Of a stretch of DNA of 64,000 nt, positions 1 through 64,000 are shown piece by piece. The first letter of the stretch is position 1. Every line of letters begins with the position of its first letter. A program made the translations under genes and the position numbers. Origin of the DNA: a virus. The notes below the pieces were generated by a model, which saw only the letters and a list, made by a program, of their open reading frames with translations, made no database searches and was not told where the DNA came from. Where the stretch lies: IMG/VR virus record IMGVR_UViG_3300043418_000120, positions 62,001 to 126,000 of that record; one strand, 5' to 3'.

Positions 1-2213
1 GAATCTTGACTCTGCCAATGTGGCAAAACATGACTCCCGAGATCGAGGAGATGTTGAAGGCTCACGAAGTTGGCCACGCCCTTTACACTGACGAATCGAT
101 CTTCGCAGGACATCAAACTAAAAACCCAAAACTGCCTTTCGGCTACCTGAACATCCTTGAAGATGCGCGCATCGAGAAATTGATGAAGCGTAAGTATCCT
201 GGCTTGCGTAAAGTATTCACGCAAGGTTATGTTGAATTGAACAACCGCGACTTCTTCGGTCTCATGGGTAAGCCTCGTAAGCTGCAGTTGATCGATCGTA
301 TCAACCTGTGGTTCAAAGTTGGATACGCGTCTGGTGTCAAATTTTCTGTCGCTGAGAAGTACTTGGTCGAGAAGGCTGAGAAGATGGAAACCATCAGCGA
401 TGTCGTTGACTTGGCTAAGACTATCTACGCATTCTCATTGCGCGAAAAGCAAAAAGCCCTTGATGCTTTGAAGAGTTCTGCTGACTACAAGAAATTGAAA
501 GAAGAAGAGAAGAAAGACATCGAGGAAGACCTCGAACTAGAAGCTCTGATGGACGAAGATGAGAAATTCTTTGACGATGACGATTGGTCCAGCTCACCTC
601 CCGAATATACAGAACCAGACGAAGATACGCCTGAGGAAGACCTCGAGCAAGTAAAGGTTCGTAGCAATGAGACAGCTGCTGGTGACAGTTATGAGGCTGA
701 TGTAGATGGCGAAACCCTTGACACCGACATGTCTCAAGAAGACTTGAAAGAGTTAGAATCTGTTACCAACAAAGCCTTTGACGAAAAGCTCGCCACTGCT
801 GCTGACACAAGCACTGAGTATGTCTACTTGGGTTTGCCCGACACATCTAAGATGAATGCGAAGGTAGACTACAAGACTGTCGTTCGTGAAACCAATGCTC
901 TCTTGGATGGTAAGAAACATCAATTCCACATCACTTCTTACTACAAAGAGTACGAAGATTTTAAGGTTGAGAACAGCCGTGTCGTCAACTATCTCTACAA
1001 AGAATTTGAGATGAAGAAGGCTGCTTCTGCTTACAAGCGCACCTCTACTGCAAAGACTGGTGTTCTTGATGTGGCGAAGATTGCTTCTTACCGAATCCGC
1101 GAAGACTTGTTCAAGCAAATTACTATCACCAAAGATGGTCAGAAGCATGGCATGTTGTTTACGATCGACTGGTCAGGTTCTATGAACGAATACTTGCACG
1201 AAACTGTCAAGCAAGTTATCTCATTGGCAACCTTCTGCTATCGTGCCAAGATTCCGTTCGAAGTATATGCATTCAGCGACAACGTCGATGGTGGCAGTCG
1301 TTATGACGACTACCGTGGTAGCATCGATCTTGATTCTACTTACGATAAAGGTAAGTTTGTTATCGATCAACGATTCCAAATGTTGGAGTTCTTCAGTCAC
1401 CGCATGACCGTGAGCGAGTTCAATACTATGTGCCGTAACTTGTTTGTTATGTCGCGTTCGGATGATGCTCGTCAATGGGTGCCTTCTCGCGATAAAGATA
1501 TGCAGAATGTTGCACTATATTCTCACCCTGCGAAGTACCAATTGAACGGCACACCTTTGAATGAAGCGATGGTTTGGTTCTACAACTACTGTGGCGAATT
1601 CAAGCGTAACAACCAAGTTGAGAAGTTGACATTGATCAAATTGACCGATGGCGATGCTCACGGTTTCCAACGCTACATTACTGATCGTAATGACCGTGGC
1701 GCTTGGGATTCTCGTTACATTGAGAGAACTCGTTATGCTTACAACGAAGTCGAACGTCAACATGTTCGCTACAAGATTGAGACTTTGTTGCAAGACGATG
1801 TTACCAAGAAGACTTACAACTACACACCAGAAGATGCTACTAACATTATCTGCAAAATGATCCAAGATCGTTATGAAGCTGCTGTTGTTGGTTATCACGT
1901 AGTTGGTTCTGGTCGCCGTGAGTTGACTTACACTTTACAACGCTACCGCATTGCTGACGAAAAGACTGCTCGCGAGGCTTTGGCCATCGACATCCGTAAG
2001 GGTTTCAACGAAGATATGTTCTTTCCAGTTCAAATGGCTGGTCATACCGAAATGTTCTTCTTGCCAAACACTATCCGTGTGAAGGATGAGACTCTTGAGG
2101 AAGCGATGGGTAACTTGACAGCAAACCAAATTGCTAAGAAGTTCTCTAAGCATGTGGGTGGTAAGAAGACCTCTCGCATTTTGTTAAACCGTTTTGTTCA
2201 GGCTGTTGCATAA
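1..2213 (+). CDS. CobT-like VWA-domain protein with HExxH motif (5' truncated)
   Basis: The reading frame is open from the window edge, so the true start lies upstream. Counting from the TTG at base 6, an HExxH zinc-metallopeptidase signature (HEVGH) sits at residues 20-24, a strongly acidic stretch at about 165-240, and a von Willebrand A domain follows with the MIDAS motif D388-W-S390-G-S392 and a downstream TDG at about 547-549. This arrangement is that of the CobT-like partner of MoxR/CobS AAA+ ATPases, and a CobS-like gene lies 2 kb downstream. Known pairs act as metal-dependent chaperone-like remodelers; the phage substrate is unknown. The stop overlaps the next ATG (TAATG). Product class is fairly certain, function is inferred. 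Confidence 0.8.
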   Translation, partial: ILTLPMWQNMTPEIEEMLKAHEVGHALYTDESIFAGHQTKNPKLPFGYLNILEDARIEKLMKRKYPGLRKVFTQGYVELNNRDFFGLMGKPRKLQLIDRINLWFKVGYASGVKFSVAEKYLVEKAEKMETISDVVDLAKTIYAFSLREKQKALDALKSSADYKKLKEEEKKDIEEDLELEALMDEDEKFFDDDDWSSSPPEYTEPDEDTPEEDLEQVKVRSNETAAGDSYEADVDGETLDTDMSQEDLKELESVTNKAFDEKLATAADTSTEYVYLGLPDTSKMNAKVDYKTVVRETNALLDGKKHQFHITSYYKEYEDFKVENSRVVNYLYKEFEMKKAASAYKRTSTAKTGVLDVAKIASYRIREDLFKQITITKDGQKHGMLFTIDWSGSMNEYLHETVKQVISLATFCYRAKIPFEVYAFSDNVDGGSRYDDYRGSIDLDSTYDKGKFVIDQRFQMLEFFSHRMTVSEFNTMCRNLFVMSRSDDARQWVPSRDKDMQNVALYSHPAKYQLNGTPLNEAMVWFYNYCGEFKRNNQVEKLTLIKLTDGDAHGFQRYITDRNDRGAWDSRYIERTRYAYNEVERQHVRYKIETLLQDDVTKKTYNYTPEDATNIICKMIQDRYEAAVVGYHVVGSGRRELTYTLQRYRIADEKTAREALAIDIRKGFNEDMFFPVQMAGHTEMFFLPNTIRVKDETLEEAMGNLTANQIAKKFSKHVGGKKTSRILLNRFVQAVA

Positions 2214-2575
2214 TGAAACCACATTTACACGGGAGGATCCATGCCAAAAAGTATGGCGGAAAATCGGAAGACTACGCCGACATCGACGACTTTATCGATT
2301 CATCCAAGTGCGCTGTCCCAGACGTTCGTCATCGGGCCATCCTGCACTCAGCTTTCGGATGCTTTATTGTTGAACGGATGTTCGGTCGTACGCGATTTAA
2401 CTCCGACGGACGTGAGTATAGTCCACGCGATATCGCCGAAGACCACATCCTTCAAGACCTCGGTTTCATACCAACAATGGAACAGTACTTGAACAACATG
2501 ACCATTCAGCCTTGGATGAGTGGTACTGAAAAGAAGAACCAAGTGACACGTAAACATATAAGTTTAGAGGATTAA
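2213..2575 (+). CDS. Conserved phage protein (DUF6915-like)
   Basis: A 120-residue protein starting at an ATG that overlaps the previous stop, which implies translational coupling to the VWA gene. It carries a compact conserved pattern: GGKSEDY near residue 15, a D-SK motif, then RHRAILHSAFG and a second FG. From memory this resembles the DUF6915 group seen in phages and bacteria, for which I know no function. The His/Arg cluster could bind metal or nucleic acid, but this is only a guess. Confidence 0.75.
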   Translation: MKPHLHGRIHAKKYGGKSEDYADIDDFIDSSKCAVPDVRHRAILHSAFGCFIVERMFGRTRFNSDGREYSPRDIAEDHILQDLGFIPTMEQYLNNMTIQPWMSGTEKKNQVTRKHISLED

Positions 2576-2578
2576 ATT

Positions 2579-2971
2579 ATGGGAAAACTGGCTACAGTTA
2601 TTGAAGCTCCAATCAAGGGAGCATTGGGTACGGAAGTTAATGTGGGTGACACCGTTATGGTTGTTACTACTGGCTATTCGCATAACGTGAGTGTCAAGAA
2701 GGGTATTTACAAAGGCTACATCAAGGGCAGCTACTACCCTCAGCGAGCTCGCGTTGAAGTTGAGTGCATGCGCAAGGTTCAGGTGAAGCCTGATGGTACT
2801 GTGTTTAGTTGGTCAAAGGATTATAACTCTGCTACATGGGAAGACGTTCGCAAGACTCTTACTTGGCGAGAAGAACTCTTTATCCACAAGACTACTTTGA
2901 ATTTGAACCGCATCGCATCTATCACTGCTGCTGAAGCTGAAACAGTTACTAAAATTGGGAAGCTCGTATAA
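2579..2971 (+). CDS. Hypothetical protein, beta-rich
   Basis: A 130-residue protein with no recognised family. The first half alternates hydrophobic and charged residues with several glycines (GTEVNVGDTVMVVTTG), which suggests a small beta-barrel such as an SH3-like fold (inference). The start follows AGAGGATTAAATT. The TAA stop overlaps the ATG of the next gene, so it belongs to the same coupled operon. Confidence 0.7.
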   Translation: MGKLATVIEAPIKGALGTEVNVGDTVMVVTTGYSHNVSVKKGIYKGYIKGSYYPQRARVEVECMRKVQVKPDGTVFSWSKDYNSATWEDVRKTLTWREELFIHKTTLNLNRIASITAAEAETVTKIGKLV

Positions 2972-3279
2972 TGGGATACTATACTGATTTTGAATTGACA
3001 GTTGTTGAAGGCGACCCTGATCTTGAGAAGGTTGCTGAACGATTGGCTACGATTAGCACTTATGATTGGGACACTGACTTTTTCTTGAACGCGAAGTGGT
3101 ATGACTTCAATCTAGACATGAAGAAGTTGAGTGAGGAGTTTCCTGATGTTCTATTCTGCCTAGAAGGTAAGGGTGAAGAGAATGGAGATCTCTGGATGGC
3201 ATATTACAAGAACGGTAAGAGTCAAATGTGCCCAGCTGTAGTTACATATGAACCGTATGATGAAAGTAAATTGAAATGA
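2971..3279 (+). CDS. Conserved hypothetical protein (MGYYTDFEL type)
   Basis: A 102-residue acidic protein beginning MGYYTDFELTV and containing a WYDFNLDMKKLS segment followed by an EFPDVLF and GEENGDLW pattern. Proteins of this type recur in phage genomes as small early proteins of unknown function (family memory only). It starts in a TAATG overlap with the upstream gene and its own stop overlaps the downstream ATG (ATGA), so the run 2213-3686 is translated as a coupled set. Confidence 0.75.
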   Translation: MGYYTDFELTVVEGDPDLEKVAERLATISTYDWDTDFFLNAKWYDFNLDMKKLSEEFPDVLFCLEGKGEENGDLWMAYYKNGKSQMCPAVVTYEPYDESKLK

Positions 3280-3686
3280 GTATTATCAAAAAAGGTTACC
3301 GAATCACAGTAACATCTTGGGAAAACGATGCTGACAACTACAACACTCTCTCGCGCGATGGGCTCGACGAGAAGGTAGTTGAGGGCTACGTAGAAATGTT
3401 GAAGTTGCTGAAAGGCAGCTACTGTAACAACAAAAATGTTTTTGGTAACCTATACGAACCTCGCGATCACGAAGTTGCTGAGTTTGAAGCTGCCATCCGC
3501 CCAATTATGGATAAGCATGGCATTGAGTATGATGACGAGTATCCAACAGACGCCTTCTGCGATATCGTTAGTGAGTTCACAGGTTACGGAGAAGGTTATA
3601 TGACACGAGTTGTTGAAAAACTCGTTGTTGAGTATGTGCCAGAAGACATTATCATTGAAGACGTTTCTAAAAAATTTGGAGTATAA
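3276..3686 (+). CDS. Hypothetical protein
   Basis: A 136-residue protein with no recognised domain. It is mixed in charge, with a Trp-containing N terminus (ITVTSWENDADNYNT) and an acidic C-terminal half. The ATG overlaps the stop of the upstream gene (ATGA). It lies between the CobT-like and CobS-like genes in an unbroken operon, which hints at a shared expression programme rather than a known function. Confidence 0.7.
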   Translation: MSIIKKGYRITVTSWENDADNYNTLSRDGLDEKVVEGYVEMLKLLKGSYCNNKNVFGNLYEPRDHEVAEFEAAIRPIMDKHGIEYDDEYPTDAFCDIVSEFTGYGEGYMTRVVEKLVVEYVPEDIIIEDVSKKFGV

Positions 3687-3688
3687 AC

Positions 3689-4204
3689 ATGAACGATAAA
3701 ATTCAAACCCGTTTTGATCAACTAATCAGCGATCAAGCTGCGTTGCAACGCAAATTCCAAGAACAAGCTCAGACTATGTTCAAAGAAATCACTAAAGAGT
3801 TCTTCGACAAGAATCCAGGCATCACTGGTGTTGTTTGGACACAGTATACACCATACTTTAACGATGGCGATACTTGCGAGTTTGGTGTGAACGAACCTAC
3901 TTTCACCAACGCACCAGTTGATGAGATGAGCGAAGTTCGCTGGGGTGAGTATGAAGGTGAAACTGATGGTGTGTGGGCATGCGAGAACATCCATTCTGTT
4001 CTTGAGAGTGACCGTGACTACTACAAGGAAACTGCAGATGCCATTCGTGCGGCTGGTGGTGTTGATCCAGAGTCATGTCGTCTTATGGCAACTGCCATCG
4101 GTTCGAGCGACATGGAAAATGTCATGAAAGCCATGTTCGGCGACCACGTAAAGGTTATCGCTACACGCGAAGGCTTCGATGTGGACGACTACGACCATGA
4201 CTAA
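3689..4204 (+). CDS. Hypothetical protein
   Basis: A 171-residue acidic protein with a helical, Gln-rich N-terminal 35 residues and a Tyr/Asp-rich C-terminal end. No catalytic motif stands out. The ATG follows GGAGTATAAAC. It is the last gene of the first operon: a stem-loop terminator (4224-4244) and a new promoter (4258-4286) follow directly. Confidence 0.7.
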   Translation: MNDKIQTRFDQLISDQAALQRKFQEQAQTMFKEITKEFFDKNPGITGVVWTQYTPYFNDGDTCEFGVNEPTFTNAPVDEMSEVRWGEYEGETDGVWACENIHSVLESDRDYYKETADAIRAAGGVDPESCRLMATAIGSSDMENVMKAMFGDHVKVIATREGFDVDDYDHD

Positions 4205-4223
4205 AAAGTAAACCAAAAGGTTT

Positions 4224-4247
4224 AACCCTACTGCCAGTAGGGTTATT
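4224..4247 (+). terminator. Stem-loop terminator
   Basis: AACCCTACT pairs perfectly with AGTAGGGTT around a GCC loop, followed by ATT. It closes the first operon just upstream of a sigma70 promoter. The T-run after the stem is short, so efficiency is uncertain. Confidence 0.7.
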
Positions 4248-4257
4248 CCGAAAAGTA

Positions 4258-4286
4258 TTGACATTTATTGGGTTTTAACGTATAAT
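4258..4286 (+). promoter_or_regulatory. Sigma70-type promoter for the cobS-like gene
   Basis: TTGACA and TATAAT are both perfect consensus and are separated by 17 bp. The predicted transcript would start near 4293 and carry an AAGGA site before the ATG at 4320. Confidence 0.85.
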
Positions 4287-4319
4287 TACTCTATTGTGAT
4301 TGAAAACCAAGGATATATT

Positions 4320-5456
4320 ATGAATCAAGAGTCTTTTGAGGCGAAACTGCTCGCCATGTTCCCTGAAGTCGTCGATGCTGGCGTTGTTTCTCGTGCTCAG
4401 ATCGCTTCAACCATGGAAGAGCTCGGTACTACGAAATGGCCAACATGGTTGATGGCTGAGAAGGTTGGTCGTGGCTTATATGCCATCAGCGGAAATACAG
4501 CCCGAAAGCCTGTTGAGGAAGAAGTTGAAGTGAGTGCTCCAAAATCTGTTTATGTGACCGAAGCTACGGTTGCGCCACCTGTCGTTGACCCCAACTATGT
4601 TGCTTGGGGCAACCACGCCGACGTTGATGCTATCGTCAAGTCAAAATTATTCCACCCCATCTACATTACAGGTCCAACTGGTAACGGTAAATCTACCATG
4701 GTTGAGCAAATTTGCGCAAAGGCCAAGGTTGCTCTCATCCGTGTGAACTTGAACAGCACTGATGACGAAGATAAACTGATCGCATCTAAGACTTTGGTTG
4801 ACGGTAACGTGGTGATTGAAGACGGTCCAGTTGTTGTTGCGATGCGTAAGGGCATCCCAATCCTGATTGATGAGATTGACGCTGGTGGCGCAAACCTTTT
4901 GATGTGTTTGCAAGGCGTCTTGGAGGGCAAACCTCTCTACATCAAGTCTAAAAACGAAATTGTTTACCCAACCAAGGGTTTTAATGTGATTGCGACCGCA
5001 AACACGAAGGGTAAGGGCTCTGACGATGGTCGTTACATCGGCACAAACGTCCTGAACGAAGCCTTTCTTGAGCGTTTCGCCATTGTGTTTGAGCAAGAGT
5101 ATCCAGGCTCTAAAATTGAGTCTAAAATCGTCACAAACCTGATGAAAAGCCTGAATTGTATGGATGGCGAGTTTACCGCTGTCCTGATCAAGTGGGCTGA
5201 TGCGATCCGTCGCACTTTCGAGGACGGTGGTGTCGATGAAACGATTACGACTCGTCGTTTGGTTCACATTGTGAAGAACTTTGCGATCTACAAAGACAAG
5301 CGTAAGTCCGTCCAATTGGCTGTAAACCGATTTGACGCCCATACGAAGGAAGCATTCCTAGATTTGTTCGACAAGGTCTCTGCAGAGCCTACAGCGGCTC
5401 CTGCAGTCCCTGTAAGCTACGAAATTGCCGAAGATCGAGGCGAAGTTCCCTTCTAA
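4320..5456 (+). CDS. cobS: CobS/MoxR-like AAA+ ATPase
   Basis: A 378-residue AAA+ ATPase. Walker A is GPTGNGKST at residues 118-126 and Walker B is ILIDEID at about 181-187; a sensor-like ATANTKGKG follows. This is the CobS branch of MoxR ATPases, found in many T4-like phages, which normally works with a CobT-type VWA protein; one is encoded at 1-2213. I chose the ATG at 4320 because it has an AAGGA site; an upstream GTG at 4296 lies at the transcription start. Residues 4-60 form a separate N-terminal domain that is repeated as a stand-alone protein in the next gene. Role in infection is unknown. Confidence 0.9.
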   Translation: MNQESFEAKLLAMFPEVVDAGVVSRAQIASTMEELGTTKWPTWLMAEKVGRGLYAISGNTARKPVEEEVEVSAPKSVYVTEATVAPPVVDPNYVAWGNHADVDAIVKSKLFHPIYITGPTGNGKSTMVEQICAKAKVALIRVNLNSTDDEDKLIASKTLVDGNVVIEDGPVVVAMRKGIPILIDEIDAGGANLLMCLQGVLEGKPLYIKSKNEIVYPTKGFNVIATANTKGKGSDDGRYIGTNVLNEAFLERFAIVFEQEYPGSKIESKIVTNLMKSLNCMDGEFTAVLIKWADAIRRTFEDGGVDETITTRRLVHIVKNFAIYKDKRKSVQLAVNRFDAHTKEAFLDLFDKVSAEPTAAPAVPVSYEIAEDRGEVPF

Positions 5457-5461
5457 AATGC

Positions 5462-5490
5462 TTGACATTATACCTGAATTCAGGTATAAT
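5462..5490 (+). promoter_or_regulatory. Sigma70-type promoter overlapped by a perfect 24-bp palindrome
   Basis: TTGACA (5462-5467) and TATAAT (5485-5490) with a 17-bp spacer. Bases 5467-5490 form a perfect inverted repeat with half-site ATTATACCTGAA, centred between 5478 and 5479 and covering the spacer and -10 box. This has the form of an operator for a dimeric repressor (inference). Confidence 0.85.
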
Positions 5491-5528
5491 TACTTGTAAA
5501 CTTGAAAACCTCTCAAAGGAAATATACT

Positions 5529-5924
5529 ATGTTGAAATATGCTGACCTGACCAAAGCCCAAAAGCGTTTCGTTGATGCCGTCCTCGCCGAATTCCCAGCC
5601 GTTGCTGAGACTGGCCAAGTGTCGCGTAAGGAACTTGAGTCCATTTACTGGACTTTGAATGACCTGCGCGCACAAGGTGGTGAGAAAGTTGGTTTTCCGA
5701 ACTGGTTGACTGGCCCAAATAAGGTTGCTCGCGGTGTGTTCGCAATGCCAATGCCTGAAACACAAGCAAAGAAGGCTAAGAAAGCTGTTGCGAAAGAAAA
5801 GGCTGCGTTCGAAGCAATCATCGACGAGACTCCGATTCTCGACAGCACAGATTATTCAGACTACGATGCTGAACAAGAAGAAGTTTTGAATGCTGCTCGC
5901 GAATGCGCTGGCTTTGAAGACTAA
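5529..5924 (+). CDS. Stand-alone copy of the CobS N-terminal domain
   Basis: A 131-residue protein whose residues 12-76 match the N-terminal domain of the CobS-like ATPase just upstream. Shared landmarks are F-x3-LA-x-FP-x-V, then G-x-VSR, then WL and KV-x-RG-x-(Y/F)A. A Lys-rich linker and an acidic tail follow. The ATG has an AAAGGA site; in-frame upstream codons from 5502 lack support. It has its own promoter with a palindrome. A role as adaptor, competitor or regulator of the ATPase is inference. Confidence 0.8.
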   Translation: MLKYADLTKAQKRFVDAVLAEFPAVAETGQVSRKELESIYWTLNDLRAQGGEKVGFPNWLTGPNKVARGVFAMPMPETQAKKAKKAVAKEKAAFEAIIDETPILDSTDYSDYDAEQEEVLNAARECAGFED

Positions 5925-5943
5925 GAAATAAATTTTGAGGGAA

Positions 5944-5969
5944 GGATGCGTGTGGTCACCAGCGCATCC
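5944..5969 (+). other. Strong hairpin in the intergenic leader
   Basis: GGATGCG pairs with CGCATCC, and the enclosed segment itself contains the palindrome GGTCACC. No T-run follows, so it is more likely a leader structure, processing site or binding site than a terminator. It lies 40 bp before the winged-helix gene. Confidence 0.5.
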
Positions 5970-6009
5970 ATATTCCCATTTGTAGGTGACGTTATTTTAT
6001 GGAGTTACG

Positions 6010-6273
6010 ATGAGTAAAACTGCTAAATTGGTTCAATCTTTTCAAAATGGCAACGAGTTCACTGCTAAGCAAATCTCGGGATCTTTTGGTTTTAAGAATC
6101 CAGGACGTGCTGTTCATTACCTGCGTTCGCAAGGGTATTGCATCTACAGCAACCCAGTGACCTTGAGCACTGGTGAGACAGTTGTGAAGTATCGTTTGGG
6201 TAAGCCAAGCAAGCGTATGGTTGCCATTGCCAACGCCGTGTTGGGCGCATCTGCGTTCTCGCGCACAGCCTAA
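6010..6273 (+). CDS. Winged-helix DNA-binding protein
   Basis: An 87-residue basic protein. Residues about 5-60 follow a winged helix-turn-helix pattern: LVQSFQNGNEFTAKQISGSFG is the first helix pair, then RAVHYLRSQGY as recognition helix and a beta wing (CIYSNP, TGETVVKYRLG). Similar small wHTH proteins are common in T4-like phages (family memory). The ATG at 6010 has a GGAG site; in-frame codons from 5986 lack one. A hairpin lies upstream and a terminator-like stem follows, so it could be expressed as a single unit. Transcriptional regulator is the likely role; targets unknown. Confidence 0.75.
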   Translation: MSKTAKLVQSFQNGNEFTAKQISGSFGFKNPGRAVHYLRSQGYCIYSNPVTLSTGETVVKYRLGKPSKRMVAIANAVLGASAFSRTA

Positions 6274-6280
6274 TGGGACA

Positions 6281-6308
6281 GGGCTGGTGCAATGCCAGCC
6301 CATTTTCT
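6281..6308 (+). terminator. Terminator or attenuator stem-loop
   Basis: GGGCTGG pairs with CCAGCCC (6281-6287 / 6295-6301), followed by ATTTTCTT. It separates the wHTH gene from the MazZ-like gene. Because no promoter is seen after it, partial read-through is likely. Confidence 0.65.
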
Positions 6309-6318
6309 TGGAGAATAT

Positions 6319-6672
6319 ATGGCAACTCGCAGAATCAATCTAGACAAAGTCAAAGCATCGCAAGAAGCTACGACTGGTGGTCGCAAATTTGATGGTGGTA
6401 AACTTATGTACGGTTTGCTGCCTCCACTCGCGCTCGAGGAAACTGTAAAGGTTTTGACCTTCGGCGCTGAGAAGTACGAGCCTGACAACTGGAAATATGT
6501 TCCAGATTCGAAGCGTCGTTACTATGATGCCCTACAGAGACACCTCTGGGCTTACAAACGTGGTGAGCAACTTGATCCAGAGTCAGGTATCCATCACTTG
6601 GCACACGCAATGTGTTGCTTGATGTTCTTGTATGAACACGATGTTAAATACTCTTTGGAGGAATCCAAATAA
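6319..6672 (+). CDS. MazZ-like dATP/dGTP diphosphohydrolase (DUF5664 family)
   Basis: A 117-residue protein with the family's signatures: GGRKFDGGK near residue 20, LLPPLALEE, FGAEKYEP-NW, then RHLWAYKRGE and HHLAHAMCCLMFL. The all-alpha MazG-fold enzyme binds metal through the Glu/Asp/His cluster and hydrolyses purine dNTPs to monophosphates. In Z-genome phages this activity supports diaminopurine synthesis, but no purZ is seen here, so general nucleotide-pool editing is more likely. The start is the ATG after TTGGAGAATAT. Confidence 0.8.
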   Translation: MATRRINLDKVKASQEATTGGRKFDGGKLMYGLLPPLALEETVKVLTFGAEKYEPDNWKYVPDSKRRYYDALQRHLWAYKRGEQLDPESGIHHLAHAMCCLMFLYEHDVKYSLEESK

Positions 6673-6693
6673 TCACTTAACCGAGGAGAGCAT

Positions 6694-6951
6694 ATGTCGC
6701 ACGAATTTGACAAAGAACAACACTCTAAACGTATCCATCAAAAGGAAACGGTACTCGAGAAGAAGATGAGACTCGCGAAAGAGTTTCGTCATGAACATGC
6801 CCTAAAGAATCCACATCGATATCATAAGGCTTCGCTGTTTAACTGCGGTGATGCAAACTGTGTGATGTGTATGAATCCTCGTAAAGCATTTGGAGAAAAG
6901 ACAATGCAAGAACGTAAGTTCGAGCAGACAACAAAGTGGACAGATGAGTAA
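6694..6951 (+). CDS. Conserved phage protein with Cys cluster
   Basis: An 85-residue, Lys/His-rich protein. The C-terminal part carries LFNCGDANCVMCMNPRKAFGE, with three cysteines in a CxxxxCxxC spacing plus nearby histidines, a possible metal site. This Cys-NPRK-FGE pattern recurs in many phage proteins with no known function. AGGAG precedes the ATG. It overlaps the next start. Confidence 0.75.
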   Translation: MSHEFDKEQHSKRIHQKETVLEKKMRLAKEFRHEHALKNPHRYHKASLFNCGDANCVMCMNPRKAFGEKTMQERKFEQTTKWTDE

Positions 6952-7501
6952 CTTTATTTTTATTGAGCGCAATATTGATGTAGCACCAATCCTGAAACAG
7001 GTTTTAGATAACCCGCAGGATTGGTCTGCTGTTTCGGAGTATGAGAGTATTGGTGGTGATCATAAACCACCTGGATTCTTGCCTCTAATTATGGCGGTCG
7101 TTGAACCCAACGCCGATCCTAAAAATGCCGAAGCACTTCAACAAACACCTCTGTTCAACAAGTATGATCAGGTGTTGCGTTTTATTGCGTCAAGAGGAAT
7201 TAAGAAACTCGCACGAGCAGCCTTCTTCAAGTTGGCTGTTGGTGCTTCTGTCACTCGTCACATCGACGAAGGAACTTACTACTTGACTAAAGATAGATAC
7301 CACTTGTCCTTACAAGGTAGGTATCTATACGAAGTTGATGGTGAGGAACATATTATTGAGCCAGGAACATTTTTCTGGTTTGATAATAAGAAGTATCATC
7401 GGGCAGTTAATATTTCTCCCGATACTGATAGGATTACGTTTGTGTTTGACTCGCATCACTCGCCGACTAATCCGCATCATTTAGTGAAAGATTTATTATG
7501 A
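6944..7501 (+). CDS. Aspartyl/asparaginyl beta-hydroxylase-like dioxygenase
   Basis: A 185-residue double-stranded beta-helix protein. The Fe(II) ligands are visible as H106-I-D108 and H152 (in KYHRAVN), with the typical LSLQGRYLYEVDGEE and GTFFWFDN core strands. The family uses Fe(II), 2-oxoglutarate and oxygen to hydroxylate protein side chains or small molecules. The ATG at 6944 overlaps the upstream stop; earlier in-frame starts lie deep in that gene. The substrate is unknown; a phage or host protein is possible. Confidence 0.75.
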   Translation: MSNFIFIERNIDVAPILKQVLDNPQDWSAVSEYESIGGDHKPPGFLPLIMAVVEPNADPKNAEALQQTPLFNKYDQVLRFIASRGIKKLARAAFFKLAVGASVTRHIDEGTYYLTKDRYHLSLQGRYLYEVDGEEHIIEPGTFFWFDNKKYHRAVNISPDTDRITFVFDSHHSPTNPHHLVKDLL

Positions 7502-7689
7502 GTGGGCTTGGTTTTATTGCACCAGAAGAAGATGGCGAATGTGAATTGTGCGGTAAGGTTGATGAACTTCGCCCTTATGGTCCAAATTATGAGCGTATCT
7601 GTTTTGATTGTGGAATGAAGAATGAAGAACTCAGCCGTCAACGTGCTGCTGAGTATATTTTTGGTATACCGAAAGTGAGATTACAATGA
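7498..7689 (+). CDS. Small zinc-ribbon protein
   Basis: A 63-residue protein with two knuckles, CELCGK near residue 16 and CFDCGM near residue 37, forming a four-cysteine zinc ribbon. The RPYGPN between them is typical of a recurring phage family without assigned function. It is coupled to both neighbours by ATGA overlaps. Confidence 0.8.
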   Translation: MSGLGFIAPEEDGECELCGKVDELRPYGPNYERICFDCGMKNEELSRQRAAEYIFGIPKVRLQ

Positions 7690-8183
7690 TTATTGAAGCG
7701 TTGCTGTTGATTGCAGCATTATTTCTTATCGCAGGCATTATTGGTGTCATGCATAAGCGCAAGAAGGCTAAGAAAGCCGCTGAACACGCAGAACTTATGG
7801 AACGATTGGAAGCAGCTAATCGTAAAGAACGCGAGCGTCGCAAAACTTTACGTATGACAATGCCAGCGCCTTATGGCTCAGCGCCACGTGTAACTGAGAC
7901 ACGTGCTCACCAGAACCGTTACTCGGATCGCCGTGTTGCCGATGACGATACAGATATGATGGCTGCAATGATGATTCAGAATGCTATCAGCCAAGCTAAT
8001 ACGCCAGTCTACGTATCTTCGACACCAGAATATGACAACTCGAGTATTTCGAGTAGCACTTCTTACGGTTACAGCTCGCCTTCAAGCGAAACCTGTTCGC
8101 GTTCGAGTAGCTCGTCGAGCTACGATAGTTCTTCGAGCTACAGCTCCAGCGATTCTGGTAGCAGCAGTTCGTTTAGTGACTAA
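7686..8183 (+). CDS. Membrane-anchored Ser-rich protein
   Basis: A 165-residue protein with one N-terminal membrane helix (about residues 2-21), a basic cytoplasmic patch (KRKKAKK), a charged middle, and a C-terminal 45 residues made largely of Ser with Tyr, Asp and Gly. The serine tract is encoded by repeated TCGAG/AGCTC-like units, a local DNA repeat. Such Ser-rich tails occur at the ends of several phage membrane proteins; function unknown. Confidence 0.75.
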   Translation: MIIEALLLIAALFLIAGIIGVMHKRKKAKKAAEHAELMERLEAANRKERERRKTLRMTMPAPYGSAPRVTETRAHQNRYSDRRVADDDTDMMAAMMIQNAISQANTPVYVSSTPEYDNSSISSSTSYGYSSPSSETCSRSSSSSSYDSSSSYSSSDSGSSSSFSD

Positions 8184-8190
8184 AATAAAT

Positions 8191-8219
8191 TTGACAAATA
8201 CACACAGACACGGTATAAT
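8191..8219 (+). promoter_or_regulatory. Sigma70-type promoter for the clamp operon
   Basis: TTGACA and TATAAT with a 17-bp spacer. It is followed by a leader of about 35 nt with AGGAG before the gp45 ATG, so the clamp and clamp-loader genes can be transcribed by host polymerase early. Confidence 0.85.
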
Positions 8220-8260
8220 ACCTATACATATTGATATATCATTAACAGGAGAATTGAATA

Positions 8261-8920
8261 ATGAAATTGAGTAAAGAAACCCAAGAGATTTTTAAGAACT
8301 TCGCTCACATCAATGCGAATTTGATGTTGCGTACAGGTAATAAAATTTCTACTTGGACTGAGAACAAGACGATTATCGCAGATGTGACTCTGCCTGAAAC
8401 ATTCCCACAAGACTTTGGCATCTATGATGTTAACGAATTCTTGGGTGTATTGAGCTTGTTCAACGACCCAGAGTTGACCTTCAACAACGACGTAGTTGTT
8501 ATCAAGGAAGGTAAGAACCAAATCAAGTACAAGGCAGCTGAGGAATCTACTTTGAAGACTCCAACAAAATCAATCGTGTTCCCAGAAGCAGAAATCAATT
8601 TCTCTTTGACAGCTGGCGATCTTCAACACATCATCAAGTCTGCTGGTATCCTGAAAGTCAATGACGTTTCGTTCATCGGCGATGGCAATACTTTGACAGC
8701 TTTGGTTGTTGACAAGAAGAACCCATTGACAAACAAATTTGAAATTGATGTTGGTACTACCGATCGCACTTTCACTGCCAACATGAAGATTGAGAACTTC
8801 AAGATGTTGCCAGGAGCATACGATGTTTCTATCGCTCGTATGAAAATCTGTCGCTTTAAAGCAACAACAAGCTCGTTGGTTTACTACGTTGCGGTTGAGT
8901 CTGATTCTACATCAGAATAA
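8261..8920 (+). CDS. 45: Sliding clamp (T4 gp45-like)
   Basis: A 219-residue protein whose length and N terminus (MKLSKETQEIFKNF) match T4 gp45. It would form a trimeric ring on DNA that gives processivity to the polymerase encoded at 14809-17313 and, in T4, also activates late transcription. The order gp45, gp44, gp62, regA, gp43 is the classical T4 order, with small insertions. It has its own promoter and a strong AGGAG site. Confidence 0.92.
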   Translation: MKLSKETQEIFKNFAHINANLMLRTGNKISTWTENKTIIADVTLPETFPQDFGIYDVNEFLGVLSLFNDPELTFNNDVVVIKEGKNQIKYKAAEESTLKTPTKSIVFPEAEINFSLTAGDLQHIIKSAGILKVNDVSFIGDGNTLTALVVDKKNPLTNKFEIDVGTTDRTFTANMKIENFKMLPGAYDVSIARMKICRFKATTSSLVYYVAVESDSTSE

Positions 8921-8923
8921 ATA
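8916..8923 (+). promoter_or_regulatory. Possible late-promoter box AATAAATA
   Basis: AATAAATA differs by one base from the T4 late box TATAAATA and lies 13 bp before the next ATG. It includes the stop codon of gp45, so chance occurrence is quite possible. Confidence 0.25.
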
Positions 8924-8936
8924 GACTGCTCATATT

Positions 8937-9215
8937 ATGAAGACCGTGAAAGAACTCGACGGTCGGCTCTGGCGTGAGCCGATCCTCGATGTATGGAATA
9001 CAACTCTTTTTGGTAAACAGTTGAAGACTTTCGTTTGCAGAACTTGTAAAGAGAAAGCCTACGTGTCCGAAGCGTATAAGTGCTCAACACGCAAGAGTGG
9101 TTACCGTCCTTACCATGCTTCATGCTGGAATAAGTACAACGGCAAATCGTTCTCGCGTTTGTTTGAAACACCAAAAGAGCCAGAACCAGTGGCTACCCTT
9201 GATTATTTTATTTGA
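8937..9215 (+). CDS. Hypothetical protein with CxxC
   Basis: A 92-residue basic protein inserted between clamp and clamp-loader genes. It has a CRTC motif near residue 33 and two further cysteines (YKCSTRKSGYR, HASCWNKY), which could make a zinc site. It ends with an acidic proline segment and TLDYFI, a short hydrophobic tail that resembles clamp-interacting peptides; this last point is speculation. Confidence 0.7.
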   Translation: MKTVKELDGRLWREPILDVWNTTLFGKQLKTFVCRTCKEKAYVSEAYKCSTRKSGYRPYHASCWNKYNGKSFSRLFETPKEPEPVATLDYFI

Positions 9216-9226
9216 AAGATTATACT

Positions 9227-10168
9227 ATGAGTCGCGAAGAATTTCTGTGGTGCGAAAAGTATCGCCCACAAACCATTGATGATTGTATCTTGCCTCAACA
9301 GGTCAAGGACACATTTAAGCAGTATATCCAAGGTGGACAACTGCCAAACTTTATCTTTTCAGGAAGTGCTGGCGTAGGTAAAACTACGGTGGCTCGTGCG
9401 TTGTGTAACGAACTCAGCGCGGATTACTTGTTTATCAACGGTTCAGAAGAAAGAGGTATCGATGTCCTGCGTACAAAAATCAAGAGCTTTGCCTCGTCTG
9501 TTAGTCTCACCGAATCAGGTGTCAAAGTCGTCATCCTCGACGAAGCCGACTACCTTACCCCAGACACCCAAGCAGCTTTGCGCGCTTTTATCGAAGAATT
9601 TTCTAACAACTGTCGATTCATCCTTACTTGTAACTTCAAGAACCGAATCATCGCACCTTTACACAGCCGATGCGCTGTAATCGACTTCAAAATCGAGAGT
9701 AAAGACAAACCTAAGATCGCAGCATCATTCTATCGCCGTGTCGTTGACATTTTGGCCAAGGAATCCGTTGAAGCTGATCAAAAGGTCGTTGCGAAGGTTG
9801 TAGAGACGTTTTTCCCCGATTTTCGTCGCGTTTTGAACGAACTTCAGCGTTACAGCGTATCAGGTCAAATTGATGCTGGTATTCTGGCTAATATGTCTGA
9901 TGAGTCTATGAAGGAACTTGTGGGCTACTTGAAAGAGGCTGACTTCAGCGCGGCACGCAAGTGGGTTGCTCGTAACTCCGACATTGACACTTCTGTATTG
10001 TTCCGTCGTCTATATGACACAGCTTCTGACTTCTTAGAAACACAATCTGTCCCAGTGATGATTGTTATTTTAGCTGACTACCAGTATAAGGCTGCTTTTG
10101 TTGCCGATGCTGAAGTCAATAACGTAGCTGCGTTGACTGAGATTATGATGCAATGTAAATTCAAGTGA
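9227..10168 (+). CDS. 44: Clamp loader large subunit (T4 gp44-like)
   Basis: A 313-residue AAA+ ATPase with Walker A GSAGVGKTT (46-54), Walker B ILDEAD (about 103-108) and an arginine-finger region (SRC). Family: RFC small-subunit type; four copies with gp62 load gp45 onto primer-template junctions using ATP. I chose the ATG at 9227, which gives the canonical start MSREEFLWCEKYRP; the TTG at 9212 overlaps the previous gene. Confidence 0.93.
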   Translation: MSREEFLWCEKYRPQTIDDCILPQQVKDTFKQYIQGGQLPNFIFSGSAGVGKTTVARALCNELSADYLFINGSEERGIDVLRTKIKSFASSVSLTESGVKVVILDEADYLTPDTQAALRAFIEEFSNNCRFILTCNFKNRIIAPLHSRCAVIDFKIESKDKPKIAASFYRRVVDILAKESVEADQKVVAKVVETFFPDFRRVLNELQRYSVSGQIDAGILANMSDESMKELVGYLKEADFSAARKWVARNSDIDTSVLFRRLYDTASDFLETQSVPVMIVILADYQYKAAFVADAEVNNVAALTEIMMQCKFK

Positions 10169-10175
10169 GGTTGTC

Positions 10176-10559
10176 ATGACCCCATTTGACTTTATCAACG
10201 CAATTTGCGAGAACAAGAATAAGGACTTGATCAAAGAGCCACAGGCAGAGAAAGACTACAAGGCATTCATTATCAACCGTGGGCTTGCGTATTATTACGA
10301 TACGGTTCTACAAGCCAACACGATGAATTATCATCACCACATTCCGAAAGATTGGCAATTTTCGTATTTGCTAAATAGCATTACCAAGAAGAAGCGTCGC
10401 ACTGCGTGGGAAAAGAAAGACACAAAGAGCGATCACTTGGAACTCGTTATGCTACACTATGATTATAGTAAGCGTAAAGCAATGGCTGTTCTAGACATTC
10501 TAACAGAAGAGCAATTGGCTATGATAAAACAAAAATACGAAAAAGGTGGAAGAAAATGA
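10176..10559 (+). CDS. 62: Clamp loader small subunit (T4 gp62-like)
   Basis: A 127-residue protein, shorter than T4 gp62 (about 187), with the family's N terminus (TPFDFINAI) and a conserved core around YYYDTVLQANTMN and LNSITKKKR. It is the non-ATPase subunit of the clamp loader. Position directly after gp44 and an ATGA overlap with RegA support the call. Rated slightly lower because this family diverges quickly. Confidence 0.82.
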   Translation: MTPFDFINAICENKNKDLIKEPQAEKDYKAFIINRGLAYYYDTVLQANTMNYHHHIPKDWQFSYLLNSITKKKRRTAWEKKDTKSDHLELVMLHYDYSKRKAMAVLDILTEEQLAMIKQKYEKGGRK

Positions 10560-10975
10560 CTGTTGAGACCGTCTACTATGACTGGACGCCAGAAAGCATG
10601 CTCGAAGTGACTCTCCCTGAACCTGACAATTTCTTAAAGGTTAAGGAAACACTTACGCGCATCGGAATTGCGTCTCGCAAAGAACATAAATTGTACCAGA
10701 GCTGTCACATCCTGCATAAGCAAGGTAGATATTTCCTAGTCCATTTCAAAGAGCTGTTTGCTTTGGATGGTAAGGAATCTAACTTGACTGGCAATGATGT
10801 GGAGCGTAGAAATACCGTTGCGGTGTTGCTTCAGGATTGGGGTCTTTTGAAGATCGTCAATATGGCTGAAGCAGAACCTCAAGCATCTCTGTCGCAAATC
10901 AAAGTGCTATCCTTCAAAGAGAAGCACGAATGGGAACTTGTTCCTAAATATAACATTGGCAAGAAGAAGGCATAA
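10556..10975 (+). CDS. regA: RegA translational repressor
   Basis: A 139-residue protein. Residues about 17-60 match T4 RegA closely: LEVTLPEPDNFLKVKETLTR, IGIASRKEHKLYQSCHIL, then GRYFLVHFKE, and the C terminus ends KYNIG. RegA binds initiation regions of early phage mRNAs and blocks ribosome entry, including that of the clamp loader genes in T4. It has about 16 extra N-terminal residues compared with T4. Coupled to gp62 by ATGA. Confidence 0.92.
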   Translation: MTVETVYYDWTPESMLEVTLPEPDNFLKVKETLTRIGIASRKEHKLYQSCHILHKQGRYFLVHFKELFALDGKESNLTGNDVERRNTVAVLLQDWGLLKIVNMAEAEPQASLSQIKVLSFKEKHEWELVPKYNIGKKKA

Positions 10976-10976
10976 T

Positions 10977-11141
10977 ATGAAGACTACTATTGACTTAGAA
11001 TTGAGCCCAGATGAGATTGATACCATTTTGGGTTCTCTTGGTGAACAACCTTACATCAAAGTAAGCGGCGTCATCGAAAAGATCCGAGCTCAAGCTATTC
11101 CACAATGGCAAGAGATCTCAGGCGAAAAACCACAGGAGTAA
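10977..11141 (+). CDS. Small conserved phage protein
   Basis: A 54-residue protein with the pattern ELSPDEIDTILGSLGEQPY followed by a helix ending in IRAQAIPQ. This short helical pattern recurs in phage genomes; function unknown. The ATG at 10977 follows the regA stop by one base; an in-frame earlier start at 10938 would lie within regA. Confidence 0.7.
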   Translation: MKTTIDLELSPDEIDTILGSLGEQPYIKVSGVIEKIRAQAIPQWQEISGEKPQE

Positions 11142-11143
11142 GT

Positions 11144-11347
11144 ATGAAAATCGTTTCGATCCTATTGGCAACTGCTTTGCTGGCTTCTCCAGCTTTTGCT
11201 TATGTTGCTCCATCAGCAGCTAAGAAGGCTGCTCCTGCTGACACTACCAAGCACGCTAGTCAGTCCATCAAGGACAAGATTAAGAACAAGAAGTTAGAGA
11301 AGAAACCAGCTAAGAAGGCTGCTCCAGCGAAGAAAGCTGCTAAATAA
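11144..11347 (+). CDS. Exported Lys/Ala-rich small protein
   Basis: A 67-residue protein with a clear Sec signal peptide: basic start MKIV, hydrophobic core ILLATALLA, and an AFA cleavage motif near residue 19. The mature part is about 48 residues, extremely rich in Lys and Ala with repeats of KKAAPAKK. A basic periplasmic protein could bind lipopolysaccharide, peptidoglycan or nucleic acid; none is proven. CAGGAG precedes the ATG at 11144. Confidence 0.75.
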   Translation: MKIVSILLATALLASPAFAYVAPSAAKKAAPADTTKHASQSIKDKIKNKKLEKKPAKKAAPAKKAAK

Positions 11348-11525
11348 TGATTGACTTGAATCCATACGCTATCTGATCCCCATTCGGGATGGGAACAAGG
11401 TCTGAGGTAACCTTGTTAAACACCTCACTAAATTGTCCCACCTTGGGACCGTTGTCGTCTACGGTATAGGCGTCCGTGCAATTGAACTGACATACGTAAT
11501 TGTCGCTGGATAAAGTAACCAGCAA
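11340..11525 (-). CDS. Possible small antisense-strand gene
   Basis: A 61-codon frame on the minus strand in an otherwise empty gap, starting at TTG and ending in the tail of the upstream gene. The composition is protein-like (VCQFNCTDAYTVDDN, SEVFNKVTSDLVP), with no plus-strand gene opposite most of it. There is no convincing ribosome site and the start is not ATG, so it may be a gene remnant. The 235-bp gap holds no other clear feature. Confidence 0.3.
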   Translation of the reverse strand: MLVTLSSDNYVCQFNCTDAYTVDDNGPKVGQFSEVFNKVTSDLVPIPNGDQIAYGFKSIII

Positions 11526-11582
11526 AACCGCTGTGCCTTACGGGCAGCATTTTACATTACTCGCTTAATAGGAGAAATCAAA

Positions 11583-12089
11583 ATGGTAAAACCATTCACA
11601 CCCTCATTCTTTAGTCAAGACGTGTTCAAAGACTTCGATAAAGTATTCGTTGGCTTCGATGAACAATTCGAACGTTTCCAAACGCTTCATGACGATCTGA
11701 CAAAGAACATCCCCAACTATCCTCCATTCAACGTTCGCAAGAACGGCAACACATACACGATTGAAATTGCTGTTGCTGGTTTCGCTCAAAACGAAATCGA
11801 CATCACAATCGATGGTGGTAAGTTGATCGTAAAAGGCAACGTAGAGTCTAAGGAAGCTGAAGAGAGTTTCTTGTTCAAAGGAATCTCTAATCGCGCCTTC
11901 ACTCGCGCATGGGCTATTGGTGACCAATACGAAGTTAAAGACGCTGAACTTTTCAACGGTATGTTGAAGATCGCTCTTGACAAGTTGGTACCAGAAGTGC
12001 CAAAGGCAAAGAAAGTCCCAGTTAAAACTGGCTCAGGCAAACAGTTTCTAACAGAGGACGAAAAACATGAAATCGCATCTAGAATGTAA
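11583..12089 (+). CDS. Hsp20 small heat-shock protein
   Basis: A 168-residue protein with an alpha-crystallin domain at about residues 45-140: PPFNVRKNGNTYTIEIAVAGF, then DGGKLIVKGN and a GMLKIAL strand ending in VPE. Small heat-shock proteins of this type are common in T4-like cyanophages and other marine myophages, where they are thought to protect proteins or assist assembly. Start follows AGGAGAAATCAAA. Confidence 0.9.
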   Translation: MVKPFTPSFFSQDVFKDFDKVFVGFDEQFERFQTLHDDLTKNIPNYPPFNVRKNGNTYTIEIAVAGFAQNEIDITIDGGKLIVKGNVESKEAEESFLFKGISNRAFTRAWAIGDQYEVKDAELFNGMLKIALDKLVPEVPKAKKVPVKTGSGKQFLTEDEKHEIASRM

Positions 12090-12156
12090 TTGGATTCCAA
12101 TGACTGACGATGATGTGGATTGGGTGAACGGCAAAACGCCACCACCTCAAAAGTGA
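12067..12156 (+). CDS. Possible 29-residue protein
   Basis: A short frame overlapping the end of hsp20, with GAGGAC upstream of its ATG and ending just before a terminator. It encodes a small acidic peptide with three Trp and a PPPQK tail. Size makes it uncertain; translation would be coupled to hsp20. Confidence 0.45.
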   Translation: MKSHLECNWIPMTDDDVDWVNGKTPPPQK

Positions 12157-12159
12157 TAC

Positions 12160-12182
12160 AAGGCTCCTTCGGGAGCCTTTTG
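12160..12182 (+). terminator. Rho-independent terminator
   Basis: AAGGCTCC, TTCG loop, GGAGCCTTTT: a perfect 8-bp stem with a stable tetraloop and T-run, ending the hsp20 unit. Confidence 0.9.
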
Positions 12183-12203
12183 ACATTGGACTAAATAATT
12201 TGC

Positions 12204-12446
12204 ATGAGCATCAAACGAGTCCAAATTAACAAAGATATCTTGTCCTACGTCACAGCCAAGCGTGATGATTGGGTATTCAAGGCGTCGGTATACAAGGACA
12301 AATACATCCTCTTGATAGGCTACAATGACACTACAGGAGACTTTTTCACAAGGTCTTTCGCTGACTACGACAATGCTGTAATCTTCGTCGAAGCCCTCGC
12401 TACAAGGGGCTATGGTGGGTTCAGATATAACGATTCGAACCTATAA
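12204..12446 (+). CDS. Hypothetical protein
   Basis: An 80-residue protein with alternating aromatic and charged residues, probably a small beta-sheet fold (WVFKASVYKDKYILLIGYND). No family recognised. There is no strong ribosome site before the ATG and it lies just after a terminator, so expression must come from read-through or an unseen promoter. Confidence 0.55.
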   Translation: MSIKRVQINKDILSYVTAKRDDWVFKASVYKDKYILLIGYNDTTGDFFTRSFADYDNAVIFVEALATRGYGGFRYNDSNL

Positions 12447-12452
12447 AAGTCC

Positions 12453-12481
12453 TTGACATTTATTCCGAAAAGAGGTATAAT
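12453..12481 (+). promoter_or_regulatory. Sigma70-type promoter giving a leaderless transcript
   Basis: TTGACA and TATAAT with a 17-bp spacer. Only 6 nt separate the -10 box from the ATG at 12488, so transcription should begin at or next to the start codon. No Shine-Dalgarno site can exist. Confidence 0.85.
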
Positions 12482-12487
12482 TATGTC

Positions 12488-12718
12488 ATGGCTGCTAATA
12501 ATCACTACCTCCGCAAACTCGCTTCTGACGAACTGTCAGACACCCTGTTCTTCGCAACAGGCTCTCGAGTAACAAAATCCCGAACACCAGACACAGTAAC
12601 CCTAACTGCAGGGCAATTTACTGTAGTCATCAAACACACGCGATTGATCACCGTCAATGGCGACAAGTGTAAGTCCATCCCCGAAGCAAAATATGTTGTA
12701 CAGGATTTGATTCGATGA
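12488..12718 (+). CDS. Hypothetical protein, first gene of small-gene operon
   Basis: A 76-residue protein with a helical N terminus and a beta-rich remainder (TVTLTAGQFTVVIKHTRLITVNG). Family not recognised. The ATG sits 6 nt after the -10 box, so the mRNA is probably leaderless. It begins a chain of at least eight small genes, each overlapping the next by 4 bp, that leads into the DexA-like exonuclease and polymerase. Confidence 0.7.
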   Translation: MAANNHYLRKLASDELSDTLFFATGSRVTKSRTPDTVTLTAGQFTVVIKHTRLITVNGDKCKSIPEAKYVVQDLIR

Positions 12719-12936
12719 ATAAAATTATCCAAGACATCGCAGAACATTGCGACTTCTATGTCGGTAATGAACATAGTGACAAATTATATGAGCAAAAGCA
12801 ACGTCTCTTTATGGAAAAGTTCGCCCAGTTGATTGTGCTGGAATGTGGTCAATATCTTAACTCTCCTGAGTTTATTGGACGCAGTGACTTGGACTGGGCA
12901 ATGGTGCTGAATGAACATTTCGGAGTTGAAGAATGA
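12715..12936 (+). CDS. Small conserved phage protein (HFGVEE family, copy 1)
   Basis: A 73-residue protein with the pattern FAQLIVLECGQYL and the C-terminal tail HFGVEE. The gene at 13381 has the same layout (FAELIVKECVTMC and HFGVEE), so the two are paralogs. The FAELIV-EC...FGVE pattern is frequent in T4-like phages; function unknown. Confidence 0.75.
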   Translation: MNKIIQDIAEHCDFYVGNEHSDKLYEQKQRLFMEKFAQLIVLECGQYLNSPEFIGRSDLDWAMVLNEHFGVEE

Positions 12937-13079
12937 TTGAATGGACTACACATTTTAAGTTTCTTGGATTTACAGTACAAACCTGTGATTATGGTGGACG
13001 CTATATTTGGTGGAAACTTGGCAACTTTAATATCGGGTACAGCAAGGATCCTGACTTTAGTAAGATGGAACAAGAATGA
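12933..13079 (+). CDS. Small hypothetical protein
   Basis: A 48-residue aromatic-rich protein joined to both neighbours by ATGA overlaps, which is the main evidence that it is translated. It reads MIEWTTHFKFLGFTV, then GGRYIWWKLGNFNIGYS. Probably a small beta-hairpin protein; function unknown. Confidence 0.6.
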   Translation: MIEWTTHFKFLGFTVQTCDYGGRYIWWKLGNFNIGYSKDPDFSKMEQE

Positions 13080-13384
13080 TTGACTATCACGAAGCCGTTA
13101 GAGAAATGCACAAAGGCAATGTGGTCAAGTATGTGGGCACGGTCAATGGCAATGTGATGACAGATCGTGGCTGGAGTTGGTGTATGTGCCGTGGTTGTAT
13201 TTTTCCATATCAAGATGGACCCGTATGGAAGTTAGCAGGTCGCATGGTTTACGATCCAGACTTTCGTTATGTGCTTACTGGTGAAACAGTTGATACAAGA
13301 GCGTGGAAGCCAGCACGGAATCAAGACCGTAAAGAGATTAAATCAAAATTGGGCTACAGCCGTATCGGAAGGAACAATGTATGA
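13076..13384 (+). CDS. Conserved phage protein, possible Tad2-like (DUF2829) fold
   Basis: A 102-residue protein. It begins with a helix DYHEAVREMHKGNVVKYVG, then has a Cys/Trp-rich centre (WCMCRGCIFPY) and ends with YVLTGETVDTRAWKP. The order helix plus GK-like turn, beta core, and a final L-T-x-E-x2-D-x3-W element resembles the DUF2829 family, which includes the anti-Thoeris protein Tad2 that sequesters signalling nucleotides. The similarity is by eye and the family label is tentative. Confidence 0.65.
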   Translation: MIDYHEAVREMHKGNVVKYVGTVNGNVMTDRGWSWCMCRGCIFPYQDGPVWKLAGRMVYDPDFRYVLTGETVDTRAWKPARNQDRKEIKSKLGYSRIGRNNV

Positions 13385-13647
13385 TCGAACGAATTGAGCA
13401 ACTTGCCGAACAATGCGTGACCCGTAAGTTTTATGTTGACCACGCCAGCGAAGAATTTGATTACAAAAAGTTCGCCGAGCTGATTGTGAAAGAATGTGTG
13501 ACAATGTGTGACGATACACGAGCCGACTACTTCAAACATCGTAAGTCTGCTGATGATTTTCAAGATAAGAATATCTATGCTGAAGGCGAAGCCGCTAGTG
13601 ATATAATCAAATACAAAATAAAGAAACATTTCGGAGTTGAAGAGTGA
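13381..13647 (+). CDS. Small conserved phage protein (HFGVEE family, copy 2)
   Basis: An 88-residue paralog of the gene at 12715, with FAELIVKECVTMCDD near residue 33 and the tail KKHFGVEE. It has an insert of about 15 residues before the tail. Coupled on both sides by short overlaps. Function unknown. Confidence 0.75.
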   Translation: MIERIEQLAEQCVTRKFYVDHASEEFDYKKFAELIVKECVTMCDDTRADYFKHRKSADDFQDKNIYAEGEAASDIIKYKIKKHFGVEE

Positions 13648-13886
13648 AAACAAAATACATCATTGTGAAACAAGGCAGCTTCGAGTTGCCTTTTGTGTTC
13701 AGCGAGCTCTGTACGCATTCTGATATCGCTTACCAAGTTGGTGGTACAGTTGTTGGTGCAGGATTTTGTCTTGTTGCTGATGACCGCTACTGCTGTTACG
13801 GTGAGAGTATCAGCTGTAAGGTTAAGAGCCGTTACCACGAAGACGATGCTGTTTTAAATAAAATGCTTTTGGGATTTGACGAATGA
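13644..13886 (+). CDS. Conserved phage protein
   Basis: An 80-residue protein using a GTG start that overlaps the upstream stop. Its pattern is recurrent in phages: a K-YIIV start, ELPFVFSEL, a His (CTHSDIA), GGTVVGAGFC and a C-terminal LLGFDE. Beta-rich, with Cys and His residues. No function known to me. Confidence 0.7.
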   Translation: MKTKYIIVKQGSFELPFVFSELCTHSDIAYQVGGTVVGAGFCLVADDRYCCYGESISCKVKSRYHEDDAVLNKMLLGFDE

Positions 13887-14074
13887 ACGAAGAACGACAA
13901 GCAGTTGTGAAGGCTGTTCTTGATGGTGTCATGTCCGCAGATGCGCTAACCATGGACGAACTTGTCTACATTGAGAACTTGGTCAACGAGTTAATTGGAG
14001 AAAAGATTTTACAAAAATCCCTCGATGAAGGTAAAATAGTATTCATCGGAGTAGAGAACGGAGTACTGAATTGA
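13883..14074 (+). CDS. Small helical hypothetical protein
   Basis: A 63-residue acidic protein with two predicted helices (RQAVVKAVLDGVMS and MDELVYIENLVNELIGEKIL) and a short beta tail. Joined to neighbours by 4-bp overlaps. Function unknown. Confidence 0.65.
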   Translation: MNEERQAVVKAVLDGVMSADALTMDELVYIENLVNELIGEKILQKSLDEGKIVFIGVENGVLN

Positions 14075-14247
14075 AACCAACCCACCAAATTCGTGCGTAT
14101 CGGCAAGGCATGATTATGATGACCGAATATGCGTACGACTGGTTGGAAGCTGACACTAAGGTCGAAGAGCTTCTGAAGACCAGCATGTATGATGAATTAC
14201 GAATTATTAAATTAGATAAGGACACAAAAGATGATGTATATGTTTGA
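14071..14247 (+). CDS. Small hypothetical protein (TTG start)
   Basis: A 58-residue frame starting at a TTG that overlaps the previous stop (TTGA), the same coupling geometry as its neighbours. An internal ATG at 14110 is an alternative start. It is acidic at the C terminus and its last codons overlap the start of the exonuclease gene. Unknown function. Confidence 0.55.
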   Translation: MKPTHQIRAYRQGMIMMTEYAYDWLEADTKVEELLKTSMYDELRIIKLDKDTKDDVYV

Positions 14248-14800
14248 CGTAGAGACACTGGACGTAGAGAGCACCAGTGTCATTCTATCAGCATCAATTA
14301 TTGAGTTTGATCCGTCGGATACGACGAAGACATATCAAGATTACCTAGATACTGCGTTGTTCGTTAAGTTCAACGTAGCAGAACAGATTAAGAATTACAA
14401 ACGTACCATTAGCAAGGACACCGTTGAGTGGTGGTCTAAACAGCATGACTATGTGCGTAAAACCAGCCTGACTCCATCGGCTGATGACGTCACGACTATT
14501 GAGGGCATCGACCTTCTCAAAGACTACATCGGCGATAATGCAGGCAATTCAACATTTTGGGCACGAGGCTCGCTAGATCAAATGGTTATCGACAGCTTGT
14601 GTAAAGCAGCTGGACAAGAATTGATCGCACCTTATCATGTGTGGCGAGATATCCGCACTGCTTTGGACTGCCTGACTGAAACTTCAAAGAACGGTTACTG
14701 TAAACTGAAGATTGATTTTGACGTTGGTGCCCATGTCGTAAAACACCACCCAACTCATGACTGCGCATATGACATCATGATGTTGGTTCACGGTAAGTAA
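14231..14800 (+). CDS. dexA: DexA-like 3'-5' exonuclease
   Basis: A 189-residue DEDD-fold nuclease. The first acidic motif is FDVETLD near residue 5, followed by SIIEFD; later acidic positions are in SLDQMVID and HDCAYDI near the C terminus. This matches the short exonucleases related to T4 DexA. Such enzymes degrade host DNA or RNA or clean 3' ends. Directly upstream of gp43. Two ATGs (14231, 14234) are possible starts; AAGGA lies 10 bp upstream. Confidence 0.8.
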   Translation: MMYMFDVETLDVESTSVILSASIIEFDPSDTTKTYQDYLDTALFVKFNVAEQIKNYKRTISKDTVEWWSKQHDYVRKTSLTPSADDVTTIEGIDLLKDYIGDNAGNSTFWARGSLDQMVIDSLCKAAGQELIAPYHVWRDIRTALDCLTETSKNGYCKLKIDFDVGAHVVKHHPTHDCAYDIMMLVHGK

Positions 14801-14808
14801 GGAGTTCA

Positions 14809-17313
14809 ATGGAATTTTACACAAACGTATTTCCACTTGGTAATAAGCTATGTGTGCGCGGTGTCAAGAATGGCATCCCATACATGGACAAGATCGACTT
14901 CAACCCAACATTATATGTTTCTTCGAAGACTAAGAATGCTGGCGAAGTTCATCACACATTGGATGGACAGGCTGTTTACGCAATTCAGCCAGGATCTATT
15001 CGAGAAACGAAAGATTTCCTTGAGCGTTATAAAGATGTTCAAGGTTTCAACGTATTTGGCAATACCAACTTTGCCTACCAATACATCTCTGACAACTATC
15101 AGTCTGAGATTAAGTATGACAAATCGCTAATCAAAATCACATCGATCGACATCGAAACTTCTACTGAAGAAGGCTTTCCCAATATTGAGACTGCCAATGA
15201 AGAAGTGCTTCTGATCAGTATGATGGATAATACTACTAAAGAGATTCATGTCTTTGGTAAGAGTCCATACACAGGTAACAAGGAAGTTATCTTTCACCAC
15301 TGCGAAAATGAAGCAGCCCTACTGTTGAATTTTATCGACTTCTGGAAAGAGAACTATCCTGATGTTGTTACTGGTTGGAACATTAACTTCTTCGATATTC
15401 CGTACTTGATTCGTCGAATCATGGTTGTTCTTGGTGATCAAGCTGCGAAACAGTTGTCGCCTTGGAATGTTCTCTATGAGCGTAAGATCAACTCGCGTGG
15501 TCGTGAAGAACTTTGTTATGATATCGCAGGTATCTCTGCGCTTGACTATCTTGACTTGTACAAGAAGTTCACATACACGATGCAAGAATCATATAAACTT
15601 GATCACATCGCCTTTGTTGAGCTTGGTGAGAACAAGCTAGACCACTCTGAGTACGAAACCTTCAAGGACTTCTATACTTACGGTTGGAAGAAGTTCGTTG
15701 ACTACAACATTCACGACACTAAGTTGGTTGACATGTTGGAAGATAAGATGAAGTTGGTTGAGTTGGCTATCGTTATGGCGTATACTGCTCGCGTAAACTA
15801 TGAGGACGTGTTCTCTCAAGTTCGTATGTGGGATACCATCATCTATAATCATTTGAGAGCCAAGGGAATTGTTATTCCTAACAAGACTCACAACGAGAAA
15901 GATGCTGTTATCGAAGGCGCATATGTTAAGGATCCGCTGGTTGGCATGCATGACTGGGTTGTGTCTTTCGACTTGAACAGTCTGTATCCTCACTTGATTA
16001 TGCAGTATAACATCTCACCAGAAACGATGGACGCTAACTACAAGCACATCGGTGGTGTAAACTATTTCCTTGAGCATGCTGAGACTGGTGGATATCACAA
16101 CCTGAACCTTTCTTGTACTGCCAACGGCTGGTGTTATACGAAAGAGCATAAGGGTTTCTTGCCTGAGTTGATGGAAAAGATGTACATCGATCGAAGCAAA
16201 GCCAAGAAGCAAATGTTGAAGATCCAGCAGGATTATGAGAACACCAAGGATAAGTCTCTGGTAAATGAGATCTCTCGCTTGAACAACCTTCAGATGGCTT
16301 TGAAGATTGCTTTGAACTCAGCTTATGGTGCGTTGGCCAACCAGTATTTCCGTTACTACGACAAGCGTATGTCTGAGGGCATCACGTTGTCTGGTCAGTT
16401 GTCTATTCGTTGGATTGCTAACAAGTTGAACGGATACTTCAACAAGATGCTCGGAACTGACAAGGATGACTTTGTTATTGCGGTTGATACTGACTCTGTG
16501 TACTTGCGCTTTGGTCCATTGATTGATAAGTTGTTCACGAAGGAAGACCAACTCGACAAAGATAAGATCGTCAAGTTCATCGATAAGATTTGCGAAGATA
16601 AGCTACAGCCATTCATTGATAAACAGTATCAAGAGTTGGCCGATCGTCAGAATGCCTTTGCTCAGAAGATGATCATGAAGCGCGAAGTTATTGCCGACCG
16701 TGGTATCTGGACTGCTAAGAAGCGTTACGTTTTGAACGTACACAACTCTGAGGGTGTTCAGTACGCTCAACCCAAGATGAAGATTATGGGTCTTGAGATG
16801 GTTAAGTCATCGACGCCTCTGGTTGTTCGTGACAAGTTGAAAGAGGCGATGAAGATTGTTATCAAGGGTGATCAACTTGCTCTGCGTAAGTTTATTACTG
16901 ACTACAAGACCGAGTTCTTCAAGCTGTCGATTCCTGAGATCGCATTCCCTCGTGGTGTCAACAACATGAAAGAATATGCTGACGCTGGTAAGGTATATCG
17001 TAAGTCAACGCCTATCCATGTTCGTGGTGCTTTGATGTACAACCATATGCTCAAGCAGAAACAACTCGAGAATAAGTATCAGCCTATCAACGAAGGCGAT
17101 CGTATCAAGTTTATCTACTTGCGCGAACCCAACACACTACACGAAGATGTGATTAGTTTCACAACTGAAATTCCAAAGGAATTTGATTTGGATAAATACG
17201 TTGATTACGAGAAACAATTCAACAAGGTTTTCTTGGATCCTCTGGCTGCTATCATGGGCGCAATCTCATGGACGATCGAGGACGAAGCGACTCTTGATGA
17301 CTTCTTCGCGTAA
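14809..17313 (+). CDS. 43: Family B DNA polymerase (T4 gp43-like)
   Basis: An 834-residue replicative polymerase, close to the T4 length of 898. Exonuclease motifs: Exo I SIDIET with D114 and E116, Exo II VVTGWNINFFD, Exo III YNIHDTKLVD. Polymerase motifs: A SFDLNSLYPH with D388, B KIALNSAYGALAN, C VDTDSVYL with D560 and D562. All catalytic residues are present. It ends DDFFA, a hydrophobic tail that in T4 gp43 binds the clamp. AAGGAG precedes the ATG. No intein or intron is visible. Confidence 0.96.
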   Translation: MEFYTNVFPLGNKLCVRGVKNGIPYMDKIDFNPTLYVSSKTKNAGEVHHTLDGQAVYAIQPGSIRETKDFLERYKDVQGFNVFGNTNFAYQYISDNYQSEIKYDKSLIKITSIDIETSTEEGFPNIETANEEVLLISMMDNTTKEIHVFGKSPYTGNKEVIFHHCENEAALLLNFIDFWKENYPDVVTGWNINFFDIPYLIRRIMVVLGDQAAKQLSPWNVLYERKINSRGREELCYDIAGISALDYLDLYKKFTYTMQESYKLDHIAFVELGENKLDHSEYETFKDFYTYGWKKFVDYNIHDTKLVDMLEDKMKLVELAIVMAYTARVNYEDVFSQVRMWDTIIYNHLRAKGIVIPNKTHNEKDAVIEGAYVKDPLVGMHDWVVSFDLNSLYPHLIMQYNISPETMDANYKHIGGVNYFLEHAETGGYHNLNLSCTANGWCYTKEHKGFLPELMEKMYIDRSKAKKQMLKIQQDYENTKDKSLVNEISRLNNLQMALKIALNSAYGALANQYFRYYDKRMSEGITLSGQLSIRWIANKLNGYFNKMLGTDKDDFVIAVDTDSVYLRFGPLIDKLFTKEDQLDKDKIVKFIDKICEDKLQPFIDKQYQELADRQNAFAQKMIMKREVIADRGIWTAKKRYVLNVHNSEGVQYAQPKMKIMGLEMVKSSTPLVVRDKLKEAMKIVIKGDQLALRKFITDYKTEFFKLSIPEIAFPRGVNNMKEYADAGKVYRKSTPIHVRGALMYNHMLKQKQLENKYQPINEGDRIKFIYLREPNTLHEDVISFTTEIPKEFDLDKYVDYEKQFNKVFLDPLAAIMGAISWTIEDEATLDDFFA

Positions 17314-17338
17314 TTATAACATACGACAAAGGAAATAT

Positions 17339-17548
17339 ATGGAAAATACTACTGTGGCAAAGAAGCCACCTTTCAAACTGATTTGCGAAAAGCACGGAGA
17401 AATCCCAGATGACTACGTGTTCCGTGTGAATATGCCCGACTTCGGCTATGAACAAAAGACTTACTGTCTTGTATGCGCCATTGAGTATCTCTCGATGATT
17501 GCTAACGAAGTTACCTATGTACCAAATGATGAGGAGAAATCAGAATGA
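17339..17548 (+). CDS. Small hypothetical protein with Cys/His pairs
   Basis: A 69-residue protein with CEKHGE near residue 16 and CLVC near residue 43, a plausible small zinc site. AAAGGA precedes the ATG at 17339; longer upstream frames overlap gp43. It is coupled to uvsX by a 4-bp overlap. Confidence 0.7.
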   Translation: MENTTVAKKPPFKLICEKHGEIPDDYVFRVNMPDFGYEQKTYCLVCAIEYLSMIANEVTYVPNDEEKSE

Positions 17549-18606
17549 GCTTTTTAAAAGATATTGTAAAAGAACTGGATAATGAATATGCGGGACTCGC
17601 TGATGATGGTGTGGTTGGTGATACTGATACTTTTATCGACACTGGTTCTTATACTCTCAATGCCCTGCTATCTGGCAGCATCTATGGTGGTTTACCTGGC
17701 AACAAAGTCACAGCTCTGGCTGGTGAGTCGTCGACTGGTAAAACCTTCTATGCTCTGGGTATTGCGAACAATTTTCTCCGCACTGATCCAAAGGCTGGAA
17801 TCATTTACTTCGAAACCGAAGGTGCCCTGAACCGCGAAATGCTCGAAGAGCGTGGTATCGATACCAAGCGTTTCATGATTGTGCCAGTTTCGACAGTACA
17901 GGAATTCCGTACTCAAGCTACTAAGGTTCTTGATTCGTACGAGAAGACTCCTAAGAAAGATCGACCACCATTGATGTTCTTCTTGGACTCATTGGGTATG
18001 TTGTCAACTTCAAAAGAAATGGAAGACATCGCTGAAGGTAAAGACACTCGCGATATGACACGTTCTCAATTGATTCGTGGCGCATTCCGTGTGTTGTCAT
18101 TGAAGTTGTCTAAACTTGATGTCGCGATGGTTGTTACAAACCATACCTACGCTGTCATCGGTTCTTACATGCCATCCCGTACTATGGGTGGTGGTGATGG
18201 TTTGAAGTACGCAGCTTCTTCGATTGTGTTCTTGTCTAAGTCTCAAGACAAAGACGGTACTGAAGTTGTTGGTAACATCATCAAGTGTAAGGTTGAGAAG
18301 TCTCGTTTCACTCGCGAGAAGTCAATGGTTGAAACGAAGCTGTCGTTCACCAAAGGTTTGGATCGTTACCATGGCTTGACCGATCTGGCTGTTGAAGCTG
18401 GTATCTGGAAGGCGCAAGGTGGACGTATCGAAGTTCATGATGGACGTAAGGTGTTCGGTAAGGCTATCGCTCAACGCCCAACAGAATTTTTTACCAAGGA
18501 AATCCTAGATAAACTTGACACATACTGTAAATCCAAGTATAATTATGGTAGCGACGAATCTGTTGTTACTGATAATGATATTGAGGATGAAGTAGATGCG
18601 AATTGA
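17545..18606 (+). CDS. uvsX: UvsX recombinase
   Basis: A 353-residue RecA-fold protein with Walker A GESSTGKT (residues 60-67), a Walker B-like LMFFLDSLG, and the MGGGDGLKYAASSIVFL core strand. It forms filaments on single-stranded DNA and drives strand exchange for recombination-dependent replication, helped in T4 by UvsY, which is not in the window. A promoter lies inside its 3' end, and its last 11 bp overlap the helicase gene. Confidence 0.94.
   Translation: MSFLKDIVKELDNEYAGLADDGVVGDTDTFIDTGSYTLNALLSGSIYGGLPGNKVTALAGESSTGKTFYALGIANNFLRTDPKAGIIYFETEGALNREMLEERGIDTKRFMIVPVSTVQEFRTQATKVLDSYEKTPKKDRPPLMFFLDSLGMLSTSKEMEDIAEGKDTRDMTRSQLIRGAFRVLSLKLSKLDVAMVVTNHTYAVIGSYMPSRTMGGGDGLKYAASSIVFLSKSQDKDGTEVVGNIIKCKVEKSRFTREKSMVETKLSFTKGLDRYHGLTDLAVEAGIWKAQGGRIEVHDGRKVFGKAIAQRPTEFFTKEILDKLDTYCKSKYNYGSDESVVTDNDIEDEVDAN
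18515..18543 (+). promoter_or_regulatory. Internal sigma70-type promoter within uvsX
   Basis: TTGACA and TATAAT with a 17-bp spacer lie inside the coding sequence of uvsX, about 50 bp before the helicase start. They could give extra helicase transcript independent of uvsX. Confidence 0.7.
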
Positions 18607-19990
18607 AGACCAAATCTTTGGCAACTTAATTAGTCACGAGGAGTACGCAAGAAAGGTTATGCCTTTCTTGTCCCCTGACTATTTTACAGATAGAACCGAC
18701 CGAGTTATCTTTGAAGAACTTGCTCGGTTCTTCACCAAATACAATGCTGCTCCTGCGAAGGACGTTTTGAAGATCGAGGTAGCAAACCGCACCGATGTGA
18801 CTGAAGACCAAGTCAAGGCTGCGAACAATATCCTCGACTCTGTTCAAGCAGAGAAGACTAACATTGACTGGATTACAGATTCGACTGAGAAATTCTGTAA
18901 AGACAAGGCTGTTTACAATGCTATCATTAACTCCATCCGAATCATCGATGGTAAAGACAAGAATCATAATGCTGACGCTATTCCTGACCTTCTGTCTAAA
19001 GCTCTCGCTGTCACTTTTGATTCTCATGTTGGCCATGATTACTTGGAAGATTCTGACTCTCGCTATGACTTCTATCATCGCGTTGAAGAAAAGATTCCTT
19101 TCGACTTGGATATGCTCAACAAAATCACCAACGGTGGTCTGAGTAAGAAAACCCTCAACGTAATTCTAGCTGGTACTGGTGTTGGTAAGTCGCTGGCGAT
19201 GTGTCACTTCGCAGCTGCTAACTTGATGCGCAGTAAGAACGTTCTCTACATTACCATGGAAATGGCTGAAGAGCGTATCGCTGAACGTATTGATGCGAAC
19301 TTGCTAGAATTGTCTATGGATTCTTTGAAGATGGTTGAGAAACGTGTCTTTGATTCACGCCTTGACAAACTTCGCAAGAAAGATCCAGGCAAGTTGATTG
19401 TTAAAGAATATCCAACTGCCTCTGCGCATTCTGGTCACTTCAGAGCGTTGATTGAAGAACTGAAGATGAAACGTAACTTTATCCCTGATATCATCTACAT
19501 TGACTACTTGAACATCTGTTCTAGCCAACGTATGAAGATGGGTGGCTCTGTAAACTCTTATACATATATTAAAGCAATCGCAGAAGAACTGCGTGGCTTG
19601 GCAGGTGAGTACAAGGTGCCAATTGTTACGGCTACTCAAACGACTCGAGGTGGTTTCGCAAACAGCGACCCAGGATTGGAAGATACTTCTGAATCGTTTG
19701 GTTTGCCAGCGACAGCTGACTTGATGCTTGCGTTGATTAGCACAGAAGAACTTGAACAAATGAACCAGATTATGGTGAAGCAGTTGAAGAACCGTTACTC
19801 TGACCCGAACTTCTATAAGAGATTCGTAGTTGGTGTTGACCGTAAACAAATGAGACTTTATGATGTTGAAATGAGCGCGCAAGCCAATATCTCTGATCAA
19901 GGTGAGATTGACGACGATGTTCCCGTTTTCGACAGAGGCAACTTCGGCAAAAGAATCAAGACTGAGGGATTCAAAGGATTTAAGGCATAA
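18596..19990 (+). CDS. 41: Replicative DnaB-type helicase (T4 gp41-like)
   Basis: A 464-residue hexameric helicase. An N-terminal helical domain (to about residue 150) precedes a RecA-like core with Walker A AGTGVGKS (192-199), Walker B region DIIYIDYLN and a later TATQTTRGG sensor. It unwinds the fork and works with primase gp61 (36745-37764). The ATG is preceded by GAGGATGAAG inside uvsX. Confidence 0.94.
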   Translation: MRIEDQIFGNLISHEEYARKVMPFLSPDYFTDRTDRVIFEELARFFTKYNAAPAKDVLKIEVANRTDVTEDQVKAANNILDSVQAEKTNIDWITDSTEKFCKDKAVYNAIINSIRIIDGKDKNHNADAIPDLLSKALAVTFDSHVGHDYLEDSDSRYDFYHRVEEKIPFDLDMLNKITNGGLSKKTLNVILAGTGVGKSLAMCHFAAANLMRSKNVLYITMEMAEERIAERIDANLLELSMDSLKMVEKRVFDSRLDKLRKKDPGKLIVKEYPTASAHSGHFRALIEELKMKRNFIPDIIYIDYLNICSSQRMKMGGSVNSYTYIKAIAEELRGLAGEYKVPIVTATQTTRGGFANSDPGLEDTSESFGLPATADLMLALISTEELEQMNQIMVKQLKNRYSDPNFYKRFVVGVDRKQMRLYDVEMSAQANISDQGEIDDDVPVFDRGNFGKRIKTEGFKGFKA

Positions 19991-20001
19991 GGAGAAAGAA
20001 A

Positions 20002-21381
20002 ATGGTTAAAGTAATTGTAGCAGATAAAATTCATGATTCAGAACACTTGCTCGGCATGTTTGTCGACGAGTCGCACTACGATGTGTTAATTGAAGAAGAC
20101 ACAGATTGTTATCTACCAGCAGATTGTGACGCTGCTTCGCAGGCAAACTGTGAAACCGATCGCGACTGTTCTAATTGTTCGAAGGGTATGAACGAGGCGC
20201 GTATCGCCTTCAAATTCCGTAAGAACTTCTTCACCAAAGAAGAACAAGATAATGCATATGCTGGTCTGCGCGAAGCTGCTGTTCGTACCGAAAACCGTGG
20301 ACTTGCTTCTGGTATCAAAGAAGGTACATCCGTAACAGGCGAAGGTCGTGAGTGGGTTACCAACTATCAAGAAGAAATGATTCATGCGATCCTGAGTGCT
20401 CGTACTGAGTCCTTGATTGAAGGTGATGTGATTGAAGAAGTTCGTTCACGTTTCCCAACCCAAGCCGATCGTCTAAAGGCTTTGGGCTCTGGTAAGAACA
20501 ACGTATGGGTTATCTCGCGTTTCCGTAACAAGTTCAACTTCGACGAGTTCATCGACAGCATCATTCCTCTCGATCGCGAGAAGCGTGCTACTGAGATGGA
20601 AGAAGTCATGAAGATGATCAGTGAGACATCTTATGGCAACCCTGTTGACTCAGGTATCGCTGGTTGGTACGATCGTTATCCACGTATCCCTTATGGTCGT
20701 GCGACAACTTACACTCGTGACAACTTCGAGAAATTCCAGTTGGCTTACCCATTCCTTCAAACTCTTGCGAAGGGGTTTAAAGACTTGTTGCCATGGCGTT
20801 ACAACAACCAGATGGAAGCTGCTAAGAAACTTGACCCACGTTACCTTGTGCCTGGAACACCATTCACCACAATTACCGTGAACAAGACTTTCCGTACAGC
20901 TGCTCACCGTGATGCTGGTGACTTGGATTCTGGTTTGTCGAACTTGTTGACTCTATCTAACGATGGTCGTTACACAGGTGGCTACTTGATTTTCCCAGAG
21001 GTTCGCATTGCTGTTAATGTGCGTCCAGGCGACTTGCTGTTGGTTAACAACCACGAAGTTATCCACGGTAACACGCCAATCGTATGTGAGGAAGGTTCTG
21101 AGCGCATTTCTTTGGTATGTTATTTCCGTGAGAAAATGCTTGAGCTTGGCACTCACGAATATGAAGATGCTCGCTATCGTTACGTCGAATCTCGTCGTCT
21201 GAATAAAGAACACCCAATGTGGAAGAAACTCTGGAATGGTGTTTCTCCAGGCATGTGGGATGACGCTGAATGGTACGATTTCCTTCGTAAACAACCGAAC
21301 GGCGACGCAATGGTAGCAAAGTACCACCCTGACGCGAACAACGCCGACTTGGGCGACTTGGGAGATGAATGGTTCGCTTGA
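20002..21381 (+). CDS. TET/JBP-family 2OG-Fe(II) dioxygenase (base oxidation)
   Basis: A 459-residue protein. Residues about 285-375 form a TET/JBP double-stranded beta-helix: iron ligands H302-R-D304 (AAHRDAGD) and H355 (HEVIHGN), and a probable 2-oxoglutarate-binding R368 (SERISLVCYF). GGYLIFPEVRIAVNVRPGD is the family's typical strand pair. The N-terminal part has a Cys-rich insert (residues about 38-60, six Cys) that may bind zinc. Known phage members oxidise 5-methylcytosine in DNA to hydroxymethylcytosine, and JBP acts on thymine; which base is used here is open. A glycosyltransferase lies two genes downstream. Confidence 0.82.
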   Translation: MVKVIVADKIHDSEHLLGMFVDESHYDVLIEEDTDCYLPADCDAASQANCETDRDCSNCSKGMNEARIAFKFRKNFFTKEEQDNAYAGLREAAVRTENRGLASGIKEGTSVTGEGREWVTNYQEEMIHAILSARTESLIEGDVIEEVRSRFPTQADRLKALGSGKNNVWVISRFRNKFNFDEFIDSIIPLDREKRATEMEEVMKMISETSYGNPVDSGIAGWYDRYPRIPYGRATTYTRDNFEKFQLAYPFLQTLAKGFKDLLPWRYNNQMEAAKKLDPRYLVPGTPFTTITVNKTFRTAAHRDAGDLDSGLSNLLTLSNDGRYTGGYLIFPEVRIAVNVRPGDLLLVNNHEVIHGNTPIVCEEGSERISLVCYFREKMLELGTHEYEDARYRYVESRRLNKEHPMWKKLWNGVSPGMWDDAEWYDFLRKQPNGDAMVAKYHPDANNADLGDLGDEWFA

Positions 21382-21406
21382 CTTTTATCCTATAATCAGG
21401 TATAAT
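21378..21406 (+). promoter_or_regulatory. Sigma70-type promoter
   Basis: TTGACT and TATAAT with a 17-bp spacer, overlapping the stop codon of the TET/JBP gene. A second TATAAT lies 10 bp upstream. The leader of about 17 nt contains AAGGA before the ATG at 21430. Confidence 0.8.
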
Positions 21407-21429
21407 TGACTATATTTTAAGGAATCACA

Positions 21430-22290
21430 ATGCGATCGAATTATTGGTCATGTTCTAAATTTGCTGACTGGCTTCGTGGTACTGACAAGCCACCAGCAGC
21501 AACTTCGGAAGGCTGGCGCTCATGGCGCCTTGCCTCTAAGAAGACACACCCAATCCGTCATTGGATCGTTGAAGAAGGTCTTGACAATCTTCAACGATTC
21601 GTCTATTGGCCAGCTGACAAGTTGAACGACATTCGTTACTACATCAACAACCGTTGGGTGGCACGTTCGCATTCACTGACAGCACATCCTCGCGATATCA
21701 AGCCAGGATCTTGGTGCGATGTTGGTAACCGTTTCTTGCCTTGTATGTTCAATGAGTTGGTTGACTTTGTTGAAGTTGAATCAGCATGGATGCATGTTGT
21801 TTGGAACGACGAGAATCGCGACAAGTACAATGTTCCATTCTGGCGCAAGCAATGGTGGACACGTTGGGGAATGGTATGGCGTTGTAAGGAAGCTGGTCTT
21901 GATCATTTGAACTGGGCTGCTCAGTTGCGTTTCGATGATGAGTTCATTGAACAAGACAGCCCATCATACGGCAAGTTCACACCACAAGCCATAAATGCTC
22001 AGGAAATTCTAAGCCTTTACACTTGGTGGACTGAGAAGCGTCCAGCTCGTCCCGATCCATATGAAGTGTCAGGTTGGTCAGCATTGTGCGCTGAGCGTAG
22101 AGCTGCTCGTCGCGCCGAAACTGGCGACAGCAAGGATGACTTCTTTATCTCCGACGAGAAGACACCAGAAGCTAGACAGAAAACAACTGCTGCTCTAGAT
22201 GCGCTACATATGTTAGAGGCAGAATATGAAAAAGAAGACGAAGAAATGATGATTCGTCTAATCAAAGTACGACACGGTCTCTGGACTTAA
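21430..22290 (+). CDS. Conserved hypothetical protein in modification cluster
   Basis: A 286-residue Trp-rich protein without recognised catalytic motif. Its middle (IRYYINNRWVARSH, then PGSWCDVGNRFLPCMFNELVDFVEVE) is a pattern I recall from unassigned proteins of T4-like phages. The C-terminal third is charged and helical. It sits between the base-oxidising dioxygenase and the glycosyltransferase, which makes an accessory role in DNA modification possible but unproven. Confidence 0.75.
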   Translation: MRSNYWSCSKFADWLRGTDKPPAATSEGWRSWRLASKKTHPIRHWIVEEGLDNLQRFVYWPADKLNDIRYYINNRWVARSHSLTAHPRDIKPGSWCDVGNRFLPCMFNELVDFVEVESAWMHVVWNDENRDKYNVPFWRKQWWTRWGMVWRCKEAGLDHLNWAAQLRFDDEFIEQDSPSYGKFTPQAINAQEILSLYTWWTEKRPARPDPYEVSGWSALCAERRAARRAETGDSKDDFFISDEKTPEARQKTTAALDALHMLEAEYEKEDEEMMIRLIKVRHGLWT

Positions 22291-22302
22291 TAAAGGAAAA
22301 AC

Positions 22303-23652
22303 ATGAAGATTATGATGGTAATGCACACCTTCAACAATTTTGGAGGTATTATCAACCACTGTGAACATCTAGTCGCAGGGTTGAAAGAGCTTGGTCATGA
22401 GGTTACGTTCGCGTATCTGAAAGGCAACAAGACAGTTCGACCAGTTGAGATTCCAACTGAGTTGAAGGAAGGTTATGAGATTGGTGTTGGCACAGGTTAT
22501 CCTGTACACCAAGGCGATGGTTGGATCGCACCTTATTACTCATACAAAGTTCAAGAATCGATTGACAAATTTGTTGTAGATGCTAACCAACACGATTTGG
22601 TTATTTGGCAGTCTATCTTTGGCTTCAAGAATAAAGACACCGAGAAGTCTCTAATGTGGTTGCCGATGGTTGAGAAAATCACTGCCAAGCAAGTCCCAAT
22701 TATTCATGATGCTAACTTGAAGAAGCTGTACCCTTGGATCCAGTTGTTTGAGAAACACTTTGCTGGTCTGGCATGCGTTCACCCAGCAGCTTATGACTCA
22801 GCTGACTTTATGGATGTTCCACGTGCTCTGATTTTGAACCCACAGGACATTGCTAATATTCCCCAGCCACCCTTGTTTTCGAACCAAGAAAACAAGGTTT
22901 TGTCTATCCAGACATTCAAGCGTTGGAAACGTGTTGATGATTTGATTCGTGCTGTACCACACATGAAAGAGGTTAAGACTCTGGTTGGCGGTTATGGTAT
23001 TGAAGCAGCTTACATGATGTCCAAGGACAAATGTAAGGACGAGTACTACTGCACTTCGCAGTATGACCCAGATCGTACCCCAGAGATGGATGGTAAGCGT
23101 ATTTGGCAAAACGCCGAGGAATCAGGTAACTTTGAGTACCTTGGATTTATCTCAGGAGCAAAGCGTGATGAAATTCTATCAACATCTAAGTTTTTGGTTG
23201 ACCCCTCTTGGTCAAATACTTTCGGCGAGCATTTCAACCGTGTGGTTGTGGACGCTATGCGCATTGGTGTCGTACCAATTGCCATAAACTTTGGTGTCTC
23301 TGACAACGAAGAAGGTCAAGGCGTCGTTCTGAAGGCAGGTATCAACTACTGTATGATCAAGAAAGGCTCTACTCCAAAGCAGTATGCCGACAAGATTAAA
23401 GAGTTTTGTAACATGTCTCAGGCTGATTACCAACAAATGCAGCTAAATAACTATGAACTGATTAAACAGTTCGATCGAAAGGTAATTGCTCAGCATTACA
23501 TCGACTTGGCTATGGGTAAGGAGACAGGCTATCTGAACGAACTTAGAACCAAGACGAACCATGACCCAAATATCCCTAGAGTTGCGCGAAACATGTTTGA
23601 AGAACACTTCGAACAACCCAGCGCACAGTCTTTGGACGATTTCTTCGGGTGA
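22303..23652 (+). CDS. GT-B fold glycosyltransferase
   Basis: A 449-residue protein with the layout of GT4-type glycosyltransferases: a glycine turn in the N-terminal Rossmann domain (NNFGGIINHCEHLVAGL), and a C-terminal donor-binding domain with FKRWKRVDDLIRA, EYLGFISGAKRDEIL and GEHFNRVVVDAMRIGVVPI, where the first Glu of the E-x7-E-like motif binds the sugar nucleotide. The neighbouring TET/JBP enzyme would create hydroxymethyl bases, natural acceptors for DNA glycosylation. Alternative: modification of a surface glycan. Confidence 0.82.
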   Translation: MKIMMVMHTFNNFGGIINHCEHLVAGLKELGHEVTFAYLKGNKTVRPVEIPTELKEGYEIGVGTGYPVHQGDGWIAPYYSYKVQESIDKFVVDANQHDLVIWQSIFGFKNKDTEKSLMWLPMVEKITAKQVPIIHDANLKKLYPWIQLFEKHFAGLACVHPAAYDSADFMDVPRALILNPQDIANIPQPPLFSNQENKVLSIQTFKRWKRVDDLIRAVPHMKEVKTLVGGYGIEAAYMMSKDKCKDEYYCTSQYDPDRTPEMDGKRIWQNAEESGNFEYLGFISGAKRDEILSTSKFLVDPSWSNTFGEHFNRVVVDAMRIGVVPIAINFGVSDNEEGQGVVLKAGINYCMIKKGSTPKQYADKIKEFCNMSQADYQQMQLNNYELIKQFDRKVIAQHYIDLAMGKETGYLNELRTKTNHDPNIPRVARNMFEEHFEQPSAQSLDDFFG

Positions 23653-23653
23653 T

Positions 23654-23682
23654 TTGACTTCGAACAGCTTTCGTAGTATAAT
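23654..23682 (+). promoter_or_regulatory. Sigma70-type promoter giving a leaderless transcript
   Basis: TTGACT and TATAAT with a 17-bp spacer. The ATG at 23689 is 6 nt after the -10 box, so the predicted transcript starts at the A of the start codon. Confidence 0.85.
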
Positions 23683-23688
23683 AATGGT

Positions 23689-24342
23689 ATGAAAGCTGAT
23701 CTGATCCAAAACTACAAACACAACTTCGTGGATCTGCTGAATGTGGATCTACCGTCACTCGTCCCAGCTAAACTCTGGGACGACTTTGACAAGTATCGCG
23801 ACGACCCCAAGGGTATGAAGCGTTATCTTGCTCGTCAACATAAAACAAAACTAGAATTTGAATACGACCCAAGAGAATGCCGTGTCTCTGGGGAATTCGA
23901 CATTGAGACAGAACGTATCTCAATTTTCGCTACCATTTCTCGCCGTTGGGAAGACAGAGACTGGGACTACTTCAAGTTTGAGGTAATTGTCACCATGATG
24001 CATGAGTATATTCATTACATGCAGTGGTTGAAGAGTGGAGATGAGATGGATCTGGTGCTGTTCCACAAGGAAAGCAAGAACCCAGACAAACAAGAAGACC
24101 GCGAGTACTACGCTTGCTGGTCAGAGATCCAAGCCTATGGGCACTGTATCTACATGGAGATGAAGGCTAAGAATGCCAAGAAATCCTGTGCTGAGATGCT
24201 ACAATCCAAGAGACGAAGCTGGTACTCGCCATCATTACGTCAATTCAGAACTGCATTTGATGGTTTTGACTATCCTTTACGCTACCTGTACCGAGAGGTG
24301 CTCCGCTGGGAGAAACGCTACGAATCACTAAATATAGGATAA
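23689..24342 (+). CDS. HExxH metallopeptidase-like protein
   Basis: A 217-residue protein with H105-E-Y-I-H109 in a helix (VTMMHEYIHYMQW) and a plausible third zinc ligand E146 in YYACWSEIQAYGH, the geometry of gluzincin peptidases. No signal peptide is seen, so a cytoplasmic role is expected. The mRNA appears to be leaderless. It precedes the virion-associated block; a role in processing is possible but the substrate is unknown. Confidence 0.7.
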   Translation: MKADLIQNYKHNFVDLLNVDLPSLVPAKLWDDFDKYRDDPKGMKRYLARQHKTKLEFEYDPRECRVSGEFDIETERISIFATISRRWEDRDWDYFKFEVIVTMMHEYIHYMQWLKSGDEMDLVLFHKESKNPDKQEDREYYACWSEIQAYGHCIYMEMKAKNAKKSCAEMLQSKRRSWYSPSLRQFRTAFDGFDYPLRYLYREVLRWEKRYESLNIG

Positions 24343-24358
24343 TTTTAGGGATTTATCG

Positions 24359-25663
24359 ATGGCGTCAATTGTAGGTAGCTCAAAATACGGTGAAGGACAT
24401 AAGGTTGTTCTGAAAGAAGCCAGTAAGATGGCAGCTACCACTGTATCCGCATTCTCAGAACATAAGTACAAAGCTGGCGAAGCGGTCTTTGAGATTGCTA
24501 AGAAGGTATCCATCAAAGAAATCAACACAATCATCCAGATTGGTGCTGGTAAAGACAGCATTATGTTAAAGGACACCAAGGGTAAGTATGTCTTACTCAA
24601 AGGTTCCGAATCCTCAATCAACAATTCCTTCAATCACTTCAGCGATAACTCTAAGAGCAACACTGGCGATCTTACTGAACTGAAAGAAATTGTCAGCATG
24701 TATTTGTTCGAGTCGATCGTTGAGAACAACAAACTTCTAACTGAAGACCAGCTAATCAAGAAGCTGGGCGACAAGGCTAAACTCTACAAGACACTGTATT
24801 ACACAAGTGCCAAGGCTCAAGCTGATGAGTTGAAGAAGTTTATGAAGGGCGCAAAGGGTTATACCTACGAACGCCAACAACAAGACAAAACAGTTGCGAT
24901 CTATGCTCTTGGTCGTAAGTTATCTGGCAAAGCCAACGACAACTGGAATCCTGCTGACGTATGGATGTTCAAGAAGGCTATGAAGCTAGACACTATCCTT
25001 GCTTCTAAGTCAATTGACGAGCTCAACAGCCACATTGCCAATGCCTTTAAGAAGAAGGAAATTATCCCAATCTCCTTGAAGCAAGTTGAAGGCGATAAGG
25101 CTAAGATGGATATTGTCGACCCATCGTCGCAAATGACACAGAAGCTCGACTACGACATGACATTCCTGAAGGTTGACTTGTCTGACACATTTGCCAACTT
25201 CATTGTTCAAACCAAATCTGGTTTCGCTGTTCGATGCGGATTTAAAGCATCGGCAACTACACTGAACGTATCACTAGAAGGTCGCTTCATCGGCGCAGGT
25301 TTCCAACTTGGTGCTGTTGATGCTAAGCAGTATGGACCACACGTTAAACAAAACTACAACTACCAAGTGCGTAGTGGTGTTGGTGTTACATCTGTTGACC
25401 ACACAAAAGCGAAAGCCGAACTGAAAGCAATGTTCGCTGCGTATCCTCGCCTATCTAATACATTGAAAGATTATAAGCAAGCTGAAGCTATCTTCAACAA
25501 GGCTGATAAACTTACCAAGGATAGATTCGCAAACCTAATCTCTTACTTGTATAGTTTCTTGATGGCACCGAAGGGCGCTAAGTTTAAAGACAATATGACA
25601 TTCTGCTACTTCAGCTCAAAGAAGCTGACTGCTGGTAGCTGTATCTATACAATCATCCACTAA
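24359..25663 (+). CDS. Large hypothetical protein
   Basis: A 434-residue Lys-rich protein with no firm family match. A WNPADVWMFKK segment near residue 200 recalls a motif seen in restriction-type PD-(D/E)xK nucleases, and the C-terminal half is beta-rich with a YNYQVRSG stretch. It opens the block of internal-virion candidates but lacks their capsid-targeting N terminus. Nuclease or structural role both remain open. Confidence 0.7.
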   Translation: MASIVGSSKYGEGHKVVLKEASKMAATTVSAFSEHKYKAGEAVFEIAKKVSIKEINTIIQIGAGKDSIMLKDTKGKYVLLKGSESSINNSFNHFSDNSKSNTGDLTELKEIVSMYLFESIVENNKLLTEDQLIKKLGDKAKLYKTLYYTSAKAQADELKKFMKGAKGYTYERQQQDKTVAIYALGRKLSGKANDNWNPADVWMFKKAMKLDTILASKSIDELNSHIANAFKKKEIIPISLKQVEGDKAKMDIVDPSSQMTQKLDYDMTFLKVDLSDTFANFIVQTKSGFAVRCGFKASATTLNVSLEGRFIGAGFQLGAVDAKQYGPHVKQNYNYQVRSGVGVTSVDHTKAKAELKAMFAAYPRLSNTLKDYKQAEAIFNKADKLTKDRFANLISYLYSFLMAPKGAKFKDNMTFCYFSSKKLTAGSCIYTIIH

Positions 25664-25671
25664 GGAACAAC

Positions 25672-26847
25672 ATGAAATCGTTTCTACAATATATTACCGA
25701 GGAAGCTGAAGGCGCGAAGCTAAAGCATATTCACCATGCTGAAGATCGTCCTCTGTATCACGGAGCTAAAGGCTTCGAGCATGCGCATGGCGCATTGACA
25801 CAGGCTCACCAGCATATGGTAAGTGGACACTCTAATAGCAACCTGACAATGAAGTATGACGGTTCTCCAGCTGTTGTTTATGGACATCACCCTGAGAATG
25901 GTAAATTCTTCGTCGCTTCTAAGTCTGCGTTCAACAAGAACCCAAAGCTGAACTACACTCACGCCGATATCCAAAAGCATCATGGCCATGCTCCTGGACT
26001 TGTGGATAAGTTGGGCGCGGCTCTTTCTCACCTACCAAAAGTTGCGCCAAAGAAAGGTGTCTATCAAGGCGACCTGATGCATAGTCATACTGACGTTGAG
26101 CATCACAAAAGTGGCTCAGCTTCATTTACGCCAAACACCATCAAGTACACTGCTCATGGCGCGGAGGCAGCTGCTGTTAAGAAGTCAAAGGTTGGTGTTG
26201 TTACTCATACACAATATCACGGTAAAGATATTACCTCGATGGCCGCATCGCCACACGTCGATCACCACAACTTTAAACAACATCCAGACGTATACCAAAA
26301 GTCTGCTGAGCACGACACAAGTAAGGTAAAGTACCCGAAGGCTGCTCAACAGAAATTCCTACACCACATCGGCGCAGCGCATGATATCCACAAGGAACAT
26401 GGCGCTAAGATGTACTCAGCTATACACCCACAACATGCTGGCGAAGCTGGTCATCTTGGTACATATATTAACCAAACAGTTCGTACTGGTGCAAAGCCAT
26501 CTGCTAAAGGTTTCCAGCAACACTTGACTGCTAAACATCAAGCAGCTGCTGATAAGTTGAAGAGCGAAGCGGGTAAGAGCAAGAAAACTACTGAGGGAGC
26601 TGCTCACGTTGCTCACGTTGAGAAGAACAAACCTCATTACGAAAATCTATTGAAGATGCATCAGCATATTCATGATGCCAAGAACGTTCTAGTGAAGCAT
26701 CTAGAAACACACGAAGGCGGTCTAGACCATCACATTGGAACAAAGAAGTCGAAGCCAGAAGGCTTTGTTGTTAACCACGCTAATGAGCCAACGAAGCTAG
26801 TCAATCGCGCTGAGTTTGCCAGAGCCAACCTACTGAAGACACGATAA
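25672..26847 (+). CDS. His-rich ligase/nucleotidyltransferase-like protein with capsid-targeting-like N terminus
   Basis: A 391-residue protein extremely rich in His and Lys. It begins MKSFLQYITEE, the same pattern as three neighbouring proteins and like the capsid-targeting peptide of T4 internal proteins. A K61-Y-D-G64 motif followed by SPAVVYG, and later GVYQGDLM, resemble motif I (nucleotidyl lysine) and a later motif of DNA/RNA ligases; from memory this matches the DUF6267 group. Thus it may be a ligase-fold enzyme packaged in the head; both points are inference. Confidence 0.7.
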   Translation: MKSFLQYITEEAEGAKLKHIHHAEDRPLYHGAKGFEHAHGALTQAHQHMVSGHSNSNLTMKYDGSPAVVYGHHPENGKFFVASKSAFNKNPKLNYTHADIQKHHGHAPGLVDKLGAALSHLPKVAPKKGVYQGDLMHSHTDVEHHKSGSASFTPNTIKYTAHGAEAAAVKKSKVGVVTHTQYHGKDITSMAASPHVDHHNFKQHPDVYQKSAEHDTSKVKYPKAAQQKFLHHIGAAHDIHKEHGAKMYSAIHPQHAGEAGHLGTYINQTVRTGAKPSAKGFQQHLTAKHQAAADKLKSEAGKSKKTTEGAAHVAHVEKNKPHYENLLKMHQHIHDAKNVLVKHLETHEGGLDHHIGTKKSKPEGFVVNHANEPTKLVNRAEFARANLLKTR

Positions 26848-27311
26848 TGATCTCATTCAAACAATACCTAGAAGAAGCCAAGCGTGGCTTGTGGGATAAC
26901 ATCCACGCAAAGCGCGAACGTATTAAGAACGGTTCAGGCGAGCGTATGCGAAAGCCAGGAAGTAAAGGCGCACCAACCGCTGCGAACTTGAAACAAGCTG
27001 CAGAATCGGTCGAGCACGAATGCGAGTGCGAAGAGAAGTGCGGATGCGATACTGTTCTTGAAGACGCTAAGGGGTACAAGAACCCAACAGGAGGTCTTAC
27101 CCAGAAAGGCAGAGACCATTATAATCGCGAAACTGGCGGAAACTTGAAAGCGCCAGTCACAACTCCTCCTTCTAAGCTAAAGAAGGGTAGCAAAGCTGCT
27201 AATCGCCGTAAGTCATTCTGCGCTAGAATGTCTGGCGTAGAAGGTCCAATGAAAGATGACAAAGGTCGTCCAACCCGCAAGGCTCTTGCTCTAAGAAAGT
27301 GGAACTGCTAA
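26847..27311 (+). CDS. DUF6321-like basic protein with capsid-targeting-like N terminus
   Basis: A 154-residue protein starting MISFKQYLEEA, then LWDNIHAKRERI, a Cys-rich patch (HECECEEKCGCD, residues about 51-62), and a C-terminal domain with NPTGGLTQKGRDHY and SKAANRRKSFCARMSGV that I recall as DUF6321. The domain is common in phages and strongly basic. Overlaps both neighbours at TAATG junctions. Probably a packaged DNA-binding protein. Confidence 0.72.
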   Translation: MISFKQYLEEAKRGLWDNIHAKRERIKNGSGERMRKPGSKGAPTAANLKQAAESVEHECECEEKCGCDTVLEDAKGYKNPTGGLTQKGRDHYNRETGGNLKAPVTTPPSKLKKGSKAANRRKSFCARMSGVEGPMKDDKGRPTRKALALRKWNC

Positions 27312-27925
27312 TGAAAAGATTTATCGACTATTTGTTCGAAGCTGCCGAGAAGCATCATGTGCTTGCGTTCGGTCGTATGAACCCAATCACTTCTGGTCAC
27401 GAGGCTGTTGTTAACAAGGTACACGATGTTGCCAAGAAACATAAAGCTGATCACACTGTTGTTGTTTCACATAGCCAAGACGCTAAGAAGAATCCTTTGA
27501 CTGGTGAACAAAAGGTTAAACATGCCAGCCGAGCATTCCCTGGAACAAAGGTGAAGTCTGCTAGCAAGGAACACCCTACAATCCTACACCATGCTGCTGA
27601 ACTACACAAGGCTGGCGTGCAACACTTACACGTTGTAGCTGGTTCTGACCGCCACCATGAGATGCATACACTGCTTCATAAATACAACAACGGCGAAAGC
27701 CATAAGCATGGTTCTTACCACTTCAAGTCTATCACAGTACACTCTTCAGGCGCACGCGACCCTGACGCTGAAGGAACAACTGGTATGTCTGCTAGCAAGA
27801 TGCGCGAACATGCTAGTAAAGGCGAGAAGGATAAATTCCATGCAGGCGCTCCATCAAAGATGAGCACTAAACACAAAGACGAAATGTATCATGAAGTAAG
27901 AAAGGGCATGGGGCACCATGACTGA
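27311..27925 (+). CDS. Cytidylyltransferase-like nucleotidyltransferase
   Basis: A 204-residue protein of the HIGH-type nucleotidyltransferase superfamily: FGRMNPITSGHEAVV (residues 20-34) carries the GH signature, and GMSASKMREHASKG is the ISxxxxR-like motif. Family members transfer nucleotides to phosphate esters (as in NAD or coenzyme synthesis). The N terminus MKRFIDYLFEA matches the capsid-targeting-like pattern of its neighbours. The ATG at 27311 overlaps the upstream stop. Confidence 0.78.
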   Translation: MKRFIDYLFEAAEKHHVLAFGRMNPITSGHEAVVNKVHDVAKKHKADHTVVVSHSQDAKKNPLTGEQKVKHASRAFPGTKVKSASKEHPTILHHAAELHKAGVQHLHVVAGSDRHHEMHTLLHKYNNGESHKHGSYHFKSITVHSSGARDPDAEGTTGMSASKMREHASKGEKDKFHAGAPSKMSTKHKDEMYHEVRKGMGHHD

Positions 27926-28877
27926 TTTAAACGATCTGTTCAAAGCAGCAGCTGACGAGAAGAGAAAACTCCGAGAGCAGCAAGAAAACTCTCCAGCTGG
28001 CAAGGCGTTGAAGGCAGTCCAAGAACGCCTAAAAGAACAGAACGAAATCGCTGCGCTATTTAGAGCCAAGCAAGCAGAAGTTGTTCAAGAAGCCATTCCT
28101 GAATTTGTGCCAGAACCGACTCCGACTGCAGCGCCAGATAACCTTGTCAATGCGGCAGTTACTGTTGCTCAGCAAACCAATCACGACTCGTTCCAGCAGC
28201 CAGCGCCTCAGCAAATTGACCAGAATATTGCTGCAATGATCAAGAAGATGCAATTCCTTGAGCAAGCTATTGGCAAGATTGCCGCTACTGGGCCAGGATC
28301 TGGTGAAGTAAACCTTCGATGGTTGGACGACGTTGATAGAAGCACGATACAAGATAATCGTTATCTGCGCTACAGCGCTGCAAGTAAAAAGTTCATCTTC
28401 GATGACGTTGATGCTGTTGGAGAGTATCTTACATTTTGGGACACAACCAGTAGAAACGTCACACAATCTGCGCAATATTTGCTAGAGCTGAACTCAACAA
28501 ATGGGTCTCGAAACATAACACTAGAGAATTCTTCTAAGATAACATTTACTAAAGCTGGCACATACATCATCAGTTACAGTTTACAGCTGGTTAATACTGG
28601 AAACGAACAGGAAGATGTGAATGTGTGGATCAAGAAAAATGGCCAAAACGTTGAAGACACAAACAGCATCTTTACTGTACCAGCAAGAAAGAATACGTCA
28701 ATTACTGGTAAGATGGTAGCTACTTCACCGATACCTGTTGATGTAAATGCTGGCGACTACATTCAAGTTTACCTGCATACAGACTCAAGTACTGTGAATA
28801 TTGATACTGTTAACGACGATTCTGTACATGGAATTCCTAGATCCCCCAGCGCAATTTTAGTTGTAACTAAAATGTAA
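27918..28877 (+). CDS. Virion structural protein with jelly-roll C-terminal domain
   Basis: A 319-residue protein. Residues 1-60 form a charged helix or coiled coil, residues 60-120 a Pro/Ala-rich linker, followed by VNLRWLDDVDRSTI and a RYLRYSAASKKFIFDDV element common in phage fibres. The C-terminal 130 residues look like a C1q/TNF-type jelly roll (GTYIISYSLQLVN, VNVWIKKNGQNV, VNAGDYIQVYL). Likely a trimeric fibre or head decoration protein. Confidence 0.75.
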   Translation: MTDLNDLFKAAADEKRKLREQQENSPAGKALKAVQERLKEQNEIAALFRAKQAEVVQEAIPEFVPEPTPTAAPDNLVNAAVTVAQQTNHDSFQQPAPQQIDQNIAAMIKKMQFLEQAIGKIAATGPGSGEVNLRWLDDVDRSTIQDNRYLRYSAASKKFIFDDVDAVGEYLTFWDTTSRNVTQSAQYLLELNSTNGSRNITLENSSKITFTKAGTYIISYSLQLVNTGNEQEDVNVWIKKNGQNVEDTNSIFTVPARKNTSITGKMVATSPIPVDVNAGDYIQVYLHTDSSTVNIDTVNDDSVHGIPRSPSAILVVTKM

Positions 28878-28881
28878 ATCT

Positions 28882-28889
28882 AATAAATA
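28882..28889 (+). promoter_or_regulatory. Late-promoter-like box AATAAATA
   Basis: One base off the T4 late box TATAAATA, located 29 bp before the ATG of the next virion-block gene with no -35 box. Consistent with a late promoter if the phage has a gp55-like sigma factor, which is not in the window. Confidence 0.45.
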
Positions 28890-28918
28890 AGTCATATATT
28901 TTAACATAGATGGATTAA

Positions 28919-30811
28919 ATGAAAGCATATAGTCAGTTCCTAAAAGAGCTGCCTTCAAAGAAGGTAGTATTTGCGTATGGCGATTTTCAAGCGCCAACGA
29001 ATGGTCACGAACTTCTCATCAAAACGGTTGAGAAAGTTGCCAATGAGCAGGCTGTGCCTCATGTAATCTACACATCTCAGAAGACCCTTGCTGCTGATCG
29101 CAAGGCTCACTATCTGAAAAGAATGTTCCCAGAAGCCAATATCAAAGCTGCTGGGAACACACTCATTGAGGCAGCTAAAGACCTCAACAAGAAATACAAA
29201 AGCATCATTCTAGTTACTGGCGTTGACCAAGTAACTGAGTGTAAGAAGCTCCTAGAATCCAAAAACGGAAAAGAATATAACTTCGACACAATCACAGTAG
29301 TTTCTACTGGCGAGCGCGACGCTGATCTAGATACAACAGCCATCAAAGCTGCCAAGAAGGGCGATATTGAGTCATTCAAAGAAAGCCTTTGTCAGTCTAT
29401 CACATCAACCGATGCTATGCGCCTAATGAATGAGTTGAGAAGCGTTCACGATCTAGACCCAATTAAGCAAGATTTGAAGATCGCTACCGACTGGCTACGT
29501 GAGTCATATTTCCGTGGTGAGATCTATCAAATCGGCGACTTGGTTGAGTCGCAAGAAAAGACATTTGAAGTTGTTGATCGAGGTAGTAATTACCTTGTAG
29601 TTCTAGATGAGTCGGGAAAGACATTCCGCAAATGGCTCAAAGATATCCAGCCATCCACTTCTAACGACAGTATCGTTGAAAAACAAAACGATATCCTCGA
29701 AGCAACGAAGTGGTCTCCATCAGATAAAATCAAAGTAGCTAAGATTGTTGCTGGCGCACTAGGTGTTCAGAATCTAAACAGCACATCTAATCCAGAGCAA
29801 CTTGTTAACAACGCCCTGCGCTTTGTTCGTAACAAGCCAATGCGTCCAGAGTATGTTGCTATTCTAAAGAGAATGCTGCAGACTGCTAAGGAAGTTGGTA
29901 TTGATTTTGACGAGAAACTAATCCCACACAAAGTCGACGAAGCGCGCATGAGCGCAGCTGTTAAACTTCAGCGCGCATTCGAGCGCGAGCAAGAGAAGTC
30001 CGCAGCAAGCCGCAAGCGTGGCGAAGAATTGCTAAACCCAAAGAAACCAGAAGAGAAGAAGCCAGTCGCTGAGCATATCGTTAAGACTGGCTCAGGGTAT
30101 AAGCTGCTATCTAAGAAGACTGGTAAGAATCTTGGCACTGCTACAAGCAAGGCTGGTATTCTAAAGCGCGAGCGTGAAGTTGAATACTTCAAACACGTCA
30201 AAGAAGAAGCTGCCTTTGAAAAGGATGACGATATCCTAAAGGCAACTAACAACATCGACGATAACGCAAGAGTCTTCGACAGCGACATCTCTAAGATTAA
30301 AGAAATTGATCACGTCATCCACGCATATGACGACAAAGAACTTGCGTTTGTTGACCACGATACTGGTGAACACGTAGGTGATGTCCACGATGACGATAAG
30401 AAAACTGGCCAGCGTATTGAGCAGCCAGCAACTGAGACTGACGAATACCAAGGTTCTCGTTATGTCAAGGAAGAATACCTTGAAGAAGGCTTGAGTCGTA
30501 TGGAACGTATTATGCGTAAGCAACGTTTCATGAGAACTAAGTCAAAGCGCGAGCAGAGAGTTAAGATTGCTCTTCGCAAATCATCAAATATCATCACAAT
30601 GAGTAAACGCGCTCGACGCCTTGCTACTCATATGATCAAGACACGCATCCTGAGAAAAGATCCAGAGACTGCGTCGATCCCAGAAAAAGAACGAGTTGAG
30701 GCTCTTCTAAAGAAACGTCCGTTGTTGGTGAACCGTTTGGCTTCTCGCCTACTACCTAAGCTGCGTGAAGTTGAGAAGAACAGACTACGTCACCACAAAT
30801 ACACAAAATAA
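28919..30811 (+). CDS. Nucleotidyltransferase fused to basic C-terminal region
   Basis: A 630-residue protein. It begins with the capsid-targeting-like MKAYSQFLKEL, then a HIGH-type nucleotidyltransferase domain (AYGDFQAPTNGHELLI at residues 19-34) to about residue 170. The remainder contains charged helices, repeated EE-rich segments (VKEEAAFEKDDD, YVKEEYLEEGL) and a very basic C-terminal 110 residues full of Arg/Lys that probably bind DNA. Possible internal head protein delivered with DNA. An AATAAATA box lies upstream. Confidence 0.75.
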   Translation: MKAYSQFLKELPSKKVVFAYGDFQAPTNGHELLIKTVEKVANEQAVPHVIYTSQKTLAADRKAHYLKRMFPEANIKAAGNTLIEAAKDLNKKYKSIILVTGVDQVTECKKLLESKNGKEYNFDTITVVSTGERDADLDTTAIKAAKKGDIESFKESLCQSITSTDAMRLMNELRSVHDLDPIKQDLKIATDWLRESYFRGEIYQIGDLVESQEKTFEVVDRGSNYLVVLDESGKTFRKWLKDIQPSTSNDSIVEKQNDILEATKWSPSDKIKVAKIVAGALGVQNLNSTSNPEQLVNNALRFVRNKPMRPEYVAILKRMLQTAKEVGIDFDEKLIPHKVDEARMSAAVKLQRAFEREQEKSAASRKRGEELLNPKKPEEKKPVAEHIVKTGSGYKLLSKKTGKNLGTATSKAGILKREREVEYFKHVKEEAAFEKDDDILKATNNIDDNARVFDSDISKIKEIDHVIHAYDDKELAFVDHDTGEHVGDVHDDDKKTGQRIEQPATETDEYQGSRYVKEEYLEEGLSRMERIMRKQRFMRTKSKREQRVKIALRKSSNIITMSKRARRLATHMIKTRILRKDPETASIPEKERVEALLKKRPLLVNRLASRLLPKLREVEKNRLRHHKYTK

Positions 30812-30822
30812 TAGGAGCCGAT

Positions 30823-31254
30823 ATGGAATTAGAAATGTCCCTGAGAGTTGCCCTTGGCAATACTTTCATTATGTACTTCAAGGCGCATAGCCACCACTGG
30901 AATGTGGTTGGTATTGAGTTCTCTCAACTACACTCTTTCTTCGGCGATATCTACGAAGACGCATTCGACGCAGTTGACGGCTTGGCCGAAGAGCTCCGCG
31001 CTCTGAATGTAATGGCTCCAAAGACTTTGTCTGAAATGTACCATTATAAGACAATTAGCGAAGGAAATGTCGCTGTAACTGCTACAGAGATGCTGGAAGA
31101 CCTCAAAAATGCGAATGACGGAGTAATTGAATCCCTAAATAAGTCATTAGAGATCGCGACTCGTGAAAATAAGCAAGGGCTTGTTAACATGTTAGCCGAT
31201 CGTATCGACAAACATAGCAAGCACGGCTGGATGATTGGGAGTCACCTAAAATGA
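30823..31254 (+). CDS. Dps-like ferritin
   Basis: A 143-residue four-helix protein. All four Dps ferroxidase ligands are present with exact E. coli spacing: H25 and H37 on one side, D52 and E56 on the other (HHWNVVG, LHSFF, VDGLAE). Dps proteins form 12-mers that oxidise and store iron and protect DNA. The phage version lacks a basic N-terminal DNA-binding tail. It is coupled by ATGA to the 685-residue putative internal protein, which suggests joint expression. Confidence 0.85.
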   Translation: MELEMSLRVALGNTFIMYFKAHSHHWNVVGIEFSQLHSFFGDIYEDAFDAVDGLAEELRALNVMAPKTLSEMYHYKTISEGNVAVTATEMLEDLKNANDGVIESLNKSLEIATRENKQGLVNMLADRIDKHSKHGWMIGSHLK

Positions 31255-33308
31255 GTTACGACGATAACCGCACTGGATTTACTAAGCGCCCTCGTGAGGA
31301 CGACGAAGGTCACAGCAAGCCAAAATTCAAAGCCAAGTCTACAATGGATCGCCCACATACTGTTCACGTGGACGGTAAGGCATGGAAGAAGTTCGACAAT
31401 GGACACCAAGCTCATGCTGCAGCCAAGACCCTAGAAGCTAAAGGTAAGAAAGCAACTGCTATCGCTCACTTCAAGGAAGAAGCTGTCGATGAATCTATGA
31501 CTGATTCATGGAAGAGCGTTCAATCAATGGACAAAGGTTCTGTTCTTTCTGGTAAAGATGGCGCTAAGAAACGCCTTGCTTACTTGAACGCTGTTCATGC
31601 CCACCACAAGAAATTTGGCAATGATACTAAGAAAGTCAAGAGTGAGATTGAAAGTATCAATCGCTCACGTGTTGCTGAGGAAGTTGAACAAGTTAAAGAA
31701 GACACTCTTGTTGAAGGCTCATACGAAAAAGCTGAAGAAAATAAGCGTTCGGCTGAAGCAGCTAAGTCTCAAGCTAGACCATTCGACTACCATATGCATA
31801 TGGCTGACCACCACGACAATATGTCGCAGTGGCATGCATCAAAGGGTCGTCATGGCGAAGCAGATCGTCATGGAGAAAAATCTGACGAACATCACGAAAA
31901 AGCTATGTCTCTTAAAGAAGCTACTGCATACTACAACAAACCATCTTTCCTGAAGAAGATGGGTCGCGTCGCTAAGCAAGAACGTTTGGCTCGCGAGAAA
32001 AAAGAAAAGGAAGCCAAACCAGTGAAAGAAGATACTGATCTAGACGAAGGTCTTAAGCCAGGATGGATGCTAAAAGCTGACACGAATTTGGCCACTAAAC
32101 TCAAAGCGCAACTAGACCGCAAGAAGCACGTTCTTGGTAAACCAAGTCCAGGATATAAGCCCGATGAACCAAAGAAGAAAGTTTCTGAGGAAGTTAAGGT
32201 TTCTACAAACTCTTACGGCAAGAAGTCGACTCGTGAAGTATTGAACGCACTAAGCGGCAAGCAAGATATGTCTCCAGTCCAACAAGACATTAGCCCTGAT
32301 GCTTCTAAGAAGCCAGTTGGTAAAGTGTTGTCTGCTCTGAAGGGCAAACAAACAATGTCGCCAGTGAAGGAAGAAGTTCTCGACGAAGCTCGCGTTAATG
32401 GTCGCGAGTACGCGAGCCATGGTTTGATGCACCCTGATCACGCTAAGATGGACATCCATAAAGTATCTGGCCAACACGTCGACTTCTACGCTAGCAAGAC
32501 TGGTGATAAGATGCAAGGTAAGGTTGTTAAGAACGACGGCAAACACGTTCACATCCAAGCGCATTCCGATAAAGAAATCGGCGATGGTAAGCTACATAAA
32601 TTCAAAGTTCAAAGCTCACTGCCAACACAACACAACGAAGAAAAACAACCAGAAGGTTTGTATTCTTCAAAGCGTCAAGAAACTGACGGACAGCGTATTG
32701 CTCGTCTAGCTAAAGAAAAGCGCCAATCTGAGAAGAAAGAAAAGGTTGAAGAAGCTAAGAAAGAAGCCGCAGTAATGTGCGCTAACTGTGGTAAGCCATA
32801 TCACAAAGGTGAGTGTGATGGTGAACCAGAAAAAGAACTCAAAGAGGAAGAAGGTTATACACTTCACTCTAAGGAAACAAATGCGGACGGTACAATTACA
32901 ATCATCTTAAAGTCGCCAAGCGGCAAGTTGATCCGTCACAAAGGCAAAGGCGCAGCCAATGCTGTTAAGCAACGCTATGGCATTCAATCTGGCGTTCAGG
33001 AAGAAACTGAAACTCTAACAAAGGAAGACACGATGATCAATTCATTCAAATCATACATGCAAGAAGATCTGGACGAGGCAGCATGGCCAGGTACGCCAGA
33101 GTACAAAGCTAAATTCCCTGAAGTTAAGCGACTAGCTAAAGGCGAAAAGCAAAAGGGTGCTAAGGGCACTATCACTGGTACTGGTACTGGTGTTAAACAC
33201 GAACGTGATTACGAAAAGGCTGAGAAGGAGACTGGCGCTTCAGAAACTCAAGAGAAGCGTGGTCGTGGTCGTCCAAAAGGTTCAGCTTCTGGCGCTCGTC
33301 AAAAGTAA
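31251..33308 (+). CDS. Mosaic putative internal head protein with AT-hook
   Basis: A 685-residue very hydrophilic Lys/Glu/His-rich protein built of short unlike modules separated by acidic K-E-E/D-E-A segments, at least nine of them. Two modules repeat (VLNALSGKQDMSPV near residue 330 and VLSALKGKQTMSPV near residue 360). It has a zinc-knuckle-like CANCGKPYHKGEC and a C-terminal AT-hook RGRGRPKGS. At residue 595 an in-frame ATG (33033) with AAGGA opens MINSFKSYMQEDLDE, the capsid-targeting-like pattern. A DNA-binding, possibly protease-processed head protein is inferred. Confidence 0.75.
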   Translation: MSYDDNRTGFTKRPREDDEGHSKPKFKAKSTMDRPHTVHVDGKAWKKFDNGHQAHAAAKTLEAKGKKATAIAHFKEEAVDESMTDSWKSVQSMDKGSVLSGKDGAKKRLAYLNAVHAHHKKFGNDTKKVKSEIESINRSRVAEEVEQVKEDTLVEGSYEKAEENKRSAEAAKSQARPFDYHMHMADHHDNMSQWHASKGRHGEADRHGEKSDEHHEKAMSLKEATAYYNKPSFLKKMGRVAKQERLAREKKEKEAKPVKEDTDLDEGLKPGWMLKADTNLATKLKAQLDRKKHVLGKPSPGYKPDEPKKKVSEEVKVSTNSYGKKSTREVLNALSGKQDMSPVQQDISPDASKKPVGKVLSALKGKQTMSPVKEEVLDEARVNGREYASHGLMHPDHAKMDIHKVSGQHVDFYASKTGDKMQGKVVKNDGKHVHIQAHSDKEIGDGKLHKFKVQSSLPTQHNEEKQPEGLYSSKRQETDGQRIARLAKEKRQSEKKEKVEEAKKEAAVMCANCGKPYHKGECDGEPEKELKEEEGYTLHSKETNADGTITIILKSPSGKLIRHKGKGAANAVKQRYGIQSGVQEETETLTKEDTMINSFKSYMQEDLDEAAWPGTPEYKAKFPEVKRLAKGEKQKGAKGTITGTGTGVKHERDYEKAEKETGASETQEKRGRGRPKGSASGARQK
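33033..33308 (+). CDS. Possible nested in-frame gene (C-terminal part of the 685-residue protein)
   Basis: The ATG at 33033 lies 7 nt after AAGGA and would give a 91-residue basic protein that starts with the MxxFxxYxxE-like pattern of the neighbouring internal-head candidates and ends with the AT-hook. It may be an independent translation product or the scar of a gene fusion. Confidence 0.4.
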   Translation: MINSFKSYMQEDLDEAAWPGTPEYKAKFPEVKRLAKGEKQKGAKGTITGTGTGVKHERDYEKAEKETGASETQEKRGRGRPKGSASGARQK

Positions 33309-33337
33309 ACCAATAACAATAACAAAGGAGAACAACC

Positions 33338-33850
33338 ATGGCACTATGGGGAAAACAAGACGCTGCTGCTCTTTCGCAAGGCACAACAATTGGCGTTACT
33401 AACGGCTCGACAGCCGTAACAGGTTCTGGTACAGCTTTCTTGAGCGATATCAAGAACGGCGACACACTAGTAATCGCATCACCAACAACACAGATTAAGT
33501 ATCGCGTGTTGTCAGTTACATCTAACACTGCTCTAGTGTTGGCCGATAACTTCCAAGGAACAACAAACGCTACATTGGCTGTTGCTAAAGTTCAAGTTCA
33601 ACAATCGCCAAAGTTTGTTTACCAAGCTGCTGTTCCAGTAACTGGTTCTGGCGCATTGGCAGAAGTGTTTGGTGTTGACGCAGTTGAAGCTAAAGTTGCT
33701 TCTAACCCAAAGGTGGCAAGTCCAGGTTGGGTTCGTGTTAAGACTGGTACAGGCGGTCGCTCAGGTCGCGTCACTACTGAAGTTTTGGTAGCAGGTCGTA
33801 CTCTGATTGCTGGCGATAATGGCGACGATTCTACGTTTGCTGACGCTTAA
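33338..33850 (+). CDS. Virion structural protein
   Basis: A 170-residue low-charge protein rich in Thr, Val, Gly and Ala, beginning MALWGKQDAAALS and containing VTGSGTAFLSDIKNGDTL, a pattern frequent in capsid-decoration or neck proteins of T4-like phages. Mostly beta strands. An AACAAAGGAG site precedes the ATG. Structural role is likely; exact place in the virion is not. Confidence 0.75.
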   Translation: MALWGKQDAAALSQGTTIGVTNGSTAVTGSGTAFLSDIKNGDTLVIASPTTQIKYRVLSVTSNTALVLADNFQGTTNATLAVAKVQVQQSPKFVYQAAVPVTGSGALAEVFGVDAVEAKVASNPKVASPGWVRVKTGTGGRSGRVTTEVLVAGRTLIAGDNGDDSTFADA

Positions 33851-33856
33851 TAAATA
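33849..33856 (+). promoter_or_regulatory. Late-promoter-like box AATAAATA
   Basis: AATAAATA follows the stop of the preceding structural gene and lies 25 bp before the fibre-like gene, with no sigma70 -35 box. Late promoter candidate. Confidence 0.4.
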
Positions 33857-33881
33857 AACTGAATAACAGAGGAACATAAAC

Positions 33882-34823
33882 ATGGCATCTAAAAAGATTT
33901 CAGAACTAAACTCAGCGGCAACGTTGACTGGTGCTGAACGATTTTTGATTGTCCAGTCAGGCGATAACCGTCAACTAACACTTGACAGCTTGCTAGCTGG
34001 ACTTACAACTTCGTCAGCAGTAAACCCTACACTTACACTTACTACCAACGCCTTCATCATCAAAGGTACTGGTGGTAACTCTACCAACGGCATCATCCGT
34101 ATCCAAGGTAACTCGTCTAGCTTGCCAACTCTGTTGTTGAGCAACGGCTCAGGTACTAAGTTTACGCTTGGCGTTGGTGACTTGTCTTCAGTTGGTGGCA
34201 CTTCGTTGTCATTGGTTGAAACATGGAACAGCACTACTCAGATCCACACTTCAGTGGACCTACAGATTACTAACACATCATCTAACGCAGCGGCACGTGT
34301 CTTGAGCGTTAAGGTCGGCGGAACTCAAGTTGCTTCGATTGACGTTGGTGGTAACATGTGGTGCCAGACACAGTATCCTAAGTTCGCTTCATTGGGCTTC
34401 GTTGGTACTTACAACGGTATTACTACTGCGATTAACTCTATCTCTGTTGCTGCTAACACTGACTTGTCTTCAAGCCAATTGTCTAGCACTTCGTTGGTAT
34501 ACTTGAACCAGTCAGGCGCTGCTTCTTATAACATCACATTGCCTTCATTGGCTTCTGATGACTCAGCATCTGGTAAGATCTTTACCTTCGTTATCAACCA
34601 AACTACCGCCAACTCACAATCGTTGTACGCTATCAACTCTGCTGAACAAGGTACCTTGTTCTTCAAGTATCGTACTGCTGCTGTTGCTGGTAAGTACATG
34701 ATGCAATTTGCATGGTTGAAGATTGATGGCACAGGTCGTTGGTATCCAGTAACTGGTTGCCCATACGCAGCTACTACTGTTACAACTCCACCAACACAAG
34801 GTATCCAACTACACAACGCCTAA
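33882..34823 (+). CDS. Tail-fibre-like virion protein
   Basis: A 313-residue Ser/Thr/Asn-rich beta protein. The N terminus MASKKISELNSAATLTGAERFLIVQSGD is typical of phage fibre and tail-spike attachment domains, followed by long beta repeats with short turns and a C-terminal domain with WLKIDGTGRWYPVTGCP. Probably an exposed trimeric fibre or decoration protein. The stop overlaps the next start. Confidence 0.78.
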   Translation: MASKKISELNSAATLTGAERFLIVQSGDNRQLTLDSLLAGLTTSSAVNPTLTLTTNAFIIKGTGGNSTNGIIRIQGNSSSLPTLLLSNGSGTKFTLGVGDLSSVGGTSLSLVETWNSTTQIHTSVDLQITNTSSNAAARVLSVKVGGTQVASIDVGGNMWCQTQYPKFASLGFVGTYNGITTAINSISVAANTDLSSSQLSSTSLVYLNQSGAASYNITLPSLASDDSASGKIFTFVINQTTANSQSLYAINSAEQGTLFFKYRTAAVAGKYMMQFAWLKIDGTGRWYPVTGCPYAATTVTTPPTQGIQLHNA

Positions 34824-35194
34824 TGTTTAAGAGTGAAGCTGAATTTCTACAGTATGCAATGCATAATTATGACAATCCTCAATGTTCTACCGTAACGGAG
34901 TTCGAAGAGGATTTGAAAAAATTCTTGTATCTGAAGAAATTATTTACGCGATACAAAAAGAACGATGAGTTGAAGGAGCGATTAATCCTCAACCACCTCA
35001 TCGTTCTCTTCAATCTTTTTGGCGATCATGCAAATGATATGCTGTTCTATAAGATTGACCCAAGCGATTGGGGCGTACTAGCTACATTTTTAGTTTACAT
35101 TGAGCGTTTGCCAGAACAAATTCCAGGTTCGTCAGTTAAGGCTACGGACTTGGTCTTAGATGAACGAGTAATTACAGAGTTAAGGAAAATCTGA
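34823..35194 (+). CDS. Conserved T4-like phage protein
   Basis: A 123-residue helical protein with a core FLYLKKLFTRYKKNDEL, ERLILNHLIVLFNLFGDHANDMLFYKI and YIERLPEQIPG. I recall this core from unassigned proteins of T4-like cyanophages that sit near structural genes. The ATG at 34823 overlaps the upstream stop; earlier in-frame codons lie inside the fibre gene. Confidence 0.75.
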   Translation: MFKSEAEFLQYAMHNYDNPQCSTVTEFEEDLKKFLYLKKLFTRYKKNDELKERLILNHLIVLFNLFGDHANDMLFYKIDPSDWGVLATFLVYIERLPEQIPGSSVKATDLVLDERVITELRKI

Positions 35195-35703
35195 TGTCCC
35201 AAATTGTTGACAATCTGATTGCGTTTAAAATACTTCACATGTTGGTAACACCATTTGAAGAGACAGATGCATTCAAACTTGGCGTCATCGATAAGGCTGG
35301 CCATCCGAGAATGAAGATCAAAGATATGAACCAAGACCAGCGTGACGTCTATACGATGCTTCACCGTCTAGTGTTCCGTCTTAAAATGATCATGGCAAAG
35401 ATTCCAATTATCAACACGAAGTTGGGAACACTAGCAGCAGCATACTTTCTAGTGAGAGAATGCTACGACAATAAGCGAACTGCAACAAACCTTGAAGAAG
35501 ACTTTGTTGACTTGTTGCGCAAGATTCAAATGGAAGATGTAACTCTAGTTGATGAGTACATTCTTGCTGAGAGATATTTTACAGAAGACATGCCAGCCAA
35601 CGTAACAGGCGTGGGTGTTAAGACTGACGAGCCGATCATTCGTAAACGTAATGTGAAGCAGATTCAAGCACTGGCTCGAAGAGCTAAACCAGCAGGTATG
35701 TGA
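35194..35703 (+). CDS. Conserved T4-like phage protein
   Basis: A 169-residue helical protein with ILHMLVTPFEETDAFKLGVIDKAG near the N terminus and a basic C terminus (KRNVKQIQALARRAK). Usually found next to the preceding family in T4-like phages (memory); function unknown, probably virion assembly. Overlaps its neighbours by 1 bp on each side. Confidence 0.75.
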   Translation: MSQIVDNLIAFKILHMLVTPFEETDAFKLGVIDKAGHPRMKIKDMNQDQRDVYTMLHRLVFRLKMIMAKIPIINTKLGTLAAAYFLVRECYDNKRTATNLEEDFVDLLRKIQMEDVTLVDEYILAERYFTEDMPANVTGVGVKTDEPIIRKRNVKQIQALARRAKPAGM

Positions 35704-36293
35704 TGTGGGTTCTTGACTTTTTACCATTCTGGGTGTTCCACCTGATCGTCCTTGCGGGCATCGGTGGAATTATCACATCAATGGCGCTAAAGTTTATCCC
35801 ATTTGTGTCGACCTATAGAATGCCAATTCAAATTGCTGCTATCGCAGCTCTGGTGTTTGGTGTTTACATGGAAGGTGGTATCTCGAACCAAGAGAAGTGG
35901 GAAGCAAAGGTTGCTGAAGCCAAACTCGAGATCGCCAAGAAAGACGCTGAGTCTGCCAATGCCTCTGTCCAAATTGTTACTAAATACATTGACAGAGTAA
36001 CAGTCGTTAAGGAGACAGGTGATGCTATCATCAAAGAAATTCCAAAGTACATTTCGCAAGCTGACGATGCTCAGTGTCGTGTGCCTAATGGTTTCGTCTT
36101 GCTCCACGACAGTGCCAGTCGCAACGAAATTCCCGACACCACCAGAGGCTCTAATGAAGGAGCCTCCGAAGTTAAACTCTCTGAAGTCGCATTAACTGTA
36201 TCAGAAAATTATACACAGTACTACCAAGTGAGCGAACAATTGAAGTCTTTGCAAGACTGGGTGCGTTCTCAGCTAACCATTTACAATAAATAA
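35703..36293 (+). CDS. Spanin-like (Rz-type) membrane protein
   Basis: A 196-residue protein with two N-terminal membrane segments (about residues 7-27 and 42-58), a long coiled coil (about 62-115) and a periplasmic end containing CRVPNGFVLLHDSAS, a pattern typical of inner-membrane spanin-like proteins. The spanin would help disrupt the outer membrane at lysis. The neighbour with a coiled coil and membrane anchor supports a lysis group. The ATG at 35703 overlaps the upstream TGA. Confidence 0.65.
   Translation: MWVLDFLPFWVFHLIVLAGIGGIITSMALKFIPFVSTYRMPIQIAAIAALVFGVYMEGGISNQEKWEAKVAEAKLEIAKKDAESANASVQIVTKYIDRVTVVKETGDAIIKEIPKYISQADDAQCRVPNGFVLLHDSASRNEIPDTTRGSNEGASEVKLSEVALTVSENYTQYYQVSEQLKSLQDWVRSQLTIYNK
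36285..36292 (+). promoter_or_regulatory. Late-promoter-like box AATAAATA
   Basis: AATAAATA overlaps the stop codon of the spanin-like gene and lies 12 bp before the next ATG. Weak candidate because of the stop-codon overlap. Confidence 0.3.
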
Positions 36294-36304
36294 GAATAAC
36301 AACT

Positions 36305-36625
36305 ATGGACTTAGAAAGAATCGCTAAATTGGAAGCTCAAGTAGAAGGTATCAAGGAGGATGTTGCGGACGTTAAGTCTGACATCAAAGACCTCCACTCT
36401 CGTATTACAACGGGTAATCGTGAGATTATGGACAAGTTCGAAGAGAAAATCAACGAACTAGCCAAATCTGACAAGGAGCAGCACGAGGCATTGAAGAAGT
36501 CTATGGAGACTGTGCGAGAGCGTGTCGATGTACTTGAACGCTGGCGTTGGATGATTGTCGGTGGAGCCATTGTTATCGGCTACTTAATCGGTCACCTCGA
36601 GTTCTTCAAGAAGATTGCTGGTTAA
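36305..36625 (+). CDS. Holin-associated XhlA-like membrane protein
   Basis: A 106-residue protein: a charged coiled coil from residue 1 to about 75, then one C-terminal membrane helix (MIVGGAIVIGYLIGHL). This is the layout of XhlA-type hemolysin/holin-associated proteins. Its position beside the spanin-like gene and before a terminator suits a lysis role, but endolysin genes lie far away (59219, 61793). Confidence 0.6.
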   Translation: MDLERIAKLEAQVEGIKEDVADVKSDIKDLHSRITTGNREIMDKFEEKINELAKSDKEQHEALKKSMETVRERVDVLERWRWMIVGGAIVIGYLIGHLEFFKKIAG

Positions 36626-36690
36626 GACTATTCAGAAACCCAACACTGTTATTATACAAGTGTAACGAATTACTGTCAACTATATCTCCG

Positions 36691-36720
36691 AAAGGCAAGC
36701 ATAAAAACTTGCCTTTTTTC
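36691..36720 (+). terminator. Rho-independent terminator
   Basis: AAAGGCAAG pairs with CTTGCCTTT around a CATAAAAA loop, followed by TTT. Its 3' arm overlaps the -35 box of the primase promoter. Confidence 0.85.
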
Positions 36721-36737
36721 ACATCTTAGGGTATACT
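36709..36737 (+). promoter_or_regulatory. Sigma70-type promoter giving a leaderless primase transcript
   Basis: TTGCCT and TATACT with a 17-bp spacer, weaker than the other promoters in the window. The ATG at 36745 is 7 nt after the -10 box. Confidence 0.65.
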
Positions 36738-36744
36738 TACTCCT

Positions 36745-37764
36745 ATGTTATACGTTGATCTCAAATTCATATCCCAACTTTCCACTCGGCTTCGAAACTT
36801 CAAGCATACGGGCACATACACCTTCAACTTCTCTTGTCCCTTCTGTGGCGACTCGAAGAAGAACAAGCTAAAGGCGCGTGGCTATGTCTATCAGAAGAAG
36901 ACCGACCTCTTCTACAAGTGCCATAACTGTGGCGTAGGCGCCAACGCTGGTAACCTAATCAAACATGTCGACGATTATCTTTATCGCCAATATGTCCTAG
37001 AGCGTTACCAAGGAGGGGCTGACAAGCACAATTCACATAACAAAGTCTCGTATCCAGAGACAAAACCAGTATTTACAGAGCTAAAAGACTCACTTCTAGA
37101 TGGGCTTCGTAGGATTGATACCTTACCCCTTGACCATCCTGCTAGAAAGTATGTGGAATCGCGTTTAATTCCCAAGGACCAAATGGAGCTACTTTATTAT
37201 TGTCCGAAGTGGAAAAAGTTCGTCAATCAGCATAAATACACTTACACTTCAGAAGAAGAGGGTGAACACCCAAGGCTGGTGATTCCATTCTGCAATGAAC
37301 ATGGTAAAGTGTTTGCGTTTCAGGGCAGAGCCTTCGGCGACGAGGCTCCAAGATATATGACCATCAAGCTAGATGAGATGGAACGAATCTTTGGTCTTGA
37401 GCGTGTTAACTTTTCCCAAAAGGTGTATGCTGTCGAAGGTCCACTGGACAGTCTGTTCTTACCCAATTCAATTGCTGTAGCTGGCTCATCGTTTACTGGA
37501 CCGTATCTCAAAGGTCTTGCCAGCAAGTTGGTGGTTGTGTTTGATAACGAACCGCGCAACAAAGATTTATGTAAGCAGATTGGTAAGTGTATCGAAGAAG
37601 GATATACAGTTTCCTTGATGCCAGAGACAGGATACAAAGATATTAACGACTTGGTGAAAGCTGGGTGGTCAGTTGACAAGATCCTTACCTTGATCGACGA
37701 CAATACGGTGAGTGGTCTTGAAGCGACTGCTCGGTTTAACCAATGGAAGAAAATAGGAGCCTAA
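36745..37764 (+). CDS. 61: DNA primase (T4 gp61-like)
   Basis: A 339-residue primase. A zinc-binding domain has CPFC (31-34) and CHNC (59-62); a TOPRIM domain follows with VYAVEGPLDSLF (catalytic Glu) and VVVFDNEPRN (acidic pair). It makes RNA primers for lagging-strand synthesis with helicase gp41. The gene seems to be transcribed as a leaderless mRNA after a terminator. Length agrees with T4 gp61 (342). Confidence 0.93.
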   Translation: MLYVDLKFISQLSTRLRNFKHTGTYTFNFSCPFCGDSKKNKLKARGYVYQKKTDLFYKCHNCGVGANAGNLIKHVDDYLYRQYVLERYQGGADKHNSHNKVSYPETKPVFTELKDSLLDGLRRIDTLPLDHPARKYVESRLIPKDQMELLYYCPKWKKFVNQHKYTYTSEEEGEHPRLVIPFCNEHGKVFAFQGRAFGDEAPRYMTIKLDEMERIFGLERVNFSQKVYAVEGPLDSLFLPNSIAVAGSSFTGPYLKGLASKLVVVFDNEPRNKDLCKQIGKCIEEGYTVSLMPETGYKDINDLVKAGWSVDKILTLIDDNTVSGLEATARFNQWKKIGA

Positions 37765-37765
37765 T

Positions 37766-37906
37766 ATGAGCGACGGTGGTAAAGGCGACAAGCGTCGACC
37801 AGAAGACCAAAAACAATGGGACAACGGATACGATCGTATCTGGGGTAACAAAAAGAAACAAGATGAACAGAAACCAATTGAAAGCGAACAACAAAATGCA
37901 AGTTAA
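37766..37906 (+). CDS. Small conserved phage protein
   Basis: A 46-residue hydrophilic protein beginning MSDGGKGDKRRPEDQ with a NGYDRIWG core. This short pattern is widespread in phages with no known function. AGGAG lies 8 bp before the ATG. It overlaps the thyX start. Confidence 0.75.
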   Translation: MSDGGKGDKRRPEDQKQWDNGYDRIWGNKKKQDEQKPIESEQQNAS

Positions 37907-38552
37907 ACTAATCTCCTTCTCTCAATCAGCACACGAAGCCGCGCACGACATGACCGAACTTGTTTCGTATTGCGCTCGCGTGAGCAACCCAAGCAACCAA
38001 TCGAATATGGAAACAAGCGAGAAGTTGATCAAGTACTTGATTAAGAATCAACACTGGTCGCCGCTCGAAATGGTAAACGTGTGTCTGGAGATTACAACAA
38101 CTCGTGATATCGCTCGACAGATTTTGCGTCATCGTTCATTCTCATTCCAAGAGTTTAGCCAGCGCTACGCTGATCCAACTAAAGACTTAGATTTCGTGAT
38201 TCGCGAAGCTCGCCTACAAGACACAAAGAACCGCCAGAACAGTATCGAAACTTCTGACGCTGAGCTGAATGTTTGGTGGGACGCCAAGCAGAAATTCATC
38301 ATCGATCACGTTAAGGCTATCTACGCCGAAGCTATCGAGAAGGGTATTGCTAAAGAACAAGCTCGTGCTATTCTGCCAGAAGGTAATACTGTGTCGCGTC
38401 TATACATGAACGGTACTGTTCGTAGCTGGATCCACTATATACAGTTACGCTCAGCGAATGGTACACAAAAAGAACACATGGACATCGCTAGAGTCTGCGC
38501 TCAAGTCATCGCAGAAGTCTTCCCACTGTCTGCGGAGTTCGTACAACAATAA
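37896..38552 (+). CDS. thyX: Flavin-dependent thymidylate synthase ThyX
   Basis: A 218-residue enzyme carrying the ThyX signature RHRSFSFQEFSQRY in the first half and the C-terminal RSWIHYIQLRSA with the substrate-binding Arg/Gln cluster. It makes dTMP from dUMP using FAD, NADPH and methylene-tetrahydrofolate. The ATG at 37896 gives the canonical MQVKLISFS start; an ATG at 37863 is an alternative. It lies with nrdA and nrdB as a nucleotide-supply group. Confidence 0.92.
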   Translation: MQVKLISFSQSAHEAAHDMTELVSYCARVSNPSNQSNMETSEKLIKYLIKNQHWSPLEMVNVCLEITTTRDIARQILRHRSFSFQEFSQRYADPTKDLDFVIREARLQDTKNRQNSIETSDAELNVWWDAKQKFIIDHVKAIYAEAIEKGIAKEQARAILPEGNTVSRLYMNGTVRSWIHYIQLRSANGTQKEHMDIARVCAQVIAEVFPLSAEFVQQ

Positions 38553-38566
38553 CAGGATAACAATAA

Positions 38567-40351
38567 ATGAACAACATCGTATTAAATTACGAGAGAGATG
38601 CTCTCTTTGACGCATTAGGTATTAAGCGTCTTCAAGAGAGCTATATGAAGGAGGACGAAACGTCCCCTCAACAACGCTTTGCTTACGTCTCTTCAATGTT
38701 CGCGACCGACGACGCTCATGCGCAGCGTCTCTATGAACATAGTAGCAAACATTGGCTCTCTTACTCAACACCGATTCTCTCGTTCGGTCGAAGCAAACGT
38801 GGAATGCCTATCTCTTGTTTCCTCAACTATATCGAGGACACAGCTGAAGGTTTGGTAGAGAACTACAGCGAAACCAGCTGGTTGTCTATGATGGGTGGTG
38901 GTGTTGGTATCGGCTTCGGTATCCGTTCAGCCAGCGACAAGTCAACAGGTGTTATGCCTCACTTGAAGACATATGATGCATCGTCTCTTGCTTACAAGCA
39001 AGGTAGCACTCGTCGCGGTTCTTATGCAGCTTATCTAAGTATTGATCATCCTGATATTATCGCATTCCTTGAGATGCGTAAGCCAACAGGCGATCAGAAC
39101 ATGCGTTGTTTGAATCTACACCACGCTATCAATATTCCTGACACATTCATGGAGTTGGTTGAGAAGTGTATGATTGACCCTGATGCTGATGACAGCTGGA
39201 ATTTGGTTGACCCTGCTTCTCATGAAGTTCGTGAAGTTGTTTCTGCTCGCCACCTATGGCAACAGATTCTTGAACTTCGCATGATGACTGGCGAACCATA
39301 CCTACACTTTGTCACAACAAGTAACAAAATGTTACCTCAGTGGTTGAAAGACTTGGGTCTTGTTGTTCACCAATCTAACCTTTGCTCTGAGATTATTCTA
39401 CCAACAAACGAAAAGCGTACTGCTGTTTGTTGCTTGTCTTCATTGAACTTAGAATACTACGACGAGTGGAAGAACGATCCTACTTTCCTACGCGATGTAG
39501 CGGAAATGCTTGACAACGTTCTTCAGTACTTTATTGACAACGCACCTGACACAATCTCTCGCGCTAAGTTCTCCGCTCTGCGTGAACGAAGCATTGGTGT
39601 TGGAGCTCTCGGCTGGCATGCATTCTTACAAAAGAATAACATCCCATGGGAATCCGCAATGGCTGTGGGTCGTAACAAACAAATTTTTAAACACATCAGA
39701 GAGGGTCTTGATCGTGCGAACATGGAACTTGGATCTCTACGAGGCGAAGCGCCTGATGCAAAAGGTACTGGTTACCGCTTTAGTCATCTTATGGCTATCG
39801 CTCCCAATGCTTCTTCTTCCATTCTCATGGGCAATACTTCTCCTAGCGTTGAACCTTTCCGTGCCAATGCTTATCGCCAAGATACTCTATCAGGCTCTTC
39901 GCTAGCAAAGAACAAGTGGCTTGATGTGATCATCAAAGCCGAAGTTGAAAAACATAAGGATGGTTGGTATGAAGAAACATGGTCAAGTATCATTGCGAAT
40001 GATGGTTCAGTACAACATCTGGAATGGATGGACGACTGGACTAAAGACGTATTCAAAACAAGTATGGAGATCGATCAGCGTTGGGTCGTTCAACACGCAG
40101 CCGACCGCCAAGTGTACATTGATCAAGCCCAATCTATCAATCTATTCTTCCGACCTGATGCGCACATTAAATATATCCACGCAGTACACTTTCAAGCATG
40201 GAAATCTGGCTTGAAGACTTTGTACTACTGCCGTTCTGAGAAGATTGGTAAGGCTGATAAAGTGTCGAAGCGTATTGAACGCGAAGTGATGAAAGAAATT
40301 GACTTGCGTGCTCTCGCTGAGGGTGATGCTTGTATTGCTTGCGAGGGTTGA
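38567..40351 (+). CDS. nrdA: Ribonucleotide reductase large subunit NrdA (class Ia)
   Basis: A 594-residue alpha subunit without an N-terminal ATP-cone, so it probably escapes dATP inhibition. Visible motifs: PISCFLN and CCLSSLNL hold active-site cysteines, NLCSEI contains the radical-site Cys and Glu, SSILMGNTSPSVEP is typical, and the C terminus CIACEG carries the redox-active pair. It reduces NDPs with NrdB (40547-41545); a thioredoxin is encoded at 60487. Confidence 0.95.
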   Translation: MNNIVLNYERDALFDALGIKRLQESYMKEDETSPQQRFAYVSSMFATDDAHAQRLYEHSSKHWLSYSTPILSFGRSKRGMPISCFLNYIEDTAEGLVENYSETSWLSMMGGGVGIGFGIRSASDKSTGVMPHLKTYDASSLAYKQGSTRRGSYAAYLSIDHPDIIAFLEMRKPTGDQNMRCLNLHHAINIPDTFMELVEKCMIDPDADDSWNLVDPASHEVREVVSARHLWQQILELRMMTGEPYLHFVTTSNKMLPQWLKDLGLVVHQSNLCSEIILPTNEKRTAVCCLSSLNLEYYDEWKNDPTFLRDVAEMLDNVLQYFIDNAPDTISRAKFSALRERSIGVGALGWHAFLQKNNIPWESAMAVGRNKQIFKHIREGLDRANMELGSLRGEAPDAKGTGYRFSHLMAIAPNASSSILMGNTSPSVEPFRANAYRQDTLSGSSLAKNKWLDVIIKAEVEKHKDGWYEETWSSIIANDGSVQHLEWMDDWTKDVFKTSMEIDQRWVVQHAADRQVYIDQAQSINLFFRPDAHIKYIHAVHFQAWKSGLKTLYYCRSEKIGKADKVSKRIEREVMKEIDLRALAEGDACIACEG

Positions 40352-40352
40352 C

Positions 40353-40544
40353 ATGGACGCGTATGATATCTCTGGAAAAATGAAGAGTATCTGGATGGAC
40401 CACTGTGAGAAAAACAGTGGGTCCAACACCCGAATCGGTACGATGGCAGTTGTGATTGACACACCTGAGGGATACCGAGAAGTTGTTGGAGTACGATACA
40501 ACAAAGAAATTAAAGCGATCGAGTTAATCATCGACAAGGAATAA
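40353..40544 (+). CDS. Small hypothetical protein between nrdA and nrdB
   Basis: A 63-residue protein with a helical N terminus and a beta-rich end (TMAVVIDTPEGYREVVGVRYN). The ATG lies 1 bp after the nrdA stop. Function unknown; the position suggests co-expression with the reductase. Confidence 0.65.
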   Translation: MDAYDISGKMKSIWMDHCEKNSGSNTRIGTMAVVIDTPEGYREVVGVRYNKEIKAIELIIDKE

Positions 40545-40546
40545 AA

Positions 40547-41545
40547 ATGATAAAAAAAGTAAAATCGAAACTGACCGACGAACGCACCTACTTCAAACCG
40601 TTCAATTACCCATGGGCTTACGAAGCATGGTTGAAGCATGAACAATCGCATTGGCTTCATACTGAAGTGCCATTGGCTGAAGACATCAAAGACTGGAAGA
40701 AGAAACTATCAAATGAAGAAAAGCAATTCCTTACTAACATTTTTAGATTCTTTACTCAAGGTGACATTGATGTTGCTGGTGGTTACGTTAATAATTACCT
40801 GCCCTATTTTCCTCAGCCCGAAATTCGCATGATGTTGTTGGGCTTTGCTGCTCGCGAGGCTCTTCATATTGCTGCTTACTCTCACTTGATTGAGTCCTTG
40901 GGTATGCCCGAGTCGACTTACTCAGAATTCCTAGAGTACGCTGAGATGAAAGAGAAGCATGATTACGTGCTTGATATTTCTAGCAACAACACTACGAAGG
41001 AAAACACTGCCAAGCATATCGCTGTATTCTCAGCGTTCACTGAAGGTATGCAGTTGTTCTCTTCATTCATCATGTTGTTGAATTTCCCACGCCACGGTAA
41101 GATGAAGGGTATGGGACAAATCGTTACTTGGTCGATCGTTGATGAAACCCAACACACTGAGAACATGATTCGTCTGTTCAAAGAATACATTCGTGAGAAT
41201 CCAGAAATCTGGAACGACGAGTTGAAGGGTGAGCTATATACTATCGCCGAGAACATGGTCAGACTAGAAGATAAATTCATTGACCTGTCGTTCGGTATGG
41301 GTGAGATGGACGAATTGACTGCTGCTGATGTTAAACAATACATTCGCTACATTGCTGATCGTCGTCTTATCTCTCTGGGTTTGAAGGGCATCTTCAAAGT
41401 TAAAAAGAATCCATTACCATGGGTTGAAGAAATGATCAACGCACCTACTCACACGAACTTCTTTGAAAATCGTGCGACTGATTATGCCAAGGGTGCGTTG
41501 TCTGGAACATGGGATGACGTATGGGGAAAGCATCATGGCAACTAA
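40547..41545 (+). CDS. nrdB: Ribonucleotide reductase small subunit NrdB
   Basis: A 332-residue ferritin-fold beta subunit. Metal ligands are visible in QGDIDVAGGY (Asp), AREALHIAAYSH (Glu and His), AFTEGMQL (Glu) and VDETQHTENM (Glu and His). The radical tyrosine is retained four residues after the first His (HIAAY). Partner of NrdA. Confidence 0.95.
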   Translation: MIKKVKSKLTDERTYFKPFNYPWAYEAWLKHEQSHWLHTEVPLAEDIKDWKKKLSNEEKQFLTNIFRFFTQGDIDVAGGYVNNYLPYFPQPEIRMMLLGFAAREALHIAAYSHLIESLGMPESTYSEFLEYAEMKEKHDYVLDISSNNTTKENTAKHIAVFSAFTEGMQLFSSFIMLLNFPRHGKMKGMGQIVTWSIVDETQHTENMIRLFKEYIRENPEIWNDELKGELYTIAENMVRLEDKFIDLSFGMGEMDELTAADVKQYIRYIADRRLISLGLKGIFKVKKNPLPWVEEMINAPTHTNFFENRATDYAKGALSGTWDDVWGKHHGN

Positions 41546-41687
41546 ACATTTCGACTGTGACGCCTGTGGCGCTCACGGAAAGATTACCTTCAAAGAGGGT
41601 GAATACACAACAAGCGATGTTGTCTACTGCCCTTTCTGTAGTGCCGATATTTATGAAGAAGAGTTAGAGGACGAAGAACTTGAGTGA
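41535..41687 (+). CDS. Small zinc-ribbon protein
   Basis: A 50-residue protein with CDACG near residue 8 and CPFC near residue 33, a clear four-cysteine ribbon, plus an acidic tail. The ATG overlaps the end of nrdB. In phages with nrdAB, a small redox or zinc protein often follows, but the spacing does not fit glutaredoxin. Confidence 0.7.
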   Translation: MATKHFDCDACGAHGKITFKEGEYTTSDVVYCPFCSADIYEEELEDEELE

Positions 41688-42135
41688 CACTTGGATCGTT
41701 GACAAAGTTGATCGGAATGGCGAGAAAGTATCTCTCGTCTATTCTAACAGTATCGGTGGTGGACCTGTAGTTCCGTTCTTTCTTAAGAACTACGCCGAGC
41801 TGATGGAAAACGGTCATGCTCACAATTTCATTATGGGCACTAACAAGAGCAAGGCTATCTATGCTGTCATTGATGGTAAGGTCGCTGGGCATATCATTTT
41901 TGATATTCTTGACGATGCTATCAAGACAGCTTGGATTGTCTTCAGCTGCGTTGACAAAGATTATCGTCATCGTGGTCTATATACTATGATGCACGAGGAG
42001 CTAGAGAACCAAGCTAAGAAGATGGGTTCTTCTAAAATTGCTAGCCACGTGCATGTAAACAATAACACAAGACAGGCAAGCTGCATTTCCGTTGGCATGA
42101 TGCCAGTCTTTTATAGAATGGAGAAAGAGTTATAA
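41680..42135 (+). CDS. GNAT-family N-acetyltransferase
   Basis: A 151-residue protein with a GNAT core: AVIDGKVAGHIIFDIL (beta 4), then WIVFSCVDKDYRHRGLYTMMHEELE, where the R-x2-G-x-(Y/A) loop binds acetyl-CoA, and NNNTRQASCISVGM. The TTG start overlaps the previous stop. It begins a coupled chain with two PP-loop ATPases, so a small-molecule or peptide modification pathway is suggested. Confidence 0.8.
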   Translation: MSDTWIVDKVDRNGEKVSLVYSNSIGGGPVVPFFLKNYAELMENGHAHNFIMGTNKSKAIYAVIDGKVAGHIIFDILDDAIKTAWIVFSCVDKDYRHRGLYTMMHEELENQAKKMGSSKIASHVHVNNNTRQASCISVGMMPVFYRMEKEL

Positions 42136-43232
42136 TGATTCCAAAGTATGAATACACCGAGAACAATCATTTCAAATGGGGCTTCGGTGATGAATGGTAT
42201 AATGAACCCGATCGCCTAAAACAATACAAACTCTCCCTCGGGCATGTTACCCGCAAGGTGGGGACATTTCGTGAAGAGTGTATTCACGCAGCTAAACTAA
42301 TCGGCGAGAAGGCAACCAAGCCTATCCTAGTTGGTCTCAGTGGTGGTAATGACAGCCAAGTTGTTTGTCTTGCGTTGAGAGAAGCTGGTGTTCCATTCAG
42401 CGTCATTATCGTTAAGACATTTGATGAGTTCTGGAATCCCGTCAACGAAGAGGACAACCAAGTCGCCTATGAGTTCTGTAAGAAGTATGATATTGAGTAC
42501 ATCGATTACAGTATCAACTTAGATTACTACTACCGCGACGAAGCACTTGACTACGCGGACAAGTATGGATTCTCTCAACATCACACTATCGTTCAATGTG
42601 CTGTTATGGATTATGTTTGTGATCGTTACTACTACATCATGGCTGGTGGCGACATCGTGTTCTCACCATATGTGAATATCATTACTCCAGAACTCGATCA
42701 ACCAAAGTTGCCAGGAACAGTTATTCCTGATAGAATCACAAAGTCTGTCTGGTGGCAAACACCACAACCAATCATGCAGTTGATGGTTGATAAAGGCTAT
42801 GAAGGTACAAGCAAGTTTTATCTGTACACACCAGAGTTGATTGCTTCTTACTTACAGCATCCAGTTACTACTCAGTATCTAGAGAATGAGGATGTGATTC
42901 TTCAAGCGTTCACTCGATGGTTCCCTCGACCAAAAGATATGTGGTGGCGTTGTTTCCACATGTTGTACAAGCCTATGATGATCAAGCAGGAATTCCCTGA
43001 GGTGATTCAATCTCTAAAGAGAACTGGCTTCGAGAAGATCGAAACATTGAAGGCTCCGCAAGGTCCAAGAACAGTGGTTGGTGAGTATATTAAGTTACTT
43101 CGCGATGCAGCTAAAGGTAAGTGTGGTGGTCAAGTTATCGCAACGCCAATTGCTGATTTGATTAGATACATCAACACACCACATACTGAAGAAGATTGTT
43201 TGAAATCTACACCATTGAATTTTAATGTATGA
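42135..43232 (+). CDS. PP-loop ATP pyrophosphatase (asparagine-synthase/QueC-like), copy 1
   Basis: A 365-residue protein with the PP-loop S69-G-G-N-D-S74 in ILVGLSGGNDSQVVCLAL, and a later MAGGDIVFS motif. PP-loop enzymes adenylate a carbonyl or similar group before attack by ammonia, sulfur or an amine. The C-terminal half is aromatic-rich and unlike known phage QueC. No queuosine, FolE or QueD genes are nearby. Overlaps its neighbours at TAATG and ATGA junctions. Confidence 0.78.
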   Translation: MIPKYEYTENNHFKWGFGDEWYNEPDRLKQYKLSLGHVTRKVGTFREECIHAAKLIGEKATKPILVGLSGGNDSQVVCLALREAGVPFSVIIVKTFDEFWNPVNEEDNQVAYEFCKKYDIEYIDYSINLDYYYRDEALDYADKYGFSQHHTIVQCAVMDYVCDRYYYIMAGGDIVFSPYVNIITPELDQPKLPGTVIPDRITKSVWWQTPQPIMQLMVDKGYEGTSKFYLYTPELIASYLQHPVTTQYLENEDVILQAFTRWFPRPKDMWWRCFHMLYKPMMIKQEFPEVIQSLKRTGFEKIETLKAPQGPRTVVGEYIKLLRDAAKGKCGGQVIATPIADLIRYINTPHTEEDCLKSTPLNFNV

Positions 43233-44278
43233 AGCAATACGTATGGTTGAACTGGTCTAACATAGACTACAAGAAACATCCATATCGTAATAGTTACAAA
43301 AGTCTACAGGGTTCTTTCGAGTTCCCTGTAGATCGCTTTGGGATTACGAAAGGTGCTCTTGAGATTCCTTGTGTAAACATGGTGAAGGATCCTGTATACA
43401 ACTTGAACAATATCACCAAAGACTTCAAGGACAGATACTATGATGCCTTCGCTATCGCAGCTGACAACGTATACTCTACAGTTGGATGCCGTACTATTCA
43501 TGTTCTATACAGCGGTGGTATTGACAGCATCTGTGTGTTGGCTGCTCTTCAGCGCCATAAGGATTACGATCGTCTCGTTGCTGAGGGTCGTTTCAAAATC
43601 TCGATGACGACTGCTAGTATCGAGGAATGCCCAAGCATCTTCTACAATAGAATCCTTGGTAATGTGCCAATTCAGGTTCTTAACTACACAACTCTAATGT
43701 GCGACAAGGATGCCTTGTTAGTTACTGGTGATATGGGCGACCACATCATTGGATCAAGCGACATCCTGGGGATTGTTGGGTATTCTGACTATGATAGTTC
43801 TCAGCCTTGGAACACTCTTATCCCGCACATCGTCAAAGAACCAAGCAGTAATCTGTACATGGATATGCTGATGATTGCTAAGAAGAACGCACCGTTTGAT
43901 ATTGTATCTGCCAATCAACTTATCTGGTGGGCGAATCAGTGTTATGCTTTTCAAGACGACTTGGTCAAGCCATGGTATTGGTCACGTTACCAAGATTATG
44001 CTGAACTTGCTACTCAAAGAAAGGTGTTCCGCTTCTTCTACGATGATGCGTTTGTTTCATTCACGCATGAGTATATGTCAACAAACCCAAAGTACAAGAA
44101 CTACCATGAGTGTAAGGAATGGGCAAGAAGTTACGCAGTTAATCACTTCAAGATAGATTCTATTCTCAGTAAAGAGAAGGTGTTCAGCCAACGCCTAACC
44201 TTGAGACTGGCAGAGAAGTCACAAATTTACATGGATGATGGACTTATCCGTGGTGGGAATTATAATGAAACCGTATAG
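43229..44278 (+). CDS. PP-loop ATP pyrophosphatase (asparagine-synthase-like), copy 2
   Basis: A 349-residue protein with a second PP-loop S95-G-G-I-D-S100 in HVLYSGGIDSICVLAAL and a downstream TGDMGDHIIGS that resembles the asparagine synthase GxGxDE segment. About 90 extra N-terminal residues precede the loop. Coupled by ATGA to the first PP-loop gene; its stop lies inside the next gene. Product of the pair unknown. Confidence 0.78.
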   Translation: MKQYVWLNWSNIDYKKHPYRNSYKSLQGSFEFPVDRFGITKGALEIPCVNMVKDPVYNLNNITKDFKDRYYDAFAIAADNVYSTVGCRTIHVLYSGGIDSICVLAALQRHKDYDRLVAEGRFKISMTTASIEECPSIFYNRILGNVPIQVLNYTTLMCDKDALLVTGDMGDHIIGSSDILGIVGYSDYDSSQPWNTLIPHIVKEPSSNLYMDMLMIAKKNAPFDIVSANQLIWWANQCYAFQDDLVKPWYWSRYQDYAELATQRKVFRFFYDDAFVSFTHEYMSTNPKYKNYHECKEWARSYAVNHFKIDSILSKEKVFSQRLTLRLAEKSQIYMDDGLIRGGNYNETV

Positions 44279-44873
44279 TTTTAGATGCCTTGTAGATCAA
44301 GTAACAGGACAGATTGTTTGGATGACATTCAATGAATCCGCTGAGGTGCCAATCATTGACCCAACACTAAACTACTATCGCTACAATGGATCAACGAACA
44401 TTAGCGTGTGGAGTGCTTATGCGACTTACGAACTGTTTCTCGACGAAGACGGTAAGACCTTAGTCGTTAAACCTCGTGGTGAGATTGACACACGCATACA
44501 GACTATCAGAGCAAAGTATGTTACAATTGATCTAATCAACGCAATCATCAAGGTTCATTACGAGAGACAGGGATTCCCAGAAGGATCTATCTATCGTAGA
44601 ATTGACACCTCAAGCAAATGGGTTGGTGTTCTTGCTGAGATGCATTCTTGCTCAACTGAGGATGCTGCTACTTTGCTTGACTTTAAGATCTCTGAGTTTA
44701 AGAACACGGAGTTTATGTTAGAGTCGCGCAAGATGATGATGGTTCAGAAGTTGAAAGAAGCTGAGTGTTTCGCGGATGTTGCTGGCGTTTATGCCAAATA
44801 TACATCGTTGTTCTTCAATATAAATAGGAAGGATCTGATGGCGATTGATTCCATCAGAGGCGAACTATTATGA
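44265..44873 (+). CDS. Hypothetical protein in PP-loop cassette
   Basis: A 202-residue protein, probably beta-rich at the N terminus (MKPYSFRCLVDQVTGQIVWMTFNES) and helical at the C terminus. No recognised catalytic motif. It overlaps the second PP-loop gene by 14 bp, so it belongs to that cassette. A TATAAATA box lies within its 3' end. Confidence 0.7.
   Translation: MKPYSFRCLVDQVTGQIVWMTFNESAEVPIIDPTLNYYRYNGSTNISVWSAYATYELFLDEDGKTLVVKPRGEIDTRIQTIRAKYVTIDLINAIIKVHYERQGFPEGSIYRRIDTSSKWVGVLAEMHSCSTEDAATLLDFKISEFKNTEFMLESRKMMMVQKLKEAECFADVAGVYAKYTSLFFNINRKDLMAIDSIRGELL
44819..44826 (+). promoter_or_regulatory. T4-late-type promoter box TATAAATA
   Basis: A perfect match to the T4 late -10 box, inside the end of the preceding gene and about 55 bp before the ATG at 44881. 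It would serve the Pro-rich small gene and those after it. Confidence 0.5.
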
Positions 44874-44880
44874 GGATACT

Positions 44881-45027
44881 ATGGCAGAAAACACAAGCGA
44901 ATTACAGGGGACTGATTGGTTCTCTAGATTGAAGAACCCACAGGGTGGTGGTATGGATACCGCTACTGCCGAAGGTGCGCCAAAACCACCAGCGGAGACC
45001 CCAGCAAATGTGGCTCCACAACAATGA
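44881..45027 (+). CDS. Small Pro/Ala-rich protein
   Basis: A 48-residue protein, MAENTSELQGTDWFSRLKNP followed by a low-complexity Pro/Ala/Thr tail. GAGGA precedes the ATG at 44881; an ATG at 44845 is less well placed. A late-type promoter box lies upstream. Function unknown. Confidence 0.6.
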   Translation: MAENTSELQGTDWFSRLKNPQGGGMDTATAEGAPKPPAETPANVAPQQ

Positions 45028-45397
45028 ACCTTTCGAAGATGCTGGCAAATGGTATGGCTTCATCTACGAAATTACGAATAATCTGACTGGTAAGAAATAC
45101 ATCGGTCGAAAATACTTCACTGAAGCCAAGACTCGTCAAGTCAAAGGCAAGAAGAAACGAACTCGCGTAGAGAGTAATTGGCGTGACTACTGGGGTTCAA
45201 GCAAGTCGCTTACTGAAGACATAGAGAAACATGGTGTTGAGAACTTCTCGAAGAAGATCCTGATGCTATGTGAGACTCGTGGCAATACCAACTATTGGGA
45301 AGCAAAATTCCAATTTGACAATAATGTTCTTTTGAGCGATAATTACTATAATGAATGGATTATGGTTAAAACTCACAGGAAACACATAAAGAAATGA
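45008..45397 (+). CDS. GIY-YIG nuclease-like protein
   Basis: A 129-residue protein with GFIYEITNNLTGKKYIG as a GIY-YIG variant at residues about 17-33, followed by RKYF, SNWRDYWGSSKSL and a Glu-containing WEAKFQF. The fold cuts DNA by a Tyr/Arg/Glu mechanism. It lacks the long DNA-binding tail of homing endonucleases, so repair or host-DNA attack is as likely. It overlaps the previous gene by 20 bp. Confidence 0.75.
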   Translation: MWLHNNEPFEDAGKWYGFIYEITNNLTGKKYIGRKYFTEAKTRQVKGKKKRTRVESNWRDYWGSSKSLTEDIEKHGVENFSKKILMLCETRGNTNYWEAKFQFDNNVLLSDNYYNEWIMVKTHRKHIKK

Positions 45398-46605
45398 CAT
45401 ACCTACTATACTCTTGCGGATTCATGTTATCCGCAGTAGCAGCGTATTACTCCGTAATGGGTCTCATTGCTATCTTCTCGACAGCAATCATTCCTATCGC
45501 GATCATGGGTTCGGTTCTGGAAATCAGCAAGCTGGTATCAGCAAGTTGGCTTTACAGAAACTGGAACACAGCACCTAAGATGTTGAAGTACTACTTCACC
45601 GTTGCGGTAACAGTATTGATGCTACTAACATCAATGGGTATCTTCGGATACCTGTCGAAAGCGCACTTGGACCAAGCAGTTCCTACGGGAGATGTTGCGT
45701 CTCAGGTCGCAATTCTCGACGAGAAAATAAAAACAGAAAAGGAAAATATTGATGCAGCTCGTAAAGCACTTACTCAACTGGATTCGCAAGTCGACCAAAC
45801 CATCTCAAGAACCACAGAAGCCAGCGGAGCCGATCGCGCCGTTGCCATCCGTAGAGGACAAGCCAAAGAAAGAGCAAGTCTCCAAGCCGAAATCGCAACC
45901 TCGCAAGCCAAAATCGGCAAGCTCAGAGAAGAACGCGCCCCAATCGCCAGCGAGCTCCGCAAAGTCGAAGCCGAAGTCGGTCCGATCAAATACATCGCAG
46001 CCTTAATTTACGGCGACACCCTTGACGATACGTTACTCGAAAGTGCAGTTCGTATCGTCATCTTGTTGATCATCTTCGTGTTTGATCCACTTGCGGTTCT
46101 GTTGTTAATCGCAGCAAGTCGTGAGTCAATGCTAAAGCATAAGATTGAGGAAGTTGAACCAGAGCCAATCTATGTTGCTGATGTAACAATGCCAGAACCC
46201 GATTATCCTCATGTCTATCCAGACATGAGTGTCTGGAAGGATGTTGTCGAACAGCTAAGTAAAGAACGTGAAGAACCAGAAGTCGAAGTTGAAGCTGCGC
46301 CTATCATTGAGCCACCAATTGAGCAGGTCTTCTTTGAAGCTGCGAAAGAACAGGCTAAAGAGTTAGACGAGACTGCTACCATTGACTGGGAGATTGCTCA
46401 GCCACCAAAAGAAACTCCCGATGAGTTTACTAAGGTTGTTCAAGAGTATTTCCACCCAGAAGACGAAGCTAAGGAAACGATGCTTTATGTGAACGAAGAA
46501 CCTGAACCATCTTTTGTGTTGAACCCTGACTTCAATCAGAAGGATCCGTTCATGGAGAAGCCAAGACCGAAGGTCATGCCCGACTCGAGAACTGAGAATC
46601 GTTAA
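45394..46605 (+). CDS. Multi-pass membrane protein with long coiled coil
   Basis: A 403-residue protein: two membrane segments in residues about 5-42, another at 66-88, a long coiled coil from about 105 to 205, a fourth membrane segment at about 222-246, then an acidic Pro-rich tail. The start pattern AAYYSVMGLIAIFSTAIIPIAIMGS is common in marine and freshwater myophages, but I know no assigned function. A role in superinfection exclusion or membrane take-over is speculation. A terminator follows. Confidence 0.72.
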   Translation: MTYLLYSCGFMLSAVAAYYSVMGLIAIFSTAIIPIAIMGSVLEISKLVSASWLYRNWNTAPKMLKYYFTVAVTVLMLLTSMGIFGYLSKAHLDQAVPTGDVASQVAILDEKIKTEKENIDAARKALTQLDSQVDQTISRTTEASGADRAVAIRRGQAKERASLQAEIATSQAKIGKLREERAPIASELRKVEAEVGPIKYIAALIYGDTLDDTLLESAVRIVILLIIFVFDPLAVLLLIAASRESMLKHKIEEVEPEPIYVADVTMPEPDYPHVYPDMSVWKDVVEQLSKEREEPEVEVEAAPIIEPPIEQVFFEAAKEQAKELDETATIDWEIAQPPKETPDEFTKVVQEYFHPEDEAKETMLYVNEEPEPSFVLNPDFNQKDPFMEKPRPKVMPDSRTENR

Positions 46606-46610
46606 GAAAT

Positions 46611-46634
46611 AACCCTACTTCGTGTAGGGTTTTT
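46611..46634 (+). terminator. Rho-independent terminator
   Basis: AACCCTAC, TTCG loop, GTAGGGTT followed by TTT. It is followed at once by a sigma70 promoter. Confidence 0.9.
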
Positions 46635-46645
46635 CGTTTTAAGGC

Positions 46646-46674
46646 TTGACATTTATTCAAGTATCAGGTATAAT
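46646..46674 (+). promoter_or_regulatory. Sigma70-type promoter
   Basis: TTGACA and TATAAT with a 17-bp spacer. The short leader (start near 46681) carries GGAG before the ATG at 46697. Confidence 0.88.
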
Positions 46675-46696
46675 TGGTGCTTAAATGGAGAAAATA

Positions 46697-47626
46697 ATGA
46701 AAATCGGCGTATGTTCTGACCTACACTTGGAGTTCGCAGACTTGTTTCTGACGAACGACGAAGGCGTCGACGTGCTTGTTTTGTCTGGCGACATTCTTGT
46801 TGAGTGCGACTTAGACATGCGCGATCGTCGCCAGAGCGAACTAGGTTTTGCTCGCCATCGGTCTGAGCGATTCCATGACTTCTTCAGCCGTGTTTGTTTT
46901 CAATTCCCTCAGGTAATCTATGTCATGGGTAACCATGAACATTATCATGGCGACTTCGCTAAGACTTATTTGGAATTGAAGCGCAAATTGGCCGAGCACG
47001 ATAACCTTCACATCCTCGATAAAGAGTGCGTGAAGCTCGGCGATGTTACATTTATCGGAGGCACCCTTTGGACTGACATGAACAAGGAAGATCCTCTTAC
47101 CATGTTTCATATCAAGAAGATGATGAACGATTTTCGCTGTGTCATCAACAGCAATCAGATAGTCAACTATCGTGCCGAAGTTCTTGTTGATAAACCAACA
47201 GGTATGAGTGATGAAGAATTCATGGCACTACCCGCTGAGAAGCGAACCAAGATGGTGTTCAAAGAACGTGTTGCCACATTCAGCCCCACCGATGCTGTTG
47301 AAGACCATCGTAAGATGCTAGGTTACGTCGACAGTGTTATTGCTGGTAACCATGATACTAAGTATGTTGTCTGTGGCCACCATACTCCAAGTCATCAAAG
47401 TATGCATGATAAGTATCGCGGCGACGACTTGATGAACGGTGGTTACCACAGCGACTTGTCTGAGTTTATCTTGGATCGTCCGCAAATCAAATTATGGACA
47501 CATGGCCATACGCATGAAGTTTTTGACTACATGATCGGCGACACTCGCATCGTTTGTAATCCACGTGGTTATCATGGCTACGAAGAAGTTGCTGATAATT
47601 TTAAATTGAAGGTGGTTGAAGTATGA
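46697..47626 (+). CDS. Metallophosphoesterase
   Basis: A 309-residue calcineurin-like phosphoesterase with the ordered metal motifs SDLHLEF (D8, H10), SGDIL, GNHEHYHGD, CGHHTPS and THGHTHE. It hydrolyses phosphomonoesters or diesters; in phages such enzymes may act on nucleotides, RNA ends or signalling nucleotides. The ATG at 46697 has a GGAG site; an ATG at 46685 lies 4 nt from the predicted transcript start. Confidence 0.88.
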   Translation: MKIGVCSDLHLEFADLFLTNDEGVDVLVLSGDILVECDLDMRDRRQSELGFARHRSERFHDFFSRVCFQFPQVIYVMGNHEHYHGDFAKTYLELKRKLAEHDNLHILDKECVKLGDVTFIGGTLWTDMNKEDPLTMFHIKKMMNDFRCVINSNQIVNYRAEVLVDKPTGMSDEEFMALPAEKRTKMVFKERVATFSPTDAVEDHRKMLGYVDSVIAGNHDTKYVVCGHHTPSHQSMHDKYRGDDLMNGGYHSDLSEFILDRPQIKLWTHGHTHEVFDYMIGDTRIVCNPRGYHGYEEVADNFKLKVVEV

Positions 47627-47955
47627 GTATGTATACACCAAACAAATGGATGGTGATCAAAATCAATAGCAAGAACCCACACTACCGTGTGTTCGCATCG
47701 TGGAGTGGTGGTTACCTTGGTGGTGATTCTTGGAAGTTGAATTCTGGAATTACCAAAGCTACTCTTGTTGATGGATTCTATCACTTCGAAGGAAGTTCTG
47801 GTTCTGTTTACAAGTGCCGCGAGGGTATGTACGGTGGCACAGGGTTTTCATATGGTGTTCTTAATGGTATGATCAAAGACGCTAAAGCGACCAGCGATGT
47901 TGATATCGATGTGCTACCAGCAGAAACAAATTTTCTAGAGTTAAACTATGAATGA
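47623..47955 (+). CDS. Hypothetical protein
   Basis: A 110-residue protein rich in Gly, Ser and aromatic residues (WSGGYLGGDSWKLNSG, FEGSSGSVYKCREG), probably beta-sheet. No family recognised. Coupled to the phosphoesterase by ATGA, so part of the same early operon. Confidence 0.7.
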   Translation: MSMYTPNKWMVIKINSKNPHYRVFASWSGGYLGGDSWKLNSGITKATLVDGFYHFEGSSGSVYKCREGMYGGTGFSYGVLNGMIKDAKATSDVDIDVLPAETNFLELNYE

Positions 47956-48235
47956 CATCTTACTAAACACATGGGGATGGATTAAAGATGACTACCGAAC
48001 TCACCCTGTTCGATTTTGTATTGAGCTTCTTGCTTGGGCTATCTCTATTGGCTGCTCTCTCACGATGGCAGTCACAGTCCCCAATCCTCCTCTTATCGTA
48101 TTATATCCTATCTGGATTAGTGGGTGCTCTCTTTACGCTTGGGCTGCTTATAGCAGGAAATCGTTTGGGATGCTTGCTAACTACATCTTGTTAACAACGA
48201 TCGACACCGTCGGTCTATTCAGAATGCTATTCTAA
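47948..48235 (+). CDS. Small multi-pass membrane protein
   Basis: A 95-residue hydrophobic protein with about three membrane segments (residues 24-42, 46-65, 74-92). Unknown function. Another hydrophobic frame (47988-48194) overlaps it; this one is preferred because it overlaps the upstream gene and has GAG upstream of its ATG. Confidence 0.65.
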   Translation: MNDILLNTWGWIKDDYRTHPVRFCIELLAWAISIGCSLTMAVTVPNPPLIVLYPIWISGCSLYAWAAYSRKSFGMLANYILLTTIDTVGLFRMLF

Positions 48236-48245
48236 GGAGAATCAA

Positions 48246-48482
48246 ATGGCAAAACCAAAACAAAAACGCCCCGAAGGTAACTGGACACCAACAGTTCTGA
48301 AGGCTGACAAAAACTTTCGCATGTCGAAGCAGACAAAGCGCCTGTTGGCTCTGATGTCATTCCCATCTGCTGAGCTGCGTAACAGCTATCGCCGTGCGAT
48401 GATCAACGCTCAGTTGGCTTCGGAAGCTGCAGCTCGTGCACCTTTGGGTGGCAAGAAAGATCGAGAAGATGTATCCGCATGA
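48246..48482 (+). CDS. Small basic conserved protein
   Basis: A 78-residue Lys/Arg-rich protein with NWTPTVLKADKNFRMSKQTK followed by a helix. AAGGAG precedes the ATG. Possible nucleic-acid-binding protein; no function known. Confidence 0.7.
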   Translation: MAKPKQKRPEGNWTPTVLKADKNFRMSKQTKRLLALMSFPSAELRNSYRRAMINAQLASEAAARAPLGGKKDREDVSA

Positions 48483-48654
48483 GATAGATCATGCCTCGTC
48501 GAAAGTTCTTGAAATCGTAGGACTTGACAAAAATACCTTCGACGAGGTAAAATATAAACAGTTGCGAAGTTTCCTAGAGGCTCTCGCAGCTGTTCACTAT
48601 TCAAAAGGACATGATGATGGCTACTCGCTCTCCGCTGGTTATTCCCGCAAGTAA
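48469..48654 (+). CDS. Small hypothetical protein
   Basis: A 61-residue helical protein with ASSKVLEIVGLDKNTFDEVK and a His/Asp-rich C-terminal end. It overlaps its neighbours on both sides in other frames, like others in this dense operon. Inside it is a possible TTGACA-N18-TAAAAT promoter (48524-48553). Confidence 0.55.
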   Translation: MYPHEIDHASSKVLEIVGLDKNTFDEVKYKQLRSFLEALAAVHYSKGHDDGYSLSAGYSRK

Positions 48655-48763
48655 ACCAAGAAATTGGATTGCTAAGGATTTGCGCACACCCAAGTATCGT
48701 GCACGTATCGAAGAGTGTAAGAAGAAATACACACGCAAGGAGAAGCATCGTGACGCCTATTAA
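48617..48763 (+). CDS. Small conserved basic phage protein
   Basis: A 48-residue protein with the recognisable pattern NWIAKDLRTPKYRARIEECKKKYTRKEKHRDAY shortened here as NWIAKDLRTPKYR plus a Lys/Arg helix. It occurs in many unrelated phages; function unknown. Three in-frame ATGs (48611, 48614, 48617) are possible starts, with AAAAGG upstream. Confidence 0.75.
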   Translation: MATRSPLVIPASKPRNWIAKDLRTPKYRARIEECKKKYTRKEKHRDAY

Positions 48764-49043
48764 ACAACATGAAATCCATGAGCATCTAGAGATTGATCAT
48801 GGTAGCATTACAACTTATGTGAACGTCTTTGGCGAAGACGACTATACACACATGATCATCGGTCGTACTGACAATGAAGGATTGCACATCCATAATAAGA
48901 TGGAGTTCTTCTTCGAAGATGAGCAACTCGATGAGCTTCTTTACTTCTTCACGGAATTGTCAAAGAAGGTTCGCGCAAAGCGTACTCAAGACCAATTAAC
49001 TGATGTTGTAAAACAATGGGTGGCCACTGATGGAAATGATTGA
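48750..49043 (+). CDS. Hypothetical protein (GTG start)
   Basis: A 97-residue protein with His-rich N terminus and a FFFEDEQLDELLYFF helix. The GTG at 48750 is well placed behind AAGGAG within the previous gene; no ATG start fits. Unknown function. Confidence 0.65.
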   Translation: MTPIKQHEIHEHLEIDHGSITTYVNVFGEDDYTHMIIGRTDNEGLHIHNKMEFFFEDEQLDELLYFFTELSKKVRAKRTQDQLTDVVKQWVATDGND

Positions 49044-49371
49044 AATTCTATTTTTAGTCTTGATCGCGTTCAATGTGTATTGGGCATGGGTCAATATTCG
49101 CGCAGCCATGGCTCAGAGAGCAGCACGTCAAGAGATTATGGAGAATATTCAAGAAGCCTACGAACGCTTCAAGAATATCATCATCATGCGCGTAGAGAAG
49201 CATGACGACATGCTCTATGTCTACAATCAACATACCAATGAGTTCATCTGCCAAGGCAAAACCCTTGAGGAAGTGAACGAGAACTTTGGTATCAAATATC
49301 CCAATCGTCAAGCCTTGGTCGACGAGGGATCGGAACTGTTATTTAAGGAGAAGATGAATGTCGCAAAATGA
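49030..49371 (+). CDS. Membrane-anchored hypothetical protein
   Basis: A 113-residue protein with one N-terminal membrane helix (about residues 4-22), a charged linker and a small soluble domain (MLYVYNQHTNEFICQGKTLEEV) that probably faces the cytoplasm. Function unknown. Overlaps its neighbours by 14 bp on both sides. Confidence 0.65.
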   Translation: MEMIEILFLVLIAFNVYWAWVNIRAAMAQRAARQEIMENIQEAYERFKNIIIMRVEKHDDMLYVYNQHTNEFICQGKTLEEVNENFGIKYPNRQALVDEGSELLFKEKMNVAK

Positions 49372-49810
49372 GATCGTTGATATTGACTTTGATGAGGTTT
49401 TGTCAAAGCAAGAAGAGCAACGTATTAAGGATGAGCTGAACCATCCGAACTTTAAAAATTGGTTCAAGGGTTTGCTTCATGAATGTGAAGTCAATCTGAT
49501 TTTCTACAAGAAGTCTGGTGAAGAACGACACATGCGTTGTACTCTTCAGGAGTCAGAAATCCCTGCTGACAAGCAACCAAAGGGGACTGGTAAAACTACC
49601 AGTGGCGATACTGTGTCTGTGTTTGACACTGAGATCCAAGATTGGAGATCTTTCCGCTTCGACTCGATCAAAGAATTCGAGTACGACTTGCCTGAAGACT
49701 CTGAGTATCCTCCACATCCAGAGCCAGTGTTCTTAGACGCTGCTGGTGTTGAGTACGTTTCGGCTGCTGAGTTGTCCGAAGAAATCAAGAACGCAATTGT
49801 TGGGGAATAA
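49358..49810 (+). CDS. WYL_2/DUF2693-like SH3-barrel protein
   Basis: A 150-residue protein whose middle matches the small SH3-like barrel family: WFKGLLHECEVNLIFYKK, GEERHMRCTL, then VSVFDTEIQDWRSFRFDSI. The C-terminal part is acidic. Members are frequent in T4-like phages; the fold often binds nucleic acid, but no role is established here. Confidence 0.78.
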   Translation: MSQNEIVDIDFDEVLSKQEEQRIKDELNHPNFKNWFKGLLHECEVNLIFYKKSGEERHMRCTLQESEIPADKQPKGTGKTTSGDTVSVFDTEIQDWRSFRFDSIKEFEYDLPEDSEYPPHPEPVFLDAAGVEYVSAAELSEEIKNAIVGE

Positions 49811-49811
49811 T

Positions 49812-50045
49812 ATGACTGAGAATAACACCATATCAACTATCGCAGGTATCGTAGCGGTTGCTCTGATTGGAAGCCTCACATATTTCCATGTTGTTGAAAG
49901 TAATAACAACAAAGAAATCATTACTCGCGCAATTGAGCGCGGTCTTGATCCAATCAGCGCAGCGTGCGCATCAAAGATTGGAACTCAAAGTTCAGCCGAA
50001 ATTCGTGCTACGTGCGAAAAGATGGCTATCATCAAAGGAAAATAA
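49812..50045 (+). CDS. Small membrane protein
   Basis: A 77-residue protein with one membrane helix (about 8-26) and a small soluble C-terminal domain with two Cys. The ATG follows GGGGAATAAT. TAATG overlap with the next gene. Function unknown. Confidence 0.65.
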   Translation: MTENNTISTIAGIVAVALIGSLTYFHVVESNNNKEIITRAIERGLDPISAACASKIGTQSSAEIRATCEKMAIIKGK

Positions 50046-50398
50046 TGAAGACTGTAAAAATTAAAGTCAAGGATCTCTTGGCTCACTTGAAGAAGAACCG
50101 TGCTAATCATAAAACACAGTACGAAGAACTGATGACAGATTATCGTACTGCTGTTATTGATGGGTTCAAAGCAAAGCTGAAGGCTGCGCAAAAGAACGAA
50201 GACGTTGACCACACAATTCGTGTTGTTCGCCCAGACGACTTTACATCATCATACGATCAAGCTATCGCGATGTTAGAGTGGACAACTGACACTGAAGTCG
50301 AACTTGATCAACATGAGTTCACACAATACGTCCAAGATAACTGGACATGGAAAGTTGGCTTCGCAGCTACTCAACGTGCCTACGGCAAAGGAATGTAA
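50045..50398 (+). CDS. Conserved phage protein
   Basis: A 117-residue protein with a helical N-terminal half (KKNRANHKTQYEELMTDYR) and SSYDQAIAMLEWTTDTEVELDQHEFTQYV, which ends in NWTWK. This pattern recurs widely in phages and is annotated only as hypothetical. Coupled to the upstream gene. Confidence 0.75.
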   Translation: MKTVKIKVKDLLAHLKKNRANHKTQYEELMTDYRTAVIDGFKAKLKAAQKNEDVDHTIRVVRPDDFTSSYDQAIAMLEWTTDTEVELDQHEFTQYVQDNWTWKVGFAATQRAYGKGM

Positions 50399-50400
50399 TC

Positions 50401-50580
50401 ATGCAATACGTCTTAATCCTCGTCCTCGCGATCGTCCTGATCATCTGCGGTCCATTGGCTACCATCTGGGCATTGAACACTTTGTTCCCAGTTTTGGCCA
50501 TCCCGTTCACGGTTGACACATGGCTGGCAGCTTTCTTGCTTGGTGGAGCCTTGACTGGCGCGACTTTCAGCAAGAAATAA
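50401..50580 (+). CDS. Small two-helix membrane protein
   Basis: A 59-residue hydrophobic protein with two membrane segments and a LIICGPLATIWALNTLF core that I recall in many phages. Last gene of the early operon before the promoter at 50586. Function unknown. Confidence 0.7.
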   Translation: MQYVLILVLAIVLIICGPLATIWALNTLFPVLAIPFTVDTWLAAFLLGGALTGATFSKK

Positions 50581-50585
50581 AACGC

Positions 50586-50614
50586 TTGACAAATAAACTC
50601 TTTTCAGGTATAAT
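50586..50614 (+). promoter_or_regulatory. Sigma70-type promoter
   Basis: TTGACA and TATAAT with a 17-bp spacer. The leader carries AAGGAG before the ATG at 50637. Confidence 0.88.
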
Positions 50615-50636
50615 ATATACTTGAAAGGAGTCTACT

Positions 50637-51737
50637 ATGACTATGAACGCAGCTGAAAAGCGCCAGAAAATTATTGACCGCGCAAGCGGCAAGACTGATG
50701 AACCTATTATCAGTTCGGAAGCCAATTCACGTTATCAGGTACAACTGATGAGTGCGCTGAATTGGTATGCCAAAGAAGCCGATTCCAAACAGCGAAAGGC
50801 TTGGGCTCTCTCTTACTTCAAGAAACAGAAGAATCAAGAGTTGGTCGATCATCTATCAGAAATTGGTGACTGGGAATTCCATTCGTTGGGTGTCCTTTGT
50901 CGTCTCAAATCTCGTGGCTCGTTCTTGTCTGAACAGCATGAGAAGTACATTGACTCACGCGCAACAGAACTGTTGAAGATGCCATTGCCTAAGAAAGTTG
51001 TTGTGGCTGCAGCCCCTGTTCCGACAGGTCCATCCATTCAAGAACGCATCCTCGAAAAGTCTAAAGAGATTGCTGGTGACATCGATGGTCAGATTGATGA
51101 GTTTATTGCGACAGGTTGTCCAGCAAACTACAAGATGTCATTCAACGGTATGACTGCGCCGATCGCGAAGTATGTGTCCTCGTACATCAAGCCAACCCTG
51201 ACTGAAGTTCAGGAAGCCATTGATGGTGAAGACGAGCAGTTGGTTGAGGGCTACTCAAACTTTACAAAGCCACAGTTGAAGCGATTCGCTAACCTGTTGC
51301 AGTCGATTGTTGAGAAGTCTGAACAAGCCAAGAAGATTATCCGTAAGCCTACAGTTCGCAAGGCAAAGCCAGCTGGTGTTATCGTTGCTAAGATGAAGTT
51401 CAAAGCAGAAGATACCGAGCTTGGTTTGAAGTCAATCTCAGCCCCTTCGATTGTTGGTGCTGACGAGTTGTGGGTCTACAACACAAAGTATCGTAAGCTG
51501 ATGGTGTATCGTGCTGCCTCTGGTTTGTCTCTGACAGTCAAGGGTACTTCGATCCTGAACTACGATACAACTAATTCGGTCTCTAAGACCCTACGTAAAC
51601 CGAAGGAACAGTTGACTCCGATGCTTGCTATGACCAAGCGTCCGCTGTCTGCAGCTTTCAAAGCTGTGAAGTGTAAAGAGGCAACTCCCAATGGTCGCAT
51701 TAATGAAGAGTGCATTTTGTTTAAGGTATTCCAATGA
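50637..51737 (+). CDS. Conserved hypothetical protein upstream of RNase H
   Basis: A 366-residue Lys-rich protein. The N-terminal 110 residues are helical (YQVQLMSALNWYAKEADSKQRKAW), a helical linker follows, and the C-terminal 110 residues are beta-rich (ADELWVYNTKYRKLMVYRA). I recall this gene beside rnh in other T4-like phages; function unknown. ATGA overlap with rnh. Confidence 0.75.
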   Translation: MTMNAAEKRQKIIDRASGKTDEPIISSEANSRYQVQLMSALNWYAKEADSKQRKAWALSYFKKQKNQELVDHLSEIGDWEFHSLGVLCRLKSRGSFLSEQHEKYIDSRATELLKMPLPKKVVVAAAPVPTGPSIQERILEKSKEIAGDIDGQIDEFIATGCPANYKMSFNGMTAPIAKYVSSYIKPTLTEVQEAIDGEDEQLVEGYSNFTKPQLKRFANLLQSIVEKSEQAKKIIRKPTVRKAKPAGVIVAKMKFKAEDTELGLKSISAPSIVGADELWVYNTKYRKLMVYRAASGLSLTVKGTSILNYDTTNSVSKTLRKPKEQLTPMLAMTKRPLSAAFKAVKCKEATPNGRINEECILFKVFQ

Positions 51738-52627
51738 TTTTACTTGATTACAGCCAAGTGGCACTCGCAGCTATCCTGACATTTCAACGCGACTTGAAGG
51801 GCGATGACCAAGAGAAGATTATCAACTTGATTCGACATGTAACCTTGTCGTCAATTAAAACATACAAGAAGAAGTACGGAAAAGAATATGGCCAAATTGT
51901 TATATGTTGTGATGGTCGCAAGTATTGGCGTCGGGACATTTTCGAGCATTACAAAGCCAACCGTAAGAAATCTCGAGACGCCAGCGATCTACCGTGGAAA
52001 CTGATCTTCGATACGTTGTCTGCCATGCGCGACGACATCGCTAAGAATTTTCCTTACCGTGTTATTCATCTGGAGAACGCAGAAGCTGATGACATCATTG
52101 CGGTGATGGCTAAGTGGACGCAGACTAACGATCTCGTTGAGCAAGGTTTGTTCACTGAGCCACAGAAGGTTATGATTCTTTCATCTGACCACGACTTTAT
52201 CCAACTGCAGAAGTGGGACAACGTCAACCAGTATTCTCCAAATACTAAGAAGTTGATCAAAGCCAACGCAAAGGAATTGCGTGAGAAACGCATCACTCAC
52301 ATTGTTAAGGCAAGTGATGATGGTATTCCAAACATTCTGAGCGCCGATGACGTGTTTGTCAAGGGCGAACGTCAGAAGACTGTGAGCGCCAAGCGTCTTG
52401 AGGAATTCCTTGAGAAAGGTATTGACGCATGCCGAAACGATGAAGAGATTCGTAACTGGCATCGTAACGAACGCTTGATTGATTTTGAATTCATCCCCAA
52501 AGAGATTCAAGATTCAATTGTGCAGACTTATCTAAATAATCCACCGACAGGTGATAAGATGACAGCCATGAAATATCTCATGGAACATCGTTGCCGTTTA
52601 CTACTCGAAGAAATTGAGGACTTTTAA
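51734..52627 (+). CDS. rnh: RNase H / 5'-3' exonuclease (T4 Rnh-like)
   Basis: A 297-residue flap-endonuclease-family nuclease. Acidic metal ligands are visible in LLDYSQ (D5), ICCDGRKYWRRD, ENAEADDIIAVMA and LSSDHDFIQL. It removes RNA primers and short adjacent DNA during lagging-strand synthesis, before sealing by the ligase at 53565. Length matches T4 RNase H (305). Confidence 0.9.
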   Translation: MILLDYSQVALAAILTFQRDLKGDDQEKIINLIRHVTLSSIKTYKKKYGKEYGQIVICCDGRKYWRRDIFEHYKANRKKSRDASDLPWKLIFDTLSAMRDDIAKNFPYRVIHLENAEADDIIAVMAKWTQTNDLVEQGLFTEPQKVMILSSDHDFIQLQKWDNVNQYSPNTKKLIKANAKELREKRITHIVKASDDGIPNILSADDVFVKGERQKTVSAKRLEEFLEKGIDACRNDEEIRNWHRNERLIDFEFIPKEIQDSIVQTYLNNPPTGDKMTAMKYLMEHRCRLLLEEIEDF

Positions 52628-53118
52628 TGAACCGTAATTTGAACTACATGCCAGAGATCCTAGACGCATTGACTAAGGATCCAAAGAAAGCAGCTGCATA
52701 CAAAGAGGACTTTGCTTTTAAGACCATCTTGAAGTGTGCTTTTGACAAAGACTATGCCTTTGCCTTGCCTGATGGAGCGCCACCATTTAAACCAGCTGAG
52801 CAGCCTTTGGGTATGACAACAGCTAACCTGCGTAGCGAAGCTCGTCGTTTCTACATCTTTACAAAGTTCAGTGATGTGCAGCAACGCCTTCGTCGTGAAC
52901 AATTGTTTGTTCAGATTCTTGAATCGATCCACCCTTCAGAAGCCAAAATCTTAATCGCTGTGAAGGATCAACAACTTGATGCTTTGTATCCAAAGATTAC
53001 GGCTGAATTCGTCAAGGCCAATTTCCCTGACGTATTGCCAGAAGGAACGGTGGTCGCCGAACCAGCAAAAAAAGCGCCAGTGAAGAAAGTAGCGAAGAGT
53101 GCAACAAAAGTGGATTGA
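52627..53118 (+). CDS. DUF6433-like conserved phage protein
   Basis: A 163-residue protein with LKCAFDKDYAFALPDGAPPFKPAEQPLG shortened as DKDYAFALPDGAPPFKP, then RREQLFVQILESIHPSEAKILIAVKD, patterns I recall as DUF6433. Present in many T4-like phages near replication genes; function unknown. It ends with a Lys/Ala-rich tail. TAATG overlap with rnh. Confidence 0.78.
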   Translation: MNRNLNYMPEILDALTKDPKKAAAYKEDFAFKTILKCAFDKDYAFALPDGAPPFKPAEQPLGMTTANLRSEARRFYIFTKFSDVQQRLRREQLFVQILESIHPSEAKILIAVKDQQLDALYPKITAEFVKANFPDVLPEGTVVAEPAKKAPVKKVAKSATKVD

Positions 53119-53533
53119 TGCGTATTTGGACATGGCTGAGAGGTTCGCCCAACTCAGCTATGCCAAGCGACTCCAAGTCGGAGCAATTGTGGTCAAAGAA
53201 CATCGAGTTATCTCGATTGGGTATAACGGAACGCCCGAAGGCTGGGACAATGCCTGCGAATTCCAATACACTAACCCACAATCTAAAATCACTACTACGC
53301 ATACGAAAGACGAGGTGATTCATGCGGAAGCGAATGCGATTACGAAGCTCGCTCGCGATGGTCAGTCTGGTCGTGCTGCTGATTTATTCTGTACTCATGC
53401 TCCTTGCATTCAGTGTGCCAAGTTAATTCATGGCGCTGGAATTAAGAAGGTTTACTACAGGCACCAGTATCGCGATGACGCTGGTATAAAATTCCTTACA
53501 AAGGGCGGTGTAGAGGTCGTACAAAGTGCTTGA
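53099..53533 (+). CDS. dCMP deaminase
   Basis: A 144-residue zinc deaminase with HAEANAI (zinc His and catalytic Glu) and CTHAPCIQCAKLI (two zinc Cys), plus SIGYNGTPEGWDN typical of dCMP deaminases. It supplies dUMP to ThyX. The GTG start at 53099 keeps the family's KWIDAYLDMAERFAQLS N terminus; an ATG at 53132 would cut it. Confidence 0.9.
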   Translation: MQQKWIDAYLDMAERFAQLSYAKRLQVGAIVVKEHRVISIGYNGTPEGWDNACEFQYTNPQSKITTTHTKDEVIHAEANAITKLARDGQSGRAADLFCTHAPCIQCAKLIHGAGIKKVYYRHQYRDDAGIKFLTKGGVEVVQSA

Positions 53534-53558
53534 CATTTAATCCAAATTAGGGTATAAT
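53530..53558 (+). promoter_or_regulatory. Sigma70-type promoter giving a leaderless ligase transcript
   Basis: TTGACA and TATAAT with a 17-bp spacer. The ligase ATG at 53565 lies 6 nt after the -10 box. Confidence 0.88.
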
Positions 53559-53564
53559 TACATT

Positions 53565-54848
53565 ATGAAAACAGTGAACTCCATCCTTGAAGAAGTAGGC
53601 GCCAACGCCTCCCGCAACTTTAAAATCGAAAAGCTGACTGAACATGCGGGGAACGAAGTTCTTCGCAATGTTGTTTTTCTAGCCAACGATCCTTTCACAC
53701 AATTTTACATTCGTAAGATTCCCGAGTACACTCCCAACACTGGCGAAGGCATTTCGCTCAAGTTCGCACTCGATTCCCTCTTTGACCTTTCCTCTCGTCT
53801 TGTTACAGGCAACGCCGCTATCGCACATCTCAAAGGTATTCTTGAGGCTTTGACTTCAGAAGATGCCAAAGTGATTGAGAAGGTTATTCAGAAAGACCTG
53901 CGTGCTGGATTCACTTCTGGCACGGCAAATAAGATTTGGCCAGGACTTGTGCCTGAGTATCCTGTGATGCTGTGTTCGCCGTTCGAACAGAAGCTGGTTG
54001 ACAAAATTAAATTTCCAGCATACGCGCAGTTGAAAATGGATGGTATGCGTTTCAACGCTATCGTTCGTGAAGGTAAGTGCGAATTCCGCAGCCGTAACGG
54101 TAAAGAAATCCTGTTGCTTGGTAACTTGGAACAAGAGTTTATTAAGTTGGCTGGTGACAGCGACATGGTCTTTGATGGTGAGTTACTTGTCAAGATCGAC
54201 GGTAAGATCGCCGATCGTCAAACAGGTAACGGCATTTTGAACAAAGCAAACAAGGGCACTATCTCTGCTGCTGACGCTGCGAAGGTTTGCGCTACTGTTT
54301 GGGACTTGATTCCTTACGTTCAGTTTATCAGTGGCCACTGCCCAACGCCTTACCGTGCTCGCTATGCGACTCTGTTAATGATGCCAATGCCAGAGAAGAT
54401 CGCGTTGGTTGAAAGCACAGTTGTTGAAGACTTAGAATCTGCTCGTGCTATCTTCGAGAAGTATCTCGAAGCTGGTCAAGAAGGTATCATCCTGAAAGAC
54501 CCAACAGGAATCTGGGAAGACAAACGCTCCAAGGGTCAAATCAAGTTCAAAGGCGAACTCGAATGCGACCTGAAGATTGTAGGTATCGAAGAAGGTACAG
54601 GTAAGTATGCTGGTATGCTCGGCGCTTTGATTCTCGAATCGGACGATGGAGTTATTAAGGTTCGTGCTGGCTCTGGCTTCTCCGATGAACAGCGTAAGCA
54701 AGGTAAGGAAGTTATCGGCAAGATCGCTGCTATTAAGTACAACATGCGAAGTGTTGATAAACAAGGTAAACAAAGCCTGTTCTTGCCAATCGTACTCGAG
54801 ATCCGAGACGACAAGGACGAGGCTGATTCTAGCGAGAACATTAAATGA
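53565..54848 (+). CDS. ATP-dependent DNA ligase
   Basis: A 427-residue ligase. An N-terminal helical DNA-binding part (to about 145) precedes the nucleotidyltransferase core: motif I K157-M-D-G (adenylated lysine), motif III DMVFDGELLV, motif IV EGIILK, motif V region KGQIKFK. An OB domain follows. It seals nicks in replication and recombination. The mRNA appears leaderless; no Shine-Dalgarno site is possible. Confidence 0.93.
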   Translation: MKTVNSILEEVGANASRNFKIEKLTEHAGNEVLRNVVFLANDPFTQFYIRKIPEYTPNTGEGISLKFALDSLFDLSSRLVTGNAAIAHLKGILEALTSEDAKVIEKVIQKDLRAGFTSGTANKIWPGLVPEYPVMLCSPFEQKLVDKIKFPAYAQLKMDGMRFNAIVREGKCEFRSRNGKEILLLGNLEQEFIKLAGDSDMVFDGELLVKIDGKIADRQTGNGILNKANKGTISAADAAKVCATVWDLIPYVQFISGHCPTPYRARYATLLMMPMPEKIALVESTVVEDLESARAIFEKYLEAGQEGIILKDPTGIWEDKRSKGQIKFKGELECDLKIVGIEEGTGKYAGMLGALILESDDGVIKVRAGSGFSDEQRKQGKEVIGKIAAIKYNMRSVDKQGKQSLFLPIVLEIRDDKDEADSSENIK

Positions 54849-55198
54849 AAGTTGTAATCAACCGTTGTTTCGGTGGCTTTGGCCTTTCCCATGAGGCGAT
54901 TATGAAGTATGCTGCCCTTGCGCAGATTGACATGATTGCTGTTGAGAAAGACCCAACCAGCACGATGATGCCGTATGAGTATTACGTTGGTAAGGTTTCC
55001 GATGAGACCTACTGGAGCGAATATGAACTCTCACGTACTGACCCGAGTCTGATCAAAGTTGTTGAGCAAATGGGCGAAGCTGCTAATGGATGGGCTGCAG
55101 AGTTGACAGTTGTAGAAATTCCTGACGATATCCTGTGGCATTTGAGCGAATATGATGGTATCGAGCATATTGCCGAAGACCATCGAACTTGGAGATAA
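54845..55198 (+). CDS. Conserved phage protein
   Basis: A 117-residue protein starting MKVVINRCFGGFGLSHEA, then RTDPSLIKVVEQMGEAANG, VVEIPDDI and EYDGIEHIAEDHRTW. This pattern is widespread in phages and prophages as a hypothetical protein. Coupled to the ligase by ATGA. Confidence 0.78.
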   Translation: MKVVINRCFGGFGLSHEAIMKYAALAQIDMIAVEKDPTSTMMPYEYYVGKVSDETYWSEYELSRTDPSLIKVVEQMGEAANGWAAELTVVEIPDDILWHLSEYDGIEHIAEDHRTWR

Positions 55199-55199
55199 G

Positions 55200-55421
55200 A
55201 TGAACGAAAACGACGAAGTTGAATTTGAGAAACTGTATACCACTATCCGTGGTCAGTTTGATGAGCTTGCCTATAAAGAAGGCATCAATCCTATGCATAT
55301 CTTTGGTGTGTATCTAGGCATCATGGCTCAAGAGTTTAAAGAACACGCTTCTAAGGAAGACTTCGACAAATTCTTGACGCAAATGCTTGATGTTGAATGG
55401 ACAGAAAGAACGGTGATGTGA
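55200..55421 (+). CDS. Small acidic hypothetical protein
   Basis: A 73-residue acidic helical protein. GGAG precedes the ATG at 55200; the stop overlaps the next ATG. No recognised motif. Confidence 0.65.
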   Translation: MNENDEVEFEKLYTTIRGQFDELAYKEGINPMHIFGVYLGIMAQEFKEHASKEDFDKFLTQMLDVEWTERTVM

Positions 55422-55813
55422 TGGACGAGTTGCAAGAATACGATGAATTTGAGAAGCGCATGACTGAGAAGTATCCACAAATGTTCAGTGGATACTACGG
55501 TGGTTTTGCCTGCGGCAAAGGCTGGTGGCCAATCATTGAAGTGCTTTGTGCAAATATCCAGTCTCATATTGACTGGCGCAATAAGAAAGACCAAGTTGTA
55601 GAACAGGTTGTTGTTGCCCAAGTTAAAGAGAAGTTCGGTGGACTTCGTTTCTATTATGATGGTGGCGATGATCACGTTCATGGTATGGTTCGAATGGCAG
55701 AAGCATGGGCTGATCGCAGCTGCGAAACCTGTGGTAATATTGGTACTCGTCGTGGTGGCGGATGGATCCGCACCCTTTGTGACGAACACGCGAAGGATAT
55801 TCCAAGTGTCTAA
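55421..55813 (+). CDS. Conserved protein with treble-clef-like Cys motif
   Basis: A 130-residue protein. The N-terminal half has YGGFACGKGWWPIIE, then KEKFGGLRFYYDGG, and the C-terminal end has CETCGNIG plus WIRTLCDEH, giving a CxxC...CxxH zinc site. Frequent in phages, function unknown. Confidence 0.75.
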   Translation: MDELQEYDEFEKRMTEKYPQMFSGYYGGFACGKGWWPIIEVLCANIQSHIDWRNKKDQVVEQVVVAQVKEKFGGLRFYYDGGDDHVHGMVRMAEAWADRSCETCGNIGTRRGGGWIRTLCDEHAKDIPSV

Positions 55814-56096
55814 AACAGTATGGGTTCTTGTTGAGACGGTATCTTCATTCCGTCATCGTTACATGGTGGAAGCGCCAGAAGGATGGCCAGAGTTCGCTCT
55901 GGATGATGTTGCTATGGAGACTGCTAAAGAGTTTTCCCAAAAGCACATCGGCGAACTCATCACATCGCATCGTGTTGTTACTGAGCAAGAAGCATTGGCT
56001 CTCTGCGATATTGACAATGATTATTTTATTGGAAGAACTGCTGAACAAAAGATTAAGGCGTTCTTCACAAAAGAAGGAGAGACAAGAGATGTCTAA
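55806..56096 (+). CDS. Hypothetical protein (GTG start)
   Basis: A 96-residue protein, beta-rich at the N terminus (KTVWVLVETVSSFRHRYMVEAP). The GTG at 55806 follows AAGGATATTCCAA within the end of the previous gene. Unknown function. Confidence 0.65.
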   Translation: MSKTVWVLVETVSSFRHRYMVEAPEGWPEFALDDVAMETAKEFSQKHIGELITSHRVVTEQEALALCDIDNDYFIGRTAEQKIKAFFTKEGETRDV

Positions 56097-56466
56097 AGTA
56101 TTCGATAATGTATCAACATTCCTGAAAGCCTGTGGTCAAGAGTACCCTGATGCTCCAACTGCTGAAGTCACTGACTTGGCAAACTTGTACAAGAAATTGA
56201 TCAAGGAAGAAACAGAGGAATTCTGGGAAGCTGTTGAAGCAAATGATGACAAAGAACAACTCGACGCATGCTTTGACATGATGTGGGTTATCGTTGGTTA
56301 CATGCATTCGCGTGGTTGGGATTGTTCGGCTGCATGGGACGAAGGCGCAAAGTCAAACTTGGCAAAGATTGACGCTACCACAGGCAAGGTTATCCGCCGC
56401 GAAGATGGCAAAATCATGAAACCAGAAGGTTGGCAGAAGCCTGACTTCAGCAAATTTATTGCTTGA
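56089..56466 (+). CDS. MazG-like nucleotide pyrophosphohydrolase
   Basis: A 125-residue all-alpha protein with the MazG acidic pattern LIKEETEEFWEAVEAND followed by EQLDACFDMMWVIVGYM; the C terminus ends GWQKPDFSKF, typical for phage MazG-like proteins. It may hydrolyse dNTPs or alarmones. Start ATG after GGAGAGACAAGAG. Confidence 0.85.
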   Translation: MSKVFDNVSTFLKACGQEYPDAPTAEVTDLANLYKKLIKEETEEFWEAVEANDDKEQLDACFDMMWVIVGYMHSRGWDCSAAWDEGAKSNLAKIDATTGKVIRREDGKIMKPEGWQKPDFSKFIA

Positions 56467-56491
56467 CATTAATGCTGCTTCGAGGTATAAT
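56463..56491 (+). promoter_or_regulatory. Sigma70-type promoter giving a leaderless nucleotidase transcript
   Basis: TTGACA and TATAAT with a 17-bp spacer, overlapping the MazG-like stop. The ATG at 56498 lies 6 nt after the -10 box. Confidence 0.88.
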
Positions 56492-56497
56492 AGAGGT

Positions 56498-57010
56498 ATG
56501 ATAACACTTTACTTAGATATGGATGGAGTCCTCGCCGATTTCCATAAGGCTTACTATCGCGATCGAGTTCGCGACGGTTCATGGGATCGCGTGCGTTTCC
56601 GTGAAATGGTAATGCAAGGTAAGATTTTTGAAGACCTCGACAAGATGCCTCAAGCAGAATCGCTTCTGAATTTTGCGGTCGAACTTCAGCAAGACTTTGG
56701 TATTGACGTTGAGATTCTTACTTCGGTTGGAACCTTTGATGTCGACCAAGGCGCTGAAGCCAAGATCCAAAAACAGAAGTGGTTGATGAAGAACGGAATT
56801 GGTTGGAAAGCCAACTTCGTTCGCACCAAGCATGAGAAGGCTCAGTATGCCACGCCGAAAACTATTCTTGTTGATGATTCGATTGGTTGTATCACTCCCT
56901 TTACCACAGCTGGTGGTCATGGTATTCTTCATGATGACGAACGTCACGGCGATACCATCTTCACGTTACATCGCACTGTCCACGCAATTCGAGCATTCAA
57001 GTTACTATGA
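56498..57010 (+). CDS. HAD-family 5'(3')-deoxyribonucleotidase
   Basis: A 170-residue HAD phosphatase with the catalytic D7-M-D9-G motif (YLDMDGVLADF), a VEILTSVG motif II, a Lys in KQKWL, and ILVDDSIG as motif IV. This is the 5C-nucleotidase type, removing phosphate from dNMPs. Probably leaderless. Confidence 0.85.
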   Translation: MITLYLDMDGVLADFHKAYYRDRVRDGSWDRVRFREMVMQGKIFEDLDKMPQAESLLNFAVELQQDFGIDVEILTSVGTFDVDQGAEAKIQKQKWLMKNGIGWKANFVRTKHEKAQYATPKTILVDDSIGCITPFTTAGGHGILHDDERHGDTIFTLHRTVHAIRAFKLL

Positions 57011-57543
57011 ATATCTTTTATCTTCACGCTAACCCAAAAATTTGCGCTCAACAACACGTAGACAAACACTGCGTAAAAATGATTCTCGAGTATGCTCAAC
57101 TATTATCTACTGCACACCGTTTCCTTGATGGTACTGAGTCTATTGTTATGTCAGAGTCTGGACGAAAGAAAAAGACCTGGACTTTACCTGACTTTCGCGA
57201 TTCTGTACTTTACTCTGCTACTCACATCAATCACCCTAGTGCTATTTGGGCCAGACGAGGTCGCGAAAACTATATGCACCTCTACAACATGTTCATCGAG
57301 TTGTGCGCAGAATACACCCATCGATACCACAAGATCCATAAATGCGAGTCGATGAAAGATACGCTCGCTCTCGTGCCGAATAATATTGGTAAAGAGTTCT
57401 TCACACAACCAACACCAGCCATGCCTGACTACTGTAAGGTGCCTGGAGATTCTATCGCTTCTTACAGAAATTACTATATACAAGAGAAGTCTAGAATGGC
57501 TGTTTGGAAAACAAGACCCACACCTGATTGGTATATCACATGA
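57007..57543 (+). CDS. Conserved T4-like phage protein
   Basis: A 178-residue protein with MNIFYLHANPKICAQQHVDKH, KMILEYAQLLSTAHR, NHPSAIWARRGRENYMHLYNM and a final YRNYYIQEKSRMAVWK. Strongly conserved pattern in T4-like cyanophages as I recall, without assigned function; rich in His, Tyr and Trp. Overlaps both neighbours by 4 bp. Confidence 0.75.
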   Translation: MNIFYLHANPKICAQQHVDKHCVKMILEYAQLLSTAHRFLDGTESIVMSESGRKKKTWTLPDFRDSVLYSATHINHPSAIWARRGRENYMHLYNMFIELCAEYTHRYHKIHKCESMKDTLALVPNNIGKEFFTQPTPAMPDYCKVPGDSIASYRNYYIQEKSRMAVWKTRPTPDWYIT

Positions 57544-58205
57544 TTATTGGACCATCATACATTAACAAGCATGATACAATGTACCCAAGTTCTGCCTACC
57601 TCTTTGATAGAAAAGAGATTGGAGACCTTGGGTCTTTTCACACTAATGCTATCTCAAACACGTACGGATATGTGTTTGATGGCGAGCTAACCTTACCGAA
57701 CAACAAGATTGTTTCGGCTGGTGAATACTTTTCTCTTTGGTCATTGTACGCAGAGCAAATTAGCTACACTGGCAAGGTCGCGATCTTTGATCGAATCGGT
57801 TTCAAAGGTCAGAACGTAATTGGTGGGCCACTAGAAGACAAAGGACGCTTGTCATACATTGATGGCTGTTCAGATTCATTGCTAATCTATCCTCCACGCA
57901 TGGGCGACCCTTCGCTCAACATGCTACATTTTCCACCAAACACTAAGCAATCATTCCACACTCACCCAAGCATTCGCTTTGGTATTGTTGTCAGTGGTTT
58001 TGGTTATGCTGCATTGATGGATGGTGAGGAAGAACAAAGCATTCGTCTCGAGCCAGGAATGTTATTCTGTATTGAAGAGCAAGAGAAGCATCGTTTCGTA
58101 ACAGACACAAAAGAGATGGTGGTGTTAGCGTATCACCCAGATGGCGATTGGGGTCCAACTGATCACAATCATACTATGCTAAACCGCACTTACCTGACTA
58201 AATAA
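57540..58205 (+). CDS. Cupin-domain protein
   Basis: A 221-residue protein. The C-terminal half is a cupin: SFHTHPSIRFGIVVSGFG with metal-binding His, then LEPGMLFCIEEQEKHRFVTD and the beta strand MVVLAYHPDGD. The N-terminal half looks like a second degenerate barrel. Small-molecule binding or enzyme role; substrate unknown. Confidence 0.78.
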   Translation: MIIGPSYINKHDTMYPSSAYLFDRKEIGDLGSFHTNAISNTYGYVFDGELTLPNNKIVSAGEYFSLWSLYAEQISYTGKVAIFDRIGFKGQNVIGGPLEDKGRLSYIDGCSDSLLIYPPRMGDPSLNMLHFPPNTKQSFHTHPSIRFGIVVSGFGYAALMDGEEEQSIRLEPGMLFCIEEQEKHRFVTDTKEMVVLAYHPDGDWGPTDHNHTMLNRTYLTK

Positions 58206-58209
58206 AAAT

Positions 58210-58437
58210 ATGCCTACCTATACTTTTAGAGACAAAAACACTGGTGAAACTTATGACAAGTTCATGAGTATGAGCGCACGTGAAGAATTCTTACTAGAGA
58301 ACCCCAACATAGAAACAGTGATCGGAGCAGTAGCAACGATTCGCGACACGCCAAAGTTGGATGGCGGTTTTAGGGAAGTCCTACAAAAGATTCATGAACG
58401 TACAGGTGGCAGCAACCTGAAAGACAGGATCCGATAA
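58210..58437 (+). CDS. Small conserved phage protein (FmdB-like without cysteines)
   Basis: A 75-residue protein beginning MPTYTFRDKNTGE and ending GGFREVLQKIHERTGGS, a layout common in T4-like phages. It resembles the FmdB zinc-ribbon fold but lacks the cysteines. Function unknown. Confidence 0.75.
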   Translation: MPTYTFRDKNTGETYDKFMSMSAREEFLLENPNIETVIGAVATIRDTPKLDGGFREVLQKIHERTGGSNLKDRIR

Positions 58438-58456
58438 CAACTAAACTGGAGTACGC

Positions 58457-59218
58457 ATGGCAAGAAAAGCACCAACAACAGAAAGTGCCGTGAACGAGGG
58501 AAAATTAGAGAAGCGATTACATGTGAACAATTCGCTGAAAGTAAGAATAGACGATCTAAAGACGTTTGATCCATTAACCCAAAATCAAAAATTATTTTTT
58601 GATGCGTACAAAAGAGGAGACTACTTCGTAGCACTACATGGCGTAGCTGGTACTGGTAAAACTTTTTGTGCTTTGTATAAAGCCATTGAAGAAGTGCTCG
58701 ATAAGAGCAATCCCTTCAACAAAATTATTGTGGTAAGATCGGCGGTTCAATCCAGAGAGGTTGGCCACTTGCCAGGTGATGTGAATGAGAAGATGGAAAT
58801 CTATCAACAACCATATCGCCAAATCTGCGAAACCTTGTTTGGTCGTAAAGACGCTTGGGATCGCTTAGAAGAACAACATCATATCGAGTTCATTTCTACA
58901 TCGTTCATTCGTGGTATGTCATTTGATGACGCTATCATTATTGTCGATGAGATGCAGAACTTGACCTTTGAAGAAATCGATACCGTTATGACTCGTGTCG
59001 GATATCGATCTAAAATTATTTGGTGTGGCGACTATCGTCAAACCGATTTGAACAAGAAGAAGAACGACGTCACTGGAATTTTAAAATTCTTTGACATCGC
59101 TCAACACATGAGCGCATTCACTCGTATTGAATTTACGGTTGACGACATTGTTCGTTCATCCCTCGTGAAAGAGTATATTATGGCAAAGATAAGATACGAC
59201 GATTACGAAGGACGATAA
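58457..59218 (+). CDS. phoH: PhoH-like P-loop ATPase
   Basis: A 253-residue protein with Walker A GVAGTGKT (62-69), a VVRSAVQSREVGHLPGD motif and Walker B IIIVDEMQN (D164, E165), plus a GDYRQTDL sensor, as in the PhoH family. PhoH is frequent in T4-like phages; it may be an RNA helicase-like ATPase. Confidence 0.93.
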   Translation: MARKAPTTESAVNEGKLEKRLHVNNSLKVRIDDLKTFDPLTQNQKLFFDAYKRGDYFVALHGVAGTGKTFCALYKAIEEVLDKSNPFNKIIVVRSAVQSREVGHLPGDVNEKMEIYQQPYRQICETLFGRKDAWDRLEEQHHIEFISTSFIRGMSFDDAIIIVDEMQNLTFEEIDTVMTRVGYRSKIIWCGDYRQTDLNKKKNDVTGILKFFDIAQHMSAFTRIEFTVDDIVRSSLVKEYIMAKIRYDDYEGR

Positions 59219-59845
59219 ATGTCTATTACCCTAGAGCTACTACAAAACATTGCTCCACAAACAAAAGTATCGAAGCTAGAAGGTTTCGTTGAAGGACTAC
59301 AAGAAGCATGTGACAAATTTGAGATTAACACTCCAAGTCGTCTAGCATGTTTCCTTGCTCAAGTCGGTCACGAATCTGGCGGCTTTAATGCTGTTAAGGA
59401 AAACCTAAACTACAGCGCGGCTGGTCTTACTGGAACTTTCCATAAGTATTTCCCTACGCTTGAGTCTGCTCATGCTTATGAGCGTAACCCAGAAATGATC
59501 GCCAACCATGTCTATGCTAATCGCATGGGTAATGGTGATGAGCATTCTGGTGATGGATTCAAGTACCGTGGTCGTGGGTTGATTCAATTGACTGGTCATG
59601 ACAATTACCATGCCTTCGCTGAAGACTTGGGTCTTGAGATTGACGAAGCGATTGAATACCTTGAGACTTACGAAGGCGCTGCTATGTCCGCTGCTTGGTT
59701 CTGGTGGAAGAATAACCTGAACGATTGGGCAGATAAAGAAGACATGGTAACACTTACTAAGAAAATCAACGGTGGTACTATTGGTCTTGAAGACCGCATC
59801 CACCACTTCGCTTCTGCGAAACAAGCATTAGAAAACTTAGCATAA
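59219..59845 (+). CDS. GH19 endolysin
   Basis: A 208-residue glycoside hydrolase family 19 enzyme. Catalytic Glu is in VGHESGGF (E52) with a second at E61 (KENLNYSA); KYRGRGLIQLTGHDNY and a W-rich end (AWFWWKNN) are family hallmarks. It would cleave peptidoglycan glycan strands. No signal peptide or cell-wall-binding module, so a holin is needed. Confidence 0.9.
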   Translation: MSITLELLQNIAPQTKVSKLEGFVEGLQEACDKFEINTPSRLACFLAQVGHESGGFNAVKENLNYSAAGLTGTFHKYFPTLESAHAYERNPEMIANHVYANRMGNGDEHSGDGFKYRGRGLIQLTGHDNYHAFAEDLGLEIDEAIEYLETYEGAAMSAAWFWWKNNLNDWADKEDMVTLTKKINGGTIGLEDRIHHFASAKQALENLA

Positions 59846-60490
59846 ATGTTCCAACATATACATCATGAACTCGTTAGTCTACCGCGAATTGATACACCAG
59901 AGGGAAGGTATTACCAGACACCAGACGGTAAAGCCTATCCCTCGGTAACAACTATCACTGGACAACTCGGCAAGGAAGCCATCATTGCGTGGCGTAAGAA
60001 GGTTGGTAATGAAGAAGCCAATCGTATTTCCTCAAGAGCTGCTGCTCGTGGAACTCGAATCCACAAACTATGCGAAGACGTTCTTAATAACAAGACCGTC
60101 GACGCTGGTTTCTTCGATGCTCCACTTTGGGTAGATATGCGTCCACTTCTCAACGACATTACAGAAGTACATGCTCTTGAGAAGCCCCTTTACTCGCATC
60201 ACCTAAGAACTGCTGGCACCGTAGATTGCGTTGCTAAGTATCGAGGGAAGATGTCCATTGTTGACTTTAAGACTTCGAAGCGTTTGAAGACTAGAGAAGA
60301 CATTAGCAACTACTTCATGCAATGCGCAGCTTATGCTGTTGCGTTTGAAGAAAGAACTGGCATTGCCGTATCTCAGTTAGTCATTCTCATGGGAGTTGAC
60401 GATGAAGCGCCGCTCGTGTTTATTGAGAAGCGTGATGACTGGATCGGTCAATTTTTACAACTCCGTGATTTATTTGAAAGAAACAAATGA
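59846..60490 (+). CDS. PD-(D/E)xK (RecB-like) exonuclease
   Basis: A 214-residue nuclease. Catalytic acidic residues are in HHLRTAGTVDCVAKY (Asp) and KMSIVDFKTSK (Asp and Lys), followed by a QCAAYAVAFEE helix (Q-x3-Y). The layout matches short phage Cas4/MGME1-like exonucleases that resect single-stranded ends. Directly abuts the endolysin gene. Confidence 0.82.
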   Translation: MFQHIHHELVSLPRIDTPEGRYYQTPDGKAYPSVTTITGQLGKEAIIAWRKKVGNEEANRISSRAAARGTRIHKLCEDVLNNKTVDAGFFDAPLWVDMRPLLNDITEVHALEKPLYSHHLRTAGTVDCVAKYRGKMSIVDFKTSKRLKTREDISNYFMQCAAYAVAFEERTGIAVSQLVILMGVDDEAPLVFIEKRDDWIGQFLQLRDLFERNK

Positions 60491-60735
60491 AAGTATTGAA
60501 ATTCCAAGCAAGCTGGTGTGGTCCATGCCAAGCATTGAGTATGACTCTTAATGAGTTGACAGAGCAAGCCATTCTTATCGAACCAGTTGATATTGACGAG
60601 AACATGGAGATGGCTCGTAAGTATGGTGTTCGAAGCGTCCCAACCCTTGTGCTGGTGGATGATGCAGGCACCGAAGTTCGACGTTCTGTGGGAGCCGTTA
60701 CACTAGAGGCTTACAAGGCTTGGCTGGCTGAATAA
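60487..60735 (+). CDS. Thioredoxin
   Basis: An 82-residue thioredoxin fold with the W10-C-G-P-C14 active site and the cis-Pro segment RSVPTL. It may reduce the NrdA C-terminal cysteines. Coupled to the nuclease by ATGA. Confidence 0.92.
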   Translation: MKVLKFQASWCGPCQALSMTLNELTEQAILIEPVDIDENMEMARKYGVRSVPTLVLVDDAGTEVRRSVGAVTLEAYKAWLAE

Positions 60736-60742
60736 ATAGTCC

Positions 60743-60771
60743 TTGACATTAATACCGAATACGGGTATAAT
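60743..60771 (+). promoter_or_regulatory. Sigma70-type promoter upstream of secreted protein and tmRNA
   Basis: TTGACA and TATAAT with a 17-bp spacer. The ATG at 60778 lies 6 nt after the -10 box, but a better start with AGGAG follows at 60796. It is the nearest promoter upstream of the tmRNA. Confidence 0.88.
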
Positions 60772-60795
60772 AGTGTCATGAATAGGAGAAAAGTG

Positions 60796-61098
60796 ATGAA
60801 GAAGTTTCTAGTTTTACTGTTGGTTGGTTTGAGTTTTGCGGCTCAGGCTCAGCATTATCATGGTGATCATTTTCATCGCGGAGCCTACTACAACTGGGCT
60901 GCTCCAGCAATCATTGGTGGTGTTATTGGATACAGTATGGCTCAGCGCCCTACTACTGTAGTTGTCCAACAGCCACCAGTCTACGTTCAACAACAGCCAG
61001 TCTATGTTGATCGTCCAGGTATTCCTTACGGATACCGTTATGAGAATGTATTGGATGCGAACTGTGGCTGCTACCGAGTAGTCCTAGTTCCAAACTAA
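60796..61098 (+). CDS. Secreted small protein with Gln/Pro/Tyr-rich region
   Basis: A 100-residue protein with a Sec signal peptide (MKKFLVLLLVGLSFAAQA, cleavage after AQA), a His-rich start, a Gly/Ile helix (APAIIGGVIGYSMAQ) and a VQQPPVYVQQQ low-complexity region, ending CGCYRVVLVP. The form is common in bacterial envelope proteins. I prefer the ATG at 60796 (AGGAG) over 60778 because it gives a normal signal peptide. Confidence 0.72.
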   Translation: MKKFLVLLLVGLSFAAQAQHYHGDHFHRGAYYNWAAPAIIGGVIGYSMAQRPTTVVVQQPPVYVQQQPVYVDRPGIPYGYRYENVLDANCGCYRVVLVPN

Positions 61099-61104
61099 TT
61101 GTTG

Positions 61105-61404
61105 TAATCCCTTCAAAGCGAAGGACTTCTGGACGCGGGTTCGACTCCCGCCATCTCCACCACAAGCGCATTGGCGTAGTATGAGTACTCTAAAACTCGA
61201 CTGCGAAAATCTTAGTTCTAGTGTGCTTTTGATGGGGATGCCATGGTTTCGACAGGGGTAGATAGTAGAGACGGCAACACGGTAGGCGATGACCGTTAAT
61301 CAAGCAAATCAAAATAAATGCAAACGAAAGTTCATTTTTGATGGCAGCCTAATCGGCACCATCTGAGTTTCGGTGGGTGTACTTGGAAACAGAAACACCT
61401 ACCA
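61105..61404 (+). ncRNA. ssrA: Circularly permuted (two-piece) tmRNA
   Basis: The acceptor half comes first: GAAGGACTTCTGGACGCGG with a T arm (GCGGG 61135-61139, loop TTCGACT, CCCGC 61147-61151), the 3' acceptor strand CATCTCC (61152-61158) and ACCA. After a 71-nt intervening segment (61163-61233) comes the 5' half: GGGGATG (61234-61240), then GGTTTCGACAGGG, as in known tmRNAs. GGGGATG pairs with CATCTCC through 7 bp including the alanine identity G3-U70 wobble. The tag frame starts at GCA 61320 and reads ANESSFLMAA, stop at 61350-61352. A 9-bp helix (61372-61403) follows. Mature ends are inferred. Confidence 0.93.
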
Positions 61405-61405
61405 T

Positions 61406-61413
61406 TATAAATA
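61406..61413 (+). promoter_or_regulatory. T4-late-type promoter box TATAAATA
   Basis: A perfect TATAAATA box right after the tmRNA helix, about 50 bp before the ATG at 61464. It would allow late transcription of the following gene, the wall hydrolase and ClpP. Confidence 0.5.
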
Positions 61414-61463
61414 ATTACTTACATCATGAACACACAACTTGATTTACACACACAGGAGTTTAC

Positions 61464-61739
61464 ATGTCAAACATGTCACCGTTCGAAATTCGCCTCGAAC
61501 TATTAAAAATGGCGAAGGAGATGCTCGTCGAGGATTACTACACCAAGAAAGAGCAAATCACAAACAGCTGGGCAACCGCAGTTGACTCAGCAAAGCAGAC
61601 TGGTGCTACGCCACCTGATCATCCAGCGATGCCTGCTTATCCAAGCGAAGCCGAGATTATTGCTAAGGCAACTACTCTCAACGGGTTCGTCTCTCAAATC
61701 CCCACAGCTACACTAGAAAAGACTAAGAAGTCCACCTGA
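61464..61739 (+). CDS. Conserved T4-like phage protein
   Basis: A 91-residue protein with SPFEIRLELLKMAKEMLVEDYY and AMPAYPSEAEIIAKATTLNGFV, a strongly conserved pattern of T4-like phages, probably virion-associated. CAGGAG precedes the ATG. A strong hairpin follows. Confidence 0.8.
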   Translation: MSNMSPFEIRLELLKMAKEMLVEDYYTKKEQITNSWATAVDSAKQTGATPPDHPAMPAYPSEAEIIAKATTLNGFVSQIPTATLEKTKKST

Positions 61740-61748
61740 TACGGGATC

Positions 61749-61770
61749 GGCGTGTGCCACAGCACACGCC
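61749..61770 (+). terminator. Strong hairpin, possible terminator
   Basis: GGCGTGTGC pairs with GCACACGCC around CACA, followed by TTAACTAATT. The stem is strong but the T-run is poor, so it may be a processing or partial termination site. Confidence 0.5.
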
Positions 61771-61792
61771 TTAACTAATTAAGGAGATTGTT

Positions 61793-62326
61793 TTGAAATA
61801 TCTAATTTCAATTCTCATTACCATATCATTGTTTGTTATGTTGCTCTTCTCGACAATTCCGTCAAGAGATATATCAACTGGTATCGTAAGTGTACCTTAC
61901 CAAAATTTGACTGCTTCTGAAAAGAAAGAAGTCGACTGTCTCGCAGATAACATCTGGTATGAGGCTCGTTCCGAACCTAAAGATGGCCAAGTGGCTGTCG
62001 GTCTTGTCACTCTCAACAGAGTCAAGTCTAAGGTGTTCAACAGTAGTGTTTGCGGTGTCGTACATCAAAAAACAAAAACTACTTGTCAATTCACATGGCT
62101 ATGCGAAGGTAAGAAAACTATCACCGCAAAGCAACGTGAACTGTATGAAGATGTCCGTGACATCGCTCTTTATGTATACTTCAATCATGCTGTGATTGAG
62201 GATCTTACTGGAGGGGCTATATACTATCATGCCGATTACGTGTCTCCTGGCTGGAAAAAGCTGAAGAAGACTACGAAGATCGGTCGCCATATCTTTTACA
62301 CCGACCCGAAAGTGACTAACCTATGA
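61793..62326 (+). CDS. SleB-like cell-wall hydrolase with signal anchor
   Basis: A 177-residue protein with an N-terminal membrane helix (about residues 4-22) and a Hydrolase_2/SleB domain: LADNIWYEARSEP with the catalytic Glu57, VGLVTLNRV, then CQFTWLC and AIYYHADYVSP. Start is a TTG preceded by AAGGAG. A second wall-degrading enzyme besides the GH19 endolysin; the anchor suggests export without a holin or a virion role. Confidence 0.82.
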   Translation: MKYLISILITISLFVMLLFSTIPSRDISTGIVSVPYQNLTASEKKEVDCLADNIWYEARSEPKDGQVAVGLVTLNRVKSKVFNSSVCGVVHQKTKTTCQFTWLCEGKKTITAKQRELYEDVRDIALYVYFNHAVIEDLTGGAIYYHADYVSPGWKKLKKTTKIGRHIFYTDPKVTNL

Positions 62327-62883
62327 TGGAAAAACTCAATATCAACCTGAACGCAGGTGGTGATACCAAACAAAACTTCTTGTTGGTAATGGACGAAATT
62401 TCTTTGTCCTCTTGTAAGCAGATGGTCGAATGGATCTTTGCGTGTAACTTCAGCGAAGAGCAGTTTGATATTCTGAACCTTGTTATCTGTAGTCCAGGTG
62501 GCGATCTGAACGCAGCGTTTGCTGTTATCGACACCATGAAGGGCAGCTCTATTCCAATCCGAACTATCGGTCTTGGTCAAATTGCTTCTGCTGGTCTATC
62601 AATCTTCATGGCTGGTACAGCTGGTCAACGTATCCTGACACCAAACACTTCTATCCTCTCGCACCAATACTCATGGGGATCGTTTGGTAAGGAGCATGAA
62701 CTTATTGCTCAGGTGAAAGAATTTGACTTGACTACGAAACGCCTGATCGCGCACTACAAGAAGTGCACTGGTCTTGAAGAAGACGTTATCCGTGAGAAAC
62801 TGTTGCCACCACAGGACGTTTGGCTAAGTGCTGCTGAAGCAAAGAAGCTGGGTGTTTGTGACGTTGTGAAGGACTTATACTAA
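62323..62883 (+). CDS. clpP: ClpP-like serine protease
   Basis: A 186-residue ClpP fold. The full triad is visible: S89 in GQIASAGLSI, H114 in ILSHQYSWG and D165 in QDVWLSAAEA, with E. coli-like spacing. ICSPGGDLNAAFAVID forms the oxyanion region. ClpP works as a tetradecamer with an unfoldase such as ClpX or ClpA; none is in the window, so it may use the host's or another phage protein. It lies near the phage tmRNA, whose tags normally direct proteins to ClpXP. ATGA overlap with the wall hydrolase. Confidence 0.88.
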   Translation: MMEKLNINLNAGGDTKQNFLLVMDEISLSSCKQMVEWIFACNFSEEQFDILNLVICSPGGDLNAAFAVIDTMKGSSIPIRTIGLGQIASAGLSIFMAGTAGQRILTPNTSILSHQYSWGSFGKEHELIAQVKEFDLTTKRLIAHYKKCTGLEEDVIREKLLPPQDVWLSAAEAKKLGVCDVVKDLY

Positions 62884-63056
62884 TGAAATGGCTCAAGTAC
62901 TCTGGCATCTTCATCACCATTGTTGTCAATCCATTCCATTGGCGACTTGGTCTTGACTATGGTAAAGATGAACTGTGTGGACCAAACAGCTGGACAGGCA
63001 AGTTAAACTTACTGTTCCTTGGTATTCATGTAGTATGGGATGATGGCGACTGGTAA
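62883..63056 (+). CDS. Small conserved phage protein
   Basis: A 57-residue protein with VVNPFHWRLGLDYGKD and LLFLGIHVVWDDGDW. The NPFHWRxGxDY pattern is common in phage small proteins of unknown function. The ATG overlaps the clpP stop and the gene ends before the bidirectional terminator. Confidence 0.68.
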   Translation: MKWLKYSGIFITIVVNPFHWRLGLDYGKDELCGPNSWTGKLNLLFLGIHVVWDDGDW

Positions 63057-63068
63057 GCCACCCAAAAG

Positions 63069-63091
63069 AAAAGCCCCTTTCGGGGCTTTTT
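63069..63091. terminator. Bidirectional terminator between convergent genes
   Basis: AAAAGCCCC, TTTC, GGGGCTTTTT: perfect stem with A-run and T-run on the two sides. It marks the switch from plus-strand to minus-strand genes. Confidence 0.93.
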
Positions 63092-63096
63092 GTCAT

Positions 63097-63627
63097 TTAG
63101 AACCACAACCAAATACCTTGGGTCATCAGTAGTAGGGCTAGTCCACCCACACCCCAAGATCCCCAGTACATTCGCATATCAACTGCGATGATCGATGCAG
63201 ACAACAGCACGATCGCAAGCTGGAACAACATACCAGAGAACGTCAGCCATGGGCTGTGTAGCTTGGCTTCATTACGGGCATCTTTAAGAGCTTGAGCTTT
63301 TGCCAACAATTCTTTCTTACCTTCTTTAGTCTTTGGGTCAGACTCATAACGATCGATCTTCTTTTGTAGCTCTGCTTTACGCTTTGGGTCTTTGGCTTCT
63401 TCGAGCTGTCCCTCAGCAATAGACTGCTTGATAGACTTAGCTTGGAAGAAGCTGTATGTGTCAGACGCTTCGATCAAGTTCGTCATCGCTTGACCACTGA
63501 ACGAGTTAGCATAGTAGGTGTTAAGTGCTAGGAACAGCGCCATCACAACAATCACTAGACCAGCGCGGTCTTTGATAGCAGCTTCGCGTTCGCTGCGTGT
63601 AGGGGTCTTTTTAATTTCTTCTGTCAT
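63097..63627 (-). CDS. DUF4337-like membrane protein
   Basis: A 176-residue protein with a membrane segment at about residues 24-42 (VIVVMALFLALNTYY), a long charged helix (about 60-125) and two C-terminal membrane segments. The motif SDTYSFFQAKSIKQ is typical of DUF4337. The start is the ATG at 63627 with AAGGA; longer in-frame starts overlap the upstream gene. Function unknown. Confidence 0.75.
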   Translation of the reverse strand: MTEEIKKTPTRSEREAAIKDRAGLVIVVMALFLALNTYYANSFSGQAMTNLIEASDTYSFFQAKSIKQSIAEGQLEEAKDPKRKAELQKKIDRYESDPKTKEGKKELLAKAQALKDARNEAKLHSPWLTFSGMLFQLAIVLLSASIIAVDMRMYWGSWGVGGLALLLMTQGIWLWF

Positions 63628-63628
63628 A

Positions 63629-63802
63629 TCATTCCTTCGGTTTCTTAAACCAGTATGTTGTTTGTAGTACACGCATCACTGCGTCGCCTGTTGTGTTGTT
63701 TAGGCGAGCTGCCCACTCAACGAAATAGCACCAATCGCGTTCTGCGTCTTCTTGACCAGAAGCCCATGCTTGGTACATATGTTGTAAGTGACGTGAATCC
63801 AT
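63629..63802 (-). CDS. Small hypothetical protein (minus strand)
   Basis: A 57-residue protein, MDSRHLQHMYQAWASGQE and FVEWAARLNNTTGDAV, too short to be noticed easily but well placed between two genes, with GAGAGG before its ATG and its stop 1 bp before the next ATG. Helical, function unknown. Confidence 0.6.
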   Translation of the reverse strand: MDSRHLQHMYQAWASGQEDAERDWCYFVEWAARLNNTTGDAVMRVLQTTYWFKKPKE

Positions 63803-63817
63803 GTCAACCTCTCGTAT

Positions 63818-63967
63818 TTATTTGATGAACATCAAGACTTTGGCTGTCACAACTGCGACCCCAACGACCAACATCATGAACACTGCCGCTACTGTTATAA
63901 CGAAGATGGCAGCAAGCCCAACACCATAGCTCAACAGCGTATTCCATTTATTCTTTAGTTCTTGCAT
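63818..63967 (-). CDS. Single-pass small membrane protein (minus strand)
   Basis: A 49-residue protein with one or two membrane segments (YGVGLAAIFVITVAAVFMMLVVG region). It starts 1 bp after the stop of an upstream partial gene, as in the neighbouring operon. Function unknown. Confidence 0.55.
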   Translation of the reverse strand: MQELKNKWNTLLSYGVGLAAIFVITVAAVFMMLVVGVAVVTAKVLMFIK

Positions 63968-63968
63968 G

Positions 63969-64000
63969 TTAGCGCCCTGTCCAAACTTTCGGTGCAGCCT
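63969..64000 (-). CDS. 3' end of an unknown gene (partial, minus strand)
   Basis: Only the last nine codons lie in the window, reading AAPKVWTGR then TAA. The spacing of 1 bp to the next ATG supports it as a real gene end; nothing can be said on function. Confidence 0.4.
   Translation of the reverse strand, partial: AAPKVWTGR

What the first reader, a model, noticed from the sequence alone, without database searches (positions are those of the whole stretch)
20002..23652. TET/JBP dioxygenase plus glycosyltransferase: likely DNA hypermodification cluster
The 459-residue protein has the TET/JBP iron and 2OG residues (H302, D304, H355, R368), and a GT-B transferase follows two genes later with one unknown gene between. 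Known phage TET enzymes oxidise 5-methylcytosine in DNA and are followed by glycosyltransferases. No dCMP hydroxymethylase or DNA methyltransferase is seen in this window, so either a methyltransferase lies elsewhere, or thymine is the target, as with JBP. The Cys-rich insert and the Trp-rich 286-residue protein are unusual additions.
Basis: partly seen in the sequence, partly recalled or inferred. Interest (0 to 1): 0.72.

Follow-up and report, generated by a model that had tools for sequence, protein, structure and literature searches.

The report
Clamp-tethered phage DNA base modification cluster
A freshwater T4-like phage carries an enzyme that probably oxidises thymine in its own DNA and a partner that adds a sugar, and both end in the short tail that T4-type polymerases use to hold on to the replication clamp, so the DNA would be disguised as it is copied.

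Summary
ORF 20002-21381 is a Tet_JBP dioxygenase (91 bits; invariant H302, D304, H355, R368). A retaining-type GT-B glycosyltransferase follows at 22303-23652. The Trp-rich ORF between them is an unrelated passenger.

Relatives explain the pair. Across 133 distinct phage TET proteins, the slot after TET holds one of several DNA-decoration modules: this GT; an amino-acid:DNA transferase (ADDT) with a P-loop kinase and helpers; an ADDT/inositol variant; or TAGT, a known DNA glycosyltransferase. GT and the ADDT module were exchanged at least six times, once at the same site next to 90%-identical TETs. ADDT relatives occur in CBA120, whose DNA carries hypermodified thymidine. No C5-cytosine methyltransferase was found in this 174-kb contig or 22 related records, and no hydroxymethylase in this contig. 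Thymine is the favoured target: T to 5hmU by TET, then glycosylation.

New here: TET and GT share the C-terminal clamp-binding-type motif of the phage DNA polymerase (...SLDDFFG). It is present in DNA polymerase 80/80, TET 128/136 and GT 33/34, against 10/1642 unassigned ORFs, some of them DNA-modification proteins. This suggests modification coupled to the replisome. The chemistry is inferred, not shown.

The parts
20002..21381 (+). TET/JBP-family Fe(II)/2OG dioxygenase, 459 aa; predicted thymine (5-methyl) hydroxylase on DNA
   Evidence: Pfam PF12851 91 bits; invariant HxD...H...R; top 26 fold matches are DNA TETs
20905..20913 (+). HRD motif of TET, H302 and D304 (Fe ligands)
   Evidence: invariant in 29 homologues
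21064..21105 (+). H355 (Fe ligand) to R368 (2OG) of TET
   Evidence: both invariant in 29 homologues
20125..20187 (+). Cys-rich optional insert of TET (residues 42-62)
   Evidence: absent in about a third of the aligned homologues; dispensable
21358..21378 (+). C-terminal tail of TET, LGDEWFA: divergent copy of the SLDEFFA-type clamp-binding-like motif
   Evidence: homologues end SLEEFFG, SLDEFFA or SLESFF; disordered in the model, pLDDT 43
22303..23652 (+). GT-B, GT4-like glycosyltransferase, 449 aa; predicted to glycosylate the 5-hydroxymethyl base
   Evidence: Pfam PF00534; fold match to T4 AGT-DNA among GT-B enzymes; TET upstream in 29 of 30 distinct GTs
23629..23649 (+). C-terminal tail of GT, SLDDFFG: clamp-binding-type motif
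   Evidence: 33/34 distinct GTs carry the motif
14809..17313 (+). Phage DNA polymerase (gp43-type), 834 aa, carrying the same tail
   Evidence: motif in 80/80 homologues
17290..17310 (+). C-terminal tail of DNA polymerase, TLDDFFA
   Evidence: T4 gp43, gp55 and gp33 bind gp45 by such C-termini (PMC2988020)
8261..8920 (+). Phage sliding clamp gp45: proposed docking platform
   Evidence: Pfam gp45-slide_C and DNA_PPF; DLP6 and Cr30 clamp homologue
21430..22290 (+). Trp-rich 286-aa protein: passenger, not part of the system
   Evidence: present only in a subset of TET loci; 78 of 106 hit loci have it without TET or GT
23689..24342 (+). 217-aa HExxH-type ORF that closes the slot, present next to GT and ADDT versions alike
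   Evidence: no Pfam family; role unknown
18596..19990 (+). DnaB/gp41-type replicative helicase, conserved upstream neighbour of TET
   Evidence: gp41-TET adjacency in most loci

Best explanation
This is a two-enzyme, post-replicative DNA hypermodification system. Step 1 (inferred from family, fold and context): the TET/JBP dioxygenase hydroxylates the 5-methyl group of a pyrimidine in phage DNA, most likely thymine, giving 5-hydroxymethyluracil. Step 2 (inferred): the GT-B enzyme transfers a sugar to that hydroxyl, probably with retention (alpha linkage). Step 3 (motif shown, binding inferred): both enzymes carry at the extreme C-terminus the same short acidic-hydrophobic motif as the phage DNA polymerase, the type by which T4 gp43, gp55 and gp33 bind the gp45 clamp, so they would ride the sliding clamp and modify DNA as or just after it is copied. 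In relatives the GT slot is taken by other decoration modules (ADDT plus kinase plus helpers, ADDT plus inositol synthase, TAGT), so TET supplies a common hydroxyl handle and the downstream genes decide what is attached. The product would shield phage DNA from restriction.
For: TET identity. Slot swapping over 133 TETs: GT, ADDT module, TAGT or u335 between gp41-TET and MET217. On a tree of 118 TETs the GT label needs 8 changes, at least 6 forced by well-supported branches. Same-site swap: L183 TET-GT-u65 against L265 TET-u261-ADDT-KIN-u65, TETs 91% identical. Kinase-like remnant without P-loop between TET and GT in L030, L207. GT linked to TET in 29 of 30 distinct proteins, never in a locus with ADDT. 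ADDT (PF18724) is homologous to a CBA120 protein, and CBA120 DNA carries 5-NeOmdU (PMC11721090). TAGT at the same slot: PF20691 71.7 bits. No PF00145 in G000 or 22 other records; PF00303 only in Cr30. Tail motif: DNApol 80/80, TET 128/136, GT 33/34, TAGT 1/1, GNAT 31/46, ADDT 14/54; gp41 0/106, TRP 0/79, MET217 0/56, GAT 0/69, KIN 0/41; unassigned 10/1642, one of them a DNA adenine methyltransferase. T4 precedents: PMC2988020, 'LDFL' motif PMC9690074, T4 alpha-GT binds gp45 PMC13216743.
Against: There is no chemistry: no nucleoside analysis of any of these phages was found. The 5-mC route is not excluded if a host methylates the DNA or a methyltransferase is too divergent for PF00145. This phage's own TET tail (LGDEWFA) is a divergent form of the motif. 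The counts come from related contigs and are not independent events. GT4 enzymes usually glycosylate lipids, proteins or small molecules, and GT-B folds all resemble T4 AGT to some degree. The contig may be incomplete.
Confidence: 0.72

Rival explanations
1. The target is cytosine: a host or undetected methyltransferase makes 5mC, TET oxidises it to 5hmC and the GT glycosylates 5hmC, as in other phage TET systems.
For: The named precedent for phage TET plus GT is on 5mC (Pfam TAGT name, and literature known to me: Burke et al. 2021, not held here). TAGT is annotated as beta-glucosyl-HMC-alpha-glucosyltransferase. D307 aligns with the TET2/NgTet1 residue that contacts the N4 of 5mC (alignment; residue role from memory).
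Against: No C5-methyltransferase in G000 or 22 related records, including complete Cr30, DLP6 and C48C1. The swap partner is the thymidine pathway (ADDT, P-loop kinase), whose known products are thymidine derivatives. NgTet1-type enzymes accept T as well (from memory).
Confidence: 0.22
2. TET acts on RNA or protein, and the GT is an unrelated surface-glycan or host-takeover gene that happens to lie nearby.
For: GT4 enzymes commonly build glycans; phage neighbours can be unrelated, as the Trp-rich ORF shows.
Against: GT is tied to TET in 29 of 30 distinct cases, even across 40%-identical TETs. It exchanges with DNA-directed modules. Both carry the polymerase tail. The first 26 fold matches of TET are DNA-base dioxygenases.
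Confidence: 0.05
3. The C-terminal motif is not a clamp-binding site but a general tail of these proteins (e.g. a degradation or localisation tag).
For: No binding was measured; the kinase, GATase and amidoligase of the same pathway lack it.
Against: It matches the known T4 class (acidic-hydrophobic C-termini of gp43, gp55, gp33; LDFL). Divergent TETs end in LDFL itself (L183). It is nearly restricted to DNA polymerase and DNA-modifying enzymes. This phage's gp55 has SLEVFF in its tail.
Confidence: 0.15

Closest known systems
Kinetoplastid base J synthesis (JBP1/JBP2 plus JGT)
   Same: TET/JBP dioxygenase hydroxylates thymine in DNA, then a separate glycosyltransferase adds a sugar (reaction logic; PMC6449724)
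   Different: Here a GT4-like GT-B enzyme of retaining type (an alpha product is expected, base J is beta); no J-binding domain was sought or seen; phage replisome tails. Glucosylated 5hmU was stated in 2019 as not reported in phages (PMC6449724)
Phage thymidine hypermodification (M6, ViI, CBA120, phi W-14; Rhodococcus phage Tonitrus cluster)
   Same: Relatives of this TET carry ADDT and P-loop kinase of that pathway in the GT slot; Tonitrus pairs a TET-like protein with aGPT-Pplase2 and 5-hmU kinase (PMC11955845)
   Different: In M6, ViI and phi W-14 5hmdU is made at nucleotide level before replication; here it would come from TET on DNA, and this phage uses a GT instead of kinase plus ADDT (none found in G000)
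T4 alpha-glucosyltransferase (AGT, PF11440)
   Same: GT-B retaining DNA glucosyltransferase that binds the gp45 clamp (PMC13216743); fold match TMq 0.60
   Different: No PF11440 match for our GT; T4 acts on 5hmC made from dCTP before replication
TAGT, TET-associated glycosyltransferase (PF20691)
   Same: Sits at the very same slot after TET in L239 and three genes upstream of TET in DLP6
   Different: Not homologous to our GT by Pfam
Cyanophage 5-carboxymethylcytosine system (CmoA/CmoX/CmoY)
   Same: A modified-base handle is then extended by a separate enzyme (PMC12783734)
   Different: Uses a C5-MTase homologue; none was found here

Membership tests
TET/JBP dioxygenase family (PF12851) | Pfam match over the curated cut-off | tested here: met
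   91.2 bits against 34.9
TET/JBP dioxygenase family (PF12851) | HxD...H Fe ligands and 2OG arginine | tested here: met
   H302, D304, H355, R368 invariant in 29 sequences
TET/JBP dioxygenase family (PF12851) | TET fold | tested here: met
   first 26 PDB matches are TET2, CcTet, NgTet1, CMD1; whole-chain TM 0.3-0.5
TET/JBP dioxygenase family (PF12851) | Oxidation of a 5-methylpyrimidine in DNA | not testable with these tools
   needs an enzyme assay
Phage 5mC-TET-GT systems | C5-cytosine methyltransferase in the same genome | tested here: not met
   no PF00145 in G000 nor 22 related records; control rings in 10 of 14 genomes; G000 may be incomplete
Pre-replicative 5hmdU/5hmdC phages | dUMP or dCMP hydroxymethylase (PF00303) | tested here: not met
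   none in G000 or the IMG/VR relatives; only Cr30 has a ThyA-type match
Kinase/ADDT thymidine hypermodification | ADDT (PF18724) in this genome | tested here: not met
   absent from G000 and other GT-bearing contigs, present in relatives that lack the GT
Kinase/ADDT thymidine hypermodification | 5hmdU-type P-loop kinase in this genome | tested here: not met
   no homologue of the relatives' kinase among G000 ORFs; decayed remnant in L030, L207
GT4-like GT-B glycosyltransferases | Glycos_transf_1 match and GT-B fold | tested here: met
   PF00534 42.4 bits; pTM 0.83, GT-B matches
T4 AGT family PF11440 | Pfam match | tested here: not met
   no match up to E 1
TAGT PF20691 | Pfam match | tested here: not met
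   no match up to E 1
gp45-binding proteins of T4-type phages | Acidic-hydrophobic C-terminal motif like gp43, gp55, gp33 | tested here: met
   GT SLDDFFG, polymerase TLDDFFA; TET of this phage a variant (LGDEWFA), homologues canonical
gp45-binding proteins of T4-type phages | Physical binding to the clamp | not testable with these tools
   needs pull-down or SPR
Base J system | beta-D-glucosyl-hydroxymethyluracil in DNA | not testable with these tools
   needs LC-MS; retaining GT fold argues for an alpha linkage

The most novel reading that the evidence does not exclude
A replisome-tethered, base-J-like pathway in bacteriophages: thymine in newly copied DNA is hydroxylated by a clamp-docked TET and glycosylated by a clamp-docked GT4-type enzyme, giving (alpha-)glycosyl-5-hydroxymethyluracil. 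The decorating enzymes are interchangeable cassettes (sugar, amino acid, perhaps inositol), several of them carrying the polymerase's clamp-binding tail.
Probability: 0.48. Interest if true: 0.85.

Novelty: new variant of a known kind. Interest (0 to 1): 0.72.

Why it matters
Phage TET enzymes and thymidine hypermodification are both known, but glycosylated 5-hydroxymethyluracil had not been reported in phages as of 2019 (PMC6449724). The cassette exchange would show that TET supplies a common handle and that the chemistry downstream is swappable, which predicts the substrate of many unnamed phage enzymes. The shared clamp-binding-type tail offers a mechanism for genome-wide modification coupled to replication, and a simple sequence rule for finding more DNA-modifying enzymes: it picked out a GNAT, a TAGT, an unknown protein (u261) and a DNA adenine methyltransferase. 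Several of these genes are annotated as 'SNF2 DNA repair' or 'queuine tRNA-ribosyltransferase' in public records, which this corrects.

Tried and rejected
(1) Nucleotide search of the cluster in cultured phages: no match; protein search of the GT and the Trp-rich protein in cultured phages: none. (2) C5-methyltransferase and thymidylate-synthase-like hydroxymethylase elsewhere in the genome: none. (3) The Trp-rich protein as a modification enzyme: rejected. It mostly lies in other phages away from TET; its neighbours there look unrelated (MazG-like, ThyX-like, ClpP-like and others by eye); it is missing from most TET loci and has no clamp-type tail (0/79). (4) The Cys-rich insert as a required zinc site: rejected, absent in about a third of the homologues. 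(5) Restriction resistance of DLP6 as evidence: the held text (PMC5349666) does not state the digestion result clearly, so it is not used. (6) Iyer 2013 and the primary Lee and Burke papers were not used directly; Iyer 2013 is not held. (8) Base selectivity from active-site residues: D307 is invariant and aligns with the TET2 N1387/NgTet1 D234 position (residue roles from memory), but this does not separate T from 5mC. (9) GT family by PDB sequence search: none; the fold search gives only generic GT-B kin plus T4 AGT.
Full report
What is there. The window is 64 kb of a 174-kb T4-like virus contig with DNA polymerase, clamp, clamp loader, UvsX and a gp41-type helicase. Directly after gp41 come the three ORFs of the finding. 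The first is a genuine Tet_JBP protein: 91 bits over a cut-off of 34.9, four catalytic residues invariant in 29 homologues, and an AlphaFold model whose first 26 PDB matches are the DNA dioxygenases TET2, CcTet, NgTet1 and CMD1. The third is a GT-B glycosyltransferase of the Glycos_transf_1 class (model pTM 0.83) whose fold matches include T4 alpha-glucosyltransferase with DNA, TMq 0.60.

Which parts belong. TET has at least 466 relatives in viral contigs, the GT 53 places and the Trp-rich protein 180. In the fetched loci gp41-TET is a standing pair. The GT sits downstream of TET with 0 to 2 genes between, and its own identity stays near 80% even where TET drops to 38-40%. Of 30 distinct GTs with 1.5 kb or more upstream, 29 have TET within four genes; the 30th (L226) had its TET match directly upstream in the original hit list. 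The Trp-rich protein lies between TET and GT in one subclade only; most of its loci have neither, and its neighbours there look unrelated to DNA modification. I treat it as a passenger. The Cys-rich insert is missing from about a third of the aligned TETs.

The slot. Where the GT is missing, the space between TET and the next conserved gene (MET217) is filled by a recognisable alternative: GATase_6, a weak Amidoligase_2 match, a GNAT, ADDT (PF18724, 86 bits in L044) and a P-loop kinase (PF18751). L060/L061 have ADDT with a myo-inositol-1-phosphate synthase, a HAD-like ORF and the kinase, and cultured Caulobacter phage Cr30 has the same set (ADDT 179 bits, inositol synthase, kinase) plus a TAGT-like gene. 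L239 has TAGT (PF20691, 71.7 bits), annotated as a beta-glucosyl-HMC-alpha-glucosyltransferase. ADDT was never found in the GT-bearing contigs tested and no fetched locus has both.

Exchange. On a tree of 118 TETs the GT label needs 8 changes, at least 6 forced by starred branches; all labels need 13 (quick tree, long branches noted). In one clade of 90%-identical TETs, L183 reads TET-GT-u65 while L265 reads TET-u261-ADDT-kinase-u65. In L030 and L207 a 114-aa remnant lies between TET and GT; in L030 it resembles the kinase (45 bits), and in both the P-loop is lost. This reads as replacement of the amino-acid module by the GT. Enzymes that replace each other behind the same TET most simply act on the same TET product.

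Which base. No C5-methyltransferase (PF00145) was found in G000 or in 22 related records, while the control search rings in 10 of 14 genomes. No thymidylate-synthase-like hydroxymethylase was found except Cr30's ThyA-type gene. ADDT is homologous to a protein of Escherichia phage CBA120, and CBA120/Vi01 DNA replaces about 40% of thymidine by 5-NeOmdU (PMC11721090). A TET-like gene next to aGPT-Pplase2 and a 5-hmU kinase is reported for phage Tonitrus (PMC11955845), and mycobacteriophage JAMaL has ParB, gene 2, ADDT and a kinase-like gene in a row; gene 2 bears the label of phrog_6059 in sister records, the family our TET weakly matches. Thymine is therefore favoured (about 75%), but host-made 5mC is not excluded.

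The tail. TET, GT and DNA polymerase end in the same acidic-hydrophobic motif: polymerase ...TLDDFFA, GT ...SLDDFFG, TET homologues ...SLEEFFG/SLDEFFA, this TET ...LGDEWFA. Over distinct ORFs of at least 100 aa in the fetched loci the motif is found in DNA polymerase 80/80, TET 128/136, GT 33/34, TAGT 1/1, GNAT 31/46 and ADDT 14/54. It is found in gp41 0/106, Trp-rich 0/79, MET217 0/56, GATase 0/69 and kinase 0/41. Among 1642 unassigned ORFs ten have it: a D12-class DNA adenine methyltransferase (114 bits), u261 of the slot (two copies) and a u260 directly after TET, three copies of an HNH endonuclease, and three others. The patterns were written after seeing the first cases and the contigs are related, so these are descriptive counts, not p-values; the negative families come from the same genomes and serve as the internal control. 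[quoted passage not shown] the motif is given as LDFL (PMC9690074), and the L183-type TETs end in exactly LDFL. This phage's gp55 has SLEVFF in its tail. T4 alpha-GT co-purifies with gp45 (PMC13216743). I infer clamp docking; binding is not shown.

Mechanism and status. Shown by sequence: family membership, linkage, exchange, absence of alternative routes to a 5-hydroxymethyl base in the contig, shared tails. Inferred: hydroxylation of thymine, sugar transfer (alpha expected from the retaining fold), clamp tethering, protection from restriction. The nearest known logic is base J synthesis (JBP then JGT) and T4 AGT. It is not filed under base J because linkage and sugar are unknown, nor under PF11440 or PF20691 because neither Pfam matches.

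Verdict. New variant of a known kind: phage TET systems are known, but a GT4-type partner, cassette exchange with the thymidine pathway, and polymerase-type clamp tails on the modification enzymes were not found in the papers searched here; Iyer 2013 could not be read, and the primary Lee and Burke papers were not found in the held library.

Noticed in passing
window 61038-61443 (+): Phage-encoded tmRNA, matching permuted tmRNA (RF04321, 146 bits) and betaproteobacterial tmRNA (RF01850, 140 bits); tag ANESSFLMAA. Hints at a betaproteobacterial host.
   Followed up: partly
L060:3667-7219, L061, and Cr30 (L010:15027-20891): TET with ADDT, myo-inositol-1-phosphate synthase, a HAD-like ORF and a kinase: possible inositol-linked base modification, seen in a cultured phage.
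   Followed up: partly
L030:9783-10127 and L207:7660-8004: Kinase-like remnant without P-loop between TET and GT, a relic of the amino-acid module.
   Followed up: partly
L234:7110-7985: D12-class DNA adenine methyltransferase ending in SSNLDDFF, i.e. with the same clamp-type tail.
   Followed up: yes
L222:9321-10328, L262:9305-10761: 335-aa protein without any Pfam match, in some loci followed by a 150-aa HAD-like ORF, in the slot after TET: candidate new decorating enzyme.
   Followed up: no
L011:13353-15385 (phage C48C1): TET followed by a 344-aa protein without Pfam match and UDP-galactopyranose mutase: possible galactofuranosyl modification.
   Followed up: no
window 8937-9215 (+): 92-aa ORF with weak zinc-finger matches between the clamp and clamp-loader genes, ending ATLDYFI: clamp-type tail, possible gp33-like protein.
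   Followed up: partly
window 23689-24342 (+): Conserved 217-aa ORF with an HEYIH (HExxH) motif that bounds the slot in GT and ADDT types alike; no Pfam family.
   Followed up: no
KU682439, KF301602, NC_023554 records: TET-family proteins are annotated as 'SNF2 DNA repair protein' and, in mycobacteriophages, probably as 'queuine tRNA-ribosyltransferase'.
   Followed up: partly
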